Below are positions 1-64,000 of a DNA stretch of 64,000 nt, piece after piece. Each line of letters begins with the position of its first letter. The first letter of the stretch is position 1. This stretch comes from Euzebya pacifica. GTDB taxonomy: Bacteria; Actinomycetota; Nitriliruptoria; Euzebyales; Euzebyaceae. Where the stretch lies: NCBI RefSeq assembly GCF_003344865.1, contig NZ_CP031165.1:5647910-5711909 (forward strand), given 5' to 3'. The translations under genes were made by a program, and so were the position numbers. The notes under the pieces are model-generated. The model had not been told where the DNA came from. It ran no database searches and saw only the letters and a program-made list of their open reading frames with translations.

Positions 1-967
1 CTGCGCGCATGACCACATGGGTCGTGGAGGTCTCCGTGGCATGACCGGCGAGAGGTGAGACGTCCTGGCCGGAGTACCCGCTGAGGGTGGTCCCGCCCTC
101 ACCACCGTCGCGGGTGGTGAACACGTCGAGGATGCTGGGGACGCCGGCCTCGGTCAGCAGGGCGTCCAGCTCGATGGACTGGTTGATCGGGACGAGCCCG
201 TCCTCTGCGGCGTGGGCCATGTAGACCCCCTTCACCCCGGAGGCGGCGATGTCGTCGACCCGGTTGACCACCGCGTGCTCGGCGTAGACCTCGGGCACCT
301 CCTCGAAGGTGCCGCCCATCTCGGCTTCGATGTCGGCTCGGGCGTTGGCGGCGAAGGTGTTGGCGGGTGCCAGCACCCGGGCACCCTGGTAGGTCTCGAT
401 CACGTTGGTGGCCCCCTCGAGGTTGAACCACCAGTCGAACAGCGGGGTGGAACCGTCGTTCCGGGTCGGCTGGGCCGCGACCGCGAGGCCGCTGGCGTTG
501 CCGCCCATCGACACGCCGAACAGCACGATGGTGTCGAAGCCACCGCAGCGGGCCTCCAGGTCACGGGCCGCGGCGATCAGGTCGGCCGCGCCCTCGGCCA
601 CCCACCAACCGCGAACGGTGCCGTCGACGTCCTCGGTGCCTCGGTAGTCCATCGCCACCGCGGCCGCACCGAGCTGGTCGGCGGTGCGGCGGGCATGGTC
701 GACCCACGAGGCAGAGGTGTGGCCGTACCCGTGGGCGAACACCACCAGCGCGCTCGGGTCGGTGTCGGGGAAGGCCACCACACCGGTGGCCGGTACCCCC
801 TCGACCTCGACGGAGTGGACCGACGCGGTGTCGACATCGTCGGTGCAGGGGTTGCCGTCGTCGTCATGCGGATCGGCTCCTGCGGGCACCGCCAGTCCGG
901 CGACGAGCAGGACGAGCGCGAGGAGGAGGCTGATGGTCGACAGGGAGGGGCGGCTCTGGTTCGGCAT
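1..967 (-). CDS. secreted alpha/beta hydrolase (3' end outside window)
   Basis: Reading leftwards from ATG at 967, the protein starts MPNQSRPSLSTISLLLALVL, a Sec-type signal peptide ending near AGA, so it is probably exported. A serine-hydrolase nucleophile elbow GVSMGG sits about 150 residues in, preceded by VVFAHGYGHTSASW (oxyanion-hole HG) and AMDYRGTED. This fits the dienelactone-hydrolase/lipase branch of alpha/beta hydrolases; the substrate cannot be inferred. The catalytic Asp/His part is largely present but the frame is still open at base 1, so the C-terminus is missing. It is divergent from the next hydrolase across about 110 bp that must hold both promoters. Confidence 0.8.
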   Translation of the reverse strand, partial: MPNQSRPSLSTISLLLALVLLVAGLAVPAGADPHDDDGNPCTDDVDTASVHSVEVEGVPATGVVAFPDTDPSALVVFAHGYGHTSASWVDHARRTADQLGAAAVAMDYRGTEDVDGTVRGWWVAEGAADLIAAARDLEARCGGFDTIVLFGVSMGGNASGLAVAAQPTRNDGSTPLFDWWFNLEGATNVIETYQGARVLAPANTFAANARADIEAEMGGTFEEVPEVYAEHAVVNRVDDIAASGVKGVYMAHAAEDGLVPINQSIELDALLTEAGVPSILDVFTTRDGGEGGTTLSGYSGQDVSPLAGHATETSTTHVVMRA

Positions 968-1077
968 GGCGGTGCAGTTCGGCACCTCCCGCCGTTTCTC
1001 CTGCCGTCGCACGTCGAACGCCCCTCGGATGGCTACCGTCGTGCCACCGCCCGCCCGTCCACCACCATGGAGCCACG

Positions 1078-1959
1078 ATGCCCACCGTCGACCTCGGCCA
1101 GATCAGCCTGCACTACGAGGAAGCGGGCCCGACCAGCGGAGAAGCCATACTGCTCGTCATGGGCCTCGGTACGCAGATGGTGTACTGGCCGCAGCGCCTG
1201 ATCGACGACCTGTCCAAGGACCATCGGGTCATCTGGTTCGACAACCGGGACGTGGGCCTGTCGACCAAGGTCGACGCACCGACTGCACCGATGCTGCGGG
1301 TGCTCGCCGGCACCTTCGGCCTGCCGGTCCCGCCGCCGCCGTACACCCTGCGCGACATGGCCGACGACGCCGTCGGCCTGCTGGATCACCTGGACGTCCC
1401 GCGTGCCCACGTCGTGGGGGTGTCCATGGGCGGGATGATCGCCCAGCGCATGGCGATCCACCATCCGCAGCGGCTGGCCTCGCTCGTCCCGGTCATGTCC
1501 TCCAGCGGAACCAGGCTGGTGCCGCCGGCCAAGCCCCGTGCCGCCAAGACCTTCTTCATGACCGTCCCGACCCACGAACGCGACGCCTACGTCGACGCGA
1601 TCGCCGAGATGCGGGGTGCCATCGCCAGCCCCGGCTTCGACCACGACCACGAGCACCTACGCCGGTCCATCGGCATCGCCTATGACCGCGGCCTCAACCC
1701 AGCCGGGTTCGTGCGACACCTGCACGCCATCGCCGCCGACGGCAGCCGCGTCCCGGAGCTGCGCAGGGTCGAGGTGCCGACGCTCGTCGTGCACGGGGCC
1801 GACGACCCGCTCGTCAACCACCGGGCCGGCCGGTCGATCGCCGACGCGGTCCCCGGGGCCCACTTCCGGCTGGTCAGGGGCATGGGCCACGACCTGCCAC
1901 CCGGCGTGTGCGACCTGCTCGCCGACGAGGTCAACGGGCTGATCAAGCGGCTCGCCTGA
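1078..1959 (+). CDS. alpha/beta hydrolase
   Basis: A 293-residue cytoplasmic alpha/beta hydrolase with no signal peptide. It has an early LLVMGLGTQ oxyanion segment, [13 protein letters not shown], the nucleophile elbow VGVSMGGM around residue 120, the acidic residue in VHGADDPL and the histidine in GMGHDLP near the C-terminus, so the triad is complete. This NRDxGLS pattern is seen in hydrolases related to haloperoxidase-like esterases and TAP-type enzymes; the substrate is unknown. The ATG at 1078 directly follows the divergent promoter region shared with the secreted hydrolase on the other strand. Confidence 0.88.
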
Positions 1960-2005
1960 ACAACGACGGCCACCGTCCCGTCCCCACCGGTCTAGGATCG
2001 GACAC

Positions 2006-2347
2006 GTGCACCGGATCTTCACCACGAGCTTCGCGTCGGTCTATCCCCACTACGTGAACAAGGTGGAACGCAAGGGGCGGACGAAGGCCGAGCTCGATCA
2101 GGTGATCGAGTGGCTGACCGGATACGACGAGGCCGGGCTGTAGGAGGTGCCTGCCGACGAGCGAACCTTCGAGTCCTTCTTCGACGAGGCCGAGCTGAAC
2201 GCGAACGCATCGGCCATCACCGGCGTCGTCTGCGGTGTCCGCGTCGAGGACGTCGAGGACCCGCTGATGCAGAAGATCCGCTACCTCGACAAGCTCGTCG
2301 ACGAGCTGGCCAAGGGCAAGTCCATGGAGAAGGTCCTTCGCGCCTGA
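2006..2347 (+). pseudogene. DUF2200 family gene interrupted by an in-frame TAG
   Basis: From GTG at 2006 the frame reads [20 protein letters not shown] and on to LTGYDEAGL, then meets TAG at 2141-2143. The same frame continues with [32 protein letters not shown] and [15 protein letters not shown] to a stop at 2345. Both halves match DUF2200, a small single-domain family of about 115 residues and unknown function, and together give the expected length. A CAG-to-TAG change is the simplest explanation. TAGGAGGTG at the break also resembles a ribosome-binding site, but the GTG overlaps it, so re-initiation looks poor. A sequencing error is equally possible. Confidence 0.8.
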
Positions 2348-2351
2348 GCAG

Positions 2352-2747
2352 CTAGAGGGCTGCGGCGACGCGGACGCCCTGCTCGATGGCGCGCTTGGCA
2401 TCGACCTCCCGCGCCTGCTCGGCACCGCCGATCAGATGTGCGGCCACCCCCGCCGCCTGGAGCTCCTCGTACAACCCGGAGACCGATTCCTGTCCGGCGC
2501 AGATGACGACGTGGTCGACCGGCAGGACCCGCTGTTCGCCGTGGTCCCTGCCCAGGGAGACGTGCAGCCCGTCGTCGTCGATGCGGTCGTAGCGCACCCC
2601 GCCGAGCATGGTGACACCACGTGCCTTCAGGGTGGCCCGATGCACCCACCCGGTGGTCTTGCCGAGGTCCTTGCCGTGGCGCGAGGTCCGGCGCTGCAGC
2701 AGGTGGACGGTCCGCACGGACGCCTCGGGCTGTGGGTCGACGGGGTA
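2352..2747 (-). pseudogene. C-terminal remnant of 2,4-dienoyl-CoA reductase (FadH)
   Basis: About 130 residues match only the end of NADPH-dependent 2,4-dienoyl-CoA reductase: HLLQRRTSRHGKDLGKTTGW, YDRIDDDGLHV, DHVVICAGQE and HLIGGAEQAREVDAKRA. These lie in the C-terminal NAD(P)H-binding half of the roughly 670-residue FMN/FAD/4Fe-4S enzyme. The TIM-barrel, Fe-S cysteines and FAD region are absent, and upstream sequence in all frames shows nothing FadH-like. The open frame extends further upstream with low-complexity Arg-rich translation that I regard as non-coding. This is a deletion relic with no plausible activity. Confidence 0.8.
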
Positions 2748-2936
2748 CGCCGAGGTCATCCTCCAACCCTGCCCGCGCCGGCGGCCGTTCGACGAACCGG
2801 TCCTGGTCAGTTCGCGTCGGAGCCGGCGCCCGGACGACGCCCATCCGCCCTCGCCGCCAGCACCGGATGGTGCTATGACGGTGACCGGCCGAGGCACTCG
2901 TCCCGGGCACAGGGGAATCGGACGTCAGGACGTGCG

Positions 2937-3769
2937 ATGCGCGAGGACAAGGGCAGCCCGAAGCGAGGCTGGATTCCTGCGGCAGCGGCCCGGCTGGCTG
3001 CTGTCCGTGGCAGGCCGGACGGGCTCGACGCCCTGGACGGGCTCGACGGGCTGGACGGGCTGGACGGGCCGGACGGGCCGGACGCCCTGGACGTCGCGCT
3101 GGCGGTGCCGTTCGTGCACGACGCCGAGCTGGAGGCACTCGACGACGCCGACGCCGTCGAGGACGCGCAGGGCCTCCGACTCGATCGCCTGACCGACGTC
3201 CTGCTGGGCCTGCAGCAGGCCCCCGCACTCCCCCTCACCGCTCCCTTCACCGTCTCCATCGCCGAGCTGCTGCTGGCGTGGGCCGAGGTGGCCGACGCCG
3301 ACGGCTTCCTTGGCGACGAACGTGTCGGGCGCGTCCTCCGCCTGCTCGGCGGCCGCCTGGCAGTCGTGGTCGGCCCCGACGGCATCACCGTTCGGGGCCT
3401 GCTGCGCCGTCGCCACACCCCGTGGGACCGCGTCAACGCCCTGGAGTTCGCCGAGCGGTACCAGATGCTCCGCGACCACGTGCTCGAGGGGTTCGCCGAC
3501 GACCTCGTCCGCGCCGTCCGGGTGCCGGTGCCCGGGCTGCGGTGGCTGGTCCGCAAGGTCGTTGGCGCGCTCGAGCACCTCGTCCCCGAGGAGGAGATGG
3601 CGCACCTCCGCGAGGCGGGCGGCCGCGCGCTGGTCCGCATCGACCGTCGTGGGTTCGACCTGGAGATGCGGGGAGCACTCGGCCTCCTCACGTTCCTGTC
3701 CACCGCGCTTTCGAGGTCCTGCACGCCGAGGCCGAACAGCGCGGCATCGAGGCGACGGTCGCGGAGTAG
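2937..3769 (+). CDS. hypothetical PH-like protein with probable frameshift
   Basis: ATG at 2937 follows AGGA at a normal distance. The translation begins MREDKGSPKRGW, runs through a Leu-Asp repeat (about residues 28-52), then a helical region and a segment GGRLAVVVGPDGITVRGLL followed by HTPWDRVNALEF that resembles a bacterial PH-like fold. In the starting frame the C-terminus degenerates to SCTPRPNSAASRRRS and runs into the next promoter. Shifting frame at 3705-3709 instead gives AFEVLHAEAEQRGIEATVAE and a stop at 3767-3769, just before the operator. A single lost base near 3707 is therefore likely. I do not recognise the family. Confidence 0.5.
3021..3092 (+). repeat. 9-bp tandem repeat (8 units) inside the PH-like gene
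   Basis: Eight consecutive 9-bp units of the form GGGCTSGAC (variants GCCCTGGAC and GGGCCGGAC) encode alternating Gly-Leu-Asp, Ala-Leu-Asp and Gly-Pro-Asp triplets. Because the unit is 9 bp, copy-number change would stay in frame. This suggests a slippage-prone linker rather than a folded domain. Confidence 0.85.
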
Positions 3770-3776
3770 CGAACCC

Positions 3777-3805
3777 ATACCCCCACGGGTATGTTGTCCG
3801 GACAA
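3777..3805 (+). promoter_or_regulatory. composite CsoR/CstR-type operator plus TTGTCCGGACAA palindrome (sulP promoter)
   Basis: Bases 3777-3792 read ATACCCCCACGGGTAT, matching the ATACCCC-n-GGGTAT operator of the CsoR/RcnR/CstR family. One base later, 3794-3805 is a perfect 12-bp palindrome, TTGTCCGGACAA. The same two-part arrangement with the same spacing precedes the next gene. CstR-type repressors sense persulfides and control sulfurtransferase and persulfide-dioxygenase genes, the same gene types found here. The regulator itself is not in the window. The operator overlaps an ATG (3791) that would be a tempting but wrong start for sulP. Confidence 0.7.
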
Positions 3806-3832
3806 ATAGTTCGCCCCATTCCAGGAGCACCG

Positions 3833-5500
3833 TTGTCCTTGTCACGCAAGACCCTTGCCGCCGACCTGACGGCCGGCCTCACCGTGGCCGCCATGCTGGT
3901 CCCCCAGTCGATGGCCTACGCGATGCTGGCCGGCCTGCCACCCGAGGTCGGGCTCTATGCGTCGACCGTCCCGCTTGTCGCCTACGCGCTGATCGGGACC
4001 TCGCGGCAGCTGGCCGTGGGCCCGGTCGCCATCGTGTCCCTGCTGACGGCATCGGCCCTGGCGCCGGTGGCCCAGGAGGGGTCCGCCGGCTACCTGGCGG
4101 CAGCCGCCCTGCTTGCCGTCCTCGTCGGGGTGATCCACCTCGTGATGGGCATCGGGCGACTGGGGTTCCTGGTCCGACTCCTGTCCCATCCCGTGCTCGT
4201 CGGCTTCACCGGCGCCGCTGCCCTCATCATCGGCACGAGCCAGCTCAAGCACGTCCTCGGCACGCAACCCGAGAGTGCGGAGGGCTGGTTCGCGAGCATC
4301 GCATCGGTGCTGGCGACCCTCCCCGACGCCGACCCGACCACGCTGCTCATCGGCGGCGGCGCCCTGGCCGGCATGCTGGCCCTGCGACGCATCAACCGCA
4401 GCATCCCCGTCGCGCTCGTGGCGGTCGTGGTGACCACGGTCGCCAGCGCCGTGTTCGACCTCGCCGACCGCGGCGTCCGTGTGGTGGGCGACATCCCGGA
4501 GGGGCTTCCGCCCCTCACCCTGCCCTCGGACTGGTCGTTGGCGGCCGAGCTGCTGCCGGCGGCGTTCGCGGTCACCCTCGTGGGCGTGCTGGAGTCCGTG
4601 GCGGTCGCCAAGGTGTACGCCCGTCGCGACCGCTACGACCTGGACCCCAACCGAGAGCTCCTCGGCCTCGGCGCCGCGAACCTGGCCTCGGGCCTGGTCG
4701 GTGGCTACCCGGTGACCGGCGGGTTCAGCCGTACCGCGGTCAACGCCAGCGCAGGCGCCAGGACCAAGCTTCCCGGCATCGTGACCGCGGCCATCATGCT
4801 GCTCGTCCTGGTGGCGCTGACCCCCCTGTTCACCCAGCTCCCACAGGCAACGCTCGGCGCAGTGGTGCTCCTGGCCGTCTCGGGACTGTTCGACAACGAG
4901 GCCATGCGCCACATCTGGCACGTCAAGCGAACCGACGCCGCGACCATGGCCGGCGCCTTCGTGGCGACCCTCGTGCTCGGCGTGGAGCTCGGGATCGCCG
5001 TGGCGGCGCTGGGGTCGGCGATCGTGGTGTTCAGCCGGATCATGCGACCGCACACCGCCGAACTGGGACGCCTTCCCGGCACGCACACCTACCGGAACCT
5101 GTCGCGGTTCGATGACGCACGCACCACCGACGGGGTGCGGGTCATCCGCTTCGACGTGTCGCTGAGCTACCTCAACGCCGAGTTCATGAAGGACCGCCTC
5201 CGTGCGGTCACGCGCCACGATCCCCCTTCGGCCGTCGTCATCGACCTGTCCGGCGTCAACGACATCGACGCCTCGGCCGCAGACACCCTCGAGGAGCTGC
5301 TGGAGGAGCTCGGGGACACCGACGTCGCCGTGCACCTGGCGTGCGCCAAGGGACCGGTCCGTGACGTCCTTGCCAGGACTCGCATCCCGGAGCTGATCGC
5401 CGGTTCGCACATGGAGGTGCACTCGGCGGTCGAGGCAGCCCAGCAGCTCGATCCGATCACCCCCGCCGACCCTCGCCGGCCCCTGACGCGTTTGCCCTGA
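3833..5500 (+). CDS. SulP family sulfate/anion permease with STAS domain
   Basis: The protein has the SulP N-terminal signature LTVAAMLVPQSMAYAMLAGL, roughly ten to twelve hydrophobic segments to about residue 405, then a C-terminal STAS domain (about residues 430-540) with the SGVNDIDASAAD loop carrying the conserved Asp-Ile-Asp-Ala-Ser. SulP proteins move sulfate or other anions such as bicarbonate across the inner membrane. I chose TTG at 3833 because AGGAG sits at 3823-3827. An ATG at 3791 lies inside the operator and lacks a ribosome site. The shared operator with the persulfide-dioxygenase-like gene suggests export or uptake of sulfur oxyanions (sulfite, sulfate or thiosulfate) under persulfide stress; the actual anion is inferred. 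Confidence 0.88.
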   Translation: MSLSRKTLAADLTAGLTVAAMLVPQSMAYAMLAGLPPEVGLYASTVPLVAYALIGTSRQLAVGPVAIVSLLTASALAPVAQEGSAGYLAAAALLAVLVGVIHLVMGIGRLGFLVRLLSHPVLVGFTGAAALIIGTSQLKHVLGTQPESAEGWFASIASVLATLPDADPTTLLIGGGALAGMLALRRINRSIPVALVAVVVTTVASAVFDLADRGVRVVGDIPEGLPPLTLPSDWSLAAELLPAAFAVTLVGVLESVAVAKVYARRDRYDLDPNRELLGLGAANLASGLVGGYPVTGGFSRTAVNASAGARTKLPGIVTAAIMLLVLVALTPLFTQLPQATLGAVVLLAVSGLFDNEAMRHIWHVKRTDAATMAGAFVATLVLGVELGIAVAALGSAIVVFSRIMRPHTAELGRLPGTHTYRNLSRFDDARTTDGVRVIRFDVSLSYLNAEFMKDRLRAVTRHDPPSAVVIDLSGVNDIDASAADTLEELLEELGDTDVAVHLACAKGPVRDVLARTRIPELIAGSHMEVHSAVEAAQQLDPITPADPRRPLTRLP

Positions 5501-5517
5501 CGGCCGCGTGGAGACCA

Positions 5518-5546
5518 ATACCCCCCAGGGCATATTGTCCGTACAA
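5518..5546 (+). promoter_or_regulatory. second composite CsoR/CstR-type operator (MBL/rhodanese promoter)
   Basis: Bases 5518-5533 read ATACCCCCCAGGGCAT and, after one base, 5535-5546 read TTGTCCGTACAA. The order and spacing copy the element at 3777-3805, with one mismatch in the GGGTAT half and one in the centre of the second palindrome. It lies about 50 bp upstream of the ATG at 5594, in the 93-bp gap after sulP. Confidence 0.7.
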
Positions 5547-5593
5547 GTTTCGTTCCCCCTTTCAACCGCATCGAACGACCCCTTGGAGCAACC

Positions 5594-6931
5594 ATGAAGA
5601 TCGAGTCATTCCGTACACCGGGCCTGGGCGACCAGAGCTACCTGCTGACCCACGAGGGCATCGGCGTCCTTGTCGATCCCCAGCGCGACGTGGACCGCTT
5701 CATCGACGCGGCCGACGCGCAGGGGGTGGACGTCCGCTTCGTGCTCGAGACGCACCTGCACAACGACTACGTGTCGGGCGGGGTGGAGGCGGCTCGTCTC
5801 ACCGGAGCCGAGCTCGTCCTGCCGGCCGCGGCCGCACCCGCCTATGACCACCGTGCCGCCTACCACCTCGAGGACATCGAGGGCCCCGGCCTGACGCTGC
5901 GGCCCATCCACACGCCGGGCCACACGCCGGAACACACGAGCTACGCCGTCATCATCGAGGGACGGCCGGTCGCCGTGTTCAGCGGCGGCAGCCTGCTGGT
6001 CGGTTCCGCCGGGCGTCCGGACCTGCTCGGCCCGGCCCGCGCGCGGTCGCTCGGCAAGCTGCAGTGGCGTTCCGTCAACCGCCTGGCCGAGCTGCCCGAC
6101 GACGTCGAGCTGCTGCCGACGCACGGCGAGGGGTCGTTCTGCACCGTGAGCGGCACGGGTTCCTACACCTCCACCATCGGGGTGGAGAAGGCCGACAACC
6201 CGGTCCTGCAGACCGCCACCGCTGACGAGATGGCTGACCTGCTGCTGGCCCAGCCGATGCCGATCCCCGCGTTCTACCAGCACATGGGCCCGGCCAACAC
6301 CCTCGGCGTGCCCGACATCCGTCGCGGCCCCGTCCCCTCGCTCTCGGTCGCCGCGCTCGAGCTGCTGCCCGACGACACCACGGTGATCGACATCCGTTCT
6401 CGTGCGGAGCAGGCTGCCGGCTACCTGCCCGGGTCGCTGACCATCGAGTTCGCCGACGACTTCGGGTCGTGGGCCGCCTGGCTCGCCCCGCACGGTGCAC
6501 CGATCGTCCTCGTGGCCAGCGCCAACGACGACCGCGCGGCGCAGGCCGTCACGCAGCTGGCGCAGGTCGGCGTCGACGACGTCCGCGGCGTGATCACCGA
6601 CCTGTCCGACTCGCGGCTGGAGACCTTCGAGCTGCGCGAGCTCGACGCCTTCCGTCCGCTGGTCGACGGCACCACACCCGTGCTGGACGTGCGCATGCCC
6701 TCCGAGCACCGGTCCGAGCCGATGCCTGGCGCGATCGAGAAGTTCCTCCCCGAGCTGCTCAGCGACGGCCTGCCGGTCGACATCGAGGGCGCTCGCCGTG
6801 TACTGGTGGTCTGCGGCTCCGGCCGCCGAGCCTCCATCGCCGCGTCGATCCTCGGTGCCCGCGGGATCAGCACCGTGGTGCTGGACGGGGCAAGCGCAGG
6901 AGAGCTGGCCCGCACGCCCGTCGCCGCCTGA
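5594..6931 (+). CDS. MBL-fold / double rhodanese protein (persulfide dioxygenase-like)
   Basis: Residues 1-185 form a metallo-beta-lactamase domain of the ETHE1/CstB type with THLHND (53-58), HTPGH (106-110) and LPTHGEG (His177). Residues 250-345 and 352-440 are two rhodanese domains. The first lacks a catalytic cysteine (VLVASAND); the second has CGSGRR with Cys407. CstB-like fusions oxidise glutathione or other low-molecular-weight persulfides to sulfite or thiosulfate. In ETHE1 the Fe(II) ligands are two His and an Asp in a TGD motif. Here that position reads SGGS (130-133), so the Asp ligand seems absent, which weakens a simple dioxygenase call. It has its own CstR-like operator and sits upstream of a membrane rhodanese. 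Confidence 0.85.
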   Translation: MKIESFRTPGLGDQSYLLTHEGIGVLVDPQRDVDRFIDAADAQGVDVRFVLETHLHNDYVSGGVEAARLTGAELVLPAAAAPAYDHRAAYHLEDIEGPGLTLRPIHTPGHTPEHTSYAVIIEGRPVAVFSGGSLLVGSAGRPDLLGPARARSLGKLQWRSVNRLAELPDDVELLPTHGEGSFCTVSGTGSYTSTIGVEKADNPVLQTATADEMADLLLAQPMPIPAFYQHMGPANTLGVPDIRRGPVPSLSVAALELLPDDTTVIDIRSRAEQAAGYLPGSLTIEFADDFGSWAAWLAPHGAPIVLVASANDDRAAQAVTQLAQVGVDDVRGVITDLSDSRLETFELRELDAFRPLVDGTTPVLDVRMPSEHRSEPMPGAIEKFLPELLSDGLPVDIEGARRVLVVCGSGRRASIAASILGARGISTVVLDGASAGELARTPVAA

Positions 6932-7009
6932 GACCCGCCAGTCCACACCTTCCCAACGAACCCCCCCTTCCCGACGAACTACGCCTTCCCAACCAACGGA
7001 GCAGTCCCC

Positions 7010-7627
7010 ATGTCATCCCTCAAGTCCACCACCCCTCCCGACGCGACCGAAGGTGGCCTCGTCAGCGCGGCCACCCTCGCCACACAGCTCGCGAACAACC
7101 CCGACAACCTCGTCGTGGACGTCCGGACCCCCGGGGAGTTCGCCTCGGGTCACATCCGCAGCGCGATCAACCTGCCGCTGGACCAGGTCGACGCCCACCT
7201 GCGTCGCATCGTCACCGACGCGGGTGGCCGCCTGGTGCTGGTCTGCCAGTCCGGTGGCCGGGCCACGCAGGCCTACGACAAGCTGACCGCTGCCGGCCTC
7301 GACGATGTCGAGGTCCTCGATGGCGGTATGAACGCCTGGATCGCCGCGGGCGCCGAGACGGACGTCTCGGGCGACCCGGACCAGTGGACCATGGAGCGTC
7401 AGGTCCGCCTCGTCGCCGGCGGCATCGTCGCGACCTCGGTGGCCGCCAGCACGATCTGGTCACCGGCCAAGTACCTGGCGGGTGCGGTCGGTGCCGGCCT
7501 GACCTACGCCGCGTTGTCCAACGCCTGCGCGATGGGCATGTTGCTCGCCCGGCTGCCGTACAACCGTGCGCCCGAGACCGACATCGACGAGGCCCTCGCA
7601 CGCCTGACCGGCTCCTCGAGACGGTGA
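7010..7627 (+). CDS. YgaP-like rhodanese with DUF2892 membrane domain
   Basis: An N-terminal rhodanese domain (about 15-115) carries VDVRTPGEF and the active loop CQSGGRA with Cys79. After WTMERQVRLVAGG come two hydrophobic segments (about 128-175) and the DUF2892 ending NACAMGMLLARLPYNR. This is the architecture of the membrane-anchored sulfurtransferase YgaP. It lies 78 bp downstream of the MBL/rhodanese gene on the same strand with GGAG before the ATG, so it is probably read from the same promoter. It would receive or pass sulfane sulfur at the membrane. Confidence 0.9.
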   Translation: MSSLKSTTPPDATEGGLVSAATLATQLANNPDNLVVDVRTPGEFASGHIRSAINLPLDQVDAHLRRIVTDAGGRLVLVCQSGGRATQAYDKLTAAGLDDVEVLDGGMNAWIAAGAETDVSGDPDQWTMERQVRLVAGGIVATSVAASTIWSPAKYLAGAVGAGLTYAALSNACAMGMLLARLPYNRAPETDIDEALARLTGSSRR

Positions 7628-7706
7628 CGCCCCTGCGGGCGCCGTGGTATGGATAGCCAGCCGCGGCGTCCGCCCCGGCGTCGGCGATGGGACGTCAGGA
7701 ACACCG

Positions 7707-8348
7707 ATGGAGAGGGACGAGCAGGCGTCGAACCCCGCCACGCCCGTCCCTCCCTCGTCGTCGTCCCACCCGGCGACGTGGAACTTCGACTACCCCGTCT
7801 ATCACGCCGAGACGCGCGCCCAGGTCCGGGCGTGGTTGCTCCACAACCACCGGACGGCGCCGGGCCTCTGGTTGTGCTCGTGGCGCACGCCGACCGGTCG
7901 ACCACGATGCCCGTACCCCGAGGTGGTCGAGGAGGCGATCTGCGTCGGCTGGGTCGACTCGACGATGAACATCCTCGATGAGGAACGCGGTCTGCAGCTC
8001 CTCGCCCCCCGTCGCCCGAAGAGCACCTGGACCCGCCTGAACCGTCAGCGGGTGGCCGACATGGAGGCGGCGGGGTTGATGACCGAGGCGGGACGCCGCG
8101 CGGTCGAGGCAGCGAAGGCCAACGGGTACTGGACGATCCTCGACCCGGTCGAGGACCTGATCGAGCCCGACGAGCTGGCCCGGGCCCTCGACGCCGAACC
8201 AGCGGCTCGTGCGGCATGGGACGCCTTCCCGCCGAGCGCCCGCAAGCAGATGCTCTGGTGGGTGATCAGCGCCGTGCGGGAGGCCACCCGCGACAAACGG
8301 ATCGCCACGATCGTGACGAAGGCCGCCCGCGGCGAACGCGCGACATGA
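7707..8348 (+). CDS. YdeI/OmpD-associated (bacteriocin-protection) family protein
   Basis: The 213-residue sequence carries YdeI-family hallmarks: AICVGWVDSTM near residue 75, APRRPKSTWTRLN, a central VADMEAAGLM-TEAGR helix, and a C-terminal AFPPSARKQMLWWVISA followed by a KRIATIV helix. Members were linked to protection against peptide bacteriocins, but the biochemical role is unknown. I chose the ATG at 7707, which has AGGA upstream; an upstream GTG would add 21 residues. Its stop overlaps the next start as ATGA, implying translational coupling. Confidence 0.8.
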   Translation: MERDEQASNPATPVPPSSSSHPATWNFDYPVYHAETRAQVRAWLLHNHRTAPGLWLCSWRTPTGRPRCPYPEVVEEAICVGWVDSTMNILDEERGLQLLAPRRPKSTWTRLNRQRVADMEAAGLMTEAGRRAVEAAKANGYWTILDPVEDLIEPDELARALDAEPAARAAWDAFPPSARKQMLWWVISAVREATRDKRIATIVTKAARGERAT

Positions 8349-9802
8349 TCATCCGCGGTGGACGGGTCATCGACCCCGAGTCCGGGCTGGACGAGGTCAC
8401 CGACGTCACGGTCACCGACGGACGGGTCCTCACCGTCGGGCCGGCACGGACCGACGGGGCCACGGTGATCGACGCGGCCGGGTGCATCGTCACCGCCGGG
8501 TTCGTCGACCTCCACAGCCACGCCCAGACGGTGCCCGGCCACCGGTTGCAGGCCTTCGACGGGGTGACGACGTCGTTGGAGCTGGAGAGCGGGGAGTCGC
8601 CGGTCGCCTTGGCCTACGCGTGGGCTGCCGCAGCAGGTCGCCCGCTCAACTACGGCTACTCCTCCTCGTGGGCGGCGATCCGCATGGAGGTCCTCGCCGG
8701 ACATCCACGCAACGGCCTCGGCGCGACGTTCGCCGGTCTCGGACTGCCCGCGTGGCAGGGGCCGGCGTCAGCCGCGCAACGGCTGCGACTTCGCGCGCTG
8801 CTGGAGGAGGACCTCGCCGCCGGTGCGCTGGGGGTCGGCGTCCTGATGGGGTACGCCCAGGGCACCGACCCGGGGGAGTACACCGAGGTCGCTCGCCTGG
8901 CGGCCGGTGCCGGGCGCCCGACGTGGACCCACGCCCGCGACCTGATCGAGGTCCGGCCCGACGTCGCCCGCGACGGGGCCGAGGAGATCGTCCGGACTGC
9001 AGCGGAGACCGGCGCCCACATGCACTACTGCCACGTCACCTCGACCTCGACGTTCCACGTCGACCGGGTGCTCGGGCTCATCGAGGACGCGACGGGGGAG
9101 GGCGGGACGGTGACGGTCGAGGCCTACCCGTACGGGGCCGGCTCGACCGCGATCAGCGCCCAGTTCCTGGCACCCGACCAGCTCGGGCTGCGGGGCCTGC
9201 GACCCCAGTCGCTGGTGATGGTGGGCAGCGGCGAACGCATCGCGACCGTCGAGCGACTGGTCGAGCTGCGGGCGACCGACCCGGGGGCGAACGTGCTGGT
9301 GGAGTTCCTCGACGACACCGTCGAGGCCCACCGGGCGATCCTGCGACGTGCGCTGTCGTTCCCCAGGACCATCGTGGCGTCCGACGCGATGCCCCTCGTC
9401 GCCCCGGCCACGGTGGAGGGCGATGCCCAGCTGGACTGGCCGATCCCACCCGGCTGGACCACGCACCCCCGCACCGCCGGCACCTTCACCCGGTCCTTGC
9501 GGCTACTGGTCGACGAGGTCGGCGAGTCGTGGTCCGACGCCCTCGCCCGGTGTTCCCTGCTGCCCGCCCGGACCCTGGAGCGGGCCGTGCCGGCGATGGC
9601 CGACAAGGGCCGGCTGCGACCCGGCGCCGACGCCGACATCGTCGTGTTCGACCCGGCGGCGCTGCGGGACCGGGCCACCTACCTCGACGGCACCCGGCCG
9701 AGCGAAGGTGTGCGGCACCTGCTGGTCAACGGCGAGGCCGTGATCCGCGACGGAGTGCTGGACCTGCGAGCTCGGCCGGGCAGGCCCATCAGGGCGAACT
9801 AG
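8345..9802 (+). CDS. D-aminoacylase-type amidohydrolase
   Basis: The protein opens MIIRGGRVIDPESGLDEVTD and has the amidohydrolase metal motif FVDLHSHAQ (HxH), a later WTHARD and HYCHVTSTST with the expected His residues, and SDAMPLV late in the barrel (Asp). The C-terminal GADADIVVFDPAAL beta-sandwich is typical of N-acyl-D-amino-acid deacylases and dihydroorotase-like enzymes. Length (485) fits the D-aminoacylase group. The likely reaction is hydrolysis of an N-acyl or cyclic amide bond; the substrate is uncertain. The start ATG overlaps the stop of the YdeI-like gene, and the stop overlaps the convergent hydrolase stop in the tetranucleotide CTAG. Confidence 0.82.
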   Translation: MIIRGGRVIDPESGLDEVTDVTVTDGRVLTVGPARTDGATVIDAAGCIVTAGFVDLHSHAQTVPGHRLQAFDGVTTSLELESGESPVALAYAWAAAAGRPLNYGYSSSWAAIRMEVLAGHPRNGLGATFAGLGLPAWQGPASAAQRLRLRALLEEDLAAGALGVGVLMGYAQGTDPGEYTEVARLAAGAGRPTWTHARDLIEVRPDVARDGAEEIVRTAAETGAHMHYCHVTSTSTFHVDRVLGLIEDATGEGGTVTVEAYPYGAGSTAISAQFLAPDQLGLRGLRPQSLVMVGSGERIATVERLVELRATDPGANVLVEFLDDTVEAHRAILRRALSFPRTIVASDAMPLVAPATVEGDAQLDWPIPPGWTTHPRTAGTFTRSLRLLVDEVGESWSDALARCSLLPARTLERAVPAMADKGRLRPGADADIVVFDPAALRDRATYLDGTRPSEGVRHLLVNGEAVIRDGVLDLRARPGRPIRAN

Positions 9803-11190
9803 GTCGGCTGATCGGACCGCACGTGGGCTCGGCCGCCCATGTGGAGGTAGGCCGGACGTTCGTCGTCGACGCCGTGGAGGATCACCGGGGCGTGCACGAC
9901 GGCCCGGCCGGGGACACGCGCCAACAGCCGTCCCACCTCCCCGGTGGGGTGGAGCGGCATCGTCATGGACTCCTCACCCGGGATGTCGGCGAGGGCGCCG
10001 TGGACCTTGCGGGTCAGGACGAGGTCATCGCCGTCGAGGGCGACCTCGAGGTCGACGCCCAGCCGCGAGTAGCGACCGATGTACCGGGCGGGGTCGGTGA
10101 CCGTCCCCGCCGACGGTGTGGGGATCGGCGGAAGCGCGGCGCCGCAGGTGTCAGCAAGGACACCGGACAGCAGCGCGTGGTCGGACCGTCCGCGGGACCC
10201 GTTGACGAGCAGGGCCACGGCGACGTCGTGCTCGGGGACCATGTACAGCTCGGCGAACTGCCCGATCGTGGCGCCGCCGTGACCGACCACCGTCGTGCCG
10301 TCCCAGTCGTGGATCATGAAGCCGAGGCCCCACCGGTCGGCGAGGTGGGACGGGCAGTCGACCTGTGGGGTCCGCATCGCCACGGCGAGATCGGCGGACA
10401 ACAACGGACCGCCGTCGTCGAGGTGCGCGGCGGCGAACGCCAGCAGGTCGGCCGCCGTGATCGTGACCAGGCCGGCGGGCGCGGCGTTGCGCGGGAAGCT
10501 GTAGGTGGGGGTCACCACCGGCTGGCCGTCGGGGCCGGGGACGTGGCCGACCGCCGCACCCAAGAGGATGGCCTCGTCGGCGTTCCACGCGAACCGCTCG
10601 ATGCCGAGGGGGACGACCAGCCGGTCCCGGATCGCCTGCTCGAACGTGGTCCCCGCCTGGCGGGCGATCAGCAGGCCGGCGATGCCGAACCCGGCGTTGC
10701 AGTACGACCAGGTCGCCCCGAGGGCATGGACGGGCGGGAGCGTGGCGAGCAGCTCGACGTAGCGGGCCAGGGCATCGTCGTTGTTCCCCGTGTCGTCGAA
10801 GACGTCGCCCTCGATCCCGGAGGTGTGGGTCAGCAGATGGCGCATCGTCACGTTCGCCGAGGTGACCTCGTCGCCGACCGACAGCTCGGGCAGGTGGGCA
10901 CGGATCGGCTCGTCCAGGTCGAGCACCCCCTCCTGCACCAGCTGCATCGCCGCGGTGGCGGTCCACAGCTTGCCGATCGAGCCGACCTGGAACAGCGACG
11001 CGGTCGTGGCCGGCTGCCCGGTGGTGATGTTGAGCACCCCGCTGGCGACCGTCGTCACCGCACCGTCGACCAGGACGGCCAGCTGCGCCCCGGGCATGTC
11101 CCCCTCGGCGACCATCCGGTCGAGGCGGTCCTGCAGGTCTGGGCGGGTCAGGGACCGTGGGGTAAGGCTTCGCGGGGTCAGGGCTGGCAC
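9799..11190 (-). CDS. serine hydrolase of the beta-lactamase/class C fold
   Basis: The class C beta-lactamase/esterase motifs are all present: SIGK (SxxK nucleophile), YCN (YxN) and HGG followed by ATIG near residue 330. An extra C-terminal domain (about 355-463) with YIGRYSRLGVDLEVAL resembles the DUF3471-like lipocalin tail of such hydrolases. The GTG start at 11190 has GGAG a few bases upstream. There is no clear signal peptide; the N-terminus contains a duplicated LTPRSLTPRSL. It may be an esterase or peptidase; the substrate is unknown. It converges on the amidohydrolase with a 4-bp overlap. Confidence 0.83.
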   Translation of the reverse strand: MPALTPRSLTPRSLTRPDLQDRLDRMVAEGDMPGAQLAVLVDGAVTTVASGVLNITTGQPATTASLFQVGSIGKLWTATAAMQLVQEGVLDLDEPIRAHLPELSVGDEVTSANVTMRHLLTHTSGIEGDVFDDTGNNDDALARYVELLATLPPVHALGATWSYCNAGFGIAGLLIARQAGTTFEQAIRDRLVVPLGIERFAWNADEAILLGAAVGHVPGPDGQPVVTPTYSFPRNAAPAGLVTITAADLLAFAAAHLDDGGPLLSADLAVAMRTPQVDCPSHLADRWGLGFMIHDWDGTTVVGHGGATIGQFAELYMVPEHDVAVALLVNGSRGRSDHALLSGVLADTCGAALPPIPTPSAGTVTDPARYIGRYSRLGVDLEVALDGDDLVLTRKVHGALADIPGEESMTMPLHPTGEVGRLLARVPGRAVVHAPVILHGVDDERPAYLHMGGRAHVRSDQPT

Positions 11191-11249
11191 GGGTCACTCC
11201 GGGACGGTGGCGCTGGGGGCTGGAACGGTACGTCGGCCGAACCGCGTCC

Positions 11250-11404
11250 CCGACGGAATCACCCCACTGACCGGATGGAATCGCCTCAGCGGTCGGATGG
11301 AATCGCCTCGGTCAAGTGACGACACAGCCCGCTGACCTGCGGTTGTGCGAAGGAATCGACTCCACCGTCACCGCGCCGACGCGAGATCGGAGGCGATTCC
11401 GTCC
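11250..11404. repeat. GGAATCGCCTC iteron cluster in a 315-bp gene-free gap
   Basis: Between the serine hydrolase and the clostripain gene no ORF is convincing. Copies at 11272 and 11294 are identical (CGGATGGAATCGCCTC) and a diverged copy starts at 11250, so the three have an exact 22-bp period. A weaker copy lies at 11352 (GGAATCG). An inverted copy, GGAGGCGATTCCGTCC, is at 11389-11404. A 22-bp phase places the sites on one DNA face, which suggests a protein-binding array. Position fits the promoter of the leftward serine hydrolase or the 3' end of the clostripain gene. Confidence 0.7.
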
Positions 11405-11505
11405 GGGGAGGGGTGGGCCGGCCCTGTCCCGGAGGGCCGACCAACCCCTGCGACGGCGGCCGAGACACGGTCGGGATCCGCAACGCATCGAGCTGTTCGG
11501 TGTGG

Positions 11506-13647
11506 CTAGTTCTCGACCGTTGCCGATGCCAGGAGGGCGTTGCCGCTGTAGTCGATGACATGGAGGGTCACCGCGATGACCTGGCCGGGCGCCATCGGTT
11601 CCAGCTGGAAGCTCATCCCGGCGAGATCGGCTGCCAACGCCACATCGGTGGACGGCAACCAGGTGGGCGGTCCGTCGGGGTCACGCACCTGCAGGATCGG
11701 TCGAACCACGCCGTTCGGAGCAGGAATCAGCTCACCGACCGTCACCGCTTCCAGGTCCTGGTGGAAGTAGATCTGGTGCGTGACCTCCCCACCGCTGTCC
11801 ATCAGGAGCGCCAGGTGCACGGGATCTGGCTCCGCCATCCCCGGTTGCTCGTAGTCAACCGGAACGTCCAAGTGGCGAAGACCGGCCACATCCGAGGCCG
11901 TCATGCTGAAGTAGGCCGGGGCCCCGACGCCCGCCGCATCGGTCAGCGTCAGCACTGCGAGGTCTGCGGTGGCTGTCACGGTGCCGTCCTGGTCGACGGC
12001 AGCCGGTGTCTCGGCCAGCTTGATCAGCCGGCCATCGGCAGGATCGACGACGCCGTACGCCAACGTTGCCTCAACCACGTTGACGACGCCCGCTGGATCC
12101 ATCTCCGCCATGACCTGGACCTGGTTTCCGGTGAGGGTCACGTCGGCCTCGCTGTAGGCGATCGTGACGTCGGAGTCCTCGTCGCCGAAACCGAAGGGCG
12201 ACGTCATGTCTGTCTCCGGACCGGTCGCCCTTCCTGGGTCCGCCGCTCGGGGGCGTTGAGCTGCCGGCAACGGTTGGTGGGTGTGGATCGACCGCAGCAG
12301 GTCAGCCCATCGGTCGGCACCGGTGACGTCGGCGTACCTGAAGTTGGGGAACGAGGTCGGTAGGTAGATCGACATGCCCGACGACGGTGCCCGCCTGGCC
12401 CCGACGTGCTGCTGGATCCGCACCTCGCCAAGCGCACCCGTGACGGCGTCCGCCGCTGCCGTCACGGACGGGTGCCGCTCACCCATGTGGTCGGCCAGCG
12501 CGCCGAGATCATCCACCTGGTGGGCCCTCACATGGACCGGATGTGGCGTCCTGTAGTTCTTCCGGCCCGCGTAGGCGAGGAGGTCCGCGCGGATGGCGGA
12601 GACGTTCTCGTCGAGCGCTGCCGCGAACGCCTCCACCGCGGCCTGCAGCGTCGACACCTCGGAGAGGTCGAGGAGCGACAGCGTGTTGACCTCGCGGTGG
12701 GACGACACCTCGGCGAAGCTGTCGAGGAAGGCCCTGCCCAGCTCGACTGGCGAAAGGGCTGAGCCGTCGGAGCCCACCGCGAGGCTGTGGAGGGATGTGT
12801 AGTCCCAGCCCCCTGCTGGTTCCTTGTCCTCCGAGGCGACGAGGTAGTCGGCAACGGATGCCAGCACCGACGCGCCGCCGAACGTGGACATGTAACACGC
12901 GTCGAACCCCAGCAGATCGACGTTGTGGTGCGCTGACCCTCCCAGGCCCGCCCGGAGTCCGGCGGCCACACCCGCCACGTCCATGGCCCTGAAGCTGGAC
13001 TGGTCGGGGCCGATGCCCGTCCATCCGCCCCCATGGTCGGCGATCACGACACCCAGATGGCGAGACGGGAATCGGGTGACGCCGAAGTCGACGAACTGCG
13101 CCAGGGTGGCAGGGGCGGCCATGTCCACCTCCCCGAGATCCAGCAGTTCCTCGAACGTGGCGGGCGACGCCCCGTCGTCCTGGAGGCGCAGGATCTTCGC
13201 CCCGGTCCACGCCGGGATGTTCAGCAGCGGCTGGTCGTCGTCCTTCCCCGCGTCAGCGCTCCCGGGCGATGGATCCCAGCGATCGACGTAGGCAACGACG
13301 TTGACCTCGTCCCCGACCCCGGCCTCGGTCATTTCTCGGAGGTCATCAAGAAGGGACGATTCCAGGTTGGTGTCTGCCAAGGAATAGACCAGCAGCGTCC
13401 ACTCGCGAGACTCCGACGGCGCTCGGTCCCCGTCGTTGCCCAGGGGGGTGAACTCGATTCCCGTCCCGCCTTGCTGGACTCCGACTCCGGCTCCGGCTCC
13501 GCTGCCGCGCCCAGCGTCCTCGCCGTCCGCCGGTTCCTCCTCCGTTGCCCCGAGGAGGTTCTCGCGAGTCACATCGGGAGTGTCATCGGTCGAGCACGCG
13601 GCCAGGATCATCAAGACGCACAACCAACCAGCTAGGACTCGGTACAT
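11506..13647 (-). CDS. clostripain-like (family C11) cysteine peptidase lipoprotein
   Basis: ATG at 13647 follows AGGAGG. The product starts MYRVLAGWLCVLMILAACST, a lipoprotein signal with the modified Cys at 18. The C11 domain shows VYSLADTNLES, the catalytic His in IADHGGGWTG (His205) and the catalytic Cys in GFDACYMS (Cys251). Between them lies the usual spacing seen in clostripain-like proteases, which cleave after basic residues and are often self-activating. The C-terminal 300 residues look like beta-rich domains. The gene is followed by the iteron gap and preceded, across a hairpin, by another acidic lipoprotein gene in the same direction. Location is the outer face of the membrane. 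Confidence 0.9.
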   Translation of the reverse strand: MYRVLAGWLCVLMILAACSTDDTPDVTRENLLGATEEEPADGEDAGRGSGAGAGVGVQQGGTGIEFTPLGNDGDRAPSESREWTLLVYSLADTNLESSLLDDLREMTEAGVGDEVNVVAYVDRWDPSPGSADAGKDDDQPLLNIPAWTGAKILRLQDDGASPATFEELLDLGEVDMAAPATLAQFVDFGVTRFPSRHLGVVIADHGGGWTGIGPDQSSFRAMDVAGVAAGLRAGLGGSAHHNVDLLGFDACYMSTFGGASVLASVADYLVASEDKEPAGGWDYTSLHSLAVGSDGSALSPVELGRAFLDSFAEVSSHREVNTLSLLDLSEVSTLQAAVEAFAAALDENVSAIRADLLAYAGRKNYRTPHPVHVRAHQVDDLGALADHMGERHPSVTAAADAVTGALGEVRIQQHVGARRAPSSGMSIYLPTSFPNFRYADVTGADRWADLLRSIHTHQPLPAAQRPRAADPGRATGPETDMTSPFGFGDEDSDVTIAYSEADVTLTGNQVQVMAEMDPAGVVNVVEATLAYGVVDPADGRLIKLAETPAAVDQDGTVTATADLAVLTLTDAAGVGAPAYFSMTASDVAGLRHLDVPVDYEQPGMAEPDPVHLALLMDSGGEVTHQIYFHQDLEAVTVGELIPAPNGVVRPILQVRDPDGPPTWLPSTDVALAADLAGMSFQLEPMAPGQVIAVTLHVIDYSGNALLASATVEN

Positions 13648-13686
13648 CACGCCTCCTGGGACCGAACCGGCCGACGAAAGCCCGGG

Positions 13687-13719
13687 GTGGTGGAGGCAGA
13701 GGCTGTCTGCCTCCACCCC
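13687..13719 (-). terminator. hairpin after the acidic lipoprotein gene
   Basis: A perfect 12-bp stem (GGTGGAGGCAGA at 13689-13700 with its complement at 13706-13717) and a 5-nt loop sit 11 bp after the stop of the upstream gene. There is no clear T-tract. It may terminate or attenuate read-through into the clostripain gene 40 bp further on. Confidence 0.6.
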
Positions 13720-13729
13720 CGTCGTGTTG

Positions 13730-15082
13730 CTACTGCTGCGTCACCGTCACGTTGTCCAAGCCCCACGACTCGTCAGCGCGAGCCTGGTTGGTCACGCCGA
13801 TGAACCGGATCTCGAAGTCGCCTGCGTCGATGGCGATGTTGCTCAACACCGAATGGTCTTCCTGCTCGCTGTTGAAGTTGTAGATGCCGTCACCGGTGTC
13901 GTCGGTGGGTGCGAACCCTGTCGTGCCCACGTAGCCGAGGGTGTCGTCCTGGTCCTGGCCCGACTCGGCAGGGTTGGTGTTGCCCAGGGGTTGGGGGTAG
14001 GCCTGGCCGCGGGCCCCGGGTGCGTCGTGACCGAAGGATGTCTCCGCGACCAGGACGACCTCGGTGCCGTCCTGCACCAGGACAACCTGGAAGTTGTCCT
14101 CGCCGTTGCCCGTGGGTCCGTTGCCGTCCCACGAGAGGATTCGGTAGAAGTCGAACATCACATCGATCTGACCGGCGCTCGGAGCGGTCAGCGACAGCGT
14201 CGCGGTCTGGGATCCGAGCTGTTCGGTGCCGTCGCTGTTGCCACCCAGGAACATCTCGCCGCTGGGCGCGGTTGCGACCACCGGCTGAGCCACGTCGCCC
14301 TCGCTGTAGGCCCACTCGGATCCGACGACGCCATCGGTGAAGTCCGCTGAGTAGCTGAGCTTCTCGACCTCCTCCGCCGGCGGGGCCAGGTCTGCCTCCG
14401 TCGGCTCGGCGGGCGGTTCCGTGCTGGTGGGGGTACCGGCGCTCGCGGGCGCCACGAGCAGGTACATGTCCGACGCTGCGCCGCGCCCGTTGCCGTTCTT
14501 GACCTCCACGCGGACCGTCAGGTCCCCCGACCCCGCAGGCGCCAGGGTCGAAAGGTTGATCGCGTCGGGCACCCGTCCATTCACACCGGTGACCACTGTC
14601 GGCACGCTGCTGTCGCGGCAGTCGTCCTGATAGCCCTGGATGTTGTAGGTGCGGTCCTCACCGTCAGCGCTGATCGTGAGGATGGCCATGTCGTCGACCT
14701 CGAAGCCGCTCAACGAAGTGGCAGAACCGGACAGGAACAACGCCTGGCCCTGGCCCGGCCGGGGAACGGTTCGGGACTCGTCCCTGAAGTCATGGCAGTT
14801 GTCGGTGTTGTTGTTGTCGGCAGGCAGCGGTTCCTCTCCGGCCTCGACGATCTGGGTTCCCCCGTCCGCGCCCCGAGAACCCTCGTCGTCGTCCTCTTCC
14901 ATTTCCTCGCCGTCTTCTTCGTCTTCCTCCTCGGCGGTTGTCTCCTCGGCGATTGTCTCCTCGGCCGTGGTCACCGGATCACTGGACGCCTCGGCAGCGA
15001 CCTCCGCGGTGTCCACCGAATCTGCGCCGCTACAGGCCGCTGCCAGCAACGTAAGAACGAGGAGCCATCGAGAAGTCCGCAT
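13730..15082 (-). CDS. acidic secreted lipoprotein, function unknown
   Basis: The start MRTSRWLLVLTLLAAACSGA shows a lipobox with Cys17; I chose the second of two close ATGs because AAAGG is seven bases upstream. Residues 25-75 are a Glu/Thr/Asp-rich linker (runs such as EEEDEEDGEEMEEDDDEG). Two beta-rich segments follow, one near YNIQGYQDDCRDSS and one with SYSADFTDGVVGSEWAYSEG resembling a concanavalin/jelly-roll lectin start. It probably displays a carbohydrate- or ligand-binding domain on the cell surface. It precedes the clostripain lipoprotein by about 80 bp, so the two may act together, but I do not recognise a named family. Confidence 0.72.
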   Translation of the reverse strand: MRTSRWLLVLTLLAAACSGADSVDTAEVAAEASSDPVTTAEETIAEETTAEEEDEEDGEEMEEDDDEGSRGADGGTQIVEAGEEPLPADNNNTDNCHDFRDESRTVPRPGQGQALFLSGSATSLSGFEVDDMAILTISADGEDRTYNIQGYQDDCRDSSVPTVVTGVNGRVPDAINLSTLAPAGSGDLTVRVEVKNGNGRGAASDMYLLVAPASAGTPTSTEPPAEPTEADLAPPAEEVEKLSYSADFTDGVVGSEWAYSEGDVAQPVVATAPSGEMFLGGNSDGTEQLGSQTATLSLTAPSAGQIDVMFDFYRILSWDGNGPTGNGEDNFQVVLVQDGTEVVLVAETSFGHDAPGARGQAYPQPLGNTNPAESGQDQDDTLGYVGTTGFAPTDDTGDGIYNFNSEQEDHSVLSNIAIDAGDFEIRFIGVTNQARADESWGLDNVTVTQQ

Positions 15083-15324
15083 GTCCATGCCTTTCGAGTC
15101 CCGCGAAGCCGGGGTCGACCCGCGAGGAGGCACGGTAGGACCGCGGGAACCACCGCCGGGTCGGGGCGATGCAAGATCATCCGGACGGGCCATTCCCTCG
15201 TACGCGCCCAGTGGACCACGGGTCACGATTGGCGGCGGCCCGGTTCGGAGAACCCCGGTGACATGGCCCGTGTACCGGAGGAAAGGACGGATCTGCGGGG
15301 AAGCGCACCCCGCCACACGACAGA

Positions 15325-16092
15325 TCAGCGGGCGGTCCAGCCGCCGTCCATGGTCCAGGACGACCCCGTGACCGTGCCGGCGGAGTCGCTGCACAGGAAC
15401 GCGACCAGGTCGGCGACCTCGGTCGGCTCGATCAGCCGCTTGACGGCGGTACCGGCCAGCATGATCGTCTCGACGACCTCGTCCTCGCTGATCCCGTGGA
15501 CATGAGCCTGGTCGGCGATCTGTGCCTCGACCAGGGCGGTGCGGACGTAGGCCGGGGCGATGCAGTTGGACGTGACGCCGTGCGCGCCCCCTTCCAGGGC
15601 GATGACCTTGCTCAGGCCCTCCAGCCCGTGCTTGGCCGACACGTAGGCAGACTTGAACGGTGAGGCGCGGTGCCCGTGAGCGCTGGAGACGTTGATGATG
15701 CGTCCCCACCCGCGATCGGCCATGGCCGGCACCAGACGTCGGGCCAGCCGGAACGGGGCGGTCAGCATCACCGCGATGATCGTGTCCCAGCGCTCGGCGG
15801 GGAACTCACCGATCGGCGCGACGTGCTGCAGGCCGGCGTTGTTGACCAGGATGTCGACGGACACGTCCAGGCCGTCGAGTGCCGCGTCGATCGCGTCGGC
15901 GTCGGCCAGGTCGACGACGAGGGTGTCCGCGCCGATGTCGCCGGCCACAGCAGCGGCGGCCTCGGCCGACCGGTCGAGCACGACCACTCGGGTGCCGGCG
16001 GCGGCGAGTCGCCGGGCACACGCTTCACCGATCCCGCTCGCCGCACCGGTCACGAGGGCCGTGCGGCCCGACAGGTCTGGATGGCTGCTCAC
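15325..16092 (-). CDS. bdhA: 3-hydroxybutyrate dehydrogenase (SDR)
   Basis: A 255-residue classical SDR with TGAASGIG, NNAG, the catalytic Ser-Tyr-Lys (NVSSAHG then SAYVSAKHG) and the subgroup-specific signatures LQHVAPIGEFPAERWD and SPFKSAYVSAKHGLEGL. These match D-3-hydroxybutyrate dehydrogenases, which interconvert 3-hydroxybutyrate and acetoacetate with NAD in polyhydroxybutyrate or ketone-body use. It is cytoplasmic. No PHB synthase or thiolase is nearby. The roughly 240-bp gap to the lipoprotein gene holds no visible gene. Confidence 0.85.
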   Translation of the reverse strand: MSSHPDLSGRTALVTGAASGIGEACARRLAAAGTRVVVLDRSAEAAAAVAGDIGADTLVVDLADADAIDAALDGLDVSVDILVNNAGLQHVAPIGEFPAERWDTIIAVMLTAPFRLARRLVPAMADRGWGRIINVSSAHGHRASPFKSAYVSAKHGLEGLSKVIALEGGAHGVTSNCIAPAYVRTALVEAQIADQAHVHGISEDEVVETIMLAGTAVKRLIEPTEVADLVAFLCSDSAGTVTGSSWTMDGGWTAR

Positions 16093-16155
16093 GATGACGT
16101 CCTTCCTCCGTACGGATGCGCCACGCTACCGCATAGATGACAGGTGATTCACCTC

Positions 16156-16422
16156 TCATTCAGGGCGGTCGGCGACTCCTCGGTCGCGTCCCGGCGGAAG
16201 CAGCAGGAGGTGGTCGATCTCCCGTCGCCGCGCGCGCTGGACCATCGACCATGCCGCGGAGGGGTGCACCACGAAGGTCGCGAACGTGTCCCGGTCGACC
16301 AAGTACCACTCGGTGTACTCGACCATGGTGTTGCGCACCGGGATCCCGAGGTAGGTCAGGCCGGTGTCGTCATCGACCTCCAACGAGAACCGCGCGAGCG
16401 GGTCAACGTGGACGGCGCGCAT
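16156..16422 (-). CDS. conserved small hypothetical protein
   Basis: An 88-residue protein beginning MRAVHVDPLARFSLEVDDDT and containing YLGIPVRNTMVEYTEWYLVD and REIDHLLLLPPG. The sequence is compositionally protein-like and I recall similar uncharacterised actinobacterial proteins, but no function is known to me. The start is uncertain: ATGs at 16428 and 16422 and a GTG at 16437 are all possible. I prefer 16422, with GAGG nine bases upstream. It lies between bdhA and the RlmM-like gene on the same strand. Confidence 0.6.
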   Translation of the reverse strand: MRAVHVDPLARFSLEVDDDTGLTYLGIPVRNTMVEYTEWYLVDRDTFATFVVHPSAAWSMVQRARRREIDHLLLLPPGRDRGVADRPE

Positions 16423-16519
16423 TCGCATGGGCCTCACCCCCAGTCAGCCGAGCCGACGTCTGCCGGCGTCGGTCGAACAGCGTAGTCCTCGGCGACTGGG
16501 CCGTGCGTCCAGCCAGCGA

Positions 16520-17455
16520 CTACTGCGGTGTTGCCCCACCCCGGGCGTGCGCGTCGAGGACCACGCAGGTCAGCTCGTGCTTGTTGTTGTCGAGGTGGAT
16601 CACGCGAGCGCCCGGCAGCGACCGCCACTTCGCCACGGCGTCGTGGTCGGTGTTGCCCTGCAGCTTGACGGTGCAGACCAGGTTGCGGACCTTGCCGGCG
16701 AGCAACCACTGCTCGGCCAGTCCGCGCAGCCGATCGGGGTAGGCGATGATGTCGCTGCACCACCAGTCGACCGGTTCGTGATCGGCCGGGTCCATCGCGA
16801 AGGCCGAACCCTGCTGCCAGGTCACGTTCGGCATCCGTTCGACGTCGTCATCCAGCGGCGCCTTGTCGACGGCTGTCACGTGCGCGCCGGTCCGGGCGAG
16901 CAGCCACGTCCACCCACCCGGCGCCGCCCCGAGGTCCAGGCAACGGTCACCGGGGCCGGGTTGACGGCGGAAGCGGGCGAACACCTCCCAGAGCTTGAGG
17001 TAGGCGCGGCTCGGTGGGCCAGTGCGGTTCTCCACGAAGTTCGGCTCGCCATTCGGGAACGGGCTGTCGCACGTCGTCGCCGCCAGCACGGTGTCGCGAT
17101 CCAGGAGTGTCCACGACCCCAACGGCGACTCCGGGGCCACCTCGCCCAGCTCGAGCGGCTTGGCCGACACGTACGGCAGCTTCTCGGCGATCAGCTCGGC
17201 GCGGCCACGGTGCTCGGGTGCGTAGAGCGCCCAGCTGCGCTGCCGGGCCTTCAGCTCCTTGGCGGCATGCCCGATCGAGGTGACCGGGATCCGCTCGGCA
17301 TCCCACCAGGTGTTGGCCGCCCATGCCGCGTGGAAGGGGGCACCCTCGGCGATCCTGAGGCGCCCGTGGGTGGCGACCACGGCAACGCCGCCGCGCGCGA
17401 GCTCCTCGTCGAGTTCGCGCTCGTAGTTCGTGGCAGCAAGGTAGGCGGTGGTCAT
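16520..17455 (-). CDS. RlmM-like FtsJ-fold 2'-O-ribose methyltransferase
   Basis: The protein starts MTTAYLAATNYERELDEELA and has an N-terminal THUMP-like region, the SAM motif CLDLGAAPGGWTW at about residue 206, a basic-acidic pattern VDKAPLDDDV, the catalytic SDIIAYPDRL and VCTVKLQGN (catalytic Lys). This order matches 23S rRNA C2498 2'-O-methyltransferase RlmM, though at 311 residues it is somewhat shorter. It is divergent from a class I methyltransferase gene with about 105 bp between them. Assignment to a particular rRNA nucleotide is inference. Confidence 0.8.
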   Translation of the reverse strand: MTTAYLAATNYERELDEELARGGVAVVATHGRLRIAEGAPFHAAWAANTWWDAERIPVTSIGHAAKELKARQRSWALYAPEHRGRAELIAEKLPYVSAKPLELGEVAPESPLGSWTLLDRDTVLAATTCDSPFPNGEPNFVENRTGPPSRAYLKLWEVFARFRRQPGPGDRCLDLGAAPGGWTWLLARTGAHVTAVDKAPLDDDVERMPNVTWQQGSAFAMDPADHEPVDWWCSDIIAYPDRLRGLAEQWLLAGKVRNLVCTVKLQGNTDHDAVAKWRSLPGARVIHLDNNKHELTCVVLDAHARGGATPQ

Positions 17456-17560
17456 CAGGTTCGACTCGATCGCAGTCACACGTTCCGGGGGGGTGGTCCG
17501 GTCACACACGCTAGCGATAGCGTCGTGCAGTCCTGATGGATCGGCAGCCGAGGAGCAGCG

Positions 17561-18156
17561 ATGGACCGGACAGCGTGGGACGAGCGGTACGCCAGCAAGG
17601 ATTACCTGTGGACCGTGGAGCCCAACCGCTTCGTCCAGCAGCACGTCGCCCAGCTGACGCCCGGTACCGCCATCGACCTGGCCACCGGGGAGGGCCGCAA
17701 CGCCGTGTGGCTCGCAGGCAGGGATGGCAGGTAACGGGCGTTGACTTCTCACCAGCGGGCCTGGACAAGGCCCGCCGCCTGGCGGCCGACCACGACGTCG
17801 ATGTGGAGTGGGTCGAGGCCGACGTGACCGCCTACCAGCCCTCGGAGACCTTCGACCTGGTGCTGGTGGCGTACCTGCAGCTGTCCACGCCGCAACGGGT
17901 GGAGGTGCTGCGGCGCGCGGCGGGCTGGGTCGCGCCCGGCGGCACGATGCTGGTGGTCGCCCACGACAGGTCCAACGTCACCGAGGGGCACGGGGGCCCG
18001 CCCTCCCCGGAGGTCTGCTACGACGTGGACGAGACCGTCGCGGCGCTGGAGGGCCTGACGCCATCGGTGGCCGAGGTGGCCAGGCGGCCTGTGCAGACCG
18101 ATGAGGGGGAGCGCGTGGCCCTCGACACTGTGGTGGTCGCCACGAGGCGTTCCTGA
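17561..18156 (+). pseudogene. class I SAM methyltransferase split by a one-base frameshift
   Basis: From ATG at 17561 (GAGGAG upstream) the frame reads DERYASKDYLWTVEPNRF and IDLATGEGRNAVWLAGR, then stops at 17732. The adjacent frame carries GWQVTGVDFSPAGLDKARRL and continues to VALDTVVVATRRS with a stop at 18154. Joining them restores the motif I-motif II spacing of a Tam/TehB-like methyltransferase. A single G missing from the run AGGG at 17720-17723 repairs it exactly (LAGRGWQV). This is either a recent inactivating deletion or a homopolymer sequencing error. Confidence 0.85.
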
Positions 18157-18257
18157 CCGACGCCGTCCCGAACGACGGCGGCACGGTCGGACAGCAGGGA
18201 GGAGATCGACGAGGTCACGGCGAACTGGGTGTGAAGCCCCTTCTCGTGGAGAACTCG

Positions 18258-19895
18258 ATGCACCGCAACGCCGCCCGTCCCTCGACCATGGCCATGACCC
18301 TCGCGCTGATCGCGATGATCGCCGTGCTGCTGCCAGTCGCCACGCCCGCCGGCGCCCAGCCCGAGGACACCACCCACTGGGAGTTCGACGTGCCGTCGCT
18401 GGACGGCACCATCCTCGACATCGACGTGATCCGGACCGAGGGCACCCCCGTCGACGAGCCACAGCCGGTCATCCTGGTCGTCAGCCCCTACACGCTGCCG
18501 GAGGGCGACGGTCCGTCCTCGCGCTTCGACGACTTCTTCGAGGCCACCGGGGCCCTGGAGCAGGGCTACACCTACGCCATCGCCACGATGCGCGGCTTCG
18601 GCCAGTCCGAGGGCTGCAGCGACTGGGGCGGCCCGGGCGAGCAGATGGACGTCGTCGCCGCCGTCGAGTGGGCCGCGGACCAGGAGTGGTCCAACGGCAA
18701 CGTCGCGTTGCTGGGCAAGTCCTACGACGGCTGGACCGGCCTGATGGGCATGGCCAACCAGCCCGACGGGCTGGCGGCGGTCATCAGCCAGGAGCCCGTC
18801 TTCGACGGCTACCGCTACCTGTACGACGACGGCATCCGCTTCGCCAACTCGCTGGTCACCCCGACGAGCTTCATGACCCTCAGCCCGCCGACGTGCGCGG
18901 TGGAGTTCTACACCGCCCAGCAGGACGACCGTGCCGACTCGGCGTTCTGGCAGCAGCGCGAGCTGATCAACGCCTCCAAGGGCAGCGACGTCCCGCTGTT
19001 CCTGATGCAGGGCTTCCTCGAGCGCAACACCAAGCCCGACGGCGCCTTCGCCTACTGGGAGGGCATCGAGGGGCCCAAGCGCGCGTGGTTCGGCCAGTTC
19101 GACCACGTCCGCGGCACCGACGCCGAGAACTCCCCGTCGGGCTACGCCGTCGGCCGCGCGGACTGGGCCGAGCAGATGATGATCTTCCTCGACGCCTACT
19201 TGAAGGAGGACGCGGCGGCCGAGCAGGCCTGGCTGGACCTTCCGCAGGTGGAGGTGCAGGACAACCAGGGCCGCTACCGGGGCGAGGACGCCTGGCCGCC
19301 CGCCGACGCGGTGGTCCGCACCAGCACCATCAACGGCGGCGCCTACACCGACAACGGGCTGAACTTCGGCTCGCCGACGGGCGCGCTCGTCTCCTTCGGC
19401 ACGGCGCCGGTGACCGGCGACGGGATCTGGTCGATCTCCCAGCCGCTGCCCGGCGACCGACACCTGGCCGGCGAGCCGGTGCTCGACCTGGACCTGGTGG
19501 TCACCGCCCCCCGCACCAACGTGGTCGGCAACGTCTACGACATCGCCCCCGACGGCACCGCCACGCTGGTCAGCCGCGGCGCGGACATGATCCGCCTGCC
19601 CGGCCTGGTCCACCACCGCCTGGAGATGTACGGCCAGGACTGGGTCTTCGCCGAGGGCCACCGGATCGGCGTGCTGATCAGCGGATCCAACGCCGAGTGG
19701 TGGGTCCACGTGCCGACCCAGTCGCCCGTCGCGGTCATCGAGGCGTTCGCCGAGCTGCCCCTGCTGGACACCCCCCGCACCGACTTCGACGCCGGCGGCT
19801 TCGAGACCAGCCGCCTGCGCCAGCACAACAGCTCGACGTTCACCGTCCCGGCCCCGGTGATCACCCTCAACGAGACACCCTTCAACGTCGGCTGA
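18258..19895 (+). CDS. secreted CocE/NonD-family serine hydrolase
   Basis: The protein starts MHRNAARPSTMAMTLALIAM, a signal peptide ending near AGAQ, followed by the X-Pro dipeptidyl-peptidase/CocE fold: ATMRGFGQSEG, the nucleophile in LGKSYDGW, an Asp/His region near FGQFDHVRGT, and a C-terminal jelly-roll domain (from about 340) ending in the usual ISGSNAEWWVHVPTQS. Such enzymes cleave acyl esters or X-Pro peptides. I chose ATG 18258, with GGAG upstream; a GTG at 18231 would add nine residues. It converges on the zinc-ribbon SDR gene with a shared hairpin. Confidence 0.87.
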   Translation: MHRNAARPSTMAMTLALIAMIAVLLPVATPAGAQPEDTTHWEFDVPSLDGTILDIDVIRTEGTPVDEPQPVILVVSPYTLPEGDGPSSRFDDFFEATGALEQGYTYAIATMRGFGQSEGCSDWGGPGEQMDVVAAVEWAADQEWSNGNVALLGKSYDGWTGLMGMANQPDGLAAVISQEPVFDGYRYLYDDGIRFANSLVTPTSFMTLSPPTCAVEFYTAQQDDRADSAFWQQRELINASKGSDVPLFLMQGFLERNTKPDGAFAYWEGIEGPKRAWFGQFDHVRGTDAENSPSGYAVGRADWAEQMMIFLDAYLKEDAAAEQAWLDLPQVEVQDNQGRYRGEDAWPPADAVVRTSTINGGAYTDNGLNFGSPTGALVSFGTAPVTGDGIWSISQPLPGDRHLAGEPVLDLDLVVTAPRTNVVGNVYDIAPDGTATLVSRGADMIRLPGLVHHRLEMYGQDWVFAEGHRIGVLISGSNAEWWVHVPTQSPVAVIEAFAELPLLDTPRTDFDAGGFETSRLRQHNSSTFTVPAPVITLNETPFNVG

Positions 19896-19908
19896 CCAGC
19901 CACGGGAC

Positions 19909-19945
19909 GGTGACGGGGACCCGACCGAGGGCCCCGGGCGTCACC
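19909..19945. terminator. bidirectional hairpin between convergent genes
   Basis: GGTGACG at 19909-19915 pairs with CGTCACC at 19939-19945, with GGG/CCC pairing inside. It lies just after the CocE stop and overlaps the stop of the opposing SDR. No T-run is present. Confidence 0.45.
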
Positions 19946-21521
19946 AGTCGGTGGGTGCGTAGTCCTTGAGGAACTGGCCCCACACGTGGTTGCCCGTGTT
20001 CAGGCCGTCGATGATCGGATCGACGATCCGCGCGGCACCGTCCACGATGTCCAGCGGCGGGTGGAACCGGTGCTCGGCTGTCTTGGCTGCCGCGATGTCC
20101 ACGGGGTCCTCGTCGCTGACCCAGCCGGTGTCGACGCTGTTCATGTTGATCCCCGACTGGCGATAGTCCGTCGCCGAGGTCCGGGTCATCATGTTCAGCG
20201 ACGCCTTGGCCATGTTGGTGTGCGGGTGCTTGGTGGTCTTGCGGGGCCGGTAGAACTGCCCCTCGACCGCCGACACGTTGACGATGTGCTTGTGGCCGCC
20301 GGGTGTCGCCGCCATCAGCGGCTTGAGCCGGGCGTTCAGCACGAACGGGGCGACGGCGTTGACCAGCTGGGTCTCCAGCAGCTCCACCGTTGACACCTCG
20401 TGCAGCTGCAGCCGCCAGGAGTTCCGACCGCGCAGGTCCACCTGCTGCAGGTCCTGGTCGAGCTGGCCCTCGGGGAACATCGTGTCGGTCGTCGGCAGGT
20501 CATCAGGGATCAGGACCGCCTGCGACAGCTCGGCGGCATGGGTCAGGCCAGCCAGCTCGCCGGCCTCCGACGTCGCCGCCAGCGCGTGCTGTTCGACCCC
20601 GTCGCCGATGGCGGTGCGGCTGCGCCACTCCGCCTCGTAGGACCCGACGAGCTGCAGGACCTCTGGCGGAAGCGTCGTCAGCGCCGCCCGCTCGCCGTCG
20701 AGCATGTGCTCGTAGAAGCCCGGTGGGCGACGGACCGTCTGGCACGCGTTGTTGATGATCGCGTCCAGGCGGGTGCGCGTGCTGAGGACGTGCGCGCAGA
20801 ACGCCTCGACGCTCGGCGTGTGGCGGAGGTCCAGGCCGAACACCTCGAGCCGGTGGCCCCAGTCCTCGAAGTCGGCTTCGGCCGCGTAGCGCTTCGCGGC
20901 GTCGCGTGGGAAGCGGGTCGCGACGATCAGCTCGGCGCCGCTGCGGAGCAGCTTGATGCCGGCTTGGTAGCCGATCTTCACGCGACCGCCCGTGAGGAGG
21001 ACGACCATGCCGTCCATGTCGGCGAGCTCGCCGCGCTTGGCGTGGTTCAGGGTCGCGCAGGGCCCGCAGAGCTGGTCGTAGAAGTGGTGGACCTCCCGGT
21101 AGCTGGCCTTGCAGATGTAGCAGTGCTGCGGGTCGAGGGTCTCGCGGAACGGTGGCGTGTCGGGGTCATCGGCGACGTCGTGCTGCTCGAAGCCCGTCGG
21201 TGGGAAGACATCGGGGGTGGCGAAGACAGGCCGGCTGCGCAGCGTGCGGATGCCGGTCTCGGTGAGGATGTCCTCGTCGTGCTTGGTGCGCGCTCGACGG
21301 CGGTTCAGCTGGAGGACCTTGGTGCGCCGCCGGCGGATCTCCGGATCGGGGCAGAACACGTCGCCCGCGGCGTTGCGGAACGCCGCCCGCTCGTCGGCAT
21401 CGAGGGCATCGAGCATGTCCGGGGCGTCGATGACGTCACGCAGCACTGCCATCGCGTCGAGGAGGTCGCGACGGACGTCCTGAGCGGCATCGTCGCGAGG
21501 GGTGGGGTCCACGGGCGCCAT
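19941..21521 (-). CDS. SDR oxidoreductase with N-terminal zinc-ribbon extension
   Basis: The 526-residue protein is about twice the length of a usual SDR. Residues 1-130 are a helical, Arg-rich segment. Residues 134-155 hold C134-x2-C137 and C152-x2-C155, a probable zinc ribbon (CYICKAS, then QLCGPCA). The SDR Rossmann part starts near 174 with LLTGGRVKIGYQAG, an unusual cofactor loop that keeps TGG-x-x-x-G-x-x-x-G. It continues with INNACQTVRR, NVSAVEG and an atypical late catalytic region with TNMAKASLNMMTRTSA. I infer an NAD(P)-dependent oxidoreductase whose extra domain binds metal or a partner. It is close to a TrmH gene on the same strand (30-bp gap). Confidence 0.78.
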   Translation of the reverse strand: MAPVDPTPRDDAAQDVRRDLLDAMAVLRDVIDAPDMLDALDADERAAFRNAAGDVFCPDPEIRRRRTKVLQLNRRRARTKHDEDILTETGIRTLRSRPVFATPDVFPPTGFEQHDVADDPDTPPFRETLDPQHCYICKASYREVHHFYDQLCGPCATLNHAKRGELADMDGMVVLLTGGRVKIGYQAGIKLLRSGAELIVATRFPRDAAKRYAAEADFEDWGHRLEVFGLDLRHTPSVEAFCAHVLSTRTRLDAIINNACQTVRRPPGFYEHMLDGERAALTTLPPEVLQLVGSYEAEWRSRTAIGDGVEQHALAATSEAGELAGLTHAAELSQAVLIPDDLPTTDTMFPEGQLDQDLQQVDLRGRNSWRLQLHEVSTVELLETQLVNAVAPFVLNARLKPLMAATPGGHKHIVNVSAVEGQFYRPRKTTKHPHTNMAKASLNMMTRTSATDYRQSGINMNSVDTGWVSDEDPVDIAAAKTAEHRFHPPLDIVDGAARIVDPIIDGLNTGNHVWGQFLKDYAPTDW

Positions 21522-21550
21522 GTCGACGAGGGTATTGGTCGGGCCCGCGT

Positions 21551-22375
21551 CTACACGATGTCGGTTGGCCGGGTGACGGCGGCCAGGGTGATCGCGGCGG
21601 CGTGCCCGACGTTGAGGGAGTCGACGGCCGGGCTGATGGGGATCCGCACCCGCGTCGTCGCACGGTCCAGGACCTCCCCCGTCAGGCCGGGCCCCTCCGC
21701 CCCCAGCACGATCGCCAGCCGATCCGGCACCGTCGCCCGCCACAGGTCGACCGCGTCATCGCTGGGGGTCATCGCCCATGTCTCGAAGCCCGCGGCATGC
21801 AACGTGTCGAGCGCGTCGGGCCAGGCGTCGCGGGTGGCACGCGCCACCCGCATGTGGAGGATCTCGCCCATGCTGACCCGCACGGTGCGCCGGTGATACG
21901 GGTCGTTGCACGTCGGGTTCAGCAGCATCCCGTCGATGTCGAACGCCCGCGCCGCTCGGGCGATGGCCCCGACGTTCTCGTCGTCGTTGAGGGCTTCGAG
22001 CACGATCAGCCGCCGGGACGTCGCCGCGAGGTGGTCGACGGAGACCAGCGGTTGGCGACGTGCCGAGACGAGCACCGCACGCGGCATGTCGAACCCGACG
22101 ATGTCGCGCATCACCTCGCGCTCGGCCACGTACACGGGCACTCCGTCGAGCTCCGGGCGGGCCATGAACGGCAGGAACCGCTTGACGCGGGAGGGTGACA
22201 GCAACACCGACCGGAACCCGTGGCCGGAATCGATCAGCCGCTCGATCGACACCCACCCCTCCGACAGGAAGTACTCGTCGGACTCCATCCTGCGGCGGGC
22301 AGGCTGATCGTTGATCCGATGGAAGTCCGACACCCGCGGATCTGCCGCGTCCTCGATCGTGGTCGTTCCGGTCAT
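21551..22375 (-). CDS. TrmH-family (SpoU) RNA 2'-O-methyltransferase
   Basis: The SPOUT motifs are clear: ALNDDENVGAIARAARAF (motif 1), VLGAEGPGL (motif 2) and PISPAVDSLNVGHAAAI (motif 3), preceded by an N-terminal domain with RRMESDEYFLSEGWVSIERL as in rRNA-binding SpoU proteins. It methylates a ribose 2'-OH of tRNA or rRNA in the cytoplasm; the target base cannot be read from sequence. I set the start at ATG 22375 (MTGTTTIEDA). It is upstream of the zinc-ribbon SDR, with a 29-bp gap. Confidence 0.88.
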   Translation of the reverse strand: MTGTTTIEDAADPRVSDFHRINDQPARRRMESDEYFLSEGWVSIERLIDSGHGFRSVLLSPSRVKRFLPFMARPELDGVPVYVAEREVMRDIVGFDMPRAVLVSARRQPLVSVDHLAATSRRLIVLEALNDDENVGAIARAARAFDIDGMLLNPTCNDPYHRRTVRVSMGEILHMRVARATRDAWPDALDTLHAAGFETWAMTPSDDAVDLWRATVPDRLAIVLGAEGPGLTGEVLDRATTRVRIPISPAVDSLNVGHAAAITLAAVTRPTDIV

Positions 22376-22721
22376 CGCGTCGACGGTAGCCGGACCCCCT
22401 CCGGCTACCGGCTCGGGGAGGTCAGCGCTGGCAGTCGATGGCGATCGCAAGGGCGTCACACACCTGGTTCATGCCGAGTGGCCAGCCCGTCACCGGTCCC
22501 GACCGCGATCCTGACATCGGACCGCCGCCGTCACTGTGGTGAACAACGGATGTCGAGACAGGCCTGTTCGTCCGCGTCCGGCGACTGGGTGATGAACGTC
22601 GGTGGACGGGTCCGTGACATGGAAGGAGGGGAGGGGGTGGTGGGCGAAGTTCACGGGCATGGGGCCGCCTTCCCCTTCGCTCGTCCGCGGCCCGCCACCC
22701 ACGCCGAAACCGGAGCTATCG
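22376..22721. other. 346-bp gap upstream of the phosphodiester island
   Basis: No convincing gene. One 11-mer, CTGTGGTGAAC at 22534-22544 (reverse complement GTTCACCACAG), matches a single PHO-box unit, but adjacent 11-mers do not match well. It could be a weak PhoP site for the GDPD gene or chance. Promoters for the rightward operon and the leftward TrmH gene must lie here. Confidence 0.4.
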
Positions 22722-23627
22722 ATGTCCCGGAGTTCACTCCTTGCCCTGCTCACCCTGACCCTCCTCGCCGGGGTCGTTCCCGTTGCCGCCGACGGGTCGG
22801 AACCCGTCCGTGACGCCACCGTCATCGCCCACCGCGGCGCGTCCGCCTATGCCCCGGAGAACACCCTTCCCGCCGTCGACCTGGGCATCGACATGGGCGC
22901 CCCGCTGGTCGAGATCGACATCCAGCTGTCGGCCGACCGTGAGATCGTCGTGCTGCACGACACCACGCTGGGCCGCACGACCGACGTCGAGGAAAACCTG
23001 CTGGCCGTCGACCCGCGGCAGCTCTATCCGCACGTGGCGTTCTTCCACTCCGCGGAGCTCGCCGAGCTGGACGCCGGCTGCTGGGGGCGGTTCGCCGACA
23101 GCCAGTACTGCGGCACCCATGTGCCCACCCTGGCCGAGACCCTCGACCTGTTCACCGAGCACCCCGAGGTCGGGCTGCTGATCGAGGTCAAGTCCCCGGC
23201 CGAGCACCCCGGCATCGAGCCGCTGCTGGTCGCCGAGCTCCAAGCCCGCGTCGCCGCCGGTGAGACCAATCCCCACGTCGTCCAGTCCTTCGACTGGCAG
23301 TCGATGCAGCGGTTCGACGTGCTCCAGCAGGACGCGGGTCTGGACTATCCCGTCGGTCTGCTCGGCACCGTCAACGAGGCGGACTTCGGCACCTACGCCT
23401 GGGCTGAGCAGGTCAACCCAAACCACGGGTCGTTGACCACCGAGTACGTCGCCGCGGCCTACGCCGCCGGCTTCAGCGTCAATCCCTACACCGTCAACGA
23501 CGCGTGCCGGATGGTGGCGCTGATCGACGACATCGGCGTTGACGGCGTGATCACCGACCGCCCCGACCTGATGCAGCGGGTCCTCGCGCCCGACACCGCC
23601 ATGCGGGCAACCCTCGACGCCTGCTGA
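22722..23627 (+). CDS. secreted glycerophosphodiester phosphodiesterase
   Basis: ATG at 22722 (GGAG upstream) gives MSRSSLLALLTLTLLAGVVP, a signal peptide ending near VAA. The GDPD TIM barrel follows at once: VIAHRGASAYAPENTLPAV (catalytic His and Arg), EIDIQLSADREIVVLHDTTL (Glu/Asp metal ligands and second His), LIEVKSP and the C-terminal GVDGVITDRPD. At 301 residues it is a single-domain enzyme that should split glycerophosphodiesters to sn-glycerol-3-phosphate and an alcohol outside the membrane, like GlpQ. It is the first gene of a rightward run and a close paralogue of the GDPD half of the fusion at 29.6 kb. Confidence 0.92.
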   Translation: MSRSSLLALLTLTLLAGVVPVAADGSEPVRDATVIAHRGASAYAPENTLPAVDLGIDMGAPLVEIDIQLSADREIVVLHDTTLGRTTDVEENLLAVDPRQLYPHVAFFHSAELAELDAGCWGRFADSQYCGTHVPTLAETLDLFTEHPEVGLLIEVKSPAEHPGIEPLLVAELQARVAAGETNPHVVQSFDWQSMQRFDVLQQDAGLDYPVGLLGTVNEADFGTYAWAEQVNPNHGSLTTEYVAAAYAAGFSVNPYTVNDACRMVALIDDIGVDGVITDRPDLMQRVLAPDTAMRATLDAC

Positions 23628-23681
23628 GCCGCCGACCACGACAAGACGCGAGCCCATGCCTCCTCTCCAAAGGCCCTCCCC

Positions 23682-26468
23682 ATGCGATCCCGCCGAATCG
23701 CGACCCTCGTGGTCGCGCTGCTCGCCCTGCAGTCCGTCAGCACCGCTGGTGCGCAGAACCAGCCCGTCCACCTGCCCGACCCGGCGCTGGGCTCGGGCAC
23801 CCAGGCCACGCACGACTGCCAGCGGGTGCCCAATCCGCAGACCTGGGCCGACGACACGCCGCTCAGCGAGCTGCCCGCCCTCCCGCTATCAACCGAGTAC
23901 ACCGCTGACCCGCTCGTTTCCAGCCACCGTGGTGCCCGCTACTTGGCCCCCGAGAACACCCTGGAGGCCTTCGAGACCGCCATCGCCTACGGCGTGGACG
24001 TCCTGGAAACCGACGTGCGCCGCTCCGCCGACGGGGTGTACGTCGTCATCCACGACACGACGGTTGACCGCACCACTGACGGAACCGGTCCGGTCGACGG
24101 GTTCACCCTCGCCGAACTGAAGGAGCTGGACGCCAGCCAGGTCGACGGCCAGGACTGGTCCGCCCTGTACCCGGATGGCGCGACCATCCCCACGCTCGAG
24201 GAGGTCGCCGCGCTCGCCCGTGACCACGGGGTCGGGCTGGAGCTGGACATGAAGGTGTCCGGCGTGGACGTGCAGCTCGAGGTCGCCGACCTCGTCGCCC
24301 GCCACGGCATCCTCGAGCAGTCGATCTTCAACCACTTCGACATCGCCGTTTCCCAGCGCTACCCCGACGCGGAGTTCATCTACAACCGGGGTGGCGAGCC
24401 CTACGCCACCGCCGAGCGGCCCGGTGCCCTCTACGCGCTGGCCACCGCCACCGAGTACGACGTCTTCGGGTCCCGCTTCGACAAGTTCACCGTCGGGGAC
24501 CTCAACCAGATCCACGACGCCTGCGGCCGCACCGCCGCGCACTCCTATGACTTCAACGCCTCCTCCTTCAACGGGGCCGACGGCCTGGAGGCCGAGCGCG
24601 AGGTGCTCAGGGCCATGCGCCAGCTGCGCATGGGTGCCCAGACCGACCAGCCGGACCTGGCCGCCCAGGAGCTGTCCGGCCCGGTCCACACCGAGCTGAT
24701 CGTCGGTCCGGCCGACGCCACCCCGGGCCGGCTCGCGACGACGCTGGAGGAGGTCGTGGACGGCAGCACCCACAAGCAGGGCGTCGCGCGGGTCGAGCTG
24801 GACGACGGCACCGCCGGGTGGGTCCACAGCTGGAACGAGGGACTGGTCCGCACCGACGACCTCGACGTGCCGCAGGCGATCAACCCCGACGCCATCCCCG
24901 TCGACCTCCGCGCCGCCGGGTTCGACCACATCTCCGACCCCGACGCCCACAACGGCGTCCTGTACGTCCCCATCGAGCAGGGCGACTACGCCGCGATGGA
25001 CCAGAAGGTCGTCCTGTTCGACCCGGCCACCCTGCAACCCCTGCCCGACACGCCGGTCCTGACCCTTCCGATCAGCCACATCGCGTGGCTGTCGGTCACG
25101 CAGGCGCCCGGCGAGGACCCCGTCATCTGGACCACGTCGGACTTCACCGACGTCACCACCGTCCAGCGGTTCTGGGTGCGCGAGGACCACACCGTTGAAC
25201 CGTTCGAGGCCGACCCGCTGGCCGGGATCGAGCTCGACACCACCCTCCAACGCGTCCAGGGCGGCGACGTCGACGCCGACGGGACACTGTGGATCTCCAC
25301 CGACGACGCGGGCAACCGGCTGTTCGCCGTCGACCCCTCCACCGGTGCCACGACCGAGGTCGGATCGATGGGCCACCTCCGCGCCGGTGGCCCCGCCAAC
25401 CTGACCGGACCGGCGCCCGTCGACGACTACGCCAAGGCCGAGGGTGAGGGCATCGACGCCACCCCGCTGCCATCCGGTGACGTGCACACGCTCGCCATCG
25501 ACGCCGTCAGGGGCGTCAGCCACTTCGCCCACTTCGCCCACCGGTCGGTCATGCCGGCCGTCCCGGACGGGCACGCCTGCCTGGTCAACGCCGGCAACGG
25601 CGCACCGATCCCCCACGCCGACCTCGGCGGCGGGGTGACCACCGGCCCCGGCGGCTGCGCCGCGATCCCCGAGGGGGCAGACCCGGCCTTCGTCGGGCAC
25701 GACGGCGCCCTGCCGGCCGGGCAGCACCCCCTCTACCGGGCCCACGCCCACAACGACTACGAACCCCACGACACCAACCGTCGCCCGCTGCTGGACGCGC
25801 TGGACCACGGGTTCACCTCCATCGAGGTCGACGTCTACCTGGTCGGTGACCAGCTGGTCGTCGGGCACGACTACGACGACCTGCGGCCCGGCCGGACCCT
25901 GCAGACCGCCTACCTGGATCCGCTCCGGGACCGCGTCAACAGCTTCGGTGGCGTGTACCGCGCCGACGAGCAGCGCTTCCAGCTGATGATCGACGTCAAG
26001 ACCGAGGCCGAGTCGACGTGGGCGGCGCTGGACCGTGTCCTCGCCGACTACGACGACATCGTGGTCGCCCAGTCCTACGACGAGGTGCTGGTCGACCGGT
26101 CGGTGCAGGTCATCATCTCCGGCAACCGGGCCCGCTCGACGATGGAGGGCCAAGCCGTCCTGTACGCCAACTACGACGGCCGCATCCCCGACGACCTCGA
26201 CGAGTCCGTCCCCGCCGCCTTCATCTCCATGAACAGCCAGAACTACAGCCACCTCGGCTGGGACGGCGAGGGCCAGCCCAGCGCGGCACAGCAGGCAACC
26301 CTGCGCGAGGCCGTCGACCGCTCCCACGCCGCCGGCCGCACCACCCGGTTCTGGGCCTCCCCCCACGACGAACGGGTCTGGCAGTGGTTGTACGACGCCG
26401 GCTCGGACTGGATCAACGCCGACGACCTCGGGCGCCTCGAGACGTTCCTCCGCGCCCAGGGCGACTAA
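23682..26468 (+). CDS. GDPD / propeller-like / AIM6-type double phosphodiesterase
   Basis: A 928-residue exported protein with signal peptide MRSRRIATLVVALLALQSVS. Residues 78-345 are a GDPD domain with His82-Arg, E109-D111 and His124. Residues about 345-680 contain repeats such as VVLFDPATLQPL and GNRLFAVDPSTGATTEVGSM, resembling propeller blades. Residues about 684-928 are a second PI-PLC-like domain of the AIM6/YqgA-like type: YRAHAHNDYE, EVDVYLVGDQLVVGHD and LMIDVKTE. Two phosphodiesterase active sites on one secreted chain suggest processive attack on a polymer or on two linkages in one substrate. It lies 54 bp after the GDPD gene and 40 bp before the NAGPA gene. Confidence 0.87.
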   Translation: MRSRRIATLVVALLALQSVSTAGAQNQPVHLPDPALGSGTQATHDCQRVPNPQTWADDTPLSELPALPLSTEYTADPLVSSHRGARYLAPENTLEAFETAIAYGVDVLETDVRRSADGVYVVIHDTTVDRTTDGTGPVDGFTLAELKELDASQVDGQDWSALYPDGATIPTLEEVAALARDHGVGLELDMKVSGVDVQLEVADLVARHGILEQSIFNHFDIAVSQRYPDAEFIYNRGGEPYATAERPGALYALATATEYDVFGSRFDKFTVGDLNQIHDACGRTAAHSYDFNASSFNGADGLEAEREVLRAMRQLRMGAQTDQPDLAAQELSGPVHTELIVGPADATPGRLATTLEEVVDGSTHKQGVARVELDDGTAGWVHSWNEGLVRTDDLDVPQAINPDAIPVDLRAAGFDHISDPDAHNGVLYVPIEQGDYAAMDQKVVLFDPATLQPLPDTPVLTLPISHIAWLSVTQAPGEDPVIWTTSDFTDVTTVQRFWVREDHTVEPFEADPLAGIELDTTLQRVQGGDVDADGTLWISTDDAGNRLFAVDPSTGATTEVGSMGHLRAGGPANLTGPAPVDDYAKAEGEGIDATPLPSGDVHTLAIDAVRGVSHFAHFAHRSVMPAVPDGHACLVNAGNGAPIPHADLGGGVTTGPGGCAAIPEGADPAFVGHDGALPAGQHPLYRAHAHNDYEPHDTNRRPLLDALDHGFTSIEVDVYLVGDQLVVGHDYDDLRPGRTLQTAYLDPLRDRVNSFGGVYRADEQRFQLMIDVKTEAESTWAALDRVLADYDDIVVAQSYDEVLVDRSVQVIISGNRARSTMEGQAVLYANYDGRIPDDLDESVPAAFISMNSQNYSHLGWDGEGQPSAAQQATLREAVDRSHAAGRTTRFWASPHDERVWQWLYDAGSDWINADDLGRLETFLRAQGD

Positions 26469-26508
26469 CCCCCCCCCCTCTCCACACCTGACAAGGATCC
26501 CCTTCACC

Positions 26509-27801
26509 ATGCGCATCGCCCTCGCCGTCCTGACGGCCGCAACCCTCGCCGTCCTCACCCTGCAGCCGGTGGTCGCCGACCCCTTGCCGCCCCTCCAAGT
26601 GGCCGAGCCCCGAGCCGTCGCCGACGGCGTGACCTACGAGCACTACTACTGGGCCGATCCCGACGAGGGACTGCCTGGCCCGACGAACCTGCCTGACGAG
26701 ACCCACGTCCACGTGCTGCGCGTGGACCGCGAGGCCTTCACCGGCCGCGCCGAGACGGTGCTCGCCGAGGGGCGGGTCACCGACAAGGAAACCGTCCCCT
26801 CCATCGCCGCCCGCACCGGGGCGCTCGCCGCGATCAACGGCGGGTTCTTCATCGTCAACGACAGCTTCGGCACGCCAGGCGACCTGATGGGCGTCAGCGT
26901 CATCGACGGCGAGCTGGTCAGCGAGGCGGTCGGTGCCCGCAGCGCGTTGGTGATCCGCGGCGACGACCTGACCGACGCGTGGACCACCCAGGTGTCGACC
27001 ACCCTGACCATCACCGCCGAGGACGGCGCGACCCGCGAGCTCGACGGGCTCAACCGGGTCCCCGGCATCGTGCGGAGCTGCGGCGGGGTCGGCGGCGACG
27101 TGCTGGACGGCGAGGTCACCCACGCCCCCGTCCACGACTACACCTGCCATGACGACAGCGAGCTGACCCTGCTGCGCCCGGTCTTCGGCGGGACCGTCCC
27201 GCCCGCCGACCGACGGCTGCTCCTCGAAGCCGGGGGTGTCGTGCTCGGCCCGCTGCTCGGCCAGACCGTCCCCGACGGCCACCAGGTCCTGCTCGGCACC
27301 GGCGACGCCGCCGAGTGGATCGACGCCCATGCCGGCGTCGGCACGCGGGTGCGGGTCACCGAGACCGTGACCACCCCCGACGGGCCCCTCGACCTGGACG
27401 GCCTCGACGTGATCAACGGTGGCCCGCTGCTGGTCCGTGACGGCGTGGCGGACGTGACCTGGGTCGAGGAGGGCTTCGGCCGGATCGACGCGGCCAACGG
27501 CTGGGTCAACAACGCCAACCCCCGCGCCGCCGTGGCGTGGACCCCCGACGCCACGTTGCTGGTCACCGTCGACGGCCGGCAGGCACTCGACGGGTCGGGG
27601 CTGGACCTCCCCTCCTTCGCCGACCTGCTGATCGCGCTGGGCGCCACCGACGCGGTGAACCTCGACGGCGGCGGCTCGGTGACCATGACCATCGGCGAGG
27701 AGGTCGTCAACAGCCCCTCGGACGGAACCAACCTGCGCACCCCGTTCACCCGCGGCACCCCGCGCCCCGTCGGCGACGCGCTGGTGCTGCTCGGCGAGTA
27801 G
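26509..27801 (+). CDS. secreted NAGPA-type phosphodiester glycosidase
   Basis: The sequence starts MRIALAVLTAATLAVLTLQP with a cleavable signal. The NAGPA fold signatures follow: TGALAAINGGFF, NNANPRAAVAWT, LLVTVDGRQ and the hallmark AVNLDGGGSVTMTI near the C-terminus. In eukaryotes this enzyme removes GlcNAc from GlcNAc-1-phosphodiesters; bacterial members are thought to cleave sugar-1-phosphodiester bonds in cell-wall polymers. In this cluster it would expose phosphomonoesters or free phosphodiesters for the neighbouring PhoD and GDPD enzymes. The spacing to both neighbours (40 and 31 bp) supports an operon. Confidence 0.88.
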   Translation: MRIALAVLTAATLAVLTLQPVVADPLPPLQVAEPRAVADGVTYEHYYWADPDEGLPGPTNLPDETHVHVLRVDREAFTGRAETVLAEGRVTDKETVPSIAARTGALAAINGGFFIVNDSFGTPGDLMGVSVIDGELVSEAVGARSALVIRGDDLTDAWTTQVSTTLTITAEDGATRELDGLNRVPGIVRSCGGVGGDVLDGEVTHAPVHDYTCHDDSELTLLRPVFGGTVPPADRRLLLEAGGVVLGPLLGQTVPDGHQVLLGTGDAAEWIDAHAGVGTRVRVTETVTTPDGPLDLDGLDVINGGPLLVRDGVADVTWVEEGFGRIDAANGWVNNANPRAAVAWTPDATLLVTVDGRQALDGSGLDLPSFADLLIALGATDAVNLDGGGSVTMTIGEEVVNSPSDGTNLRTPFTRGTPRPVGDALVLLGE

Positions 27802-27832
27802 TCGACCCCTTCCCCTCGAAATGGACCTCCCC

Positions 27833-29392
27833 ATGTCATCCCGCCGTCAGTTCCTGACCACCTCAGCCGCCACCGCGAGCGCGTTGGCGCTGACCCGCAT
27901 CCCCGCGGCGTTCGCGGCGCCCACGGCGTCCCCGCTCGGGACGGTTGGCGCGGCCGCCGACGCCCCGTTCGCGCTCGGCGTGGCCTCCGGCGACCCCCTC
28001 CCCGACTCGATCATCCTCTGGACCCGCTTGTCGATCCTCCCCCAAGCGCCCGACGGCGGGGTCCCCAACGGGACCTACGACGTCGATTGGGAGATCGCCG
28101 AGGATGAGGGATTCGGCACGGTGGTCGGCTCGGGGACCGTCGCCACCTCCGCGGCCAAGGGGTACAGCGTCCACGTCGACGCAACCGGGTTGGAGCCCGC
28201 CCGTGCCTACTGGTACCGCTTCAGGGCGCTGGGCGTGATCAGCCCGGCCGGTCGAACCAAGACGGCCCCGGCGGCGGGCCAGAGGACCGGGCTGACCAGG
28301 ATCGCGTTCGGGTCCTGCCAGAACTACTCCGGCTACTTCGTGCCCTACCAGTACCTGGCCGCCGACGACGTCGACGTCTTCTTTCACCTCGGCGACTACA
28401 TCTACGAATCCCTCGGGGTCCGCACCGGGACCCCGCTGGCATCTCCCGAACCCACCGACCTCGACGGCTACCGCTGGCGGTGGGCGGAGTACAAGGCCGA
28501 CCCCGACCTTCGAGCCGCCCACGCCACCGTCCCGTTCGTGTGCACGTGGGACGACCACGAGGTCGACAACGACTACGCCGGCGACCACGGACAGGGCGGC
28601 GATGACCCCGAAGCCTTCCGTGCCCGCCGGTTCGCCGCCCACCAGGCGTTCTACGAGAACCTGCCGCTGCGGACCCCGGACCCGATGGGGGGCCAGCTCA
28701 AGCTGTTCAGGCGCCTGACCTACGGGGACCTCGTTCGTTTCCACGTGCTGGACAACCGGTCGTACCGTGACAACCATGCGTGTGAGGGGCCCGGCGGCGG
28801 GGGTGGCCGCGTCATCTCCGCGGACTGCGCCGACCTGACGGACCCGTCGCGCACCATGTTGGGCTTCCCGCAGGAATCCTGGCTCCACGAAGGGTTGCGG
28901 ACCGCGCCGACCAAGTGGAACGTCGTGGCCCAGCAGCTGCTGTTCAGTCAGCTAGAGCAGATCGTGGGGCCCGAGCAGGGCCGCTGGGTCGATGGGTGGG
29001 ACGGCTACGCCGCCACCCGCCAGCGCCTGATCGACGTGTTCGCCGAGGAGCGCGTCGCGAACCCCCTCCTCATCGGGGGTGACATCCACAACCACTGGGT
29101 CGCCGACGTCAAGACCAACTACGACGACCCGTCGTCGGCCACCGTGGCCAGCGAGTTCGTCGGCACCTCCATCTCCTCCAACGGGTCCAGCTTCGACCGA
29201 TACCTGCCCGAGAATCCCCACATCCTCTTCCACGAGTACCGCTACCGCGGCTATGGCCGGTTGTCGCTCACCCATGACGAGGCCATCTGCGACTTCCCGG
29301 TCGTGTCCAGCGTCTCCGGACCCACCAGTGACGCGTTCGCCCTCGACAGCTGGGCCGTGGAAGCAGGCAGCACCGGAGCGCATCGCGTGTGA
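27833..29392 (+). CDS. phoD: PhoD-family alkaline phosphatase/phosphodiesterase (Tat-exported) 1
   Basis: The start MSSRRQFLTTSAATASALAL has a twin-arginine motif (SRRQFL), so the folded enzyme is exported by Tat. PhoD signatures are FGSCQNYSGYF, VFFHLGDYIYE, TWDDHEVDNDYAG and GGDIHNHW, the metal-binding residues of the Ca/Fe enzyme. Its substrates include phosphomonoesters, phosphodiesters and, in Bacillus, wall teichoic acid. I prefer ATG 27833 to the upstream ATG at 27821 because it is preceded by a leader (GACCTCCCC) resembling that at 23682. It is the last gene of the rightward run before a PHO-box-containing gap. Confidence 0.92.
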   Translation: MSSRRQFLTTSAATASALALTRIPAAFAAPTASPLGTVGAAADAPFALGVASGDPLPDSIILWTRLSILPQAPDGGVPNGTYDVDWEIAEDEGFGTVVGSGTVATSAAKGYSVHVDATGLEPARAYWYRFRALGVISPAGRTKTAPAAGQRTGLTRIAFGSCQNYSGYFVPYQYLAADDVDVFFHLGDYIYESLGVRTGTPLASPEPTDLDGYRWRWAEYKADPDLRAAHATVPFVCTWDDHEVDNDYAGDHGQGGDDPEAFRARRFAAHQAFYENLPLRTPDPMGGQLKLFRRLTYGDLVRFHVLDNRSYRDNHACEGPGGGGGRVISADCADLTDPSRTMLGFPQESWLHEGLRTAPTKWNVVAQQLLFSQLEQIVGPEQGRWVDGWDGYAATRQRLIDVFAEERVANPLLIGGDIHNHWVADVKTNYDDPSSATVASEFVGTSISSNGSSFDRYLPENPHILFHEYRYRGYGRLSLTHDEAICDFPVVSSVSGPTSDAFALDSWAVEAGSTGAHRV

Positions 29393-29467
29393 CCCCGGCC
29401 GCCGTGAGGCCCGGTCGCGACGACGAACCGCCGCAAGGCACCCGCCTGTCTCGGAGGGGCACTCCGG

Positions 29468-29500
29468 CGTGGTTGACGTCGGTGTGAGCGTTGGGTGAAC
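29468..29500 (-). promoter_or_regulatory. three-unit PHO box
   Basis: Read on the minus strand, consecutive 11-mers are GTTCACCCAAC (29490-29500), GCTCACACCGA (29479-29489) and CGTCAACCACG (29468-29478). These fit the 11-nt direct-repeat PHO box of Streptomyces PhoP (GTTCACC core). The box lies 52 bp upstream of the EEP/GDPD gene but in reverse orientation to it, so functional use needs testing. Confidence 0.6.
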
Positions 29501-29551
29501 CCACGGCGATGCGGCAGGAGGTTGGCGCGGCGGGGGTGAAGTAGATCGGTG

Positions 29552-31567
29552 ATGCGCCGAATCCTCCCCTCCCTGACCCCTGCCCTCATCGCCTGCTTGC
29601 TGGTCGCCACCGCCACGGTGGCGGGAGCACAGACGACCGACTTCACCCCGCCCCCGCGGCCGGCCGACACCAACGCGCTGCGGGTCATGACCTACAACGT
29701 CCGCTACGCCTCCAACGCCTCGGGCCACGAGGACTGGGGCACCCGGTTCCCCGACATGGCCGCCCAGCTGCAGCAGTCCGACCTCGACCTCCTCGGCACC
29801 CAGGAGCTGAAGGAGACCGCCGGCGACTACACCCAGCGGCTGGACATCCTGGACGCCCTCGGCGGCCCCGACGAGTTCGGCTACATCGGCACCTCCCGTG
29901 GTGGCCCCGACCGGCCCGACGACGAGCAGATGGGCATCTACTACCGCCTCGACCGGCTCGAGCTGGTCGAGGAGGGCCACTTCTGGCTCTCGCCCACGCC
30001 CAACGAGCCGTACTCCTTCGGCTACGGCAACACCGGGAACTCCCGGATGGCGTCGTGGGGCCACTTCCGCGACCGCCGCAACGGCCACGAGTTCTACGCC
30101 GTCAACACCCACTTCGACCACGCCAACAACGACGCCCGCTACCGCGCCGCCGACCAGATCGCCGGCTACTTCACCGGGGACCCCGCCTACGACGTCGACG
30201 GGGTCACCTTCCGCGACGACCTCCCCGTCGTCATCACCGGCGACTTCAACTTCAACCGGGGCGACAGCCTTGCCGCCGGCGTGGTGCTGAACGCCAACAG
30301 CGCCGAGGCCGAGCGGCTGCCCGGCAACCAGCCGGCCCATGACCCGATGAAGGACACCCGGCCCGACAGCCCGTACCCGAGCCTGCCGTTCGGCACGCCG
30401 GCCGGGGAGCCCACGCCGCTGGTCGGCAACACCTCGCCGTACCACCGCCTGGTCACCGGTGGGCCGTTCATCGACGCGTGGGACGCCGCCGACGTCACCG
30501 GCCCCGCGCCGACCGGCACGTTCTCCGGGTTCGGTGAGCTCGACAACCGCTGGCTGGACTGGATCCTCGCGTCGGAATCGGTGGAGGTGCTGCAGGCCTA
30601 CGTCGACACCTACCGGCCCGGCGGCGAATGGCCGTCGGACCACCTGCCCGTGGTCGCCGACGTGGTCATCCCCGCCCACCACGACGACGTCGATGTGGTC
30701 GCCCACCGCGGCGCGTCCCGCTACGCCCCGGAGAACACCCTGCCCGCCATCGAGATGGCGATCGCGATGGGAGCCGAGCAGGTCGAGATCGACGTGTCAC
30801 TGTCGGCTGACCAGCAGATCATCCTGCTGCACGACAACACGCTGTCGCGGACCACCAACGTCGAGGAGGTGTTCGCGGGCGACCCGCGCGTCGTGGCCGA
30901 CGACTCGGTCCCGCAGCTGTTCACCGCCGCGGAGCTCGCGACCCTGGAGGCGTCCAACTGGGGTCGGTTCGCGGTCGGCTCGACCAGCGACGACGGCCGG
31001 TACGCCGGCGCCTACCTGGGCACCCACGTGCCGACCCTGGCCGAGGCGCTGGCGTTGTTCGAGGACCACCCCGACGTCGGCCTGCTGATCGAGCTGAAGG
31101 CCCCTGCCCTGTCGCCGGGCATCGAGCAGATCCTGATCGACCAGCTGCTCGCCGAGCGGGCCAAGGGCTTCACCAACCCCCACGTCGTGCAGTCCTTCCA
31201 CCCCGACTCCATGGAGCTGTACGCGCACCTGCAGGTCGCGGCTGGTCTGGACCTGCCGGTCGGCCAGCTGCACTTCGTGTCGGCCAACCTCGGCGACGCC
31301 TTCCGGGCCCAGTCCACCTACGCCGACGGTTTCAACCCCTCTCACGGGTCGTTGAGCGCCGCCGCAGTGGCCGAGGCGCACCAAGCAGGCCTGACCGTCA
31401 CCCCCTACACGATCAACGACTCCGCCCGACAGGCCGAGCTCGTCGCGATTGGCGTTGACGGGGTCATCACCGACCGCATCGACCGCCTGCAGTGCGTCCT
31501 GCGGGGCGAGGCCCCCGAGGCCTGCGACGCCCTGCCGCTCCCCGAACCCTTCCAGACCGAGGAGTAG
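29552..31567 (+). CDS. secreted EEP phosphatase/nuclease fused to GDPD
   Basis: A signal peptide (MRRILPSLTPALIACLLVA) leads into an endonuclease/exonuclease/phosphatase domain (about 45-375) with MTYNVRYAS, GTQELKE (catalytic Glu), AVNTHFDH, ITGDFNFN and SDHLPVVADV. Residues from about 385 are a full GDPD domain: VVAHRGASRYAPENTLPAI, EIDVSLSADQQIILLHDN and GVDGVITDRID. The fusion would combine phosphodiester cleavage of nucleic acid or phospholipid head groups with glycerophosphodiester hydrolysis. The GDPD half is close to the gene at 22722, so the fusion likely arose by duplication. The actual start may be the ATG at 29552 or the GTG just before it. Confidence 0.87.
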   Translation: MRRILPSLTPALIACLLVATATVAGAQTTDFTPPPRPADTNALRVMTYNVRYASNASGHEDWGTRFPDMAAQLQQSDLDLLGTQELKETAGDYTQRLDILDALGGPDEFGYIGTSRGGPDRPDDEQMGIYYRLDRLELVEEGHFWLSPTPNEPYSFGYGNTGNSRMASWGHFRDRRNGHEFYAVNTHFDHANNDARYRAADQIAGYFTGDPAYDVDGVTFRDDLPVVITGDFNFNRGDSLAAGVVLNANSAEAERLPGNQPAHDPMKDTRPDSPYPSLPFGTPAGEPTPLVGNTSPYHRLVTGGPFIDAWDAADVTGPAPTGTFSGFGELDNRWLDWILASESVEVLQAYVDTYRPGGEWPSDHLPVVADVVIPAHHDDVDVVAHRGASRYAPENTLPAIEMAIAMGAEQVEIDVSLSADQQIILLHDNTLSRTTNVEEVFAGDPRVVADDSVPQLFTAAELATLEASNWGRFAVGSTSDDGRYAGAYLGTHVPTLAEALALFEDHPDVGLLIELKAPALSPGIEQILIDQLLAERAKGFTNPHVVQSFHPDSMELYAHLQVAAGLDLPVGQLHFVSANLGDAFRAQSTYADGFNPSHGSLSAAAVAEAHQAGLTVTPYTINDSARQAELVAIGVDGVITDRIDRLQCVLRGEAPEACDALPLPEPFQTEE

Positions 31568-31577
31568 GAATCAGGGC

Positions 31578-33575
31578 CTACCGGGCCGTCCGCAGGGGGA
31601 GGGTTGCCGGAGCGGGCACCGCCGGCTTGGCGGGACCGGCGGTGCGCTCCAGCGGTGACAGGGGGACCAAGTGGGGGCGTCCGACCTGGTTGGCGTAGCG
31701 GGCCAGCACGGTGTCGGCCGGGGTGCCGGCCGGGCCGGTCTCGCCCGGCCCGGTGTTGACGGTCTTGTCCGACGCCAGCAGCTCGAGCTCTGACCGGTCA
31801 CCGAACAGGTGGACCATCGAGTGCCCGTACTCGCGCCAGTTCATGTACCGCATGCTGGGGTTGGCGGCCATCGCGGCGGTCTCGGCCGCCAGCGACGCGG
31901 CGATCGCCGGGATGCGAGCGGCCCGGTAGGCGGCGTGGAAGGTCGGGTCGGATCCCGCCTCGAAGCACGAGTGGGCGCTGCCCTGTCCCGCCCCGGCCTC
32001 ACAGGCCGTTTCCGCGACCACGTCAACCAGCCCGGGCCGGCCCATTCCGTTGATCAGCTCGACCCCGACTGGGGTCAGGCCCACGCCAGCGTCGTCGCCC
32101 GCCCAGGGGTCGACGGGGTTGTAGTCGGGCGCGGTGGAGTCCTCGACCAGGTCGTAGGCCCACCAGCCGTGGCTGTCACCGGACAGGACGATGTTGTCCA
32201 CGATCCCGCGGTCGCGCAGGAAGGCGAAGAGCTGCCGCCGGTCGCTGGTCCAGCCCGGGTAGATGTCCACGACGTCCTCGGCGTTCTCCACGCTCGTCAG
32301 CCCCAGCTCGCGGGCACCGTCGCGCAGCGCCGTCGGCAGGTTGAAGTTGCCCAGCTGCCCCATGTTCTTCTGGTTGAGCAGGATCCGGTGCGTCGCCCCG
32401 GCGTGGGCCTCGAAGGTGTCCTGCAGCCAGCGCCACTGGGTCGGACCCAGCATGGCCGGGGCCGGGCCGAACGGCATGCCGTCGTTGGCGGTGGCCGCCT
32501 GCTCCTCGGTCTCGAGCTGCCGGGAGTAGTGCCAGTCGATGACGATCAACGACAGCAGCCGACCCCACGACATCGCGCGGTGCGTGAAGAACGCTTCGGC
32601 GCCGCGCGGCGTCTCGACGTTGGCGAACGGACCGGGGGAGGGGCGGAAGGTGCCGCTGTGGTCGGGCCGCACCGGACGGGTCGGCGACCACTCCCAGAAC
32701 ACCTCAGCGCCCCCGAAGCGCCGCTCCTCCTCGCTCAACGACTCGTCGCGCAGATCGGCGAAGTCGTGGTTGTCCACCGCGATGACCCACGGTGCCGCCA
32801 TGTGCGCCGCCATGAGGTGGGGGTCCTGGTAGTACAGCGCGTACCGTCGGCGGGCCTCGTTGCGGGTCGACCAGCGCCGGGCGTCGACGTCGTCGATGTC
32901 GAACCGGTCCTCCCACGCCCGTACGGCCGGGTGCCCGCCACAGAACTCATAGACGTGGTCGCCGACGTGGATGACCAGGTCCACGTCGTCGCGCTCGGCG
33001 ATTCGGGCGTACGCGGAGAAGTGGTCCTGCCACCACGAGGTGCAGGCGACGTGGGCGGCGTGCAGCTCGGTCACGTCGTCATCGGGGCCGGGCGCGGTGC
33101 GGGTCCGTCCGACGGGGGAGCGGTACCCCAGCGCCTCGAAGCAGTAGAAGTACACGGCATTGGGCGTCAGCCCGTCGACGTCGACCTTGACCGTCCAGTC
33201 CCGGCCGGCGTCGGTGGTGACGGCACCGCTCGCGCGGACGTCGACCATGTCCGGGTCGGTGGCCACCTTCCACACCACGTTGGTCGACGTCACGCCCTGC
33301 GGGTCGGTGACCTCCCAGCCGCGGTCGTCCGGGATCGACACCCGGGTCCAGATGATCACGCGGTCGGCCAGCGGGTCGCCCGAGGCCACGCCGTGCCCGA
33401 ACGGCAGCAGGTCCACCTGCGCGGGATAGTCCCATCCGGCCGGCGGGACCACGTCCACCGCCGACGGCCCGATCGGAGCGGTCTGGGGCGGGAAGCGGTT
33501 CGGACGGCCGACGGAGACGCCCAGGAGCGGGGCGAGTCCGGAGGCCTTGAGCACGTCACGACGGCTGATCGACAT
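31578..33575 (-). CDS. PhoD-family phosphatase (Tat-exported) 2, divergent metal motif
   Basis: The start MSISRRDVLKASGLAPLLGV is a Tat signal (SRRDVLK). The PhoD core is recognisable by GHGVASGDPLADRVIIWTRV, LVIHVGDHVYEF and LSGDSHGWW, but the usual WDDHE motif reads VDNHDF, so one metal-site residue differs. The C-terminus is about 100 residues longer than the other copies. At 665 residues it is an unusually large PhoD. Upstream is a perfect pair of PHO-box 11-mers. It converges with the EEP/GDPD gene with only 10 bp between stops. Confidence 0.82.
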   Translation of the reverse strand: MSISRRDVLKASGLAPLLGVSVGRPNRFPPQTAPIGPSAVDVVPPAGWDYPAQVDLLPFGHGVASGDPLADRVIIWTRVSIPDDRGWEVTDPQGVTSTNVVWKVATDPDMVDVRASGAVTTDAGRDWTVKVDVDGLTPNAVYFYCFEALGYRSPVGRTRTAPGPDDDVTELHAAHVACTSWWQDHFSAYARIAERDDVDLVIHVGDHVYEFCGGHPAVRAWEDRFDIDDVDARRWSTRNEARRRYALYYQDPHLMAAHMAAPWVIAVDNHDFADLRDESLSEEERRFGGAEVFWEWSPTRPVRPDHSGTFRPSPGPFANVETPRGAEAFFTHRAMSWGRLLSLIVIDWHYSRQLETEEQAATANDGMPFGPAPAMLGPTQWRWLQDTFEAHAGATHRILLNQKNMGQLGNFNLPTALRDGARELGLTSVENAEDVVDIYPGWTSDRRQLFAFLRDRGIVDNIVLSGDSHGWWAYDLVEDSTAPDYNPVDPWAGDDAGVGLTPVGVELINGMGRPGLVDVVAETACEAGAGQGSAHSCFEAGSDPTFHAAYRAARIPAIAASLAAETAAMAANPSMRYMNWREYGHSMVHLFGDRSELELLASDKTVNTGPGETGPAGTPADTVLARYANQVGRPHLVPLSPLERTAGPAKPAVPAPATLPLRTAR

Positions 33576-33617
33576 GCCACCGGAGTATGCGCAAGGTCCG
33601 CGACGCCGGGCCGGGAC

Positions 33618-33639
33618 GGCCGGTGAAGGTTGAATGAAC
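33618..33639 (-). promoter_or_regulatory. PHO box upstream of phoD copy 2
   Basis: On the minus strand the 11-mers GTTCATTCAAC (33629-33639) and CTTCACCGGCC (33618-33628) form a direct repeat of the PhoP type, in the orientation of the gene that begins at 33575. AGTATG on the plus strand at 33584 gives a CATACT-like -10 on the coding strand, although the spacing to the box is long. Confidence 0.65.
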
Positions 33640-33673
33640 AACCCGGTCGCTGCCGTCCATGGACCGACCGGAC

Positions 33674-35347
33674 CTAGTCGAAGGGTGTCCCGACGGTCTG
33701 GGTCACGGCGTTGGTGCCGCGCTCGATGACGAACTCGGCCTTGGTCGTGATCGCCGGGCGTGGGTTGTAGACGTCGTCGATGGTGCGGAGCCGGCTGATC
33801 CAACGGTCGGCGGTCACCTCCGCGGTCATGTAGCCGCGGGACAGCCCCTCGAAGTACTTCAGGTGGGCGTTGTTGGCGTAGAAGATCGGGCGCAGGCCCG
33901 TCTGCTCCTCCTGGGAGAACCCGCTTGAGGTGATCGAGGTCGCGCAGAGCTCAACGCCGACATTGGGGGACAGCGGGTTGTCGAAGTCGCGCTTGAGCTC
34001 GCTGACCCACGTGGAGTGGATGTCGCCGGTGAGGACGGTCACGTCGGGGATCCCCTCCTCGGCGATGTGGCCGAGCAGCGCTGCCCGTTCGGCTTGATAG
34101 CCATCCCACTGGTCGGCGTTGATGTAGTTGCCGTCGGTGAAATCGATCGCGCCGAGCGCCGGGGCGATGGAGTCCTGCAGCTGCTGCGGGATTCCTCCCG
34201 CGCGGATGGCCGCGATCAGCACCTGCTGCCCGAGGGTCCGCCACGCGGCGGTGGAGGAGGAGAGCTCGTTCATCACCCACTGCCGCTGGTCCAGCCCGAG
34301 GATGGTCGCGTCGGGGTCGTCCACCTCGGCACACGTCACCGACACCGTCGCGTCGTCGCACGGCTGGTCGGTGCGGAACTGGCGGGTGTCCAGCACGACC
34401 AAGTCGAGCAGGTCGCCCCACCGCACGGTGCGGTGGATGACGAAGTCCGGGCCGGTCGGCAGGCCCGCGGGTGGCCGGATCGGCATCATCTCGTAGTAGG
34501 CCTGGTAGCTGTTGGCCCGGCGGGCGATGAAGGCGCTGTCGGACTGCTGGCCGGGCCCGTCGTCGTCCTCGCGGATCGTGCCCGCGTAGTTGTTGTCGAA
34601 CTCGTGGTCGTCCCACGTCACGACCCACGGGAACAGCGCGTGGGCCTGCCGTAGGTTGGGGTCGCCGCGGTACAGGGCGAACCGGCGGCGGTACTGCTCG
34701 AGCGTCTCGGTCTCCTCGAGCCTGTCCTCCTCGCGGGTGTCGCTCTCGGCGCCAGGGTCGAAGGGCTCCTCGTAGAAGTAGTCACCGGAGCAGAAGACGA
34801 GGTCGATGTCCTCGCGGCACAGCTGGCGGTAGGCGCCGAAGAAGCCGATGTGGAACTTGGCACAGCCGACCATGGCCATGCGCAGCCGGTCACCGCCCGC
34901 GGTCTTGGTCCGACCGATCCGCGACGTCTTGCCGAGGGCGGAGAACCGGTACCAGTACCACTGGCCGGGCTCGAGGCCGTCGGCGGTCACGTGGACGGTG
35001 TGAGCGAAGTCGCGGTGGGCGATGGTCGTGCCGGAGTTGACGACCCGGCGCATCCGGGGGTCGGTGGCGATGGCCCAGCTGACCTCGACCTGCTCGGGCA
35101 TCTGCTCCTGCGCGTCCTCGAGCAGTGGTTCGTCGACCACACGGGTCCACAGCACCACCGAATCGGCGGCCGGGTCGCCAGAGGCCACCCCGATGGTGAA
35201 CGGTGCGGGATCGAAGCTGACGCCCAGCGGCAGCGCTTGGGCCTCGGCGTCGCGGAGGCGCAGTCCGTAGGGGGACCACGCGGCTGCGGCGCCAGCGGCC
35301 ACGGCTCCGGCAAGGAAACGGCGGCGGTGCAGGGGGAGGGAAGGCAC
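33674..35347 (-). CDS. phoD: PhoD-family phosphatase (Tat-exported) 3
   Basis: The product starts MPSLPLHRRRFLAGAVAAGA (Tat signal, RRRFL; GTG start at 35347) and has the canonical PhoD motifs: TIGVASGDPAADSVVLWTRV, LVFCSGDYFYEE, TWDDHEFDNNYAG and LTGDIHSTWV. The length of 557 is normal for this family. It should hydrolyse extracellular phosphomono- and diesters. It is the third PhoD in 8 kb and lies about 100 bp downstream of the second in the same direction. A PHO-box unit, GTTCACCCAGC, lies just upstream. Confidence 0.92.
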   Translation of the reverse strand: MPSLPLHRRRFLAGAVAAGAAAAWSPYGLRLRDAEAQALPLGVSFDPAPFTIGVASGDPAADSVVLWTRVVDEPLLEDAQEQMPEQVEVSWAIATDPRMRRVVNSGTTIAHRDFAHTVHVTADGLEPGQWYWYRFSALGKTSRIGRTKTAGGDRLRMAMVGCAKFHIGFFGAYRQLCREDIDLVFCSGDYFYEEPFDPGAESDTREEDRLEETETLEQYRRRFALYRGDPNLRQAHALFPWVVTWDDHEFDNNYAGTIREDDDGPGQQSDSAFIARRANSYQAYYEMMPIRPPAGLPTGPDFVIHRTVRWGDLLDLVVLDTRQFRTDQPCDDATVSVTCAEVDDPDATILGLDQRQWVMNELSSSTAAWRTLGQQVLIAAIRAGGIPQQLQDSIAPALGAIDFTDGNYINADQWDGYQAERAALLGHIAEEGIPDVTVLTGDIHSTWVSELKRDFDNPLSPNVGVELCATSITSSGFSQEEQTGLRPIFYANNAHLKYFEGLSRGYMTAEVTADRWISRLRTIDDVYNPRPAITTKAEFVIERGTNAVTQTVGTPFD

Positions 35348-35364
35348 GCGGGAACGGTAGGGAT

Positions 35365-35375
35365 GCTGGGTGAAC
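35365..35375 (-). promoter_or_regulatory. single PHO-box 11-mer upstream of phoD copy 3
   Basis: GCTGGGTGAAC on the plus strand is the complement of GTTCACCCAGC, an excellent PHO-box unit, 18 bp before the GTG start. The flanking 11-mers match poorly, so this may be a weak or half site. Confidence 0.45.
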
Positions 35376-35461
35376 GAACGGTGGCGCCGGAGCAGCAGAA
35401 CGCGCCATCGCCATGCCCGATCCCTGGCCCGTCGGCTGACGCCGTCTGACCGGCGTGTCGC

Positions 35462-36340
35462 TCAGGTGGACATGCCGATGGTGTCGAGGTCGGCCAGGTC
35501 CGCCTCGGTCAGGGTGACGTCGGCGGCCGTGACGTTCTCCCGCAGGTGCGCGGCGGAGGAGGTTCCCGGGATCAGCAGGATGTTGGGGGAGCGCTGCAGC
35601 AGCCAGGCGAGCGCGGCCCCGATGCGTGTGGTGCCTCGGCGGGCAGTGACGGTGTCCAGGGTGGCCGACTGCAGCGGGCTGAACCCGCCGAGCGGGAAGA
35701 AGGGGACGTAGGCGATCCCGTCCGCGGCGAGCGTGTCGATCAGGGCGTCGTCGTGGCGGTGGGCCAGGTTGTAGGCGTTCTGGACGCACACCACCGTGGC
35801 GATCGTGCGTGCCCGGGCGACCTGGTCGGGGGTGACGTTGCTCAGCCCGAGGTGACCGATCAGGCCCTCCTGCTGCATGGCGGCCAGGGCCTCCATGGGC
35901 GCGGCGAGGGATTCCTCCCGCGGGCCCTCGGCGTCGCCCATCCGCAGGTTCACCACGTCCAGCCGGTCCAGCCCGAGCGACTCGAGGTTCTCCTCCACCT
36001 GCTGGCGCAGCTGGTCTGGCTCGCGGGCCACCGGCCACCCGCCGTCGTCGTCGCGCTGCGCCCCGACCTTGGTGGCGATGACCAGGTCCTCGGGGTAGGG
36101 CGCGAGGGCCTCGTGGATCAGCTGGTTGGTGATCCGGGGGCCGTAGGCGTCGCTGGTGTCGATGTGGGTGATCCCCAGCTCGAGGGCGGTACGGAGCACC
36201 GTGACGGCGCCGTCGCGGTCGGCCGGTGGTCCCATGACCCAGGGACCGGCCAGCTGCATGGAGCCGAAGCCGAACCGGCTGACGGGCCGGTCACCGATGG
36301 TGGCGGTACCGCCGGGAAGGGTGTCGGTGCTGGTGGTCAT
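35462..36340 (-). CDS. aldo/keto reductase
   Basis: The 292-residue barrel enzyme has FGFGSMQLAG, the catalytic DTSDAYG (Tyr), ATKVGAQ (Lys), HLGLSNV and the cofactor segment LIPGTSSAAHLREN, all in order. It should reduce a small carbonyl with NADPH in the cytosol. The ATG at 36340 has AGGAG upstream in a segment duplicated at 41.05 kb. It is divergent from the relic of an HxlR regulator, which suggests it was once controlled by HxlR, a common pairing for electrophile-response reductases. Confidence 0.88.
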   Translation of the reverse strand: MTTSTDTLPGGTATIGDRPVSRFGFGSMQLAGPWVMGPPADRDGAVTVLRTALELGITHIDTSDAYGPRITNQLIHEALAPYPEDLVIATKVGAQRDDDGGWPVAREPDQLRQQVEENLESLGLDRLDVVNLRMGDAEGPREESLAAPMEALAAMQQEGLIGHLGLSNVTPDQVARARTIATVVCVQNAYNLAHRHDDALIDTLAADGIAYVPFFPLGGFSPLQSATLDTVTARRGTTRIGAALAWLLQRSPNILLIPGTSSAAHLRENVTAADVTLTEADLADLDTIGMST

Positions 36341-36343
36341 CGT

Positions 36344-36553
36344 GGGCTCCTCGGAGCGGTCGGGGGCTTGCTGTTAGGTGTGCATGTGGTCACCATGGGG
36401 GAGCAGCTACCTGTTGGGAAGTACACACCTCGAGGTGCGTCACATTCCTGCAGGGAACCCATCCACGACGAGGAGCACCCCATGGCGACGAGGACGGTCG
36501 CCCAGCAACGGGCGGAGGCGAAGCAGGCCTACGACACCACCGCCCGCGGCTAG
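36344..36553. repeat. duplicated segment, copy 1 (pairs with 41054-41260)
   Basis: About 205 bp is repeated with small differences at 41054-41260, beginning GGGCTCCTCGGAGCGG in both. It spans the promoter and the first codons of an HxlR regulator. A perfect palindrome CACCTCGAGGTG occurs here and is imperfect (CATCTCGAGGTG) in copy 2; it may be the regulator's operator. Confidence 0.85.
36482..36553 (+). pseudogene. HxlR regulator relic with 339-bp internal deletion
   Basis: A 23-codon frame reads [18 protein letters not shown] then TTARG and stops. Its first 18 and last codons match the start and end of the intact HxlR gene at 41190-41600. The intact copy has imperfect 13-bp repeats (GCAGTCCTACGAC at 41231 and GCAGGCCCACGAC at 41570) at the breakpoints. 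Recombination between them removes exactly 339 bp, 113 codons, in frame. The helix-turn-helix is gone, so this is non-functional as a regulator. Confidence 0.85.
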
Positions 36554-36659
36554 GGGGAACCCGACCCAGCGCGCGGGGACACCCGGGCCGCAGGTGCACC
36601 AGCGTCTAGCCGATCCCCGGGCCGCCGGGTCGCCGCGTCGCCGAGCGAGGTTGACCGGC

Positions 36660-38210
36660 TCACTCTCTCCCGTCTGGCGAAGGCCGGGCGACACGAGGGC
36701 CGCCCAGCGCCGCACGGATGTCGGCCTTCACGACCTTGCCCACGGTGGAGCGCGGCAGGGTGGTCCAGACCTCGACCTGCTTGGGCGCCTTGACCGCCCC
36801 GATCTGGGCCCGGACGTGCGCGACGACCTCCTCCTCCGACACCTCGGCGCCGTCGTGGAGCTCCAGGACGGCGGCGACGCGTTCACCCCACCGGTCGTCG
36901 GGCACGCCCACGACGGCACACTCGCGGACGGCGGAGAGCTGCATTATCGCGTGCTCGACCTGGGAGGCGAACACGTTGTAGCCCCCGGTGATGATCATGT
37001 CCTTTGCCCGGTCGACGATGGACAGCCAGCCGTCGTCGGACAGCACGCCGATGTCCCCGGTGCGATGCCAGCCGTCGGCAGTGGTGGCCTCGGCGGTCGC
37101 TTCGGGGTCCTGGTGGTAGCCGGGCATGACCAGCGGGCCCCGCACGACGATCTCCCCGGGCGTCCCACGCGGGACCACCACACCCTCGTTGTCCACGATG
37201 CGCACCATGACCAGAGGAGCCGGGCGGCCTGCCGCGCCGAACCGCTCGATCGCCGGTGTCCCGTCGGGGCGGAGGTGCTCCTCGGGCGACATGGTCGCGA
37301 TCATCATGGGCGCCTCGGTCTGGCCGTACAGCTGGGCCATCACCGGGCCGAGGACCTCGATGGCCTGGGCGAGGCGGGTCGGCGACATCGGCGCAGCCCC
37401 GTACCACAGGCAGCGCAGGCTCGAGAGCATGCCGGGGTCCAGCCGTTCGTGGTCCAGCAGCATGTACACCAGCGTCGGCGGCAGGAACGTGTGGGTGACC
37501 CCGTGCGCCGCCACGAGGCGCTGGAGCTCGTCCAGGTCGGGCCTGGCCATCACCACGGTCTCCCCGCCGGTCGCCATCACCGGCAGCGTGAGGACCCCCG
37601 CGGCGTGGGTCAGCGGCGCCACCGCGAGGTAGGTCGGCCGGGGCTCGACGGGGTAACGCATGAGGACGATCGAGGTCATGACCTGCAGGTTGGTCCCCGT
37701 CAGCGGCACGCCCTTCGGCAGCCCCGTGGTCCCGCCGGTGCCGGCCAGCATCACGACGTCATCCACCGGCGGGCGTACCCAGGTCCCGGCGTCGTCGGGG
37801 CCGAGCCAGTCCTCGAACCCGTCGTCGTCGAGGCACACGGTGCGCAGGTCGGGAAGCGCCCGGGCGATGCCGTCCACCAGCGGCGCCTGGGAGGAGTGGA
37901 ACAGCAGCAGGTCGACGCCGAACAGCGCGAGGAGCTGGGCGTTCTCCTCCGCCTCGTTGCGAGGGTTCACCGGGCACCAGACCGCGCCGGCCCGCGAGAT
38001 CGCGAACACCAGGGAGAAGGCGCGCGCGTCGTTGGCCGAAAGGATCGCGACCTTGTCTCCGGAGTCGATCCCATGGGCGGCGAGCGCCCTGCCTGCCCGG
38101 TGGGAGATGGCCTGGACGTCGGCGTAGGACAGCGACGTGCCGTCCATGGTCAAGCAGGGGGCGTCCGGGTCGAGGGACGCCCCCTTGTCGAGGTGGTCGA
38201 CGAGGCGCAT
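36660..38210 (-). CDS. AMP-dependent acyl-CoA ligase
   Basis: Adenylate-forming enzyme of 516 residues with GTGGTTGLPKG (P-loop), PLTHAAGVL, LYGQTEAPM (acyl-AMP pocket), GWHRTGDIG (hinge-region Asp) and the catalytic Lys near RSTVGKVVK in the C-terminal domain. It activates a fatty or aromatic acid to its CoA ester. It is the last gene of a three-gene leftward operon (SDR, saccharopine-dehydrogenase-like protein, ligase) with three bases between stop and start. TetR-type control is likely through the promoter at 40.2 kb. The acid is not specified by sequence. Confidence 0.87.
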   Translation of the reverse strand: MRLVDHLDKGASLDPDAPCLTMDGTSLSYADVQAISHRAGRALAAHGIDSGDKVAILSANDARAFSLVFAISRAGAVWCPVNPRNEAEENAQLLALFGVDLLLFHSSQAPLVDGIARALPDLRTVCLDDDGFEDWLGPDDAGTWVRPPVDDVVMLAGTGGTTGLPKGVPLTGTNLQVMTSIVLMRYPVEPRPTYLAVAPLTHAAGVLTLPVMATGGETVVMARPDLDELQRLVAAHGVTHTFLPPTLVYMLLDHERLDPGMLSSLRCLWYGAAPMSPTRLAQAIEVLGPVMAQLYGQTEAPMMIATMSPEEHLRPDGTPAIERFGAAGRPAPLVMVRIVDNEGVVVPRGTPGEIVVRGPLVMPGYHQDPEATAEATTADGWHRTGDIGVLSDDGWLSIVDRAKDMIITGGYNVFASQVEHAIMQLSAVRECAVVGVPDDRWGERVAAVLELHDGAEVSEEEVVAHVRAQIGAVKAPKQVEVWTTLPRSTVGKVVKADIRAALGGPRVARPSPDGRE

Positions 38211-38213
38211 CGC

Positions 38214-39347
38214 TCAGCGGTGGACGGTCAGCTCGGGCTCGGCCACCAAGCCGAAGGTGCGCAACGCGCCGAGGAGCTCGCGATGCCCGAACGCCTGGCA
38301 GGCCGACGCGAAGCCGGTCCGCCGCGGTGGGGCCTGCAGCAGGTGGTTGGCCGCGACGGCCTGCAGCAGGCCCGTCTGCTTGTAGTTGGCGTTGCCGAAG
38401 ATGGCGCAGTGGACACGGCCGAGGGGGCCCGACGCGTGGACGGAGTCCACTGACTTGTTGATGCGCGGATTCTCACGCGCCGGCATCGCGTCACGGATGC
38501 TGGAGGCCACCTGGGTCAAGGCGGCATACCGGGCGTCGTCGTCCAGGCCCGCGGTCTGCTCGATCGCCTGGGCGACGATGGCGGGCACGCCCTGCATCAG
38601 GGCCCGGTCGAAGACGCCGCCGAGCACCGAGACGTTCGCCACGCGGGGGTCGCGACGGAACCACACGGGGTGAGAGGTGCCGCCCCACGGGAGCGCGAGC
38701 TGCGGCTGGTGGTAGCCGGGGATCACGACGTCCTGGACGCCGGCCTGCGGGTCCCATTCGACGTAGGCGTTCTGGCGGAGGTGGAACGCCTTGGACATGG
38801 CGGCGTTCACGAGGATGGTCGCGGTGGAGGCCACGGTCGGGCTGCCGCCCCAGAACACCGCGATGTCGAGGGTGTCCATGCCGGGGGTCTCGAGGGCCAG
38901 CTGGGCGGCGATCTCGCCGGTGGTGTACATCTGCGCGATGCCGGGGGCAAGCAGGAGCCCCTTCTCGGCGAAGGCGGCGCTCCACTCCTCGTCGCAGCGG
39001 ATCAGCCAGTCCTGCTCACCGGTGGTGTCGAGGTAGTGGGTCCCGGTGGCGAGGCAGGCCTGCACCATGTCGGGCCCGAGCCGTGAGAAGGGTCCGACGG
39101 TGTTGCACACGACGTCGATGCCGTCGAGGAGCGAGGCGAGCTCGTCGGGGGAGTGGGCAACCTCGACGATTTCGTACTCGGCGGTCTCGATGCCTGGGAC
39201 GTTGCCCTCCATCGAGGTCTGGAGGGTCTCCTTGGACCTGCCGGCGGCGACGAAGGGGATGCCGTACTCGCGGAGGTATTCACAGATCAGCCGTCCGGTG
39301 TAGCCGGAGGCGCCGTACACCAGGACCCGGGGTGTGGTGGAGCCCAT
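38214..39347 (-). CDS. saccharopine dehydrogenase-like (trans-acting enoyl reductase-type) oxidoreductase
   Basis: The N-terminus MGSTTPRVLVYGASGYTGRL is a Rossmann fold (GASGYTG), followed by VVCNTVGPFSRLG and HYLDTTGEQDW, typical of saccharopine-dehydrogenase-like proteins such as the mycobacterial trans-acting enoyl reductase. The rest matches the roughly 380-residue family. In lipid clusters such proteins reduce or epimerise acyl intermediates with NAD(P)H; exact chemistry is unknown. Spacing to its neighbours is 2 bp (SDR) and 3 bp (ligase), so all three are translated together. A GTG six bases upstream is also possible as start. Confidence 0.8.
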   Translation of the reverse strand: MGSTTPRVLVYGASGYTGRLICEYLREYGIPFVAAGRSKETLQTSMEGNVPGIETAEYEIVEVAHSPDELASLLDGIDVVCNTVGPFSRLGPDMVQACLATGTHYLDTTGEQDWLIRCDEEWSAAFAEKGLLLAPGIAQMYTTGEIAAQLALETPGMDTLDIAVFWGGSPTVASTATILVNAAMSKAFHLRQNAYVEWDPQAGVQDVVIPGYHQPQLALPWGGTSHPVWFRRDPRVANVSVLGGVFDRALMQGVPAIVAQAIEQTAGLDDDARYAALTQVASSIRDAMPARENPRINKSVDSVHASGPLGRVHCAIFGNANYKQTGLLQAVAANHLLQAPPRRTGFASACQAFGHRELLGALRTFGLVAEPELTVHR

Positions 39348-39349
39348 CG

Positions 39350-40153
39350 TCACATCCCCATCCCGCCGTCGACGGGGATGCCGGCGCCGGTGACGAACCG
39401 GGAGGCGTCCGAGGCGAGCCAGACGACCGCGTCGGCCATGTCGCCGACCTCGCCGAGGCGGCCGAGCGGGGTCTGGTCCACGACCGCGCCGATGGCGGCG
39501 TCGGGGGACTCGAACAGTCCCATGGCGACCACGTCGCCGGCGAGCTTCTGGCCCATGGCGGTGGGGACCAGGCCGGGGTAGATGCAGTTGACGCGCACGC
39601 CGAGCCCGAGCTTGCCCGCCTCCATGGCGGCCACGCGGGTCAGCCGGTCGACCGCGGACTTGGTGGCGCTGTAGCCGCTGATGCCGGGGAAGGCGATCGT
39701 CGCGGCTACCGACGCGATGTTGATGATCGAGCCGCCCTTGCCGGCGGGGCCGTTCGGGCCCATGGCGCGAAGGCCGTGCTTGATCCCGAGCGCCGTGCCG
39801 AGGACGTTGACCTCCAGCATCCGGCGCAGGTCCTCGGCGTCGGCCTCGATGGCGAGGGCGGAGAGCTCGATCCCGGCGTTGTTGACCAGCACGTCGAGGC
39901 CGCCGAGCTCGGAGGTGCAAGCGGCGACGGCCTGTTCCCAGCTGGACTCCTGGGTGACGTCGTGGGTGATGAAGGTCGTGGTCGCGCCCTGCTCGGCGAG
40001 GCGGGCGGCCACCTCCTTCCCGGAGGCCTCCTGGATGTCGGCGATGGCGACGGCGGCGCCCGCCGCGGCGAGGGCAGTGGCCATCCCCTCACCCAGCCCT
40101 TGCGCAGCCCCGGTGACCAGGGCCACACGCCCCGTCAGATCGATCGCGGTCAT
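39350..40153 (-). CDS. SDR family oxidoreductase
   Basis: Classical 267-residue SDR: TGAAQGLGEG cofactor loop, NNAG, and the catalytic set NIASVAAT, SGYSATKSAV (Tyr-x3-Lys), with the C-terminal GAGIPVDGGMGM. It would act on a hydroxyl/ketone in the same pathway as the two downstream genes. The ATG at 40153 has GGAG upstream. It is the first gene of the leftward operon and is divergent from the TetR regulator across a palindrome-containing promoter. Confidence 0.88.
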   Translation of the reverse strand: MTAIDLTGRVALVTGAAQGLGEGMATALAAAGAAVAIADIQEASGKEVAARLAEQGATTTFITHDVTQESSWEQAVAACTSELGGLDVLVNNAGIELSALAIEADAEDLRRMLEVNVLGTALGIKHGLRAMGPNGPAGKGGSIINIASVAATIAFPGISGYSATKSAVDRLTRVAAMEAGKLGLGVRVNCIYPGLVPTAMGQKLAGDVVAMGLFESPDAAIGAVVDQTPLGRLGEVGDMADAVVWLASDASRFVTGAGIPVDGGMGM

Positions 40154-40248
40154 GTCAGATCTCCGTTCGTCGGCTCGGGCCATCCGGCGGCTCCCGGGTT
40201 GGCGATCCGCACGCTAACGACGAATTTGGACAAGCGTCAAGGATTTTC

Positions 40249-40262
40249 TGGACAGCTGTCCA
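40249..40262. promoter_or_regulatory. TetR-type palindromic operator
   Basis: A perfect 14-bp palindrome, TGGACAGCTGTCCA, lies between the divergent SDR operon and the TetR gene. A second half-match, TTTGGACAAGCGTCAA, is about 20 bp to the left. This is a probable autoregulatory operator for the TetR protein. Confidence 0.7.
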
Positions 40263-40360
40263 AAGGCCAGCGGTCGGGCTAGGATCGTGGGGACCCACAC
40301 GCCAGCTTGGGAGCCACCCTGACCACGCTCATCTCGCCGACCAGCCGCATCGAGCGAACG

Positions 40361-40957
40361 ATGGCGACCGACAAGGCCGCCCGGCGCCGGCGCGAGCTGG
40401 CCGAGGCGGCCCAGCAGGTGCTGGCGAACCACGGGTACGCGCGGACGAGCCTGCGCGACATCGCCGTGGAGACCCCGTTCTCGCATGGCCTCTTCCACTA
40501 CTACTTCGAGGACAAGGACCAGCTGGTCGCCTACGCCGTCGCGCTGTACAAGGAGCAGTGCGCCCGGCGCTACGACGAGGTGGTGCAGCGGGCGGCGTCC
40601 GTGGAGGACCTGGTGGCCGGCTTCCGTGAGGTGCTCGAGGCCTCGCTGCGCGACGACGCCCCGTACCACCGCCTGTGGTACGACCTGCGCAACCAGAGCC
40701 TGTTCCAGTCCCGCTTCCGTGACGTCAGCCACGACATCGACCGGCTGCTGGAGGACATGGTGTGGCGGATCCTGTCGCGCTACGCCGAGCTCGCCGAGCG
40801 CACTCCGGTCGTGGACGCCCCGACCGCTTACGCCTTGTTCGACGGGGTCTTCCTCAACGCTCTGACCAGCCACACCTACGGGACGGCCGGTGCGGTCGAC
40901 CGCCTCGGCAGCGTCGGCGTCGCCCTGCTGCCCGCCCTCGTCGGGCTCCCGTCGTAG
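40361..40957 (+). CDS. TetR-family transcriptional repressor
   Basis: The N-terminal helix-turn-helix reads [20 protein letters not shown] then [20 protein letters not shown], the standard TetR pattern (recognition helix ending in FHYYF). The remaining 130 residues form the ligand-binding helical core. I set the start at ATG 40361; an upstream TTG at 40307 would add 18 residues and neither has a strong ribosome site. Divergence from the SDR/saccharopine/ligase operon and the palindrome in between argue that it represses that operon and itself, probably relieved by an acyl or aromatic compound. Confidence 0.87.
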
Positions 40958-41053
40958 GCGGGTGATGAGCGCCTCCAGCTGCGACGGTGCCGACGCCGAC
41001 GTGCGGCGGTGGCTGCACGGATCGGTGCGCTCGGGCAGGACCTGGCCACCAGG

Positions 41054-41260
41054 GGGCTCCTCGGAGCGGTTGGGGGCTTGCTGTTGGATGTGCATGGGGT
41101 CACCATGGGGTGCAGCTACCCGATGGGAAGTACGCATCTCGAGGTGCGTCACACACCCGCCGGGAACCCATGACGACGAGGAGCACCCGGTGGCGACGAG
41201 GACGGCCGCCCAGCAGCGGGCGGAGGCGAAGCAGTCCTACGACGCCTTTGTCGCTGCCTG
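41054..41260. repeat. duplicated segment, copy 2 (pairs with 36344-36553)
   Basis: Homologous to copy 1 from GGGCTCCTCGGAGCGG through the start of the HxlR gene. In this copy the HxlR gene is whole but no aldo/keto reductase lies to the left; the similarity stops just where the reductase start codon would be. Confidence 0.85.
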
Positions 41261-41600
41261 CCCCAGCCGCCAGCTGCTGGACCGCATCGGCGGGAAATGG
41301 ATGACGTTGCTGCTCTGCGCCCTGGGCGGGACCGACCAGCCGTTGCGCTACTCCGAGCTCGAACGGCAGGTGGCGGGGATCAGCCCCAAGATGCTCACCC
41401 AGACGTTGCGTGCCATGGAACGTGACGGCCTCGTCACCCGAACCGTTGTCCCGACCGTCCCGGTGACGGTGTCCTACGAACCGACCGCCCTCGGGCGCTC
41501 GCTGCAGGCGGCCGTCAGGACGTTGAAGGACTGGGCCGAGGCCCACATGGACGAGGTACTCGCCAGCCAGCAGGCCCACGACACCACCGCTGTCGGCTAG
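41190..41600 (+). CDS. HxlR-family transcriptional regulator
   Basis: GTG at 41190 follows GAGGAG. The 136-residue winged-helix protein has [19 protein letters not shown] (the family-defining Cys and GGKW), [20 protein letters not shown] (recognition helix) and [19 protein letters not shown] (wing). HxlR proteins respond to electrophiles such as formaldehyde or quinones, often through a cysteine. The duplicated promoter carries an imperfect CATCTCGAGGTG palindrome. Its targets are probably elsewhere, or the aldo/keto reductase at 35.5 kb that sits beside the other promoter copy. Confidence 0.9.
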
Positions 41601-41686
41601 AGCTGGATCGGCCGACCAGGCGCGTCCCCTGCCCGTGGCGCTACCCCGTCAGGTCGTCACCCGTCCGCAGGTCGTCGGTGACGAGG

Positions 41687-43915
41687 TCAGCCAGCGGCGG
41701 ACGGCAACTCCCGGCCGGTGACGACGTCGGCCGGTGAATGGTCGGTCCCCTCGAGTCGGCCGAGGAGCCGTTCACCCTCGATGTCGACGTGGGGCAGGAT
41801 CCGGTCCAGCCAGGCGGGGAGGTACCAGTTCGCCCGGTCGAACAGCACCATGGTCGAGGGGACGAGGACGAGCCGGACCAACGTCGCGTCGATCAGGACC
41901 GCCGACGCGAGCGCGAGGCCGATCATGCGAACGGGCTGGGAGTCAGCGAACACGAAGCTGCCGAAGACGCTGATCATGACCGCCGCCGCCGCGGTGATGA
42001 CGCGGGCGGTGACCCCGACGCCGCGGATGACGCTCTCGTGGGCGTCGCCGGTTCGCATGTAGTCCTCCCGGATGCGGGAGAGGATGAAGACCTCGTAGTC
42101 CATGCTGAGGCCGAACAGGATCGCGAAGGCGAGGATGGGCAGGAAGCTGAGGATCGGCGTGGCGGCCTCGATCCCGAGGAGCTCCGCGCCCCACCCCCAC
42201 TGGAACACCGCCACGACGACGCCGAGCGCCGCCGAGATGGACAGCAGGATGCCGACGGCGGCCTTGAGGGGCACCAGGACGGACCGGAACGCGATCACGA
42301 GGACCACGAACGTGAGGCCGATGACGAACGCCACGAGGAGGGGCAGTCGGCTGCCCAGCCGGTCGTCCATGTCGATGGCCACCGACGTCGGACCGGCCAC
42401 GTAGGTGGTGGTGCCGGCGGCGGCGTCGATGTCGTCGAGGACGTCGTGGCGGAGCACGTCGAGCAGGTCGACGGTGTCGCGGTCGGCTGGGCCGCCTTCG
42501 GGGATGACGGAGATGATGCTCGCGTCCCCCTCGAGGTTGCTGACCGGGGGCGCGACACCGACGATGCCGTCAAGTCCGTGCACGGCTGCCGTGATGTCCG
42601 CGAGGGTCGCCGCCGACAGTCCGCGGTCGGTCCCCTCGTGGTCGATGACAACAAGGAGGGGCGCGTTGAACCCGTCACCGAACCGCTCGGCGATCAGGTC
42701 GTAGGACTGGCGCACGTCAGTGTCCTCGGGTGCGGTGGACGCGGTGGGCATCGCGGTCTCCATGCTGAACAGCGGCGCCGACAACATCCCGACGACGACG
42801 AGTGCGGCGAGGAGTCCCACGACGGGGTGGCGGGCGACGGCGCGGACCCACCGGGTCCCCAGGCTGGAACGGCCAGCGGCCGCGCGACGGTTTCGGAGCC
42901 CCGGCAGCGTGACCCTGACGATGCGGTCACCGGCGAAACCCAACAGGGCCGGCAGCAGGGTGACCGAGGTGATGACCGCCACAATGACGGCGACGATGAC
43001 GGACAGGCCCATCAGGCCGATGAAGGGAATCCCGACGACGAGCAGCCCCGCCATGGCGATGACGACGGTGGCGCCGGCGAACACCACGGCACCGCCGGCC
43101 GTGCCGAGCGCCCGGCCGATCGACTCGTGGACCTCCATCCCGGTGAGGACCTGCTCACGGTGACGGCTGACGATGAACAACGCGTAGTCGATGCCGACCG
43201 CGAGCCCGATCATCAAGCTCAGGGTCATCGAGATCGACGGGACCTCCGTCACGCCGGCGACGACGGTCAACGCGCCGATGGCGACGAACACGCCGACCAA
43301 GGCGCTGGCCAACGTCAGCCCCATCGCGCGGAGCTGTCCGAAGGTGATGGTCAGCACCACCACGGCCACGAGCAGTCCGATGACCTCGCTCAGCCCAGCT
43401 GGCTCCTGTTCGCTCAGCGCGAACGCGACCTCACCGCCGAGTGCCGCGGTGGCACCCGGCAAGCTGACGCCGCCGACGGTTGCCTGGACCTCCTCGAAGG
43501 TCGCCTCGGGCACCAGCCTGGCGACGTCGTCGAAGGCGACGTTGAATCGGATTGCGTCGCCCGCGGCGCTGACCGAACCGGGGCCGAAGGGGTCGGCGAC
43601 CCCGACGACACCTTCCACGCTGCCGATCTGTTCGGCGAGCGCCTCCACCTCGGGCTGCAACGAGGTCACGGATTCGCCCTCTTCCGCCGCCACGACGACG
43701 GTGGCGGTCGAGGCCGGGAACTCCGGGAACCGCTCGTCGACGAAGTCCACGGCGGCCTGTGACTCGGTACCGGGGATGGTGACCACGTCGACGAACTCAC
43801 CGCCGACGGTCTGGACGGTGCCGACGAGACCGACGAGGCCGATGAGCCAGAGCAGCAGCGTCGCACCTCGACGTCTCGAGGTGAGCAGGCCGATTCGGTA
43901 CAGCAGGGATGACAT
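41687..43915 (-). CDS. MMPL-family RND transporter
   Basis: A 742-residue membrane protein with two repeats, each a hydrophobic block after a soluble porter loop. The proton-relay signatures are GIDYALFIVSRHRE in the first half and SMDYEVFILSRIRE in the second. Twelve transmembrane segments are expected. Actinobacterial MmpL proteins export lipids, glycolipids or siderophores; the substrate here is unknown. It reads leftwards, downstream of the tandem MmyB-like regulators, and may be under their control. Confidence 0.88.
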   Translation of the reverse strand: MSSLLYRIGLLTSRRRGATLLLWLIGLVGLVGTVQTVGGEFVDVVTIPGTESQAAVDFVDERFPEFPASTATVVVAAEEGESVTSLQPEVEALAEQIGSVEGVVGVADPFGPGSVSAAGDAIRFNVAFDDVARLVPEATFEEVQATVGGVSLPGATAALGGEVAFALSEQEPAGLSEVIGLLVAVVVLTITFGQLRAMGLTLASALVGVFVAIGALTVVAGVTEVPSISMTLSLMIGLAVGIDYALFIVSRHREQVLTGMEVHESIGRALGTAGGAVVFAGATVVIAMAGLLVVGIPFIGLMGLSVIVAVIVAVITSVTLLPALLGFAGDRIVRVTLPGLRNRRAAAGRSSLGTRWVRAVARHPVVGLLAALVVVGMLSAPLFSMETAMPTASTAPEDTDVRQSYDLIAERFGDGFNAPLLVVIDHEGTDRGLSAATLADITAAVHGLDGIVGVAPPVSNLEGDASIISVIPEGGPADRDTVDLLDVLRHDVLDDIDAAAGTTTYVAGPTSVAIDMDDRLGSRLPLLVAFVIGLTFVVLVIAFRSVLVPLKAAVGILLSISAALGVVVAVFQWGWGAELLGIEAATPILSFLPILAFAILFGLSMDYEVFILSRIREDYMRTGDAHESVIRGVGVTARVITAAAAVMISVFGSFVFADSQPVRMIGLALASAVLIDATLVRLVLVPSTMVLFDRANWYLPAWLDRILPHVDIEGERLLGRLEGTDHSPADVVTGRELPSAAG

Positions 43916-44078
43916 GATGTTCTCCGTTCGTGTTGCAGGGCATGGGAAGGCGGGCCCGCGTGCAGTGCAGGGGTTTCGGGGAGGGCAGGGTCTTCGACAG
44001 GGCCGGGCCGCCCCGCCTCACTCGAGACGCAGCCCGCGCACCGTGTTCCGGCTGGTCAGGACCGACCGGCCGTCGGCG

Positions 44079-44924
44079 TCAGCGGCTCAGGGCGACGGCA
44101 CCGGTCTTGGCCGCCAGGCGCGTGAGCTTGGCGTGGCTGTCGGTCCCGGGGATGGCGGTGTAGACGAGGAGGGAGTGGGACTGGACGGGGTCGCGCAGGG
44201 TCTGGCACTGCAGCTCGAGGAGACCGACGTCGGGGTGGACGAGGCGCTTGACGTCGGGGGGACCCACGCCGATCTCCTGCTCGGCCCACAGGACGGCGAA
44301 CTCCTCGCTGTGGTCCAGCAGCAGGTCGGCGAGCCCCGCGGCGCGGGAGTCGGGTCCACGCAGCGCGACCAGCTGTCGGAGTCCCGAGACGAAGCGGCGG
44401 GACAGGACGACCTGGTCCTCGGGCAGGTAGCGGCGTCGCGCGTCGGGGTCGGTGAACCAGCGGTAGCCGATGGAACGGGCTGGCCCCTCGTACCCGGTGG
44501 TATCACCGTTGATGGCCACGGCGAGGGGGGTCTGGCGGAGCGTCTCGCCGAGCTCGGTCACGATCTCCGCCGGAGTGTCACCCAGCCGGTCGAGGACCCG
44601 TCCGAGGCCGGGGCTGATGTGGTCGCTGCTGGCAGTGCGGGGTGGGGGCTGGTGGCCCGCGAGCCGCAGGAGGTGGTCGCGTTCGTCCAGCGTGAGGCGC
44701 AGTCCCTGGGCGATGGCCCGCACCATCTGCACCGACGGGCGTGGGCCGCGTTGTCGTTCGAGACGGGTGTAGTAGTCGGTGGACATGTGACAGAGGGCCG
44801 AGACCTCTTCGCGTCGCAGCCCGTCGGTGCGGCGACGGGCGCCACGGGGCAGCCCGACGTCCTCGGGTTGCAGGGCGGCTCGTCGGAGCCGTAGGAACTG
44901 CGCAAGTCCGCTCGTGTCCATCAT
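44079..44924 (-). CDS. MmyB-like helix-turn-helix regulator 1
   Basis: An N-terminal HTH with FLRLRRAALQPEDVGLPRGA then RTDGLRREEVSALCHMSTDY and the ARLxRQRGPRP pattern, followed by an MmyB-like ligand-binding domain (from about 95) with WFTDPDARRRYLPED and HPDVGLLELQCQTLRDP. MmyB domains bind fatty-acid-like ligands. I chose the ATG at 44924 by alignment with the neighbouring paralogue. The two genes are tandem, about 65 bp apart, and share a CGATCCCCCCTT motif at the same distance upstream. Confidence 0.87.
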   Translation of the reverse strand: MMDTSGLAQFLRLRRAALQPEDVGLPRGARRRTDGLRREEVSALCHMSTDYYTRLERQRGPRPSVQMVRAIAQGLRLTLDERDHLLRLAGHQPPPRTASSDHISPGLGRVLDRLGDTPAEIVTELGETLRQTPLAVAINGDTTGYEGPARSIGYRWFTDPDARRRYLPEDQVVLSRRFVSGLRQLVALRGPDSRAAGLADLLLDHSEEFAVLWAEQEIGVGPPDVKRLVHPDVGLLELQCQTLRDPVQSHSLLVYTAIPGTDSHAKLTRLAAKTGAVALSR

Positions 44925-44969
44925 CGCTGCCATGTGTAGAGGAGTCCCGGGAGGTCTTCCACGCCTTGC

Positions 44970-44981
44970 CGATCCCCCCTT
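44970..44981. promoter_or_regulatory. shared motif CGATCCCCCCTT upstream of regulator 1
   Basis: The 12-mer begins 46 bases upstream of the start codon at 44924. An identical 12-mer (45874-45885) lies 45 bases upstream of the paralogous gene. Matching position in two paralogous promoters suggests a common binding site. Confidence 0.55.
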
Positions 44982-44989
44982 GGTGCGGG

Positions 44990-45829
44990 TCAGGCGGTCG
45001 TTTCTGCGCCGATCACCGAGAGGAGCTCGAGCTTCCCGGCCGACTCCGACCCTGGGGTCGCGGTGTAGACGAGCAGGTAGTGAGAGTGCACGGGGTCGCG
45101 GAGGGTCTGGCAGTTCAGGTCGAGCGGACCGACTTCGGGGTGGATGAACCGCTTGACCTCGCGGGGTCGGAGCCCCACCTCGTGCTCGTCCCACAGCTCC
45201 CGGAACTCCGCGGAGGTCTCGAGCAGGAGCTGGGCGAGGTCCGCCGACCGCGAACCAGGACCGCGGAGGGTGACCACCTGTCGGAGCCCCGAGACGTAGA
45301 GGCGTGAGAGGAACGCGTGGTCCTCCTCCAGGTACCGCGCCCGGGTGGCCGGCTCGGTGAACCAGCGGTAGCCGAGACTGCGCGCCGGTCCCTCGTGGAC
45401 GGTGTTGTCGCCGGTGAGGGCCACGCCCAGCGGTGTCTGCCGCAGCGTCTCGCCCAGCTCGGTCACCACCTCGGCGGCGGTATCGGTGAGCCGGTCGAGG
45501 ATGCGCAGCATCCCCGGGCTGATGTGGTCGTCGAGCGGGCCGCGTGGCGGTGGCTGGTGACCGGCGAGGCGGAAGAGGTGATCGCGTTCGTCCACCGTGA
45601 GGTGCAGGCCCTGCGCGATGCCACCGATCATCTCCACCGAGGGTCGGGGGCCGCGCTGGCGCTCAAGGCGGGAGTAGTAGTCGGTGGACATGTGGCAGAG
45701 CGCCGCAACCTCCTCACGACGCAGTCCGGACGTCCGGCGACGTGGACCTCGCGGCAGGCCGACGTCCTCGGGCTGCATGGAGGCGCGCCGCTGACGGAGG
45801 AACTCGGCAAGACCCGGTCTGTCGATCAC
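44990..45829 (-). CDS. MmyB-like helix-turn-helix regulator 2
   Basis: A paralogue of the previous gene, with FLRQRRASMQPEDVGLPRGP, CHMSTDYYSRLERQRGPRPS and YRWFTEPATRARYLEEDHAF. Start GTG at 45829 (VIDRPGLAEFL) aligns with the other copy. Divergent from the SDR at 46004 across 174 bp that contain a long inverted repeat. MmyB-like regulators are frequently found next to the SDR genes they control, so this protein probably regulates the SDR. Confidence 0.87.
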   Translation of the reverse strand: MIDRPGLAEFLRQRRASMQPEDVGLPRGPRRRTSGLRREEVAALCHMSTDYYSRLERQRGPRPSVEMIGGIAQGLHLTVDERDHLFRLAGHQPPPRGPLDDHISPGMLRILDRLTDTAAEVVTELGETLRQTPLGVALTGDNTVHEGPARSLGYRWFTEPATRARYLEEDHAFLSRLYVSGLRQVVTLRGPGSRSADLAQLLLETSAEFRELWDEHEVGLRPREVKRFIHPEVGPLDLNCQTLRDPVHSHYLLVYTATPGSESAGKLELLSVIGAETTA

Positions 45830-45860
45830 CGCAATAGGTGTACCGCCGCGCCAGGAGTCG

Positions 45861-45927
45861 ATCCACGGACAGTCGATCCCCCCTTCGGGCGGCGGGCGGC
45901 GGAGGGGCGGATCGGTGATCCGTGGAT
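45861..45927. promoter_or_regulatory. long inverted repeat in the divergent promoter
   Basis: Arms at 45861-45879 (ATCCACGGACAGTCGATCC) and 45909-45927 pair at 15 of 19 positions, with nine perfect outer bases (ATCCACGGA). The left arm overlaps the shared CGATCCCCCCTT motif. A likely operator for the divergent regulator and SDR. Confidence 0.6.
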
Positions 45928-46003
45928 GGACAGGCCGTAGCTGCCGGTGGCATGGCACCTGATGGTGGTCCCAGTCAACCCCTAGCCACCCAGAGGAGAA
46001 CCC

Positions 46004-46942
46004 GTGCCACGCACAACAGCCGACATCACCGTGCCCGATCAGACCGGCAAGCTCGCGGTCGTCACCGGCGGGAGCGACGGCATCGGGCTCGTCATCGCGA
46101 CCCGCCTGGCCGCCGCCGGCGCAGAGATCCTGCTGCCGGTCCGCAACCCTGCCAAGGGGGACGCCGCCCTCGCCCGGATCCGTGAGCAGGTCCCGGCGGC
46201 CACGGTGTCGCTGCGCCACCTCGACCTGTCGTCCCTCGCCAGCGTTGCGGCGCTGGCCGCCACACTGGAAGAGGAGGGCCGACCGATCGACATCTTGATC
46301 AACAACGCCGGAGTGATGACCCCGCCGGACCGCCAGGAGACCGTTGACGGCTTCGAGCTGCAATTCGGGACCAACCACCTGGGCCATTTCGCGCTCGTCG
46401 GACGGCTCCTGCCGTTGCTTCGCAAGGGCCGTGCTCGGGTCACCTCGCAGGTGAGCATCGCCGCCAACAGCGGCGCGATCAACTGGGACGACCTGAACTG
46501 GCAGCACGACTACAACGGACGGGTCGCCTACAGCCAGTCGAAGATCGCCTTCGGGTTGTTCGGGCTCGAGCTGCACCGGCGCAGCGCCGCGCACGGCTGG
46601 GGCATCACCAGCAACCTGTCCCATCCCGGCGTCGCCCCCACCAACCTCCTGGCGGCCCGCCCCGAGGTCGGCCGGGACCGCGACACGATCGGGAGGCGCC
46701 TCATTCGCCTCCTGTCCTCCCGGGGGATCCTGGCCGGCACCGTCGACTCCGCCGCACTCCCGGCCCTGCTGGCGGCCACGACACCCGACACCGACGTGGA
46801 GTTCTTCGGGCCGCAGCGGTCCCGGAACCTGAACGGACCACCCGGCCCCCAGACGCTGTACAGCCGCCTCACCGGTGTCGACGAAGCCGCCCGGGTGTGG
46901 GAGGCTTCCGAACGACTGACCGGTGTCCGCTACGAGGATTGA
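46004..46942 (+). CDS. SDR oxidoreductase (protochlorophyllide-reductase-like)
   Basis: GTG at 46004 follows AGGAGA. The sequence has [32 protein letters not shown] and [10 protein letters not shown] with catalytic Ser, YSQSK (Tyr-x3-Lys). Members of this group are annotated as light-dependent protochlorophyllide-reductase-like SDRs, but the actual substrate is unknown and the name does not imply photosynthesis. It is divergent from the MmyB-like regulator, with which it probably forms an inducible oxidoreductase unit. Confidence 0.87.
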
Positions 46943-47093
46943 GCAACCGTTCCGGTCGCTCCACCTCGATCGACAGCCGCCAGCGTCATCACGGGGCGGA
47001 CAGGGCGGGCAGGTCGCCCGTGGTGGCGTCCTGAGACGCGATCACGGACCCCGGCGACTTGACCCTCCTGCGTGACCAAGCCGCCTTGTCGGG

Positions 47094-47981
47094 TCAGGTA
47101 CGGCTGTCCTCGCCGGTGTTGACGTATCGGATGCACTGTCCCTGGTTGCTGAACCCGTAGTCGGCGTAGCCGCCCTTCTTGCAATCGTCCTTGCTGGTCG
47201 GCTGGGGGATGACAGTCGGTTCGACGGTCAGTTGGTAGCCGATCCCGCTGCCCACCTCCCGCAGCTCGGCAACGTCGGCGTAGAAGAAGTACTCCCCGGG
47301 ATGGGCGCCGCTGTCCAGCTCGACGTCCTCCGGGGCGCCGGTGGTGATGGTCCCGTAGGAGTCGGTGATGGTCTGGCCGTTGATGGTCAGCGTGGCACAG
47401 CCGTCGGCAGTCGGGATGTCGGCGATGTGGCTGGCGCACGAGGCCGGGTCCGCCTGGCCATCGACGGTGAACGTGACGTCGTAGACGGTGGCGTCGGCAA
47501 GGTCGGTGGCGTCCAGGCGGACGAACCGTTGGACGTACTCGCCACTAGGTCCGCGGCCGTCGCTGATACCGACGTCGATGTTGGTCCCGTTGTTCCGGGG
47601 TGCCACGTACAGGAAAACGGCGTACCGGTCGGTGCGTTCGCCAGCCGCGAGGGTTGCGACCTCGTAGAGGCCGACCGCGCCACCTTCACCGTTGGCGAAG
47701 CGGACGTCACCGAGGTCCAGCGTTCCGGTCAGGGTGACCGGTGTCGTCTCGGGCGAGGCGGTCTCCACGTACGGGCTGCCCCACATGTACCAGTGGTCAT
47801 ACCCAGCAGGTGCCGGGTTGCCGACGAACGCGCGGTATCGCCGGGTCCCCTCGCTGTCGGACTGTTCTCCGATGGTTCCCGCGATCACCTCGGACCCGTA
47901 CGACGCGGGCTGGGCACCCGCCGGGACCAGCACCGTGATCAGCAACGTCGCTGCCAGCGCACACACCAATCGAACCTTCAT
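47094..47981 (-). CDS. secreted protein with C-terminal Cys-Lys-Gly tail
   Basis: ATG at 47981 follows GGGAG. The start MKVRLVCALAATLLITVLVP is a signal peptide (cleaved near AGA). The body contains beta-rich segments such as LYVAPRNNGTNIDVGI and a disulfide candidate pair around CASHIADIPTADGC. The C-terminal tail SKDDCKKGGYADYGFSNQGQ, followed by CIRYVN, matches a recurrent short tail motif (KDDCKxGGWxxFGFxNQGxCV) of unknown function found at the end of many actinobacterial secreted proteins. I do not recognise the rest; a surface or structural role is inferred. Confidence 0.7.
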   Translation of the reverse strand: MKVRLVCALAATLLITVLVPAGAQPASYGSEVIAGTIGEQSDSEGTRRYRAFVGNPAPAGYDHWYMWGSPYVETASPETTPVTLTGTLDLGDVRFANGEGGAVGLYEVATLAAGERTDRYAVFLYVAPRNNGTNIDVGISDGRGPSGEYVQRFVRLDATDLADATVYDVTFTVDGQADPASCASHIADIPTADGCATLTINGQTITDSYGTITTGAPEDVELDSGAHPGEYFFYADVAELREVGSGIGYQLTVEPTVIPQPTSKDDCKKGGYADYGFSNQGQCIRYVNTGEDSRT

Positions 47982-48402
47982 ATTTCTCCCCTTGGTGACC
48001 CTGGAGGCGTGCGGAGATGAGCCCCGCGCCTCCCTCGTGAACCGCTGAGTGTCCTGCGGCCTGACCGGAACCCTAGACACTCCGCAGGCTTTCTGTCCAC
48101 CGGTTTCACAAATGATGACTTGGTCCCGCCGCGCACTTCGAGCAGTCGTTGCCGCTGGATCTCGACGTCGAAGGGCGGGCGGATCCGCGGAGACGAGTGC
48201 CGCGGACACGAAGCCCGCAGACCACGCCGAGTCCGACTTGTCCCTCGATCACGATCACGCGCTCCGCCGGGGCGTCCGCGGTGAACCCGCGGGCCTCGGC
48301 GATGGCGGTGGCCGTTTCTGAACCGGGTGGCACCCGAGATCCGCTCGGTGGTCATGCCGAGCGACGACGCCGAGGACAGGACGTCGTCAGCGAGCGCATC
48401 CC
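47982..48402. other. 421-bp region without a recognisable gene
   Basis: Three frames on the minus strand show partial coding-like stretches, for example AIAEARGFTADAPAERVIVI, but none has a coherent start, length or family match. It may be decayed sequence from the GNAT gene or a lost neighbour, plus the promoter of the secreted protein near 48000. Confidence 0.45.
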
Positions 48403-48847
48403 TCCCACCGATGGCGGTGTGGCGGCCGATGGAGGAGGACTCGTTCTGGGTTGAGTGTTGAAGCTGGACGCGGTGAATGCCGAGTCGATGAGCCCACTCC
48501 GTCGCGGCGACGCAGGCGCGGGTCGCGACGCCGTGCCCTCTGGCGGACGGGAGCACCCAGTAGGAGACCTCACCATGGCCGTCTTCGAGCGACGTGTAGA
48601 TCGTGACGCGACCGAACACGTTGTCACGGGCGCGCGACACGATTGCCCACGTCGCCGACTGCTCGGAGCGCCATCCTTCGGCGCAAACGAGGATCCACTG
48701 CATAGCTTCTGCATCGCTGTCGACGCGCCGGAAGTGATAGTGCTGGATGTCCGGTGTCGAGAAGGCCTGCACGACGGCTCGCGCGTCGTTCGGTCGGAAG
48801 GGGCGGAGCGAGACCTCATCATCGACTGAGATCACAGGTTGCTCCAT
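48403..48847 (-). pseudogene. GNAT-family acetyltransferase with a decayed C-terminus
   Basis: MEQPVISVDDEVSLRPFRPN opens a GNAT fold with GRVTIYTSLEDGHGEVSYWV and the acetyl-CoA motif ARGHGVATRA (residues about 102-111), then HRVQLQHSTQNESS, which matches the RimJ/RimL type. After about residue 138 the expected CRVAxxxGFxxEG end is replaced by out-of-frame fragments, and the open frame runs on without GNAT features. I infer one or more indels near 48420-48440, or a truncated gene. Confidence 0.6.
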
Positions 48848-49199
48848 GCCCGCCATCGCGCCCCGGTCGACGACGGGGGGGATCAGCTTTGTCATGCGCT
48901 CCGTACTCCAAGACGACCCGGGCGTCTGTCCGTGGCTTCCTTGCCTCGTGCGAAGGTTGTGCGATGAGCCTCCCCGTTGCGGAGGTCGGAAGTTGCCCCA
49001 CGTCCGGATCGACCTGACCCTGACCGGACTCTTCGAGGACACCACCAGCTTGGCACAGGACAACTTGGTCCCGACTCCGCGGGTCCGAGCCCACGAAGTC
49101 GACGACGAGCAGCCGCTGCGCCCTTTCGAAATGCGAATCCGTGATCCGCCTCGTCGGCGTTCCAAGCTCCGGAGCTTCTTCGAGGTTGCGCCGCAGACC
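48848..49199. other. 352-bp gap without a recognisable gene
   Basis: No frame on either strand shows a convincing protein or family motif. It lies between the GNAT remnant and the nucleotidyltransferase and may hold the GNAT promoter. Confidence 0.5.
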
Positions 49200-49655
49200 T
49201 CACGACTCGTCCGCGAGCGCCTCCAGGTCTGCGAGGTCTTGGGCGCGTCCCGAGGCCTGCTTGTTGACGCGCAACCAGTGGAGGTCGATGAAAGGCACGG
49301 GGCCGGGAAGCCCCTCGATGACCACGTTCAGGCGGTCCGCGTAGCAGTCGTCGAACTCCACGCCATCCACGGACGTGAGCAGGTCGATCCGTTTCGGCGG
49401 CTGACCGAGCTGCACCACTCGTTCGGGCTGCCGGAAGTCACTGGGCACGAGGCCAACGCCCCCGAACCCGAAATCAGCCAGCGCCAGGAGTAGCCGCTCA
49501 GGATTGTCATCCCCGATCCACACCCAGACGTCGAGGTCCTTGGTGTAGCGAGGATGGCCATGGACCGCCACGGCGTACCCGCCGACGATCAGGAAGCGGA
49601 CGTCACGAGCGAGGCAGCACGCGATGAACTCGGCGAAGTCGCGGTCCAGCTTCAT
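49200..49655 (-). CDS. minimal nucleotidyltransferase-like protein
   Basis: A 151-residue protein starting MKLDRDFAEFIACCLARDVR with FLIVGGYAVAVHGHPRYTKD and LDVWVWIGDD, the GG-x-A and D-x-D-x-(D/W) pattern of small pol-beta-fold nucleotidyltransferases. A C-terminal segment RVNKQASGRAQDLADLEAL is typical of the family often called nucleotidyltransferase or AbiEii-like. It overlaps a small upstream gene of a type that is commonly paired with it. This suggests a toxin-antitoxin-like or stress module, but no activity is shown by sequence alone. Start could also be the ATG at 49667. Confidence 0.78.
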   Translation of the reverse strand: MKLDRDFAEFIACCLARDVRFLIVGGYAVAVHGHPRYTKDLDVWVWIGDDNPERLLLALADFGFGGVGLVPSDFRQPERVVQLGQPPKRIDLLTSVDGVEFDDCYADRLNVVIEGLPGPVPFIDLHWLRVNKQASGRAQDLADLEALADES

Positions 49656-49794
49656 CGGTCCACCCATGATGCTCCACTCGCAGCTCTTGAACGACGGCGA
49701 GACGTTCTTCGGGGGGCAGCTGTAACCATTGCTCGCGGGACCGATCGGGGTCGTGGAGCCCCCTCCGTGCCACCACTCTCGCCATGCGTGCCAT
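49603..49794 (-). CDS. small protein paired with the nucleotidyltransferase
   Basis: A 63-residue frame reads MARMARVVARRGLHDPDRSR and QWLQLPPEERLAVVQELRVEH, matching the short partner that often precedes this nucleotidyltransferase (PEERLAALExLRxxY pattern). Its last 15-20 codons, ending RLRRVHRVLPRS, overlap the nucleotidyltransferase start by about 53-65 bp. This is an unusually long overlap, so either the true stop differs or the reading frame was altered. The partnership is recognised; the function is inferred. Confidence 0.6.
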   Translation of the reverse strand: MARMARVVARRGLHDPDRSREQWLQLPPEERLAVVQELRVEHHGWTDEAGPRLRRVHRVLPRS

Positions 49795-49889
49795 GACGCC
49801 CAGCGTACCCCCGGACGGGCATGCCGAGAGCTACACAGCGGCCTGCTCGACATCGCGTGGATGAACAGATGGATGGTGTGGTGGATGGG

Positions 49890-49963
49890 TGGAGCGGGTG
49901 AGGGGAATCGAACCCCCGTATTCAGCTTGGGAAGCTGATGTTCTGCCATTGAACTACACCCGC
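49890..49963 (-). tRNA. tRNA-Gly (anticodon CCC)
   Basis: On the minus strand the acceptor GCGGGTG (49957-49963) pairs with CACCCGC (49894-49900). The anticodon stem TCAGC/GCTGA encloses the loop TTCCCAA with CCC at positions 34-36. The T arm is GGGGG, loop TTCGATT, CCCCT. The discriminator is T and the 3' CCA is encoded (49890-49892). It lies beside the small-protein/nucleotidyltransferase pair, a possible integration neighbourhood, though no integrase or att repeat is visible. Confidence 0.95.
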
Positions 49964-50045
49964 AGGAGCGGCGAATGCTACCCAGAAGCCGCCGGCGGGG
50001 CAATCGGTACGGCGGCCGCGGAGGCTCCAACCCTCGCCCCTGGAA

Positions 50046-50993
50046 TCAGAGCGTCCAGTCGAAACCGGTCGCCTTCTCCGACACGGTCCAGAGGCGCTGC
50101 ATGACCGACTTGTCGTAGGCGAAGGGCTCCAGCGTCCCCCTGCCGACCGGACCGACCCACTCGTTGCGGCCGGTGGGCCCGTAGAGCGCGCGGGCTTCCA
50201 GGCCGTCCTGGGTGGCGCACATGACCTCGGGGTAGGCCCCCTTCTCCGCGGACTGGACCATCGGGGACATGGCCATGAGCCGGAACATGGTCCGCGTCAT
50301 CAGGTTGCCGCTGGTGGTGATCAGCGATGTGCTCGACGAGCCGGGGTGGCAGACGTAGACCTCGACGCTGGAACCCGCCGCGGCCACCCGGTCCTGCAGC
50401 TCGTAGGCGAACATCATCTGCGCGAGCTTGCTCTGCGAGTAGGTCTTGTTCTGGTGGTAGTTGTGGTCCCAGTTCATGTCGTCGAACTGGATGGTCCGGA
50501 TGCCCATCTTGTAGCCGAGGCTGGCGACCACGACGATGCGGCCCTTCGATTCCTCGATGCGGTCGAACAACAGGCCGCTGAGCAGGAAGTGGCCGTAGTG
50601 GTTGGTGCCGAGCATGCTCTCGAACCCGTCCACGGTGAACTTCTGGGTGGGCACCTGCGCGATGGCGGCGTTGCAGATGAGGGCATCGATGCGCGGCACG
50701 GATTCCAGGACCTCCGCGGCCGCCTTGCGCACGCTGTCGAGTTCGGCGAGGTCCATGCGGACGAAGGACACCTCGGCGCCGGCGCCGAACTCCTCCTTGA
50801 GCTTCGCCACGGCCGCCTCGGACCGCTCCGCGCTGCGGTTGAGCATCACCACCCTGGCGCCCTCGTGCAGCAGGATCCGAGTCGCCTCGAACCCCGCGCC
50901 GGCGTTGCCACCGGTGATGAGGTAGGTCCTGCCGTCCTGGGGCCCGAGCTGTTCAGGGGTCCAGCCCTGCGGTCCGAACGTCGTGTCTGACAT
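50046..50993 (-). CDS. SDR oxidoreductase (protochlorophyllide-reductase-like)
   Basis: ATG at 50993 follows GGGAG. The 315-residue protein has YLITGGNAGAGFEA, LNRSAERSEAAV, ICNAAIAQVPT, LGTNHYGHFLL and NKTYSQSKLAQMM (Tyr-x3-Lys). It is related to the SDR at 46004 but divergent, and belongs to the same light-dependent-reductase-like group. The substrate is unknown. The region upstream (51000-51100) contains an imperfect inverted repeat (AGTAGA...TCTACT) that could bind a repressor. Confidence 0.86.
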   Translation of the reverse strand: MSDTTFGPQGWTPEQLGPQDGRTYLITGGNAGAGFEATRILLHEGARVVMLNRSAERSEAAVAKLKEEFGAGAEVSFVRMDLAELDSVRKAAAEVLESVPRIDALICNAAIAQVPTQKFTVDGFESMLGTNHYGHFLLSGLLFDRIEESKGRIVVVASLGYKMGIRTIQFDDMNWDHNYHQNKTYSQSKLAQMMFAYELQDRVAAAGSSVEVYVCHPGSSSTSLITTSGNLMTRTMFRLMAMSPMVQSAEKGAYPEVMCATQDGLEARALYGPTGRNEWVGPVGRGTLEPFAYDKSVMQRLWTVSEKATGFDWTL

Positions 50994-51264
50994 TGGTTCT
51001 CTCCCGTGCTGAAGTGTGATCGTTGCAGATGATTTCGCTGAGTAGACAATAACTCTCACGTACACCTTCTACTGCACCGATAAGTCGCCACATCATGCAC
51101 ATTCCTCTCAAACACGCCATGAGACGCGGCCGAGCGGCACGGTGGGTGCACGCACGGGCACGGGGAGGCAGCGCGAGTCGTCACCGTCGCCCTGCCGCTG
51201 GGCAGCGAGGGACCGGCTCGGGACCGGCGGGCCGGGGGCGCGATCGGGGTCCCGTAGACTCCGC

Positions 51265-51286
51265 GTTCACCTCACGTTCACACCAG
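51265..51286 (+). promoter_or_regulatory. perfect PHO box before the metallophosphoesterase gene
   Basis: Two adjacent 11-mers, GTTCACCTCAC (51265-51275) and GTTCACACCAG (51276-51286), share the GTTCAC core and lie in the orientation of the gene that begins at 51301. This is the best PHO box in the window. It ends 14 bp before the ATG, so the transcript may have a very short leader or be leaderless. Confidence 0.8.
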
Positions 51287-51300
51287 CAGTCAGGGCGGAC

Positions 51301-53172
51301 ATGGCGATCACGAGGCGGCGTTTCATCGCGCTGGTCGGTGCAGTGGCGGCAGCAACGGGACTTCCCCAGGAGGTCGTCGCAGCCGAGCTGATGCAGGCCG
51401 ACAGCGAGGCGGCGGTCGCGGCCGCGCGGCTGACCACGCTGGCCCAGACCCTCCGGCAGGGCACCGTCAACGACCTCGGCTACGCGCCGGTCGCCCTCGG
51501 GGACGGTGAACCCCACCTCGTCCGTGACGAGCTGACCACCCCGCAGGCCAACCGCGACCAGCGCCGACGCAGCCTGCTGTGCGTCGTCCACCTCACCGAC
51601 CAGCACATCATCGACGTGCAGTCGCCGGCCCGGGTCGAGTTCACCGACCGGTTCGTCAACGACGCCTGCCCACCCCCGTTCGAGTCGGCCCACCGCCCGC
51701 AGGAGGCCGCATCGGCCAGGATCGCCGATGCGATGATCCGCCGGATCCGCGAGATGGGCAGCTCACCGGTCACCGGCGCACCCATCGCCGCCGCGGTCTG
51801 CACCGGCGACAACATCGACAACCAGCAGGCCAACGAGACCGACGTCTTCCTCGCCGTCATGGACGGGGGCACGGTCACCCCCAACTCCGGCGACCCCTCC
51901 CTCTACGAGGGCGTCCAGGCCAGCGGCGACCTGCAGTACTGGCATCCCGACCCCGCCATCCAGGACCGCTACAAGACGACCTACGGGTTCCCCGACGCCC
52001 CCGGCTTCCTGACCGACGCGCTGGCCAGCTTCACCGCCCCCGGCATCGGCCTGCCCTGGTACTCCGCTTACGGCAACCACGACGGCCTCCTGCAGGGCAA
52101 CGCCCCGACCAACCCCGCCCTCGAGGGCATCGCCACCGGCCCCCTCAAGGTCCTCAGCCCCGGCCCCGCCAACCCGTGCCTGCTGGCCGACGGCGAGGTG
52201 CCGATCTCCCCGGTCGGCGCCCCAGCCACCCCGGTCACCGCCGACCCCGAACGGCGGATCATCGACCGCGCCGAGTACGCCCGCAAGCACATGGAGTCCC
52301 CCGGGCTGCCCACCGGCCACGGCTTCACCCAGGCCAACGTCGACAACGGCATCGTCTACTACGCCGCCGACGTCGGCCCGCTGCGGTTCATCGTCCTCGA
52401 CACCGTCAACCCGGGTGGGTTCTCCGAGGGGTCCGTCGGCGACACCCAGCTGGCATGGCTGGACGCCGAGCTGCAGGCCTGCGACGACAACCAACGCCCG
52501 GCCATCCTCTTCAGCCACCACGGGCTGCGGTCGCTGACCAACCCGATCGTCACCCCCGACCCCGCCGATCCGCAGGGCGGCGACCTGCCCCGCCACCTGG
52601 CCGACGACGTGCAGGCGGTCTGCACCGCCCACCCGAGCCTGATCCTGTGGGTCAACGGCCACACCCACTCCAACACCGTGGGCTTCCGGGGCGAAGGGAG
52701 CGGCGCGTTCTGGGACGTCGGCACCGCCGCGCACATCGACTGGCCGGCGCAGGCCCGCGTCATCGAGGTCGTCGACAACGCCGACGGCACCCTGTCGATC
52801 TTCACCACGATGATCGACCACGACGACCGCGACCCGACGGTGTTCCTCGCCCGCGAGCTGATGGGCAACGACCCGCAGGGAGGCTTCGCGGGGACCGGGC
52901 CAGGCGAGTTCAACGACCGCAACAACGAGCTGCTGATCGCCAACCCGTTCAGCGCGACCGGCCCAGCTCCCACCCCGACCCCGACGGCCACCCCCACGCC
53001 CACGCCGACCCCGACGAGCCAGACCGGCACGGGCAGCAGCACGACCAACAGCGGCTCGACCGGCCAGCGGCTGCCCGCGACGGGCCCCGCCTCACCCAAC
53101 CTCACGATCGGCGGCGCCCTCCTCCTTGCCGGGGCCGCCGGCCTGCGCGCCGTCCGCCAGCCACGTACCTGA
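51301..53172 (+). CDS. Tat-exported, LPXTG-anchored metallophosphoesterase
   Basis: The start MAITRRRFIALVGAVAAATG is a Tat signal (TRRRF). The phosphoesterase core shows VHLTDQHIIDVQ, CTGDNIDNQQ, SAYGNHDG, LFSHHGLRS and WVNGHTHSN, the metal ligands of the calcineurin fold, matching the TIGR03767/PPA1498-type family. A Thr-Pro linker (PTPTPTATPTPTPTPT) precedes LPATG (591-595), a hydrophobic stretch and a positively charged tail (VRQPRT), a sortase substrate. So the enzyme would be displayed on the wall. With a perfect PHO box upstream it is a clear phosphate-starvation gene. Confidence 0.92.
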   Translation: MAITRRRFIALVGAVAAATGLPQEVVAAELMQADSEAAVAAARLTTLAQTLRQGTVNDLGYAPVALGDGEPHLVRDELTTPQANRDQRRRSLLCVVHLTDQHIIDVQSPARVEFTDRFVNDACPPPFESAHRPQEAASARIADAMIRRIREMGSSPVTGAPIAAAVCTGDNIDNQQANETDVFLAVMDGGTVTPNSGDPSLYEGVQASGDLQYWHPDPAIQDRYKTTYGFPDAPGFLTDALASFTAPGIGLPWYSAYGNHDGLLQGNAPTNPALEGIATGPLKVLSPGPANPCLLADGEVPISPVGAPATPVTADPERRIIDRAEYARKHMESPGLPTGHGFTQANVDNGIVYYAADVGPLRFIVLDTVNPGGFSEGSVGDTQLAWLDAELQACDDNQRPAILFSHHGLRSLTNPIVTPDPADPQGGDLPRHLADDVQAVCTAHPSLILWVNGHTHSNTVGFRGEGSGAFWDVGTAAHIDWPAQARVIEVVDNADGTLSIFTTMIDHDDRDPTVFLARELMGNDPQGGFAGTGPGEFNDRNNELLIANPFSATGPAPTPTPTATPTPTPTPTSQTGTGSSTTNSGSTGQRLPATGPASPNLTIGGALLLAGAAGLRAVRQPRT

Positions 53173-53193
53173 CGGCAGCGACGAACCCCGGGA

Positions 53194-53766
53194 TCAGCCC
53201 CGCAACGCGTCCGCCAGCAGGACCACCCCGACGAGGAGGAACAGCCCGCCGGACACCAGCCGGACGGTCCGCGGGGACAGGCGTGTCCACACCGCACCGC
53301 CGATGGCGACGCCGATTGCCCCGGCCAGCGCCATCCCGGCCGTGGCCCCGATCCAGGTGCCGACCGCCGAGCTGGCCGCCGCAAGCGCGAAGGTGGCCAC
53401 CATGGTCTTGTCGCCGAACTCCGCCAACGAGAGGGCCGCCACGATCCCGACGAACCCCGAGGACGACGACGCGGACTCGCCCTCCTCCTCGTCGTCCTGC
53501 TCGTCGTCGCCGCGCAGGGTAATCACGCCGAAGGCGACGAACAGGAGTGCGGCCCCGGCGGTGATCGCGCGGGTCGGCAGCAGCTGTCCGACCAGGTTCC
53601 CTGCGGTCACCGACACCGCCATGGTGACCGCGCTGGCCGTCAGCACGGCCAGCAGCAGGACCGACCGGCGGTACCGGGCGGACAGGGACAGGGCGAGCAG
53701 CTGGGACTTGTCACCCAGCTCGGCGAGGAACACGGTCGCGAACGCGACCCCGATGGCGTCGAACAA
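53194..53766 (-). CDS. GDT1/TMEM165-family transporter (Mn/Ca)
   Basis: A 190-residue membrane protein with two family motifs, ELGDKSQ in the first half and EFGDKTM in the second, each within a hydrophobic repeat of three segments, separated by an acidic linker (GDDEQDDEEEGES). UPF0016/MneA proteins export Mn2+ or Ca2+. The start TTG at 53766 (MFDAIGVAFATVF) has no clear ribosome site and no yybP-ykoY riboswitch is visible in the short gap after the HEAT-repeat gene. It converges with the metallophosphoesterase gene. Confidence 0.88.
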   Translation of the reverse strand: MFDAIGVAFATVFLAELGDKSQLLALSLSARYRRSVLLLAVLTASAVTMAVSVTAGNLVGQLLPTRAITAGAALLFVAFGVITLRGDDEQDDEEEGESASSSSGFVGIVAALSLAEFGDKTMVATFALAAASSAVGTWIGATAGMALAGAIGVAIGGAVWTRLSPRTVRLVSGGLFLLVGVVLLADALRG

Positions 53767-53781
53767 CTGCAGATCCGGATG

Positions 53782-53804
53782 GTGGTGGGCGGCGGACCCA
53801 CCAC
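53782..53804 (-). terminator. hairpin after the HEAT-repeat gene
   Basis: GTGGTGGG at 53782-53789 pairs with CCCACCAC at 53797-53804 around a 7-nt loop, in the 39-bp gap after the HEAT gene stop (53806). No T-run follows. It may terminate or simply lie in the leader of the next gene. Confidence 0.5.
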
Positions 53805-53805
53805 G

Positions 53806-55020
53806 TTAGTCCCCGACCGACTCGACCTCCCTGCCGGCGAAGTCCACGACGTGCACCTCGGTTCCCACCAGCAGGTCCTTCACGATCCGGCCGGGATCGA
53901 CGACGCTGCACTGCTCCAGCAGGACGGTCTCGTGCACGTGCTGCTCCACCGCTCCTGCGGCGACTCGTCCCGCGACGCCCTCGGGAAGGCCCGCCGCCAG
54001 CGCCCGGTCCATCGCCTCGGCGCCGACTGCCTCAAGCACACCAGCGGGGACATCGGCGCGGGCGAGCCATCGGGGCCGGGACACCTCCACCTGACGGGCC
54101 AACGGCCCCACGAGCCGCGACTTCCAGGGTCCGCCCTCGAGGGTCACGAGCGAGGGGTCCGGTTCCGGCCACGACCTCGATTCGGGGCCGACCGTCGCCG
54201 CCGGGTCGTCGATGTCGGTCAGCGTCATCGGGATCTCCCCCGACGCGGCGCCACGCCTGACCGACGCCCGGCCCGGCCGCCGTTCCTGCAGCCGTCCGGC
54301 GAGCAGCTGCAACCGGTGGTCGGCGTGCGACACGGTGTCCTCGATCACCTGCCACACCGCCGGCGAGCGCAGGTACCCCAACGCGCTCAGGGCCCCCACG
54401 CGCACGTCGCCGTCGGCATCCGACAGCGCCTCGACCAGGGCGGTCGCAGCCGTTTCGGCTGCGGGCGAGCCGAGGCCGCCGAGGACGTCCGCGGCGTGGC
54501 GACGAACCGTCGGTGTCGACCCGTGCCGCAGCGCACCGACCACTGCGGGAACGGCGTCGGCCCCGAAGTGGCCGAGCGCCACGTACAGGCTGTTGCGGTC
54601 CTCCGCCGAGCCACGGCCCAGCTGGCCGACGAGCGCCGGCACGACCTCGGGGTCCCCGCACTGCGCGACCGCCCACCAGGCGCGTGAGGCGACGGCCGCC
54701 ACCGGGTCGGCGACGAGCGGCAACAGCCGGGTGCCGTCGTCTGGGTCGCCGAGCTTGCTGAGGGTGTGGGTGGCCTGGAGCCGCGCGATCCACCCCGGGC
54801 TGTCCAGCGCATCCCTGACCAGCGGCATCGCGGACTCGCGGATGCGCAGCACCGCCCAGGTCAGCGTCTCGCGCACCCCGAAGTCACGTTCGACTCCGAA
54901 ACGTGCGACCAGCGGCGCGGCCGCGTCCGCGACACGGGCTTGACCCAGCTCCAGCGCCATCTGCAGCCGGACATCGGCTTCGGCATCCCCCAGCAGCGCG
55001 ATGCGCGTGACGGTGTCCAT
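53806..55020 (-). CDS. HEAT-repeat protein with C-terminal domain of unknown function
   Basis: Starting MDTVTRIALLGDAEADVRLQ, the 404-residue protein has about seven HEAT/PBS-lyase-like repeats to residue 235 (for example WIARLQATHTLSKLGDPDDG, VASRAWWAVAQCGDPEVVPA, ALSDADGDVRVGALSALGYL). The remaining 165 residues form a non-repeated domain with ARADVPAGVLEAVGAEAMDR and VHVVDFAGREVESV. Such scaffolds mediate protein-protein contacts. It is divergent from dcd across about 115 bp and is followed by a short gap before the GDT1 gene in the same direction. Confidence 0.75.
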   Translation of the reverse strand: MDTVTRIALLGDAEADVRLQMALELGQARVADAAAPLVARFGVERDFGVRETLTWAVLRIRESAMPLVRDALDSPGWIARLQATHTLSKLGDPDDGTRLLPLVADPVAAVASRAWWAVAQCGDPEVVPALVGQLGRGSAEDRNSLYVALGHFGADAVPAVVGALRHGSTPTVRRHAADVLGGLGSPAAETAATALVEALSDADGDVRVGALSALGYLRSPAVWQVIEDTVSHADHRLQLLAGRLQERRPGRASVRRGAASGEIPMTLTDIDDPAATVGPESRSWPEPDPSLVTLEGGPWKSRLVGPLARQVEVSRPRWLARADVPAGVLEAVGAEAMDRALAAGLPEGVAGRVAAGAVEQHVHETVLLEQCSVVDPGRIVKDLLVGTEVHVVDFAGREVESVGD

Positions 55021-55137
55021 GACTCGGTTCTCCAGTTCTCGAAACAGCCGGCCACCGTACAGCGCCCACGGCAGGGCGGCACGTGAACATCTCCTAGACT
55101 CCCGGCGAGACCACACCCCACCCGAGGACCCCCCAAC

Positions 55138-55704
55138 GTGATCCTGTCCGACATCAGCATCCGAGCCGCCCTGGAGGAGGGGCGCATCACGATCGACCCG
55201 ATCGGGGTCGACGCCGTGCAACCCTCCAGCGTCGACCTGCGCGTCGACAGCGAGTTCCGGGTGTTCAACAACCACCTCTACCCCTACATCGACGTGCGGG
55301 ACGAGCAGCCCGACCTGACCGACCCTGTCGAGGCCACCGACGAGCAGCCGTTCATCCTCCACCCGGGCGAGTTCGTGCTCGGGTCGACGCTGGAGAAGGT
55401 CACCCTCCCCAGGGACCTGGTCGCCCGCATCGAGGGCAAGAGCTCGCTGGGCCGCCTCGGCCTGCTGGTCCACGCCACCGCCGGTTTCGTCGACGCTGGC
55501 TTCTCCGGCTGGTTGACGCTGGAGCTGTCCAACGTCGCCAACCTGCCGATCGCGATCTATCCGGGCATGAAGATCGGTCAGCTGGCCTTCTTCCAGCTGG
55601 ACCGGGAGGCCGAGCACGCCTACGGCGACGCCGAGCTGGGCTCGAAGTACCAGGGACAGCGCGGCCCGACCGCCAGCCGCTACTACCGCAACTTCGACGA
55701 GTAG
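55138..55704 (+). CDS. dcd: dCTP deaminase, dUMP-forming type
   Basis: GTG at 55138. The 188-residue protein has [29 protein letters not shown], the catalytic-region motif [20 protein letters not shown] and [13 protein letters not shown], and the C-terminal [15 protein letters not shown]. The long insert and this tail fit the bifunctional dCTP deaminase-dUTPase of actinobacteria, which converts dCTP directly to dUMP. It acts in the cytoplasm in thymidylate synthesis. It is divergent from the HEAT gene and 51 bp upstream of a hydrolase gene on the same strand. Confidence 0.95.
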
Positions 55705-55755
55705 TCGGCCCGACCCGCCGACAGGTTCGATCTTCGACGAGGGAACAGGGACACG

Positions 55756-56571
55756 ATGGCGCGCAGCACCCCGGCGATGGAGATCCACCGCGACGAGGGG
55801 GAGGGGGCAGCGGTCGTCCTGCTGCACGGGTTCCCCGACACCGCCTCGACCTGGGACGGCATCGCCGACGCGCTGGCCGCCGACGGGCACCGGGTGGTCG
55901 TGCCGCACCTCCGTGGCTACACCCCGACGTCGATCCGTCCCGGCCGGCCCTACGACGCCCGCACCCTGGCCGAGGACGTCATCGGCCTGCTCGACGACCT
56001 CGGGCTGGACTCGGCGACGCTGGTCGGCCACGACTGGGGGGCGTCGATGGCCTACGGCGTCGCGTCGCTGTCCCCGGACCGCGTCGACCGGCTGGTCGGG
56101 GTGGCCATCCCGCATCCCCGGACCGTGAAACCCACCCCGGCGCTGCTGTGGAAGGCACGCCACTTCGCCACCTTCAAGTTGCCGTGGGCAGCCCGCCAGT
56201 TCGCGCTCGCCGACCTCAGCGGGGTCGACGTCCTCTACCGCAGGTGGGCGCCCGGCTGGTCGGGACCGGAGCGCGACGCCTGTGTGGCCAACGTCAAGGC
56301 CGCGATGGCCGACCCCGACGTGCTCGACGCCACGCTGGCGTACTACCGGGCACTCTCGCCGCGCCCGGACCGGGCGCTGACGCATCGTCTGGGCATGCCG
56401 AGCCTGGTGGTCGGCGGCACGCGTGACCTCGTGCCACCGGAGTCCTTCGAGGCCAGTCGGTCGGCCTTCACCGGTCCCGTCGAGGTGCTCGTCCTGGACG
56501 GCGCCGGCCACTGGCCACATCGTGAACGCGAACCCGCGTTCGTCGACGCCCTGCGCGCCTTCCTCGGCTGA
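55756..56571 (+). CDS. alpha/beta hydrolase (epoxide-hydrolase-like)
   Basis: Motifs include VVLLHGFPDTASTWDG (oxyanion HGxP), VVPHLRGYTPTS, the nucleophile elbow LVGHDWGASMAY and GAGHWPHRE, where the Asp in GHDWG replaces the usual Ser, as in epoxide hydrolases and haloalkane dehalogenases. The 271-residue length fits. The acid Asp is likely in VGGTRDLV. The reaction is probably hydrolysis of an epoxide or a related substrate through an alkyl-enzyme ester. It follows dcd by 51 bp and may be co-transcribed by chance. Confidence 0.83.
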   Translation: MARSTPAMEIHRDEGEGAAVVLLHGFPDTASTWDGIADALAADGHRVVVPHLRGYTPTSIRPGRPYDARTLAEDVIGLLDDLGLDSATLVGHDWGASMAYGVASLSPDRVDRLVGVAIPHPRTVKPTPALLWKARHFATFKLPWAARQFALADLSGVDVLYRRWAPGWSGPERDACVANVKAAMADPDVLDATLAYYRALSPRPDRALTHRLGMPSLVVGGTRDLVPPESFEASRSAFTGPVEVLVLDGAGHWPHREREPAFVDALRAFLG

Positions 56572-56604
56572 CGCTGCGCGGCGACCGATCGGCCCGGGTC
56601 ACGG

Positions 56605-57078
56605 TCAGACCACGTCGTCCGCCGGGACGTACGGCTCGACGATGGCGTGGTCGAACGGCTGGCTCAGCACGAGGGAGGTGTTGGACGGGCCGTACTCCAT
56701 GACGCCGTCCAGCAGGTGGTGCAGCTCGGTTGGACCGCTGACCGCGACGACCATGTGGTAGCAGTCCTCGCCGGTCACCCGCCAGCAGCGGAGAACCGAG
56801 GCCTGCTCGGCCGCCCACGCTTCCAGGCGGTCGCACTCCTCCTTCGTGGTCGGTCCGACACGGACCGTGGCCATCAGGGGCCGGCCCACCTTCTCCAGGT
56901 CGATGATCGCCCGGTACCCGACGATCACGCCCGCCTCCTCCAGCCGCTTGATGCGATCGGCGACCGCAGGCGGGCTCAACCCCACCAGGTCGCCCAGCTC
57001 GCGATAGCTGGCTCGCCCGTCCCGTTGAAGCGCAGCCAGAAGTTGGCGGTTGGTTTCGTCAAGAAGGCGTTCGTCCAC
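56605..57078 (-). CDS. Lrp/AsnC-family regulator
   Basis: A 157-residue protein with a GTG start at 57078. The N-terminal HTH reads RQLLAALQRDGRASYRELGD and LVGLSPPAVADRIKRLEEAG, followed by the RAM/AsnC effector domain with VGYRAIIDLEKVGRPLMATV and TGEDCYHMVVAVSGPTEL. It should sense an amino acid or related metabolite and bind DNA as an octamer. It is divergent from a tiny Cys-rich protein gene; the intergenic region (57079-57181) holds both promoters and probably its operator. Confidence 0.92.
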   Translation of the reverse strand: MDERLLDETNRQLLAALQRDGRASYRELGDLVGLSPPAVADRIKRLEEAGVIVGYRAIIDLEKVGRPLMATVRVGPTTKEECDRLEAWAAEQASVLRCWRVTGEDCYHMVVAVSGPTELHHLLDGVMEYGPSNTSLVLSQPFDHAIVEPYVPADDVV

Positions 57079-57181
57079 TCAGACCCACACTTTCGATGGT
57101 CGTTCGGCGTCTACCTGCTATTCTATGGCGTTCGGGATGACACGCCGTCGTTTCGTCAGCTGATCAGCCAAGGAGGTTGCG

Positions 57182-57343
57182 ATGTTCACCGTTGATTGCC
57201 CCACCCACGGCGGCCGGACCCTCATCTGGCCGTCCGGAATCGATGCCGTCCACAACACCCCCGACGGCATCGAGGTGCGCTTCCACTGCACCTGCGGTCA
57301 CCGCGGGATGTACGTGACGGGCCGCCAGCTCCTCGACCAGTAA
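57182..57343 (+). CDS. 53-aa Cys/His-rich zinc-ribbon-like protein
   Basis: ATG at 57182 is preceded by AGGAGG at a good distance. The product MFTVDCPTHGGRTLIWPSGI continues to VRFHCTCGHRGMYV and TGRQLLDQ. Cys6, His9 and the C-x-C with His form a plausible zinc site (CPTHG plus CTCGH). I recognise no named family with confidence. Divergence from the Lrp gene suggests regulation by it. It was missed by simple length cut-offs. Confidence 0.7.
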   Translation: MFTVDCPTHGGRTLIWPSGIDAVHNTPDGIEVRFHCTCGHRGMYVTGRQLLDQ

Positions 57344-57352
57344 CGGGGACGG

Positions 57353-59620
57353 TCAGGACGCCTGACGCCACCGGTCGAGGTCCTCGGCCACCGCCGATCC
57401 CGCACGCGCCCACGCCGGGGGGCGGCCCAGCGGCGCCTCGACGGTCGTCTCCTCCACGGTGGTGCGGGACACCTCGACCTGCTCACCGGTCCAGATGTCG
57501 ACCCAGCTGCCGATTGGCAGGGTCACCTCCCGCTCGGTGGCCCCCTCCTCCAGCACGGGGGCGACGAACAGGTCCTCGCCCATGAAGAAGACCTCCGGCT
57601 GATAGGCCACCTCGGGTTGTTCGGGGACGACCAGCACGGGGTGGCGCACGAGGGGGAGGGCACGGCTGTCGAACGCGCGGTCCAGCCGCTCGCGTTCGTC
57701 GGCCAGCGCACCGAACAGCCCGACGAGGGCCGACAGGTGGCCGATCACCCCGTCGTCGGTGATCGAGGCACCCAGGTCGGGACGAGTACCCGGCGCCGTC
57801 CGCATCATCGACGTGAAGGCCGACAGCTCCGCTGAACGAACGACCAGCTCCTCGGAGCGGAGCAGGTCGGGCAGGGGCCCCGGCAGCGCCACGGTGGTGG
57901 TGGCCCCGATGTCGACATGGGACCGCGTCAGGCCGCTGACACCTCCCGACAGCAGGCCGTCGAGCCCGCTGGCCAACCCGTCGGTGTGGGAGAAGTCCAC
58001 CAGCTGGTCACCGGCACGCAGGATCCCTGCCTCCCCGGCGGTTCCCGGGCCGACGGCGGTGTGGACGGTCAGGCCGTCCTGCCCCAGCCCCGCCAGCTCC
58101 AGCGCACGCCGGGTCGTGGCCGCCCACCGCGTGGGGTAGGCCCGGCGCAGGTCCTCGACCGGCCCTGCAGCGGTGACCGCCTCGAGCGGCGGTCCCTCGC
58201 CGTCAAGGGCGACCAGGCCGGTGGCACCGGACCCGAGCGCCTCGTCGGCCAGCACCCGCGCGTACCAGGCCTGCGCATCGGGATCGAAGAGGTCGACCCA
58301 TCCGACCCGCACCCCGGAGACCTCCACGACGTAGGACTGCTCGTCCTCGTCGCGCACCAACCAGCCCTCCTCGGCAGCCTCCTGCCACAGGTCGCGGCCG
58401 CCGTCGTGGGCCGCATCGGGGGAGAGCATCGGGCTCGCCGTGGTCAGCACGCGGATGTCGTCGTCGGCCAGGTCCTCGACCAGCCCGGGCAGGTCGGGGT
58501 AGCGCGCCGCGTCCACGGTCCCGGACAGGCCCGGCCCGTCGCCGAAGGGCACGGGGCGCAGTCCTGCCCAGTCGCTGAGCCACACCGCCGCGACGTCGAC
58601 GTCGGCCTCGGCAAGCAGGTCGAGCCGGTCGCGGACCTCCGACACCCCCTCCGAGACGCCGAGGACGAGTCCCGTTCCGAGCCACTCCGGCACCCGGCGC
58701 GGCACCCCCTCGGCGCTGGTGTGGGCCGCCACGTGATCGGCCGGGGTGGCACCGACGGCCATCGAGACCTCGAGCGCCTCGCCCCACACGGTCATGGCCA
58801 GCCGATCGTCCTGCCGCAGGTCGGCGACGACCACGTCGGGGCCGTGGACCCACAACGACCGGGGGGCGGAGGTGACCATGTGCGGCAGCGGTGCCCCGGT
58901 GGTGTCGGCGGCCCCCGCCGCACCGAGGACCAGGTCGACCAGCAACGACAGCGGTTGGGCGCCGCGGCCGACGCCCTGCGCCCGTGGGATCAACGGGTAG
59001 GCACGTCCCCGCAGGTCGAAGTCGGCGAACTGCGCCCCCAACCCGTGCACCTGCTCACCAGGGTCCAGCTCGGAGATCAGCGACAGGCGGTCGACCTCCT
59101 CCAGCACGGCGACGTCGATGTCCAACCCGCCGGTCTGCCGTTCGGACGTGGCCACGAAGACCTGGTACTCCAGCCGCTCGTCGCTCTCCTCGTTGCCGAG
59201 CAGGCCGGTGATCACCAGGCGGCCGTCGGTGTCGACGTCGGCGCCCTCGACGGTCTGTTCGCCGAAGACCTCCTCGATGTGCTCGGACAGGCGCAGCATC
59301 CCGCGTCGTTCCGGGGTGTCGACGGTCCCGGTCGCCGCGACGAGGAACGCCCGTGCCCGCGGCGAGGCCCACACCGCCCTGGGTGACGCCGGATGGCTGA
59401 TCGTGATCCCATCGGCGGCGATGAGCACGGTGTGCTCGCCCACCCGGTAGGTCCCGCGCGCCCGTTCGCCGACCTCGATGCCCTGTGGCAGCAGCGGCGT
59501 GACCGACGACGTCGACGGCGGCCCCACGAGGCGAACAACACCGACCGCGGCGACGATCGTCAGGACCAGCGTCACCGCAGTGACCCGCACCACGCGGGGC
59601 AGGTGCAGGCGGTCAGCCAC
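57353..59620 (-). CDS. membrane-anchored GH31 (YihQ-like) homologue, nucleophile altered
   Basis: The protein starts MADRLHLPRVVRVTAVTLVL and has a single N-terminal membrane anchor (about 12-33), a beta-sandwich domain, then a TIM barrel with WLSDWAGLRPV (349-356), FDPDAQAWY, GLVALDGEGPP, AGDQLVD and SHVDIGA (about 568), matching the sulfoquinovosidase/YihQ branch of family GH31. In YihQ the nucleophile is Asp in MADFGE; here the aligned residues read VALDGE (470-475), so that Asp is replaced by Leu. The acid/base Asp in GDQ (538) and the HVDIG motif remain. It could be an altered-specificity or inactive homologue. Start GTG overlaps the tiny lipoprotein stop by 8 bp. Confidence 0.75.
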   Translation of the reverse strand: MADRLHLPRVVRVTAVTLVLTIVAAVGVVRLVGPPSTSSVTPLLPQGIEVGERARGTYRVGEHTVLIAADGITISHPASPRAVWASPRARAFLVAATGTVDTPERRGMLRLSEHIEEVFGEQTVEGADVDTDGRLVITGLLGNEESDERLEYQVFVATSERQTGGLDIDVAVLEEVDRLSLISELDPGEQVHGLGAQFADFDLRGRAYPLIPRAQGVGRGAQPLSLLVDLVLGAAGAADTTGAPLPHMVTSAPRSLWVHGPDVVVADLRQDDRLAMTVWGEALEVSMAVGATPADHVAAHTSAEGVPRRVPEWLGTGLVLGVSEGVSEVRDRLDLLAEADVDVAAVWLSDWAGLRPVPFGDGPGLSGTVDAARYPDLPGLVEDLADDDIRVLTTASPMLSPDAAHDGGRDLWQEAAEEGWLVRDEDEQSYVVEVSGVRVGWVDLFDPDAQAWYARVLADEALGSGATGLVALDGEGPPLEAVTAAGPVEDLRRAYPTRWAATTRRALELAGLGQDGLTVHTAVGPGTAGEAGILRAGDQLVDFSHTDGLASGLDGLLSGGVSGLTRSHVDIGATTTVALPGPLPDLLRSEELVVRSAELSAFTSMMRTAPGTRPDLGASITDDGVIGHLSALVGLFGALADERERLDRAFDSRALPLVRHPVLVVPEQPEVAYQPEVFFMGEDLFVAPVLEEGATEREVTLPIGSWVDIWTGEQVEVSRTTVEETTVEAPLGRPPAWARAGSAVAEDLDRWRQAS

Positions 59621-59720
59621 CGAACGGAAGTCGGGTCAGGGACTCGTCAGCGACCGCGGCCTCCCGGCCGCCGCCACACGCCGTGGCGACGACCAGCAGC
59701 AGGCCGAGGAGGAGCCGCAC
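59613..59720 (-). CDS. 35-residue lipoprotein
   Basis: From GTG at 59720 the frame reads MRLLLGLLLVVATACGGGRE and ends AAVADESLTRLPFGG. The sequence is a complete lipoprotein signal (lipobox VATAC, modified Cys15) with only about 20 residues after the cysteine. The start lies one base after the EtfD-like stop (59722) and its stop overlaps the GH31-like start, so translation is coupled. It is too short for most gene callers. Its function is unknown; it may tether a partner or act as a leader peptide. Confidence 0.6.
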   Translation of the reverse strand: MRLLLGLLLVVATACGGGREAAVADESLTRLPFGG

Positions 59721-59721
59721 G

Positions 59722-62007
59722 TCAGTGCGCTGGTTCTGGCTCCGGCGCGTCGGCCGCCTCCTGTGCACCGTCCCCCGGGTCGGGGTCGGGCAGGAAGTTC
59801 ATCGCCAGCACCTGGGAGACGTCCAGCACCTGGACGGCCCCCTCCTCCAGGGTGCCGTCGGAGACACGGTCGTTGGTCCCGTCGTCGAGCATGTTCTTGC
59901 AGAAGGGGCAGGCGACGGCCACGACGCCCGAGGCACCGGACGCGGTGCCCGCGGCGACGGCGTGACCGGGGTCTTCCACCGACGACGTGTCGACCGACCC
60001 ACCGAGGGTGGCGATCGCCTCGTCGATGCGGTTGAGGTTGACGCGTTCGCCGACCTCCTCCATGAAGAACTTGGCGCCACCGGCACCGCAGCAGAATCCC
60101 TGGTTGCGGGACCGCTGCATCTCGATGGTCTCCAGGCCCTCGACCGACGACAGCAGCGACCGCGGCTCGTCGTAGATCTCGTTGTGGCGACCCAGGTAGC
60201 ACGGGTCGTGGAACGTGACCCGCTGGCCCTCGGAGGACCGCTGCGGCGACAGCTTCCCGTCGACGATCAGCTGGGCCAGGATCTCGGAGTGGTGGATGAC
60301 CTCGAAGTGGGCGCCGAAGTCGGGGTACTCGTTCTTCAGCGTGTTCAGGCAGTGGGGGCAGGCGGTGATGATCCGCGTGCCCTTCTGCTCGGGCGAGCCA
60401 AGGTCCGCCCCGGCCTCCTTGAACGTCTCGACGTTCATGTCGGCCATCATCTGGAACAGGTACTCCATGCCAAGGCGGCGGGCCGGGTCACCGGTGCACG
60501 CCTCGCCCTCGCCGAGGACGGCGAAGGACACGCCGGCGGCCTGCAGCAGCTGGGCGGTGGACACGGTCGTCTTCTTCGCCCGGTCCTCGAACGCACCGGC
60601 GCAGCCGACCCAGAACAGGTAGTCGACGTCGGCGATGGACTCCACGTCCTTGCCGAGCACGGGGATTTCCATGCCCTGGGCCCACTCCAGCCGCTTCATC
60701 GCGCCGGCACCCCACGGGTCACCGGAGTTCTCGATGTTGCGGAGCATGGCGCCGGCCTCCTGCGGGAAGCTGGACTCCATCTGGGCCTTGTAGCGGCGCA
60801 GGTCGATGATCTGGTCGACGTGCTCGATGTCGACGGGGCACTCCTCGACGCAGGCGCCACAGGTGGTGCACGACCACAGGACGTCGAAGTCGATGACGGC
60901 GTCGGACTGACCCGGCTCGTCGCCGACCAGCATCATGCCGAGGACGTCGACGTCGGCGTGCTTCTCGTTCTCGCGGCCACCGTCGAGCAGGTACGGACCG
61001 GTCTCCCACAGGTGGTCGCGCAGGTCCATGATGAGCAGCTTTGGTGACAGCGGCTTGGCGGTGTTCCACGCCGGGCACTGCGACTGGCAGCGGCCGCACT
61101 CGGTGCACGAGTAGTAATCGAGGAAGCGCTTGAAGCCGAACTGCTCGATCTGGCCGACGCCGAGGACGTCGTCCTCGCCCATGTTCTCGATGTCGATCTT
61201 CTCGGCCTCGAGCTTGCCGAGCGCCTTGGGCGTGCGGCTGAACGCGACCTGGGGGGCGATGGCCAGCACGTGCAGGTGCTTGGAGTACAGCGTGAAGACG
61301 AGGAAGCCGCCGAACACCGCGATGTGGACCAGCAGGGCGACGAGGCCGACGATCTCGAGGGTTTCGTGGGGCAGGGACTCCAGGCGACCCCCGACGAAGG
61401 AGGACACGAACGCGCCGTCGGGGTAGGGGAGCGTGCCCTCGGCGGCACGGACACCACGGAGGATCAGGACGGAGTACAGCAGGCCGAACTCGAAGAACAG
61501 CGTGTACCAGCCCTGGGCCAGGTTGGACCCGGCGAAGCGCGACTCACGGCCGTCCCGCGAGGGGGCCTGGGAGAAGCGGATCAACGCGAAGCCGACGACG
61601 GCGATCAGGACGAGCAGGCCCACGAAGTCCTGCATGAAGCCGAGCAGCTCGGTCCACCAGTGGCCCGGCCCGAAGAACGGGATGTGGAACTCGGGGTCGA
61701 AGACCTCGCCGAGGGCTTCCAGGGTCAGGGTCTGGTGGACGATGAACGCCCAGAAGATGAAGGCGTGGAGCACACCGGGGGTGGTCCACTTGAGGATCTT
61801 CTGCTGCGCCAGGATGTGCTGGACCTGGTAGCGGAGGACGTGGCCGAACGTGGGCCGGCCGTCGCCCTCACCGGGGATCCTGCTGGGCATGGGCTGGGCC
61901 ACGCCGACCAGGTCCACCAGGTACTTGACCCGGCGAGCAGCGACGGCGAACGCCGCTGCGAACAGCGCCAACCCCACGACGAGGCGGATGATGCCGATTG
62001 TGTCCAT
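59722..62007 (-). CDS. EtfD-like membrane iron-sulfur oxidoreductase
   Basis: The N-terminal third has about five to six transmembrane segments (starting MDTIGIIRLVVGLALFAAAF), followed by two ferredoxin-type clusters, CTECGRCQSQCPAWN and CTTCGACVEECPVDI. Two CCG-type heterodisulfide-reductase domains follow (CPHCLNTLKNEYPDFG, DPCYLGRHN, GFCCGAGGAKFFMEE, ACPFCKNML). This matches the mycobacterial EtfD (Rv0338c) type that passes electrons from electron-transfer flavoprotein to menaquinone during fatty-acid oxidation. Length is 761. It heads an apparent operon with the tiny lipoprotein and the GH31-like gene. Confidence 0.9.
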   Translation of the reverse strand: MDTIGIIRLVVGLALFAAAFAVAARRVKYLVDLVGVAQPMPSRIPGEGDGRPTFGHVLRYQVQHILAQQKILKWTTPGVLHAFIFWAFIVHQTLTLEALGEVFDPEFHIPFFGPGHWWTELLGFMQDFVGLLVLIAVVGFALIRFSQAPSRDGRESRFAGSNLAQGWYTLFFEFGLLYSVLILRGVRAAEGTLPYPDGAFVSSFVGGRLESLPHETLEIVGLVALLVHIAVFGGFLVFTLYSKHLHVLAIAPQVAFSRTPKALGKLEAEKIDIENMGEDDVLGVGQIEQFGFKRFLDYYSCTECGRCQSQCPAWNTAKPLSPKLLIMDLRDHLWETGPYLLDGGRENEKHADVDVLGMMLVGDEPGQSDAVIDFDVLWSCTTCGACVEECPVDIEHVDQIIDLRRYKAQMESSFPQEAGAMLRNIENSGDPWGAGAMKRLEWAQGMEIPVLGKDVESIADVDYLFWVGCAGAFEDRAKKTTVSTAQLLQAAGVSFAVLGEGEACTGDPARRLGMEYLFQMMADMNVETFKEAGADLGSPEQKGTRIITACPHCLNTLKNEYPDFGAHFEVIHHSEILAQLIVDGKLSPQRSSEGQRVTFHDPCYLGRHNEIYDEPRSLLSSVEGLETIEMQRSRNQGFCCGAGGAKFFMEEVGERVNLNRIDEAIATLGGSVDTSSVEDPGHAVAAGTASGASGVVAVACPFCKNMLDDGTNDRVSDGTLEEGAVQVLDVSQVLAMNFLPDPDPGDGAQEAADAPEPEPAH

Positions 62008-62179
62008 TGGCTCCTGAGCCTTCCTTGCTCGGTCCGAGCGGCCCGCCGTGGCAGACCGTGCCCTCGCATGTGTCCGCCGCATGATAGGGAATGGGCTGGG
62101 CCGGCCACGATTCCGTGTGACACCGGCTGGTGGCTCGTGTCTCGCGAGCGACCGTCTCGCCCGATGGAGGAGCAACGAC

Positions 62180-63607
62180 ATGGACACCGATGTGCTCGTC
62201 GTGGGTGCAGGGCTGTCGGGGCTGGCGGCGGCCGACGCGATGGCTGCGGTGGGACGCGACGTCGTCGTGTGGGAGGCGCGGGATCGGGTGGGCGGTCGGA
62301 CGCTGACCGAGGACGTCGACGGGGCCGCCGTCGACCTGGGCGCGCAGTGGCTGGGCCCGACGCAGTGGCGGATGCACGAGCTGGTCCAGCGGTTCGGGTT
62401 GGCCACGTTCCCGACCCACACGACCGGCCGGTCGGTCCTGGTCGACGGCGACAAGCGGCGGAATTACCGCGGGACGGTGCCGCTGCTCGGCCCGCTGCAG
62501 CTCGGCCGGATGGCGCTGGGCCTGGCCACCTTCCGTCGCCTGGCCCGGGCCGCGGATCGTGCCGGTACCCACGATGGGGTGGGTTCGGCCCCGATCGCGC
62601 CGATGACGGCCACGGACGGCCGAGCGGATCGTGCCGGTACCCACGATGGGGTGGGTTCGGCCCCGATCGCGCCGGTAGCCACCGCGGACAGCCGCACCCT
62701 CGCGAGCGTCCTCGACGGGCCGCTGGGTGACGGCAGCGCGCGGGCGGTCGTCGACGCGGCGATCCGGGTGATCTTCGGGGCCGACCCCGGCGAGCTGTCG
62801 GCGGACTGGGTGGCCGCCTACGCCGCCGCGGCCGGTGGGGACCTGCTGGACCTCGCCGCGGTCGACGGCGGGGCGCAGCAGACCCGGCTCGTCGGCGGCA
62901 CCCAGGCGATCGCGTCGGGGCTGGCCGAGGGGCTCGACGTCCGGCTCGGGCGAGAAGTCGTCGAGATCCAGCACGACGACGACGGCGTCACCGTGCACGC
63001 CCGATCCGGCGAGACGATCCGCGCCGCCCACCTCGTCGTCGCGGTCCCGGCGCCCCTTGTCGACACGATCGCCTTCGACCCGCCGCTGCCGTCATCCCGG
63101 CTGGCGGTGCAGCGACGCATGCCGATGGGGGCCACGGCCAAGGTCGTGGCCGTGTACGACGAACCGTTCTGGCGGGCCGACGGGCTGACCGGCGAGGCCG
63201 TCCTGACCGACGGTCCGGTGCAGGTGATCTTCGACAACACCTCCGCCGACGGGTCCGTGCCGGCGCTGCTGGCCTTCGTCACCGGCTCACCCGCGCACGT
63301 AGCCGCCCGTGGCACCGAGGACGCGCTGCACGACGCCGTCGTGGCCGCGATGGTCAGGGCGTTCGGGCCGCGAGCAGGGCGACCCACCCGCCTGGTCTCC
63401 AAGCAGTGGGTCCACGAACGGTTCACCGGCGGCTGCCCGGTCGCCAACCTGGCCCCGGGTGCGGCGATGCACGCCCCGGCGTTGACCCATCCGGTCGGGC
63501 GGATCCGATGGGCCGGAACCGAAACGGCAACGGAGTGGACCGGCTACATGGAGGGAGCGGTCGCCGCCGGCCGTCGTGCCGCGCAGGACATCGCGGCCGG
63601 TCGCTGA
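62180..63607 (+). CDS. flavin-dependent amine oxidase with in-frame 24-aa repeat insertion
   Basis: ATG at 62180 has GGAGGAG upstream. FAD-binding motifs are VLVVGAGLSGLAAADAMA (dinucleotide fold), WEARDRVGGRT and the C-terminal RWAGTETATEWTGYMEGAVA, typical of monoamine/polyamine oxidases. Residues 125-172 are two copies of a 24-residue unit, ADRAGTHDGVGSAPIAP plus seven further residues, from a tandem DNA repeat, in a position that is a variable loop in relatives. The insertion keeps the frame, so the enzyme may be functional. It is divergent from the EtfD-like gene. Confidence 0.87.
   Translation: MDTDVLVVGAGLSGLAAADAMAAVGRDVVVWEARDRVGGRTLTEDVDGAAVDLGAQWLGPTQWRMHELVQRFGLATFPTHTTGRSVLVDGDKRRNYRGTVPLLGPLQLGRMALGLATFRRLARAADRAGTHDGVGSAPIAPMTATDGRADRAGTHDGVGSAPIAPVATADSRTLASVLDGPLGDGSARAVVDAAIRVIFGADPGELSADWVAAYAAAAGGDLLDLAAVDGGAQQTRLVGGTQAIASGLAEGLDVRLGREVVEIQHDDDGVTVHARSGETIRAAHLVVAVPAPLVDTIAFDPPLPSSRLAVQRRMPMGATAKVVAVYDEPFWRADGLTGEAVLTDGPVQVIFDNTSADGSVPALLAFVTGSPAHVAARGTEDALHDAVVAAMVRAFGPRAGRPTRLVSKQWVHERFTGGCPVANLAPGAAMHAPALTHPVGRIRWAGTETATEWTGYMEGAVAAGRRAAQDIAAGR
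62552..62695 (+). repeat. two tandem 72-bp units in the amine oxidase gene
   Basis: Units begin at 62552 and 62624; the first 51 bp are identical in both (starting GCGGATCGTGCCGGTACCCA), while the last 21 bp have drifted. Within the unit are inverted repeats ATCGTG/CACGAT around CCGGTACC and GGGG/CCCC around TGGGTTCGG, so each unit can fold into hairpins. Both copies stay in frame. This looks like an intragenic palindromic repeat element. Confidence 0.9.
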
Positions 63608-63613
63608 CCGGTG

Positions 63614-63644
63614 GTTCCCCGTCCCCCCGTGGCAGAGGGGGAAC
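63614..63644 (+). terminator. hairpin after the amine oxidase gene
   Basis: GTTCCCC at 63614-63620 pairs with GGGGAAC at 63638-63644, with additional CCCCC/GGGGG alternatives inside, within 10 bp of the stop codon. There is no T-tract. Confidence 0.55.
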
Positions 63645-63805
63645 CCCCGGCCGCCACCGTGACGCCACCCCCCATGGATTGCGCTACGGTGACGGCCGCC
63701 GACTGCGTCTTCCCTCGGTCTGGTCCGAGGTGCAGAACGTATCGACGTCCCTATCTTGGGTGGACGCACGTTCTGAGTCGATCGTGCAGACCAGTCACTT
63801 CAGAA

Positions 63806-63823
63806 GGTGGTGCTAGCACCACC
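63806..63823. promoter_or_regulatory. 18-bp perfect palindrome upstream of the response regulator
   Basis: GGTGGTGCTAGCACCACC is a perfect 18-bp palindrome ending 23 bases before the TTG start at 63847. It could be an operator or an RNA hairpin that affects translation of the response regulator. Confidence 0.6.
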
Positions 63824-63846
63824 ACTCGACCCGGGGCGGGGTTCGA

Positions 63847-64000
63847 TTGATCAGGGTTGCCATAGCCGAGGACGACTATCTCGTCCGCAACGGGATCGAG
63901 ACGGTCCTGAGCCGCAGCACGCGCATCGAGGTGTGCGGCAGCGCTGGTGCGCCCGAGGAGCTGCTGGACCTGGTCGAACACGTCGCCGTCGACGTGGTCG
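63847..64000 (+). CDS. response regulator (N-terminal part; runs off the window)
   Basis: TTG at 63847 starts MIRVAIAEDDYLVRNGIETV, the receiver-domain beginning of a response regulator (the acidic pair in AEDD), followed by CGSAGAPEELLDLVEHVAVD. The phosphoacceptor Asp lies just beyond the last base. By the pattern, a LuxR/NarL-type output domain would be expected. The start is inferred from the receiver alignment; the ribosome site is weak. Confidence 0.75.
   Translation, partial: MIRVAIAEDDYLVRNGIETVLSRSTRIEVCGSAGAPEELLDLVEHVAVDVV

Follow-up and report, generated by a model that had tools for sequence, protein, structure and literature searches.

The window analysed here, a 64 kb stretch of DNA to which positions refer unless another locus is named, contains seven consecutive genes (A to G) between positions 22722 and 35347. 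An earlier note on this DNA had described them as phosphoesterase genes in a row, and that description holds: each lies where it had been placed and has clear Pfam matches, which read from A to G are GDPD, GDPD, NAGPA, PhoD, GDPD plus Exo_endo_phos, PhoD and PhoD.

22722..23627, + strand: gene A, secreted GDPD, 301 aa; Pfam PF03009, E=1.6e-38; Sec-like leader
23682..26468, + strand: gene B, secreted double barrel, 928 aa; Pfam PF03009 GDPD, 4.3e-30; Sec-like leader
26509..27801, + strand: gene C, NAGPA-type phosphodiester glycosidase, 430 aa; Pfam PF09992, E=2.7e-25; Sec-like leader
27821..29392, + strand: gene D, PhoD, 523 aa; Pfam PhoD 6.1e-98 plus PhoD_N; Tat-like leader
29549..31567, + strand: gene E, EEP-GDPD fusion, 672 aa; Pfam GDPD 1.1e-36 plus Exo_endo_phos 1.6e-8; Sec-like leader
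31578..33575, - strand: gene F, divergent PhoD, 665 aa; Pfam PhoD 1.2e-41; start ATG at 33575; Tat-like leader
33674..35347, - strand: gene G, PhoD, 557 aa; Pfam PhoD 2e-102; Tat-like leader

Genes A to E follow one another on the + strand, separated by 54, 40, 19 and 156 bases. The two remaining genes, F and G, occupy the - strand, F converging on E with 10 bases between them. The flanking genes are unrelated: a SpoU methylase stands to the left, and to the right come genes for an aldo/keto reductase and an AMP-binding enzyme. The leaders, classed by eye from the translations, fit the Sec and Tat signal peptides previously proposed: A, B, C and E have Sec-like leaders, and those of D, F and G are twin-arginine (SRRQFL, SRRDVL and HRRRFL, respectively). 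The genome consists of two contigs of 5.80 and 0.57 Mb (6.37 Mb in all) and holds four PhoD genes, six GDPD genes (seven matches, two of them in one giant protein) and two NAGPA genes. Three of the four PhoD, three of the six GDPD and one of the two NAGPA genes, thus 7 out of 12, are found within the 12.6 kb of the island. With so few family members genome-wide, the concentration to which the earlier note had drawn attention is far beyond chance (probability about 3e-13).

The GDPD catalytic motif HRGA..ENT is intact in A (residue 37), B (residue 82) and E. Gene A, the N-terminal part of B and the C-terminal part of E all combine the PF03009 domain with HRG..ENT, the Pfam match in B spanning just the first half of the profile. 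The A protein and the GDPD half of E are 53% identical, closer to one another than to any other sequence in the comparison, the next homologues standing at about 40%; this suggests a duplication inside the cluster, after which one copy was fused to an EEP domain. Gene B begins with a GDPD domain (about residues 75-335), continues with a beta-rich middle and ends in an AIM6-like barrel of the GDPD/PLD type (about residues 683-928). Although Pfam misses this second barrel, its 245 residues match standalone actinobacterial proteins, mostly at 43-52% identity; it keeps an HAHNDYE motif at residue 688, and its fold resembles those of a GDPD (1zcc) and a PLD (9yd8). These properties make B a double barrel. 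The former reading of B as GDPD, propeller-like and AIM6-type in succession is thus upheld at both ends, whereas the propeller is unproven: the AlphaFold model of the middle is of low confidence, too poor to confirm such a fold.

The structural relatives of C in the PDB are 6ozd, 3ohg and the NAGPA chains 6pku/6pky. D, F and G each possess PhoD_N and PhoD domains behind a leader that is of Tat type by eye. D scores 446 bits with the NCBIfam PhoD model, under that model's cut-off, and G is 48% identical to the fourth, conserved PhoD of the genome. F has a far lower PhoD score than D or G and carries VDNHD in place of their WDDHE; its matches in the PDB are 9uya (8.9e-49) and 2yeq (8.7e-38).

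In gene E, an EEP domain (about residues 33-375) precedes the GDPD domain (about 380-650). The AlphaFold model of the EEP half has a pLDDT of 84.8 (28 sequences), and the structures nearest to it are 3mpr and 4c1r, the latter being the mannosyl-6-phosphatase Bt3783, with target-normalised TM scores of 0.82-0.88. Sequence and fold taken together place 3mpr, 4c1r, 3g6s and 3l1w closest, while Nocturnin, CNOT6L and TDP2 match with far weaker E-values. Thirty EEP positions are invariant in 28 aligned sequences (E included), and they cover the expected active-site residues N18, E54, H156, D200, N202, D332 and H333 (domain numbering). In this alignment E shares the conserved active-site positions of the Bt3783-like group of EEP phosphatases. 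The likeness has limits: Bt3783 is among the nearest solved relatives of this half of E, yet the two are only about 28% identical, and the EEP domain stands alone in the solved chain but is fused to a GDPD in E. An exonuclease III or DNase-type nuclease was considered for this domain and ranked low, as neither its closest relatives nor its fold are those of nucleases. The designation “EEP nuclease” used in the earlier note is probably wrong for E, which is nearest to the Bacteroides mannosyl-6-phosphatase, and the role in nucleic acid degradation attached to that designation finds no support.

The closest EEP domain found, 51-53% identical, is a standalone one at locus L169 of a gammaproteobacterial MAG. 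A long insert after the TGDFN motif of E recurs only there among the 28 aligned sequences. The L169 gene (9860-10987) encodes a lipoprotein-like EEP, and together with E it may define a distinct EEP subgroup.

Both fusions originally proposed, B and E, are real, and the type represented by E was found nowhere else in the material searched. EEP domains occur in 35 out of 396 actinobacterial genomes, but only in E is the reading frame long enough for the fusion. Plasmid records contained no EEP-GDPD fusion covering 80% of E, and a search for related loci with gene E alone returned no relative. The cluster is absent from the three congeners and the 60 class genomes searched; in the other 60 class genomes, when matches were compared by contig, no GDPD gene was found less than 10 kb from a PhoD gene. 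Within the material searched, the complete cluster occurs in this lineage alone. The conserved co-localisation that the earlier note would have expected in related genomes is therefore missing at the levels of genus and class; a smaller GDPD/PhoD/EEP group nevertheless occurs independently elsewhere. A scan of 84,980 species was narrowed to its 80 best EEP loci, and in a single one of them, from Bailinhaonella thermotolerans, genes for GDPD, PhoD and EEP stand close together on one strand, within about 6 kb. Here the three are separate genes, two opposite-strand genes intervene between GDPD and PhoD, and the fusion, the NAGPA gene and the double barrel are all wanting. The association of these three families thus recurs, though rarely.

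In the nearest congener (G014), the SpoU flank is 85% identical in DNA sequence up to the SpoU start, and different genes lie beyond. The homologue of the aldo/keto reductase is on another contig, where its neighbours are a subtilase and a regulator similar to that at position 41301 of the window. An empty insertion site was sought in this congener and none was found. With homology ending at the SpoU start and the other flank lying among other neighbours on another contig, the site has been rearranged rather than cleanly interrupted. Further along the window, two adjacent and very similar XRE-type regulator-like genes (44079-44786 and 44990-45691) are apparently the product of a tandem duplication.

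Some indication of how the island is controlled came from its intergenic regions. According to PMC4415409 and PMC7866108, the PHO box of S. coelicolor consists of 11-base direct repeats with the core GTTCACC. Repeats of this type occur in the pst promoters of four congeneric genomes, the present one included. Nine of these promoter sites, and no others, served to train a matrix, which gave five intergenic matches of at least 12 bits in the 64 kb window. They correspond to four sites, all before phosphoesterase genes (E, F, G and a gene at 51301). The sites, with the additional gene, are as follows.

29479..29500, - strand: PHO-box-like site, units GTTCACCCAAC and GCTCACACCGA, with a third, weaker unit CGTCAACCACG; upstream of E, on the opposite strand; 14.9 bits, a score reached by 7 of 3000 dinucleotide shuffles
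33618..33639, - strand: PHO-box-like site, units GTTCATTCAAC and CTTCACCGGCC; about 43 bases upstream of F; 17.3 bits, the best in the window; 3 of 3000 shuffles
35365..35386, - strand: weaker PHO-box-like site, units CGCCACCGTTC and GTTCACCCAGC; only about 18 bases before the start codon of G; 12.2 bits; 30 of 3000 shuffles
51265..51286, + strand: PHO-box-like site, units GTTCACCTCAC and GTTCACACCAG; outside the cluster, before the 51301 gene; 15.6 bits; 13 of 3000 shuffles
51301..53172, + strand: TIGR03767 metallophosphoesterase, Tat-type, with an LPXTG-like C-terminal anchor; NCBIfam E=5.5e-129, above cut-off

The matrix had pointed to the site at 51265 before the 51301 gene was identified as a TIGR03767 metallophosphoesterase; this gene is probably another member of the Pho regulon. 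We also ran the matrix on 77 independent upstream regions of the same genome, with gene calls from a simple script. The seven regions that rank highest after pstS precede F, a purple acid phosphatase, the 51301 gene, the fourth-PhoD operon, E, G and the operon of the giant double-GDPD protein. All seven of these non-training regions lead into phosphoesterase genes or operons, against 11 of 76 overall; the hypergeometric probability of 1.5e-7 is indicative only, for the set of 11 was made after ranking and five of the loci had been fetched because they carry phosphoesterase genes. A rank test across all island gaps was not significant (p=0.15), which is attributable to the inclusion of operon-internal gaps. 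Upstream of A no significant PHO box was detected (206 of 3000 shuffles reach the score), and the A-D block is without a clear box. As predictions, then, the boxes of E and F are well supported, that of G moderately so, and that of the A-D block is not. Since matches of a pst-trained matrix at or above 12 bits fall exclusively before phosphoesterase genes in the window, phosphate control of E, F and G is a well-supported prediction, and the role in phosphate salvage originally suggested for the island gains independent backing. The Streptomyces-type PHO box is thereby indicated as a working predictor in this other actinobacterial class.

Taken together, gene content, secretion-type leaders, intact catalytic motifs and PHO-box-like sites form the starting point for a reading that would extend to regulation in the cell, to substrates and to the coupling of steps in E. 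We consider it likely (roughly 70%) that the island is a lineage-specific Pho-regulon locus serving to scavenge phosphate from extracellular organic phosphodiesters. Under phosphate shortage, a regulator of the PhoP/PhoB type would recognise the PHO boxes and activate E, F and G at the least. The secreted GDPD barrels of A, B and E would hydrolyse glycerophosphodiesters (deacylated phospholipid head groups, for instance) to glycerol-3-phosphate; the NAGPA protein (C) would act on sugar-1-phosphodiesters and the PhoD proteins (D, F and G) on further phosphoesters. The sugar-phosphatase-type EEP half of E, along with PhoD, would release Pi for uptake by the Pst transporter. Precedents exist for parts of this scheme: the extracellular conversion of GPC to G3P and Pi has been shown in Pseudomonas (PMC5438359), and glpQ1 and glpQ2 of Streptomyces are PhoP-dependent (PMC7866108). 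The wall-binding CWB2 repeats, present in three other GDPD/NAGPA proteins of the genome, are found in none of the GDPD/NAGPA proteins of the island, which suggests that the island enzymes are released rather than wall-bound.

With a diesterase and a presumed monoesterase on one chain, the two steps could be coupled in E; the fusion predicts a single protein capable of taking a glycerophosphodiester fully to Pi. One could envision E as a one-chain diester-to-phosphate enzyme, in which the GDPD half makes glycerol-3-phosphate and the EEP half strips the phosphate at once, and as the centrepiece of a Pho-controlled cluster that, through NAGPA, also opens sugar-1-phosphodiesters. We give this more elaborate version a rather low probability. 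No described system of such kind, with sugar-1-phosphodiesters as the phosphorus source, was found.

Other destinations for these enzymes can be imagined. The cluster might be directed at other organisms and attack their wall polymers or phosphorylated glycans, for example phosphomannans or sugar-1-phosphate polymers; NAGPA would cut the diester and EEP would remove the remaining phosphate. The pairing of NAGPA with a relative of the Bt3783 mannosyl-6-phosphatase would provide a two-step route for sugar-1-P-6-sugar diesters, and free secretion would suit such a role. However, the cluster includes neither glycan-cleaving enzymes nor sugar transporters, most of its genes are GDPD and PhoD, and the substrates of the EEP group are poorly known, all of which make this explanation improbable. 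Less credit is due to the idea that a phosphate-limited cell uses the cluster to take apart the teichoic acid of its own wall, the task performed by GlpQ and PhoD in Bacillus subtilis. In that organism teichoic acid is degraded by the same two families, GDPD and PhoD (PMC11488536), and PHO-box-like sites are present here, in keeping with the analogy drawn in the earlier note. The analogy is weakened, however, by a genome-wide search for TagB/TagF-type polymerases (PF04464), which gave no match here and was positive in the B. subtilis control; with no such polymerase found, the cell is unlikely to be salvaging teichoic acid of its own. The missing CWB2 repeats, pointing to release rather than wall binding, argue in the same direction. 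A wall phosphopolymer of another kind may still be an own-wall substrate.

Least probable of all, in our judgement, is that the enzymes feed mainly on head-group carbon (glycerol, choline, sugars) or extracellular DNA, phosphate being incidental. It is true that GDPD products include glycerol phosphate and alcohols and that nucleases exist within the EEP superfamily. Against this stand the PHO-box-like sites at E, F and G, the absence from the cluster of genes that would import or catabolise such carbon, and the EEP domain itself, for which a sugar phosphatase is the nearest relative and nucleases are much weaker matches.

Returning to phosphate scavenging, the cluster is an unusually concentrated form of a known strategy. 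It shares with the Streptomyces Pho regulon (GlpQ1/GlpQ2 and PhoD; PMC7866108, available text) secreted GDPD and PhoD enzymes, GTTCACC-type direct repeats and extracellular glycerophosphodiester hydrolysis. In that text the Streptomyces GDPD genes are scattered, whereas those of the island are clustered, and it makes no mention of an EEP-GDPD fusion, a NAGPA member or a double-barrel GDPD. The GlpQ/PhoD salvage of B. subtilis (PMC11488536) employs the same two families under phosphate limitation; the differences lie in the TagB/F-type polymerase, not found here, and in the additional NAGPA, EEP and AIM6-like domains. The phosphate utilisation systems (PUS) of Flavobacterium (PMC8115612) are likewise organic-phosphorus clusters with phosphodiesterases and phosphomonoesterases, and they are induced by phosphate depletion. 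However, PUSI and PUSII are built on SusCD-type outer-membrane transporters, no such pair being found among A-G or their annotated neighbours, and their enzyme families differ from those of the island. A compact secreted enzyme set that turns organic phosphodiesters into phosphate matters wherever phosphorus limits growth, and the present one suggests that NAGPA and EEP enzymes may also take part in phosphate scavenging.

A few observations concern other phosphate loci of this genome. Locus L016 (7450-15592) comprises genes for a CWB2 protein, a PhoD and a purple acid phosphatase; PHO-box-like sites lie upstream of both the CWB2-PhoD pair and the phosphatase gene. The PhoD part of this block is conserved in G014 (L128), and the block may be the genus's ancestral Pho phosphatase locus. 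The giant double-GDPD protein (L015 5263-13197; C1 3085762-3093696) is a secreted protein of 2644 aa that also has Calx-beta and carboxypeptidase-regulatory domains and three CWB2 repeats; a PHO-box-like site of 11.2 bits precedes the gene upstream of it. Lastly, a PstS search with TIGR00975 gave a low score in this genome, yet the locus is a normal pst operon. In the same genomic place, G014 has a full TIGR00975 PstS match (L136) and the present genome a weak, partial one (L135 7422-11404). The occurrence of clearly different PstS proteins at the same place in two congeners suggests that the operon has been replaced in situ.
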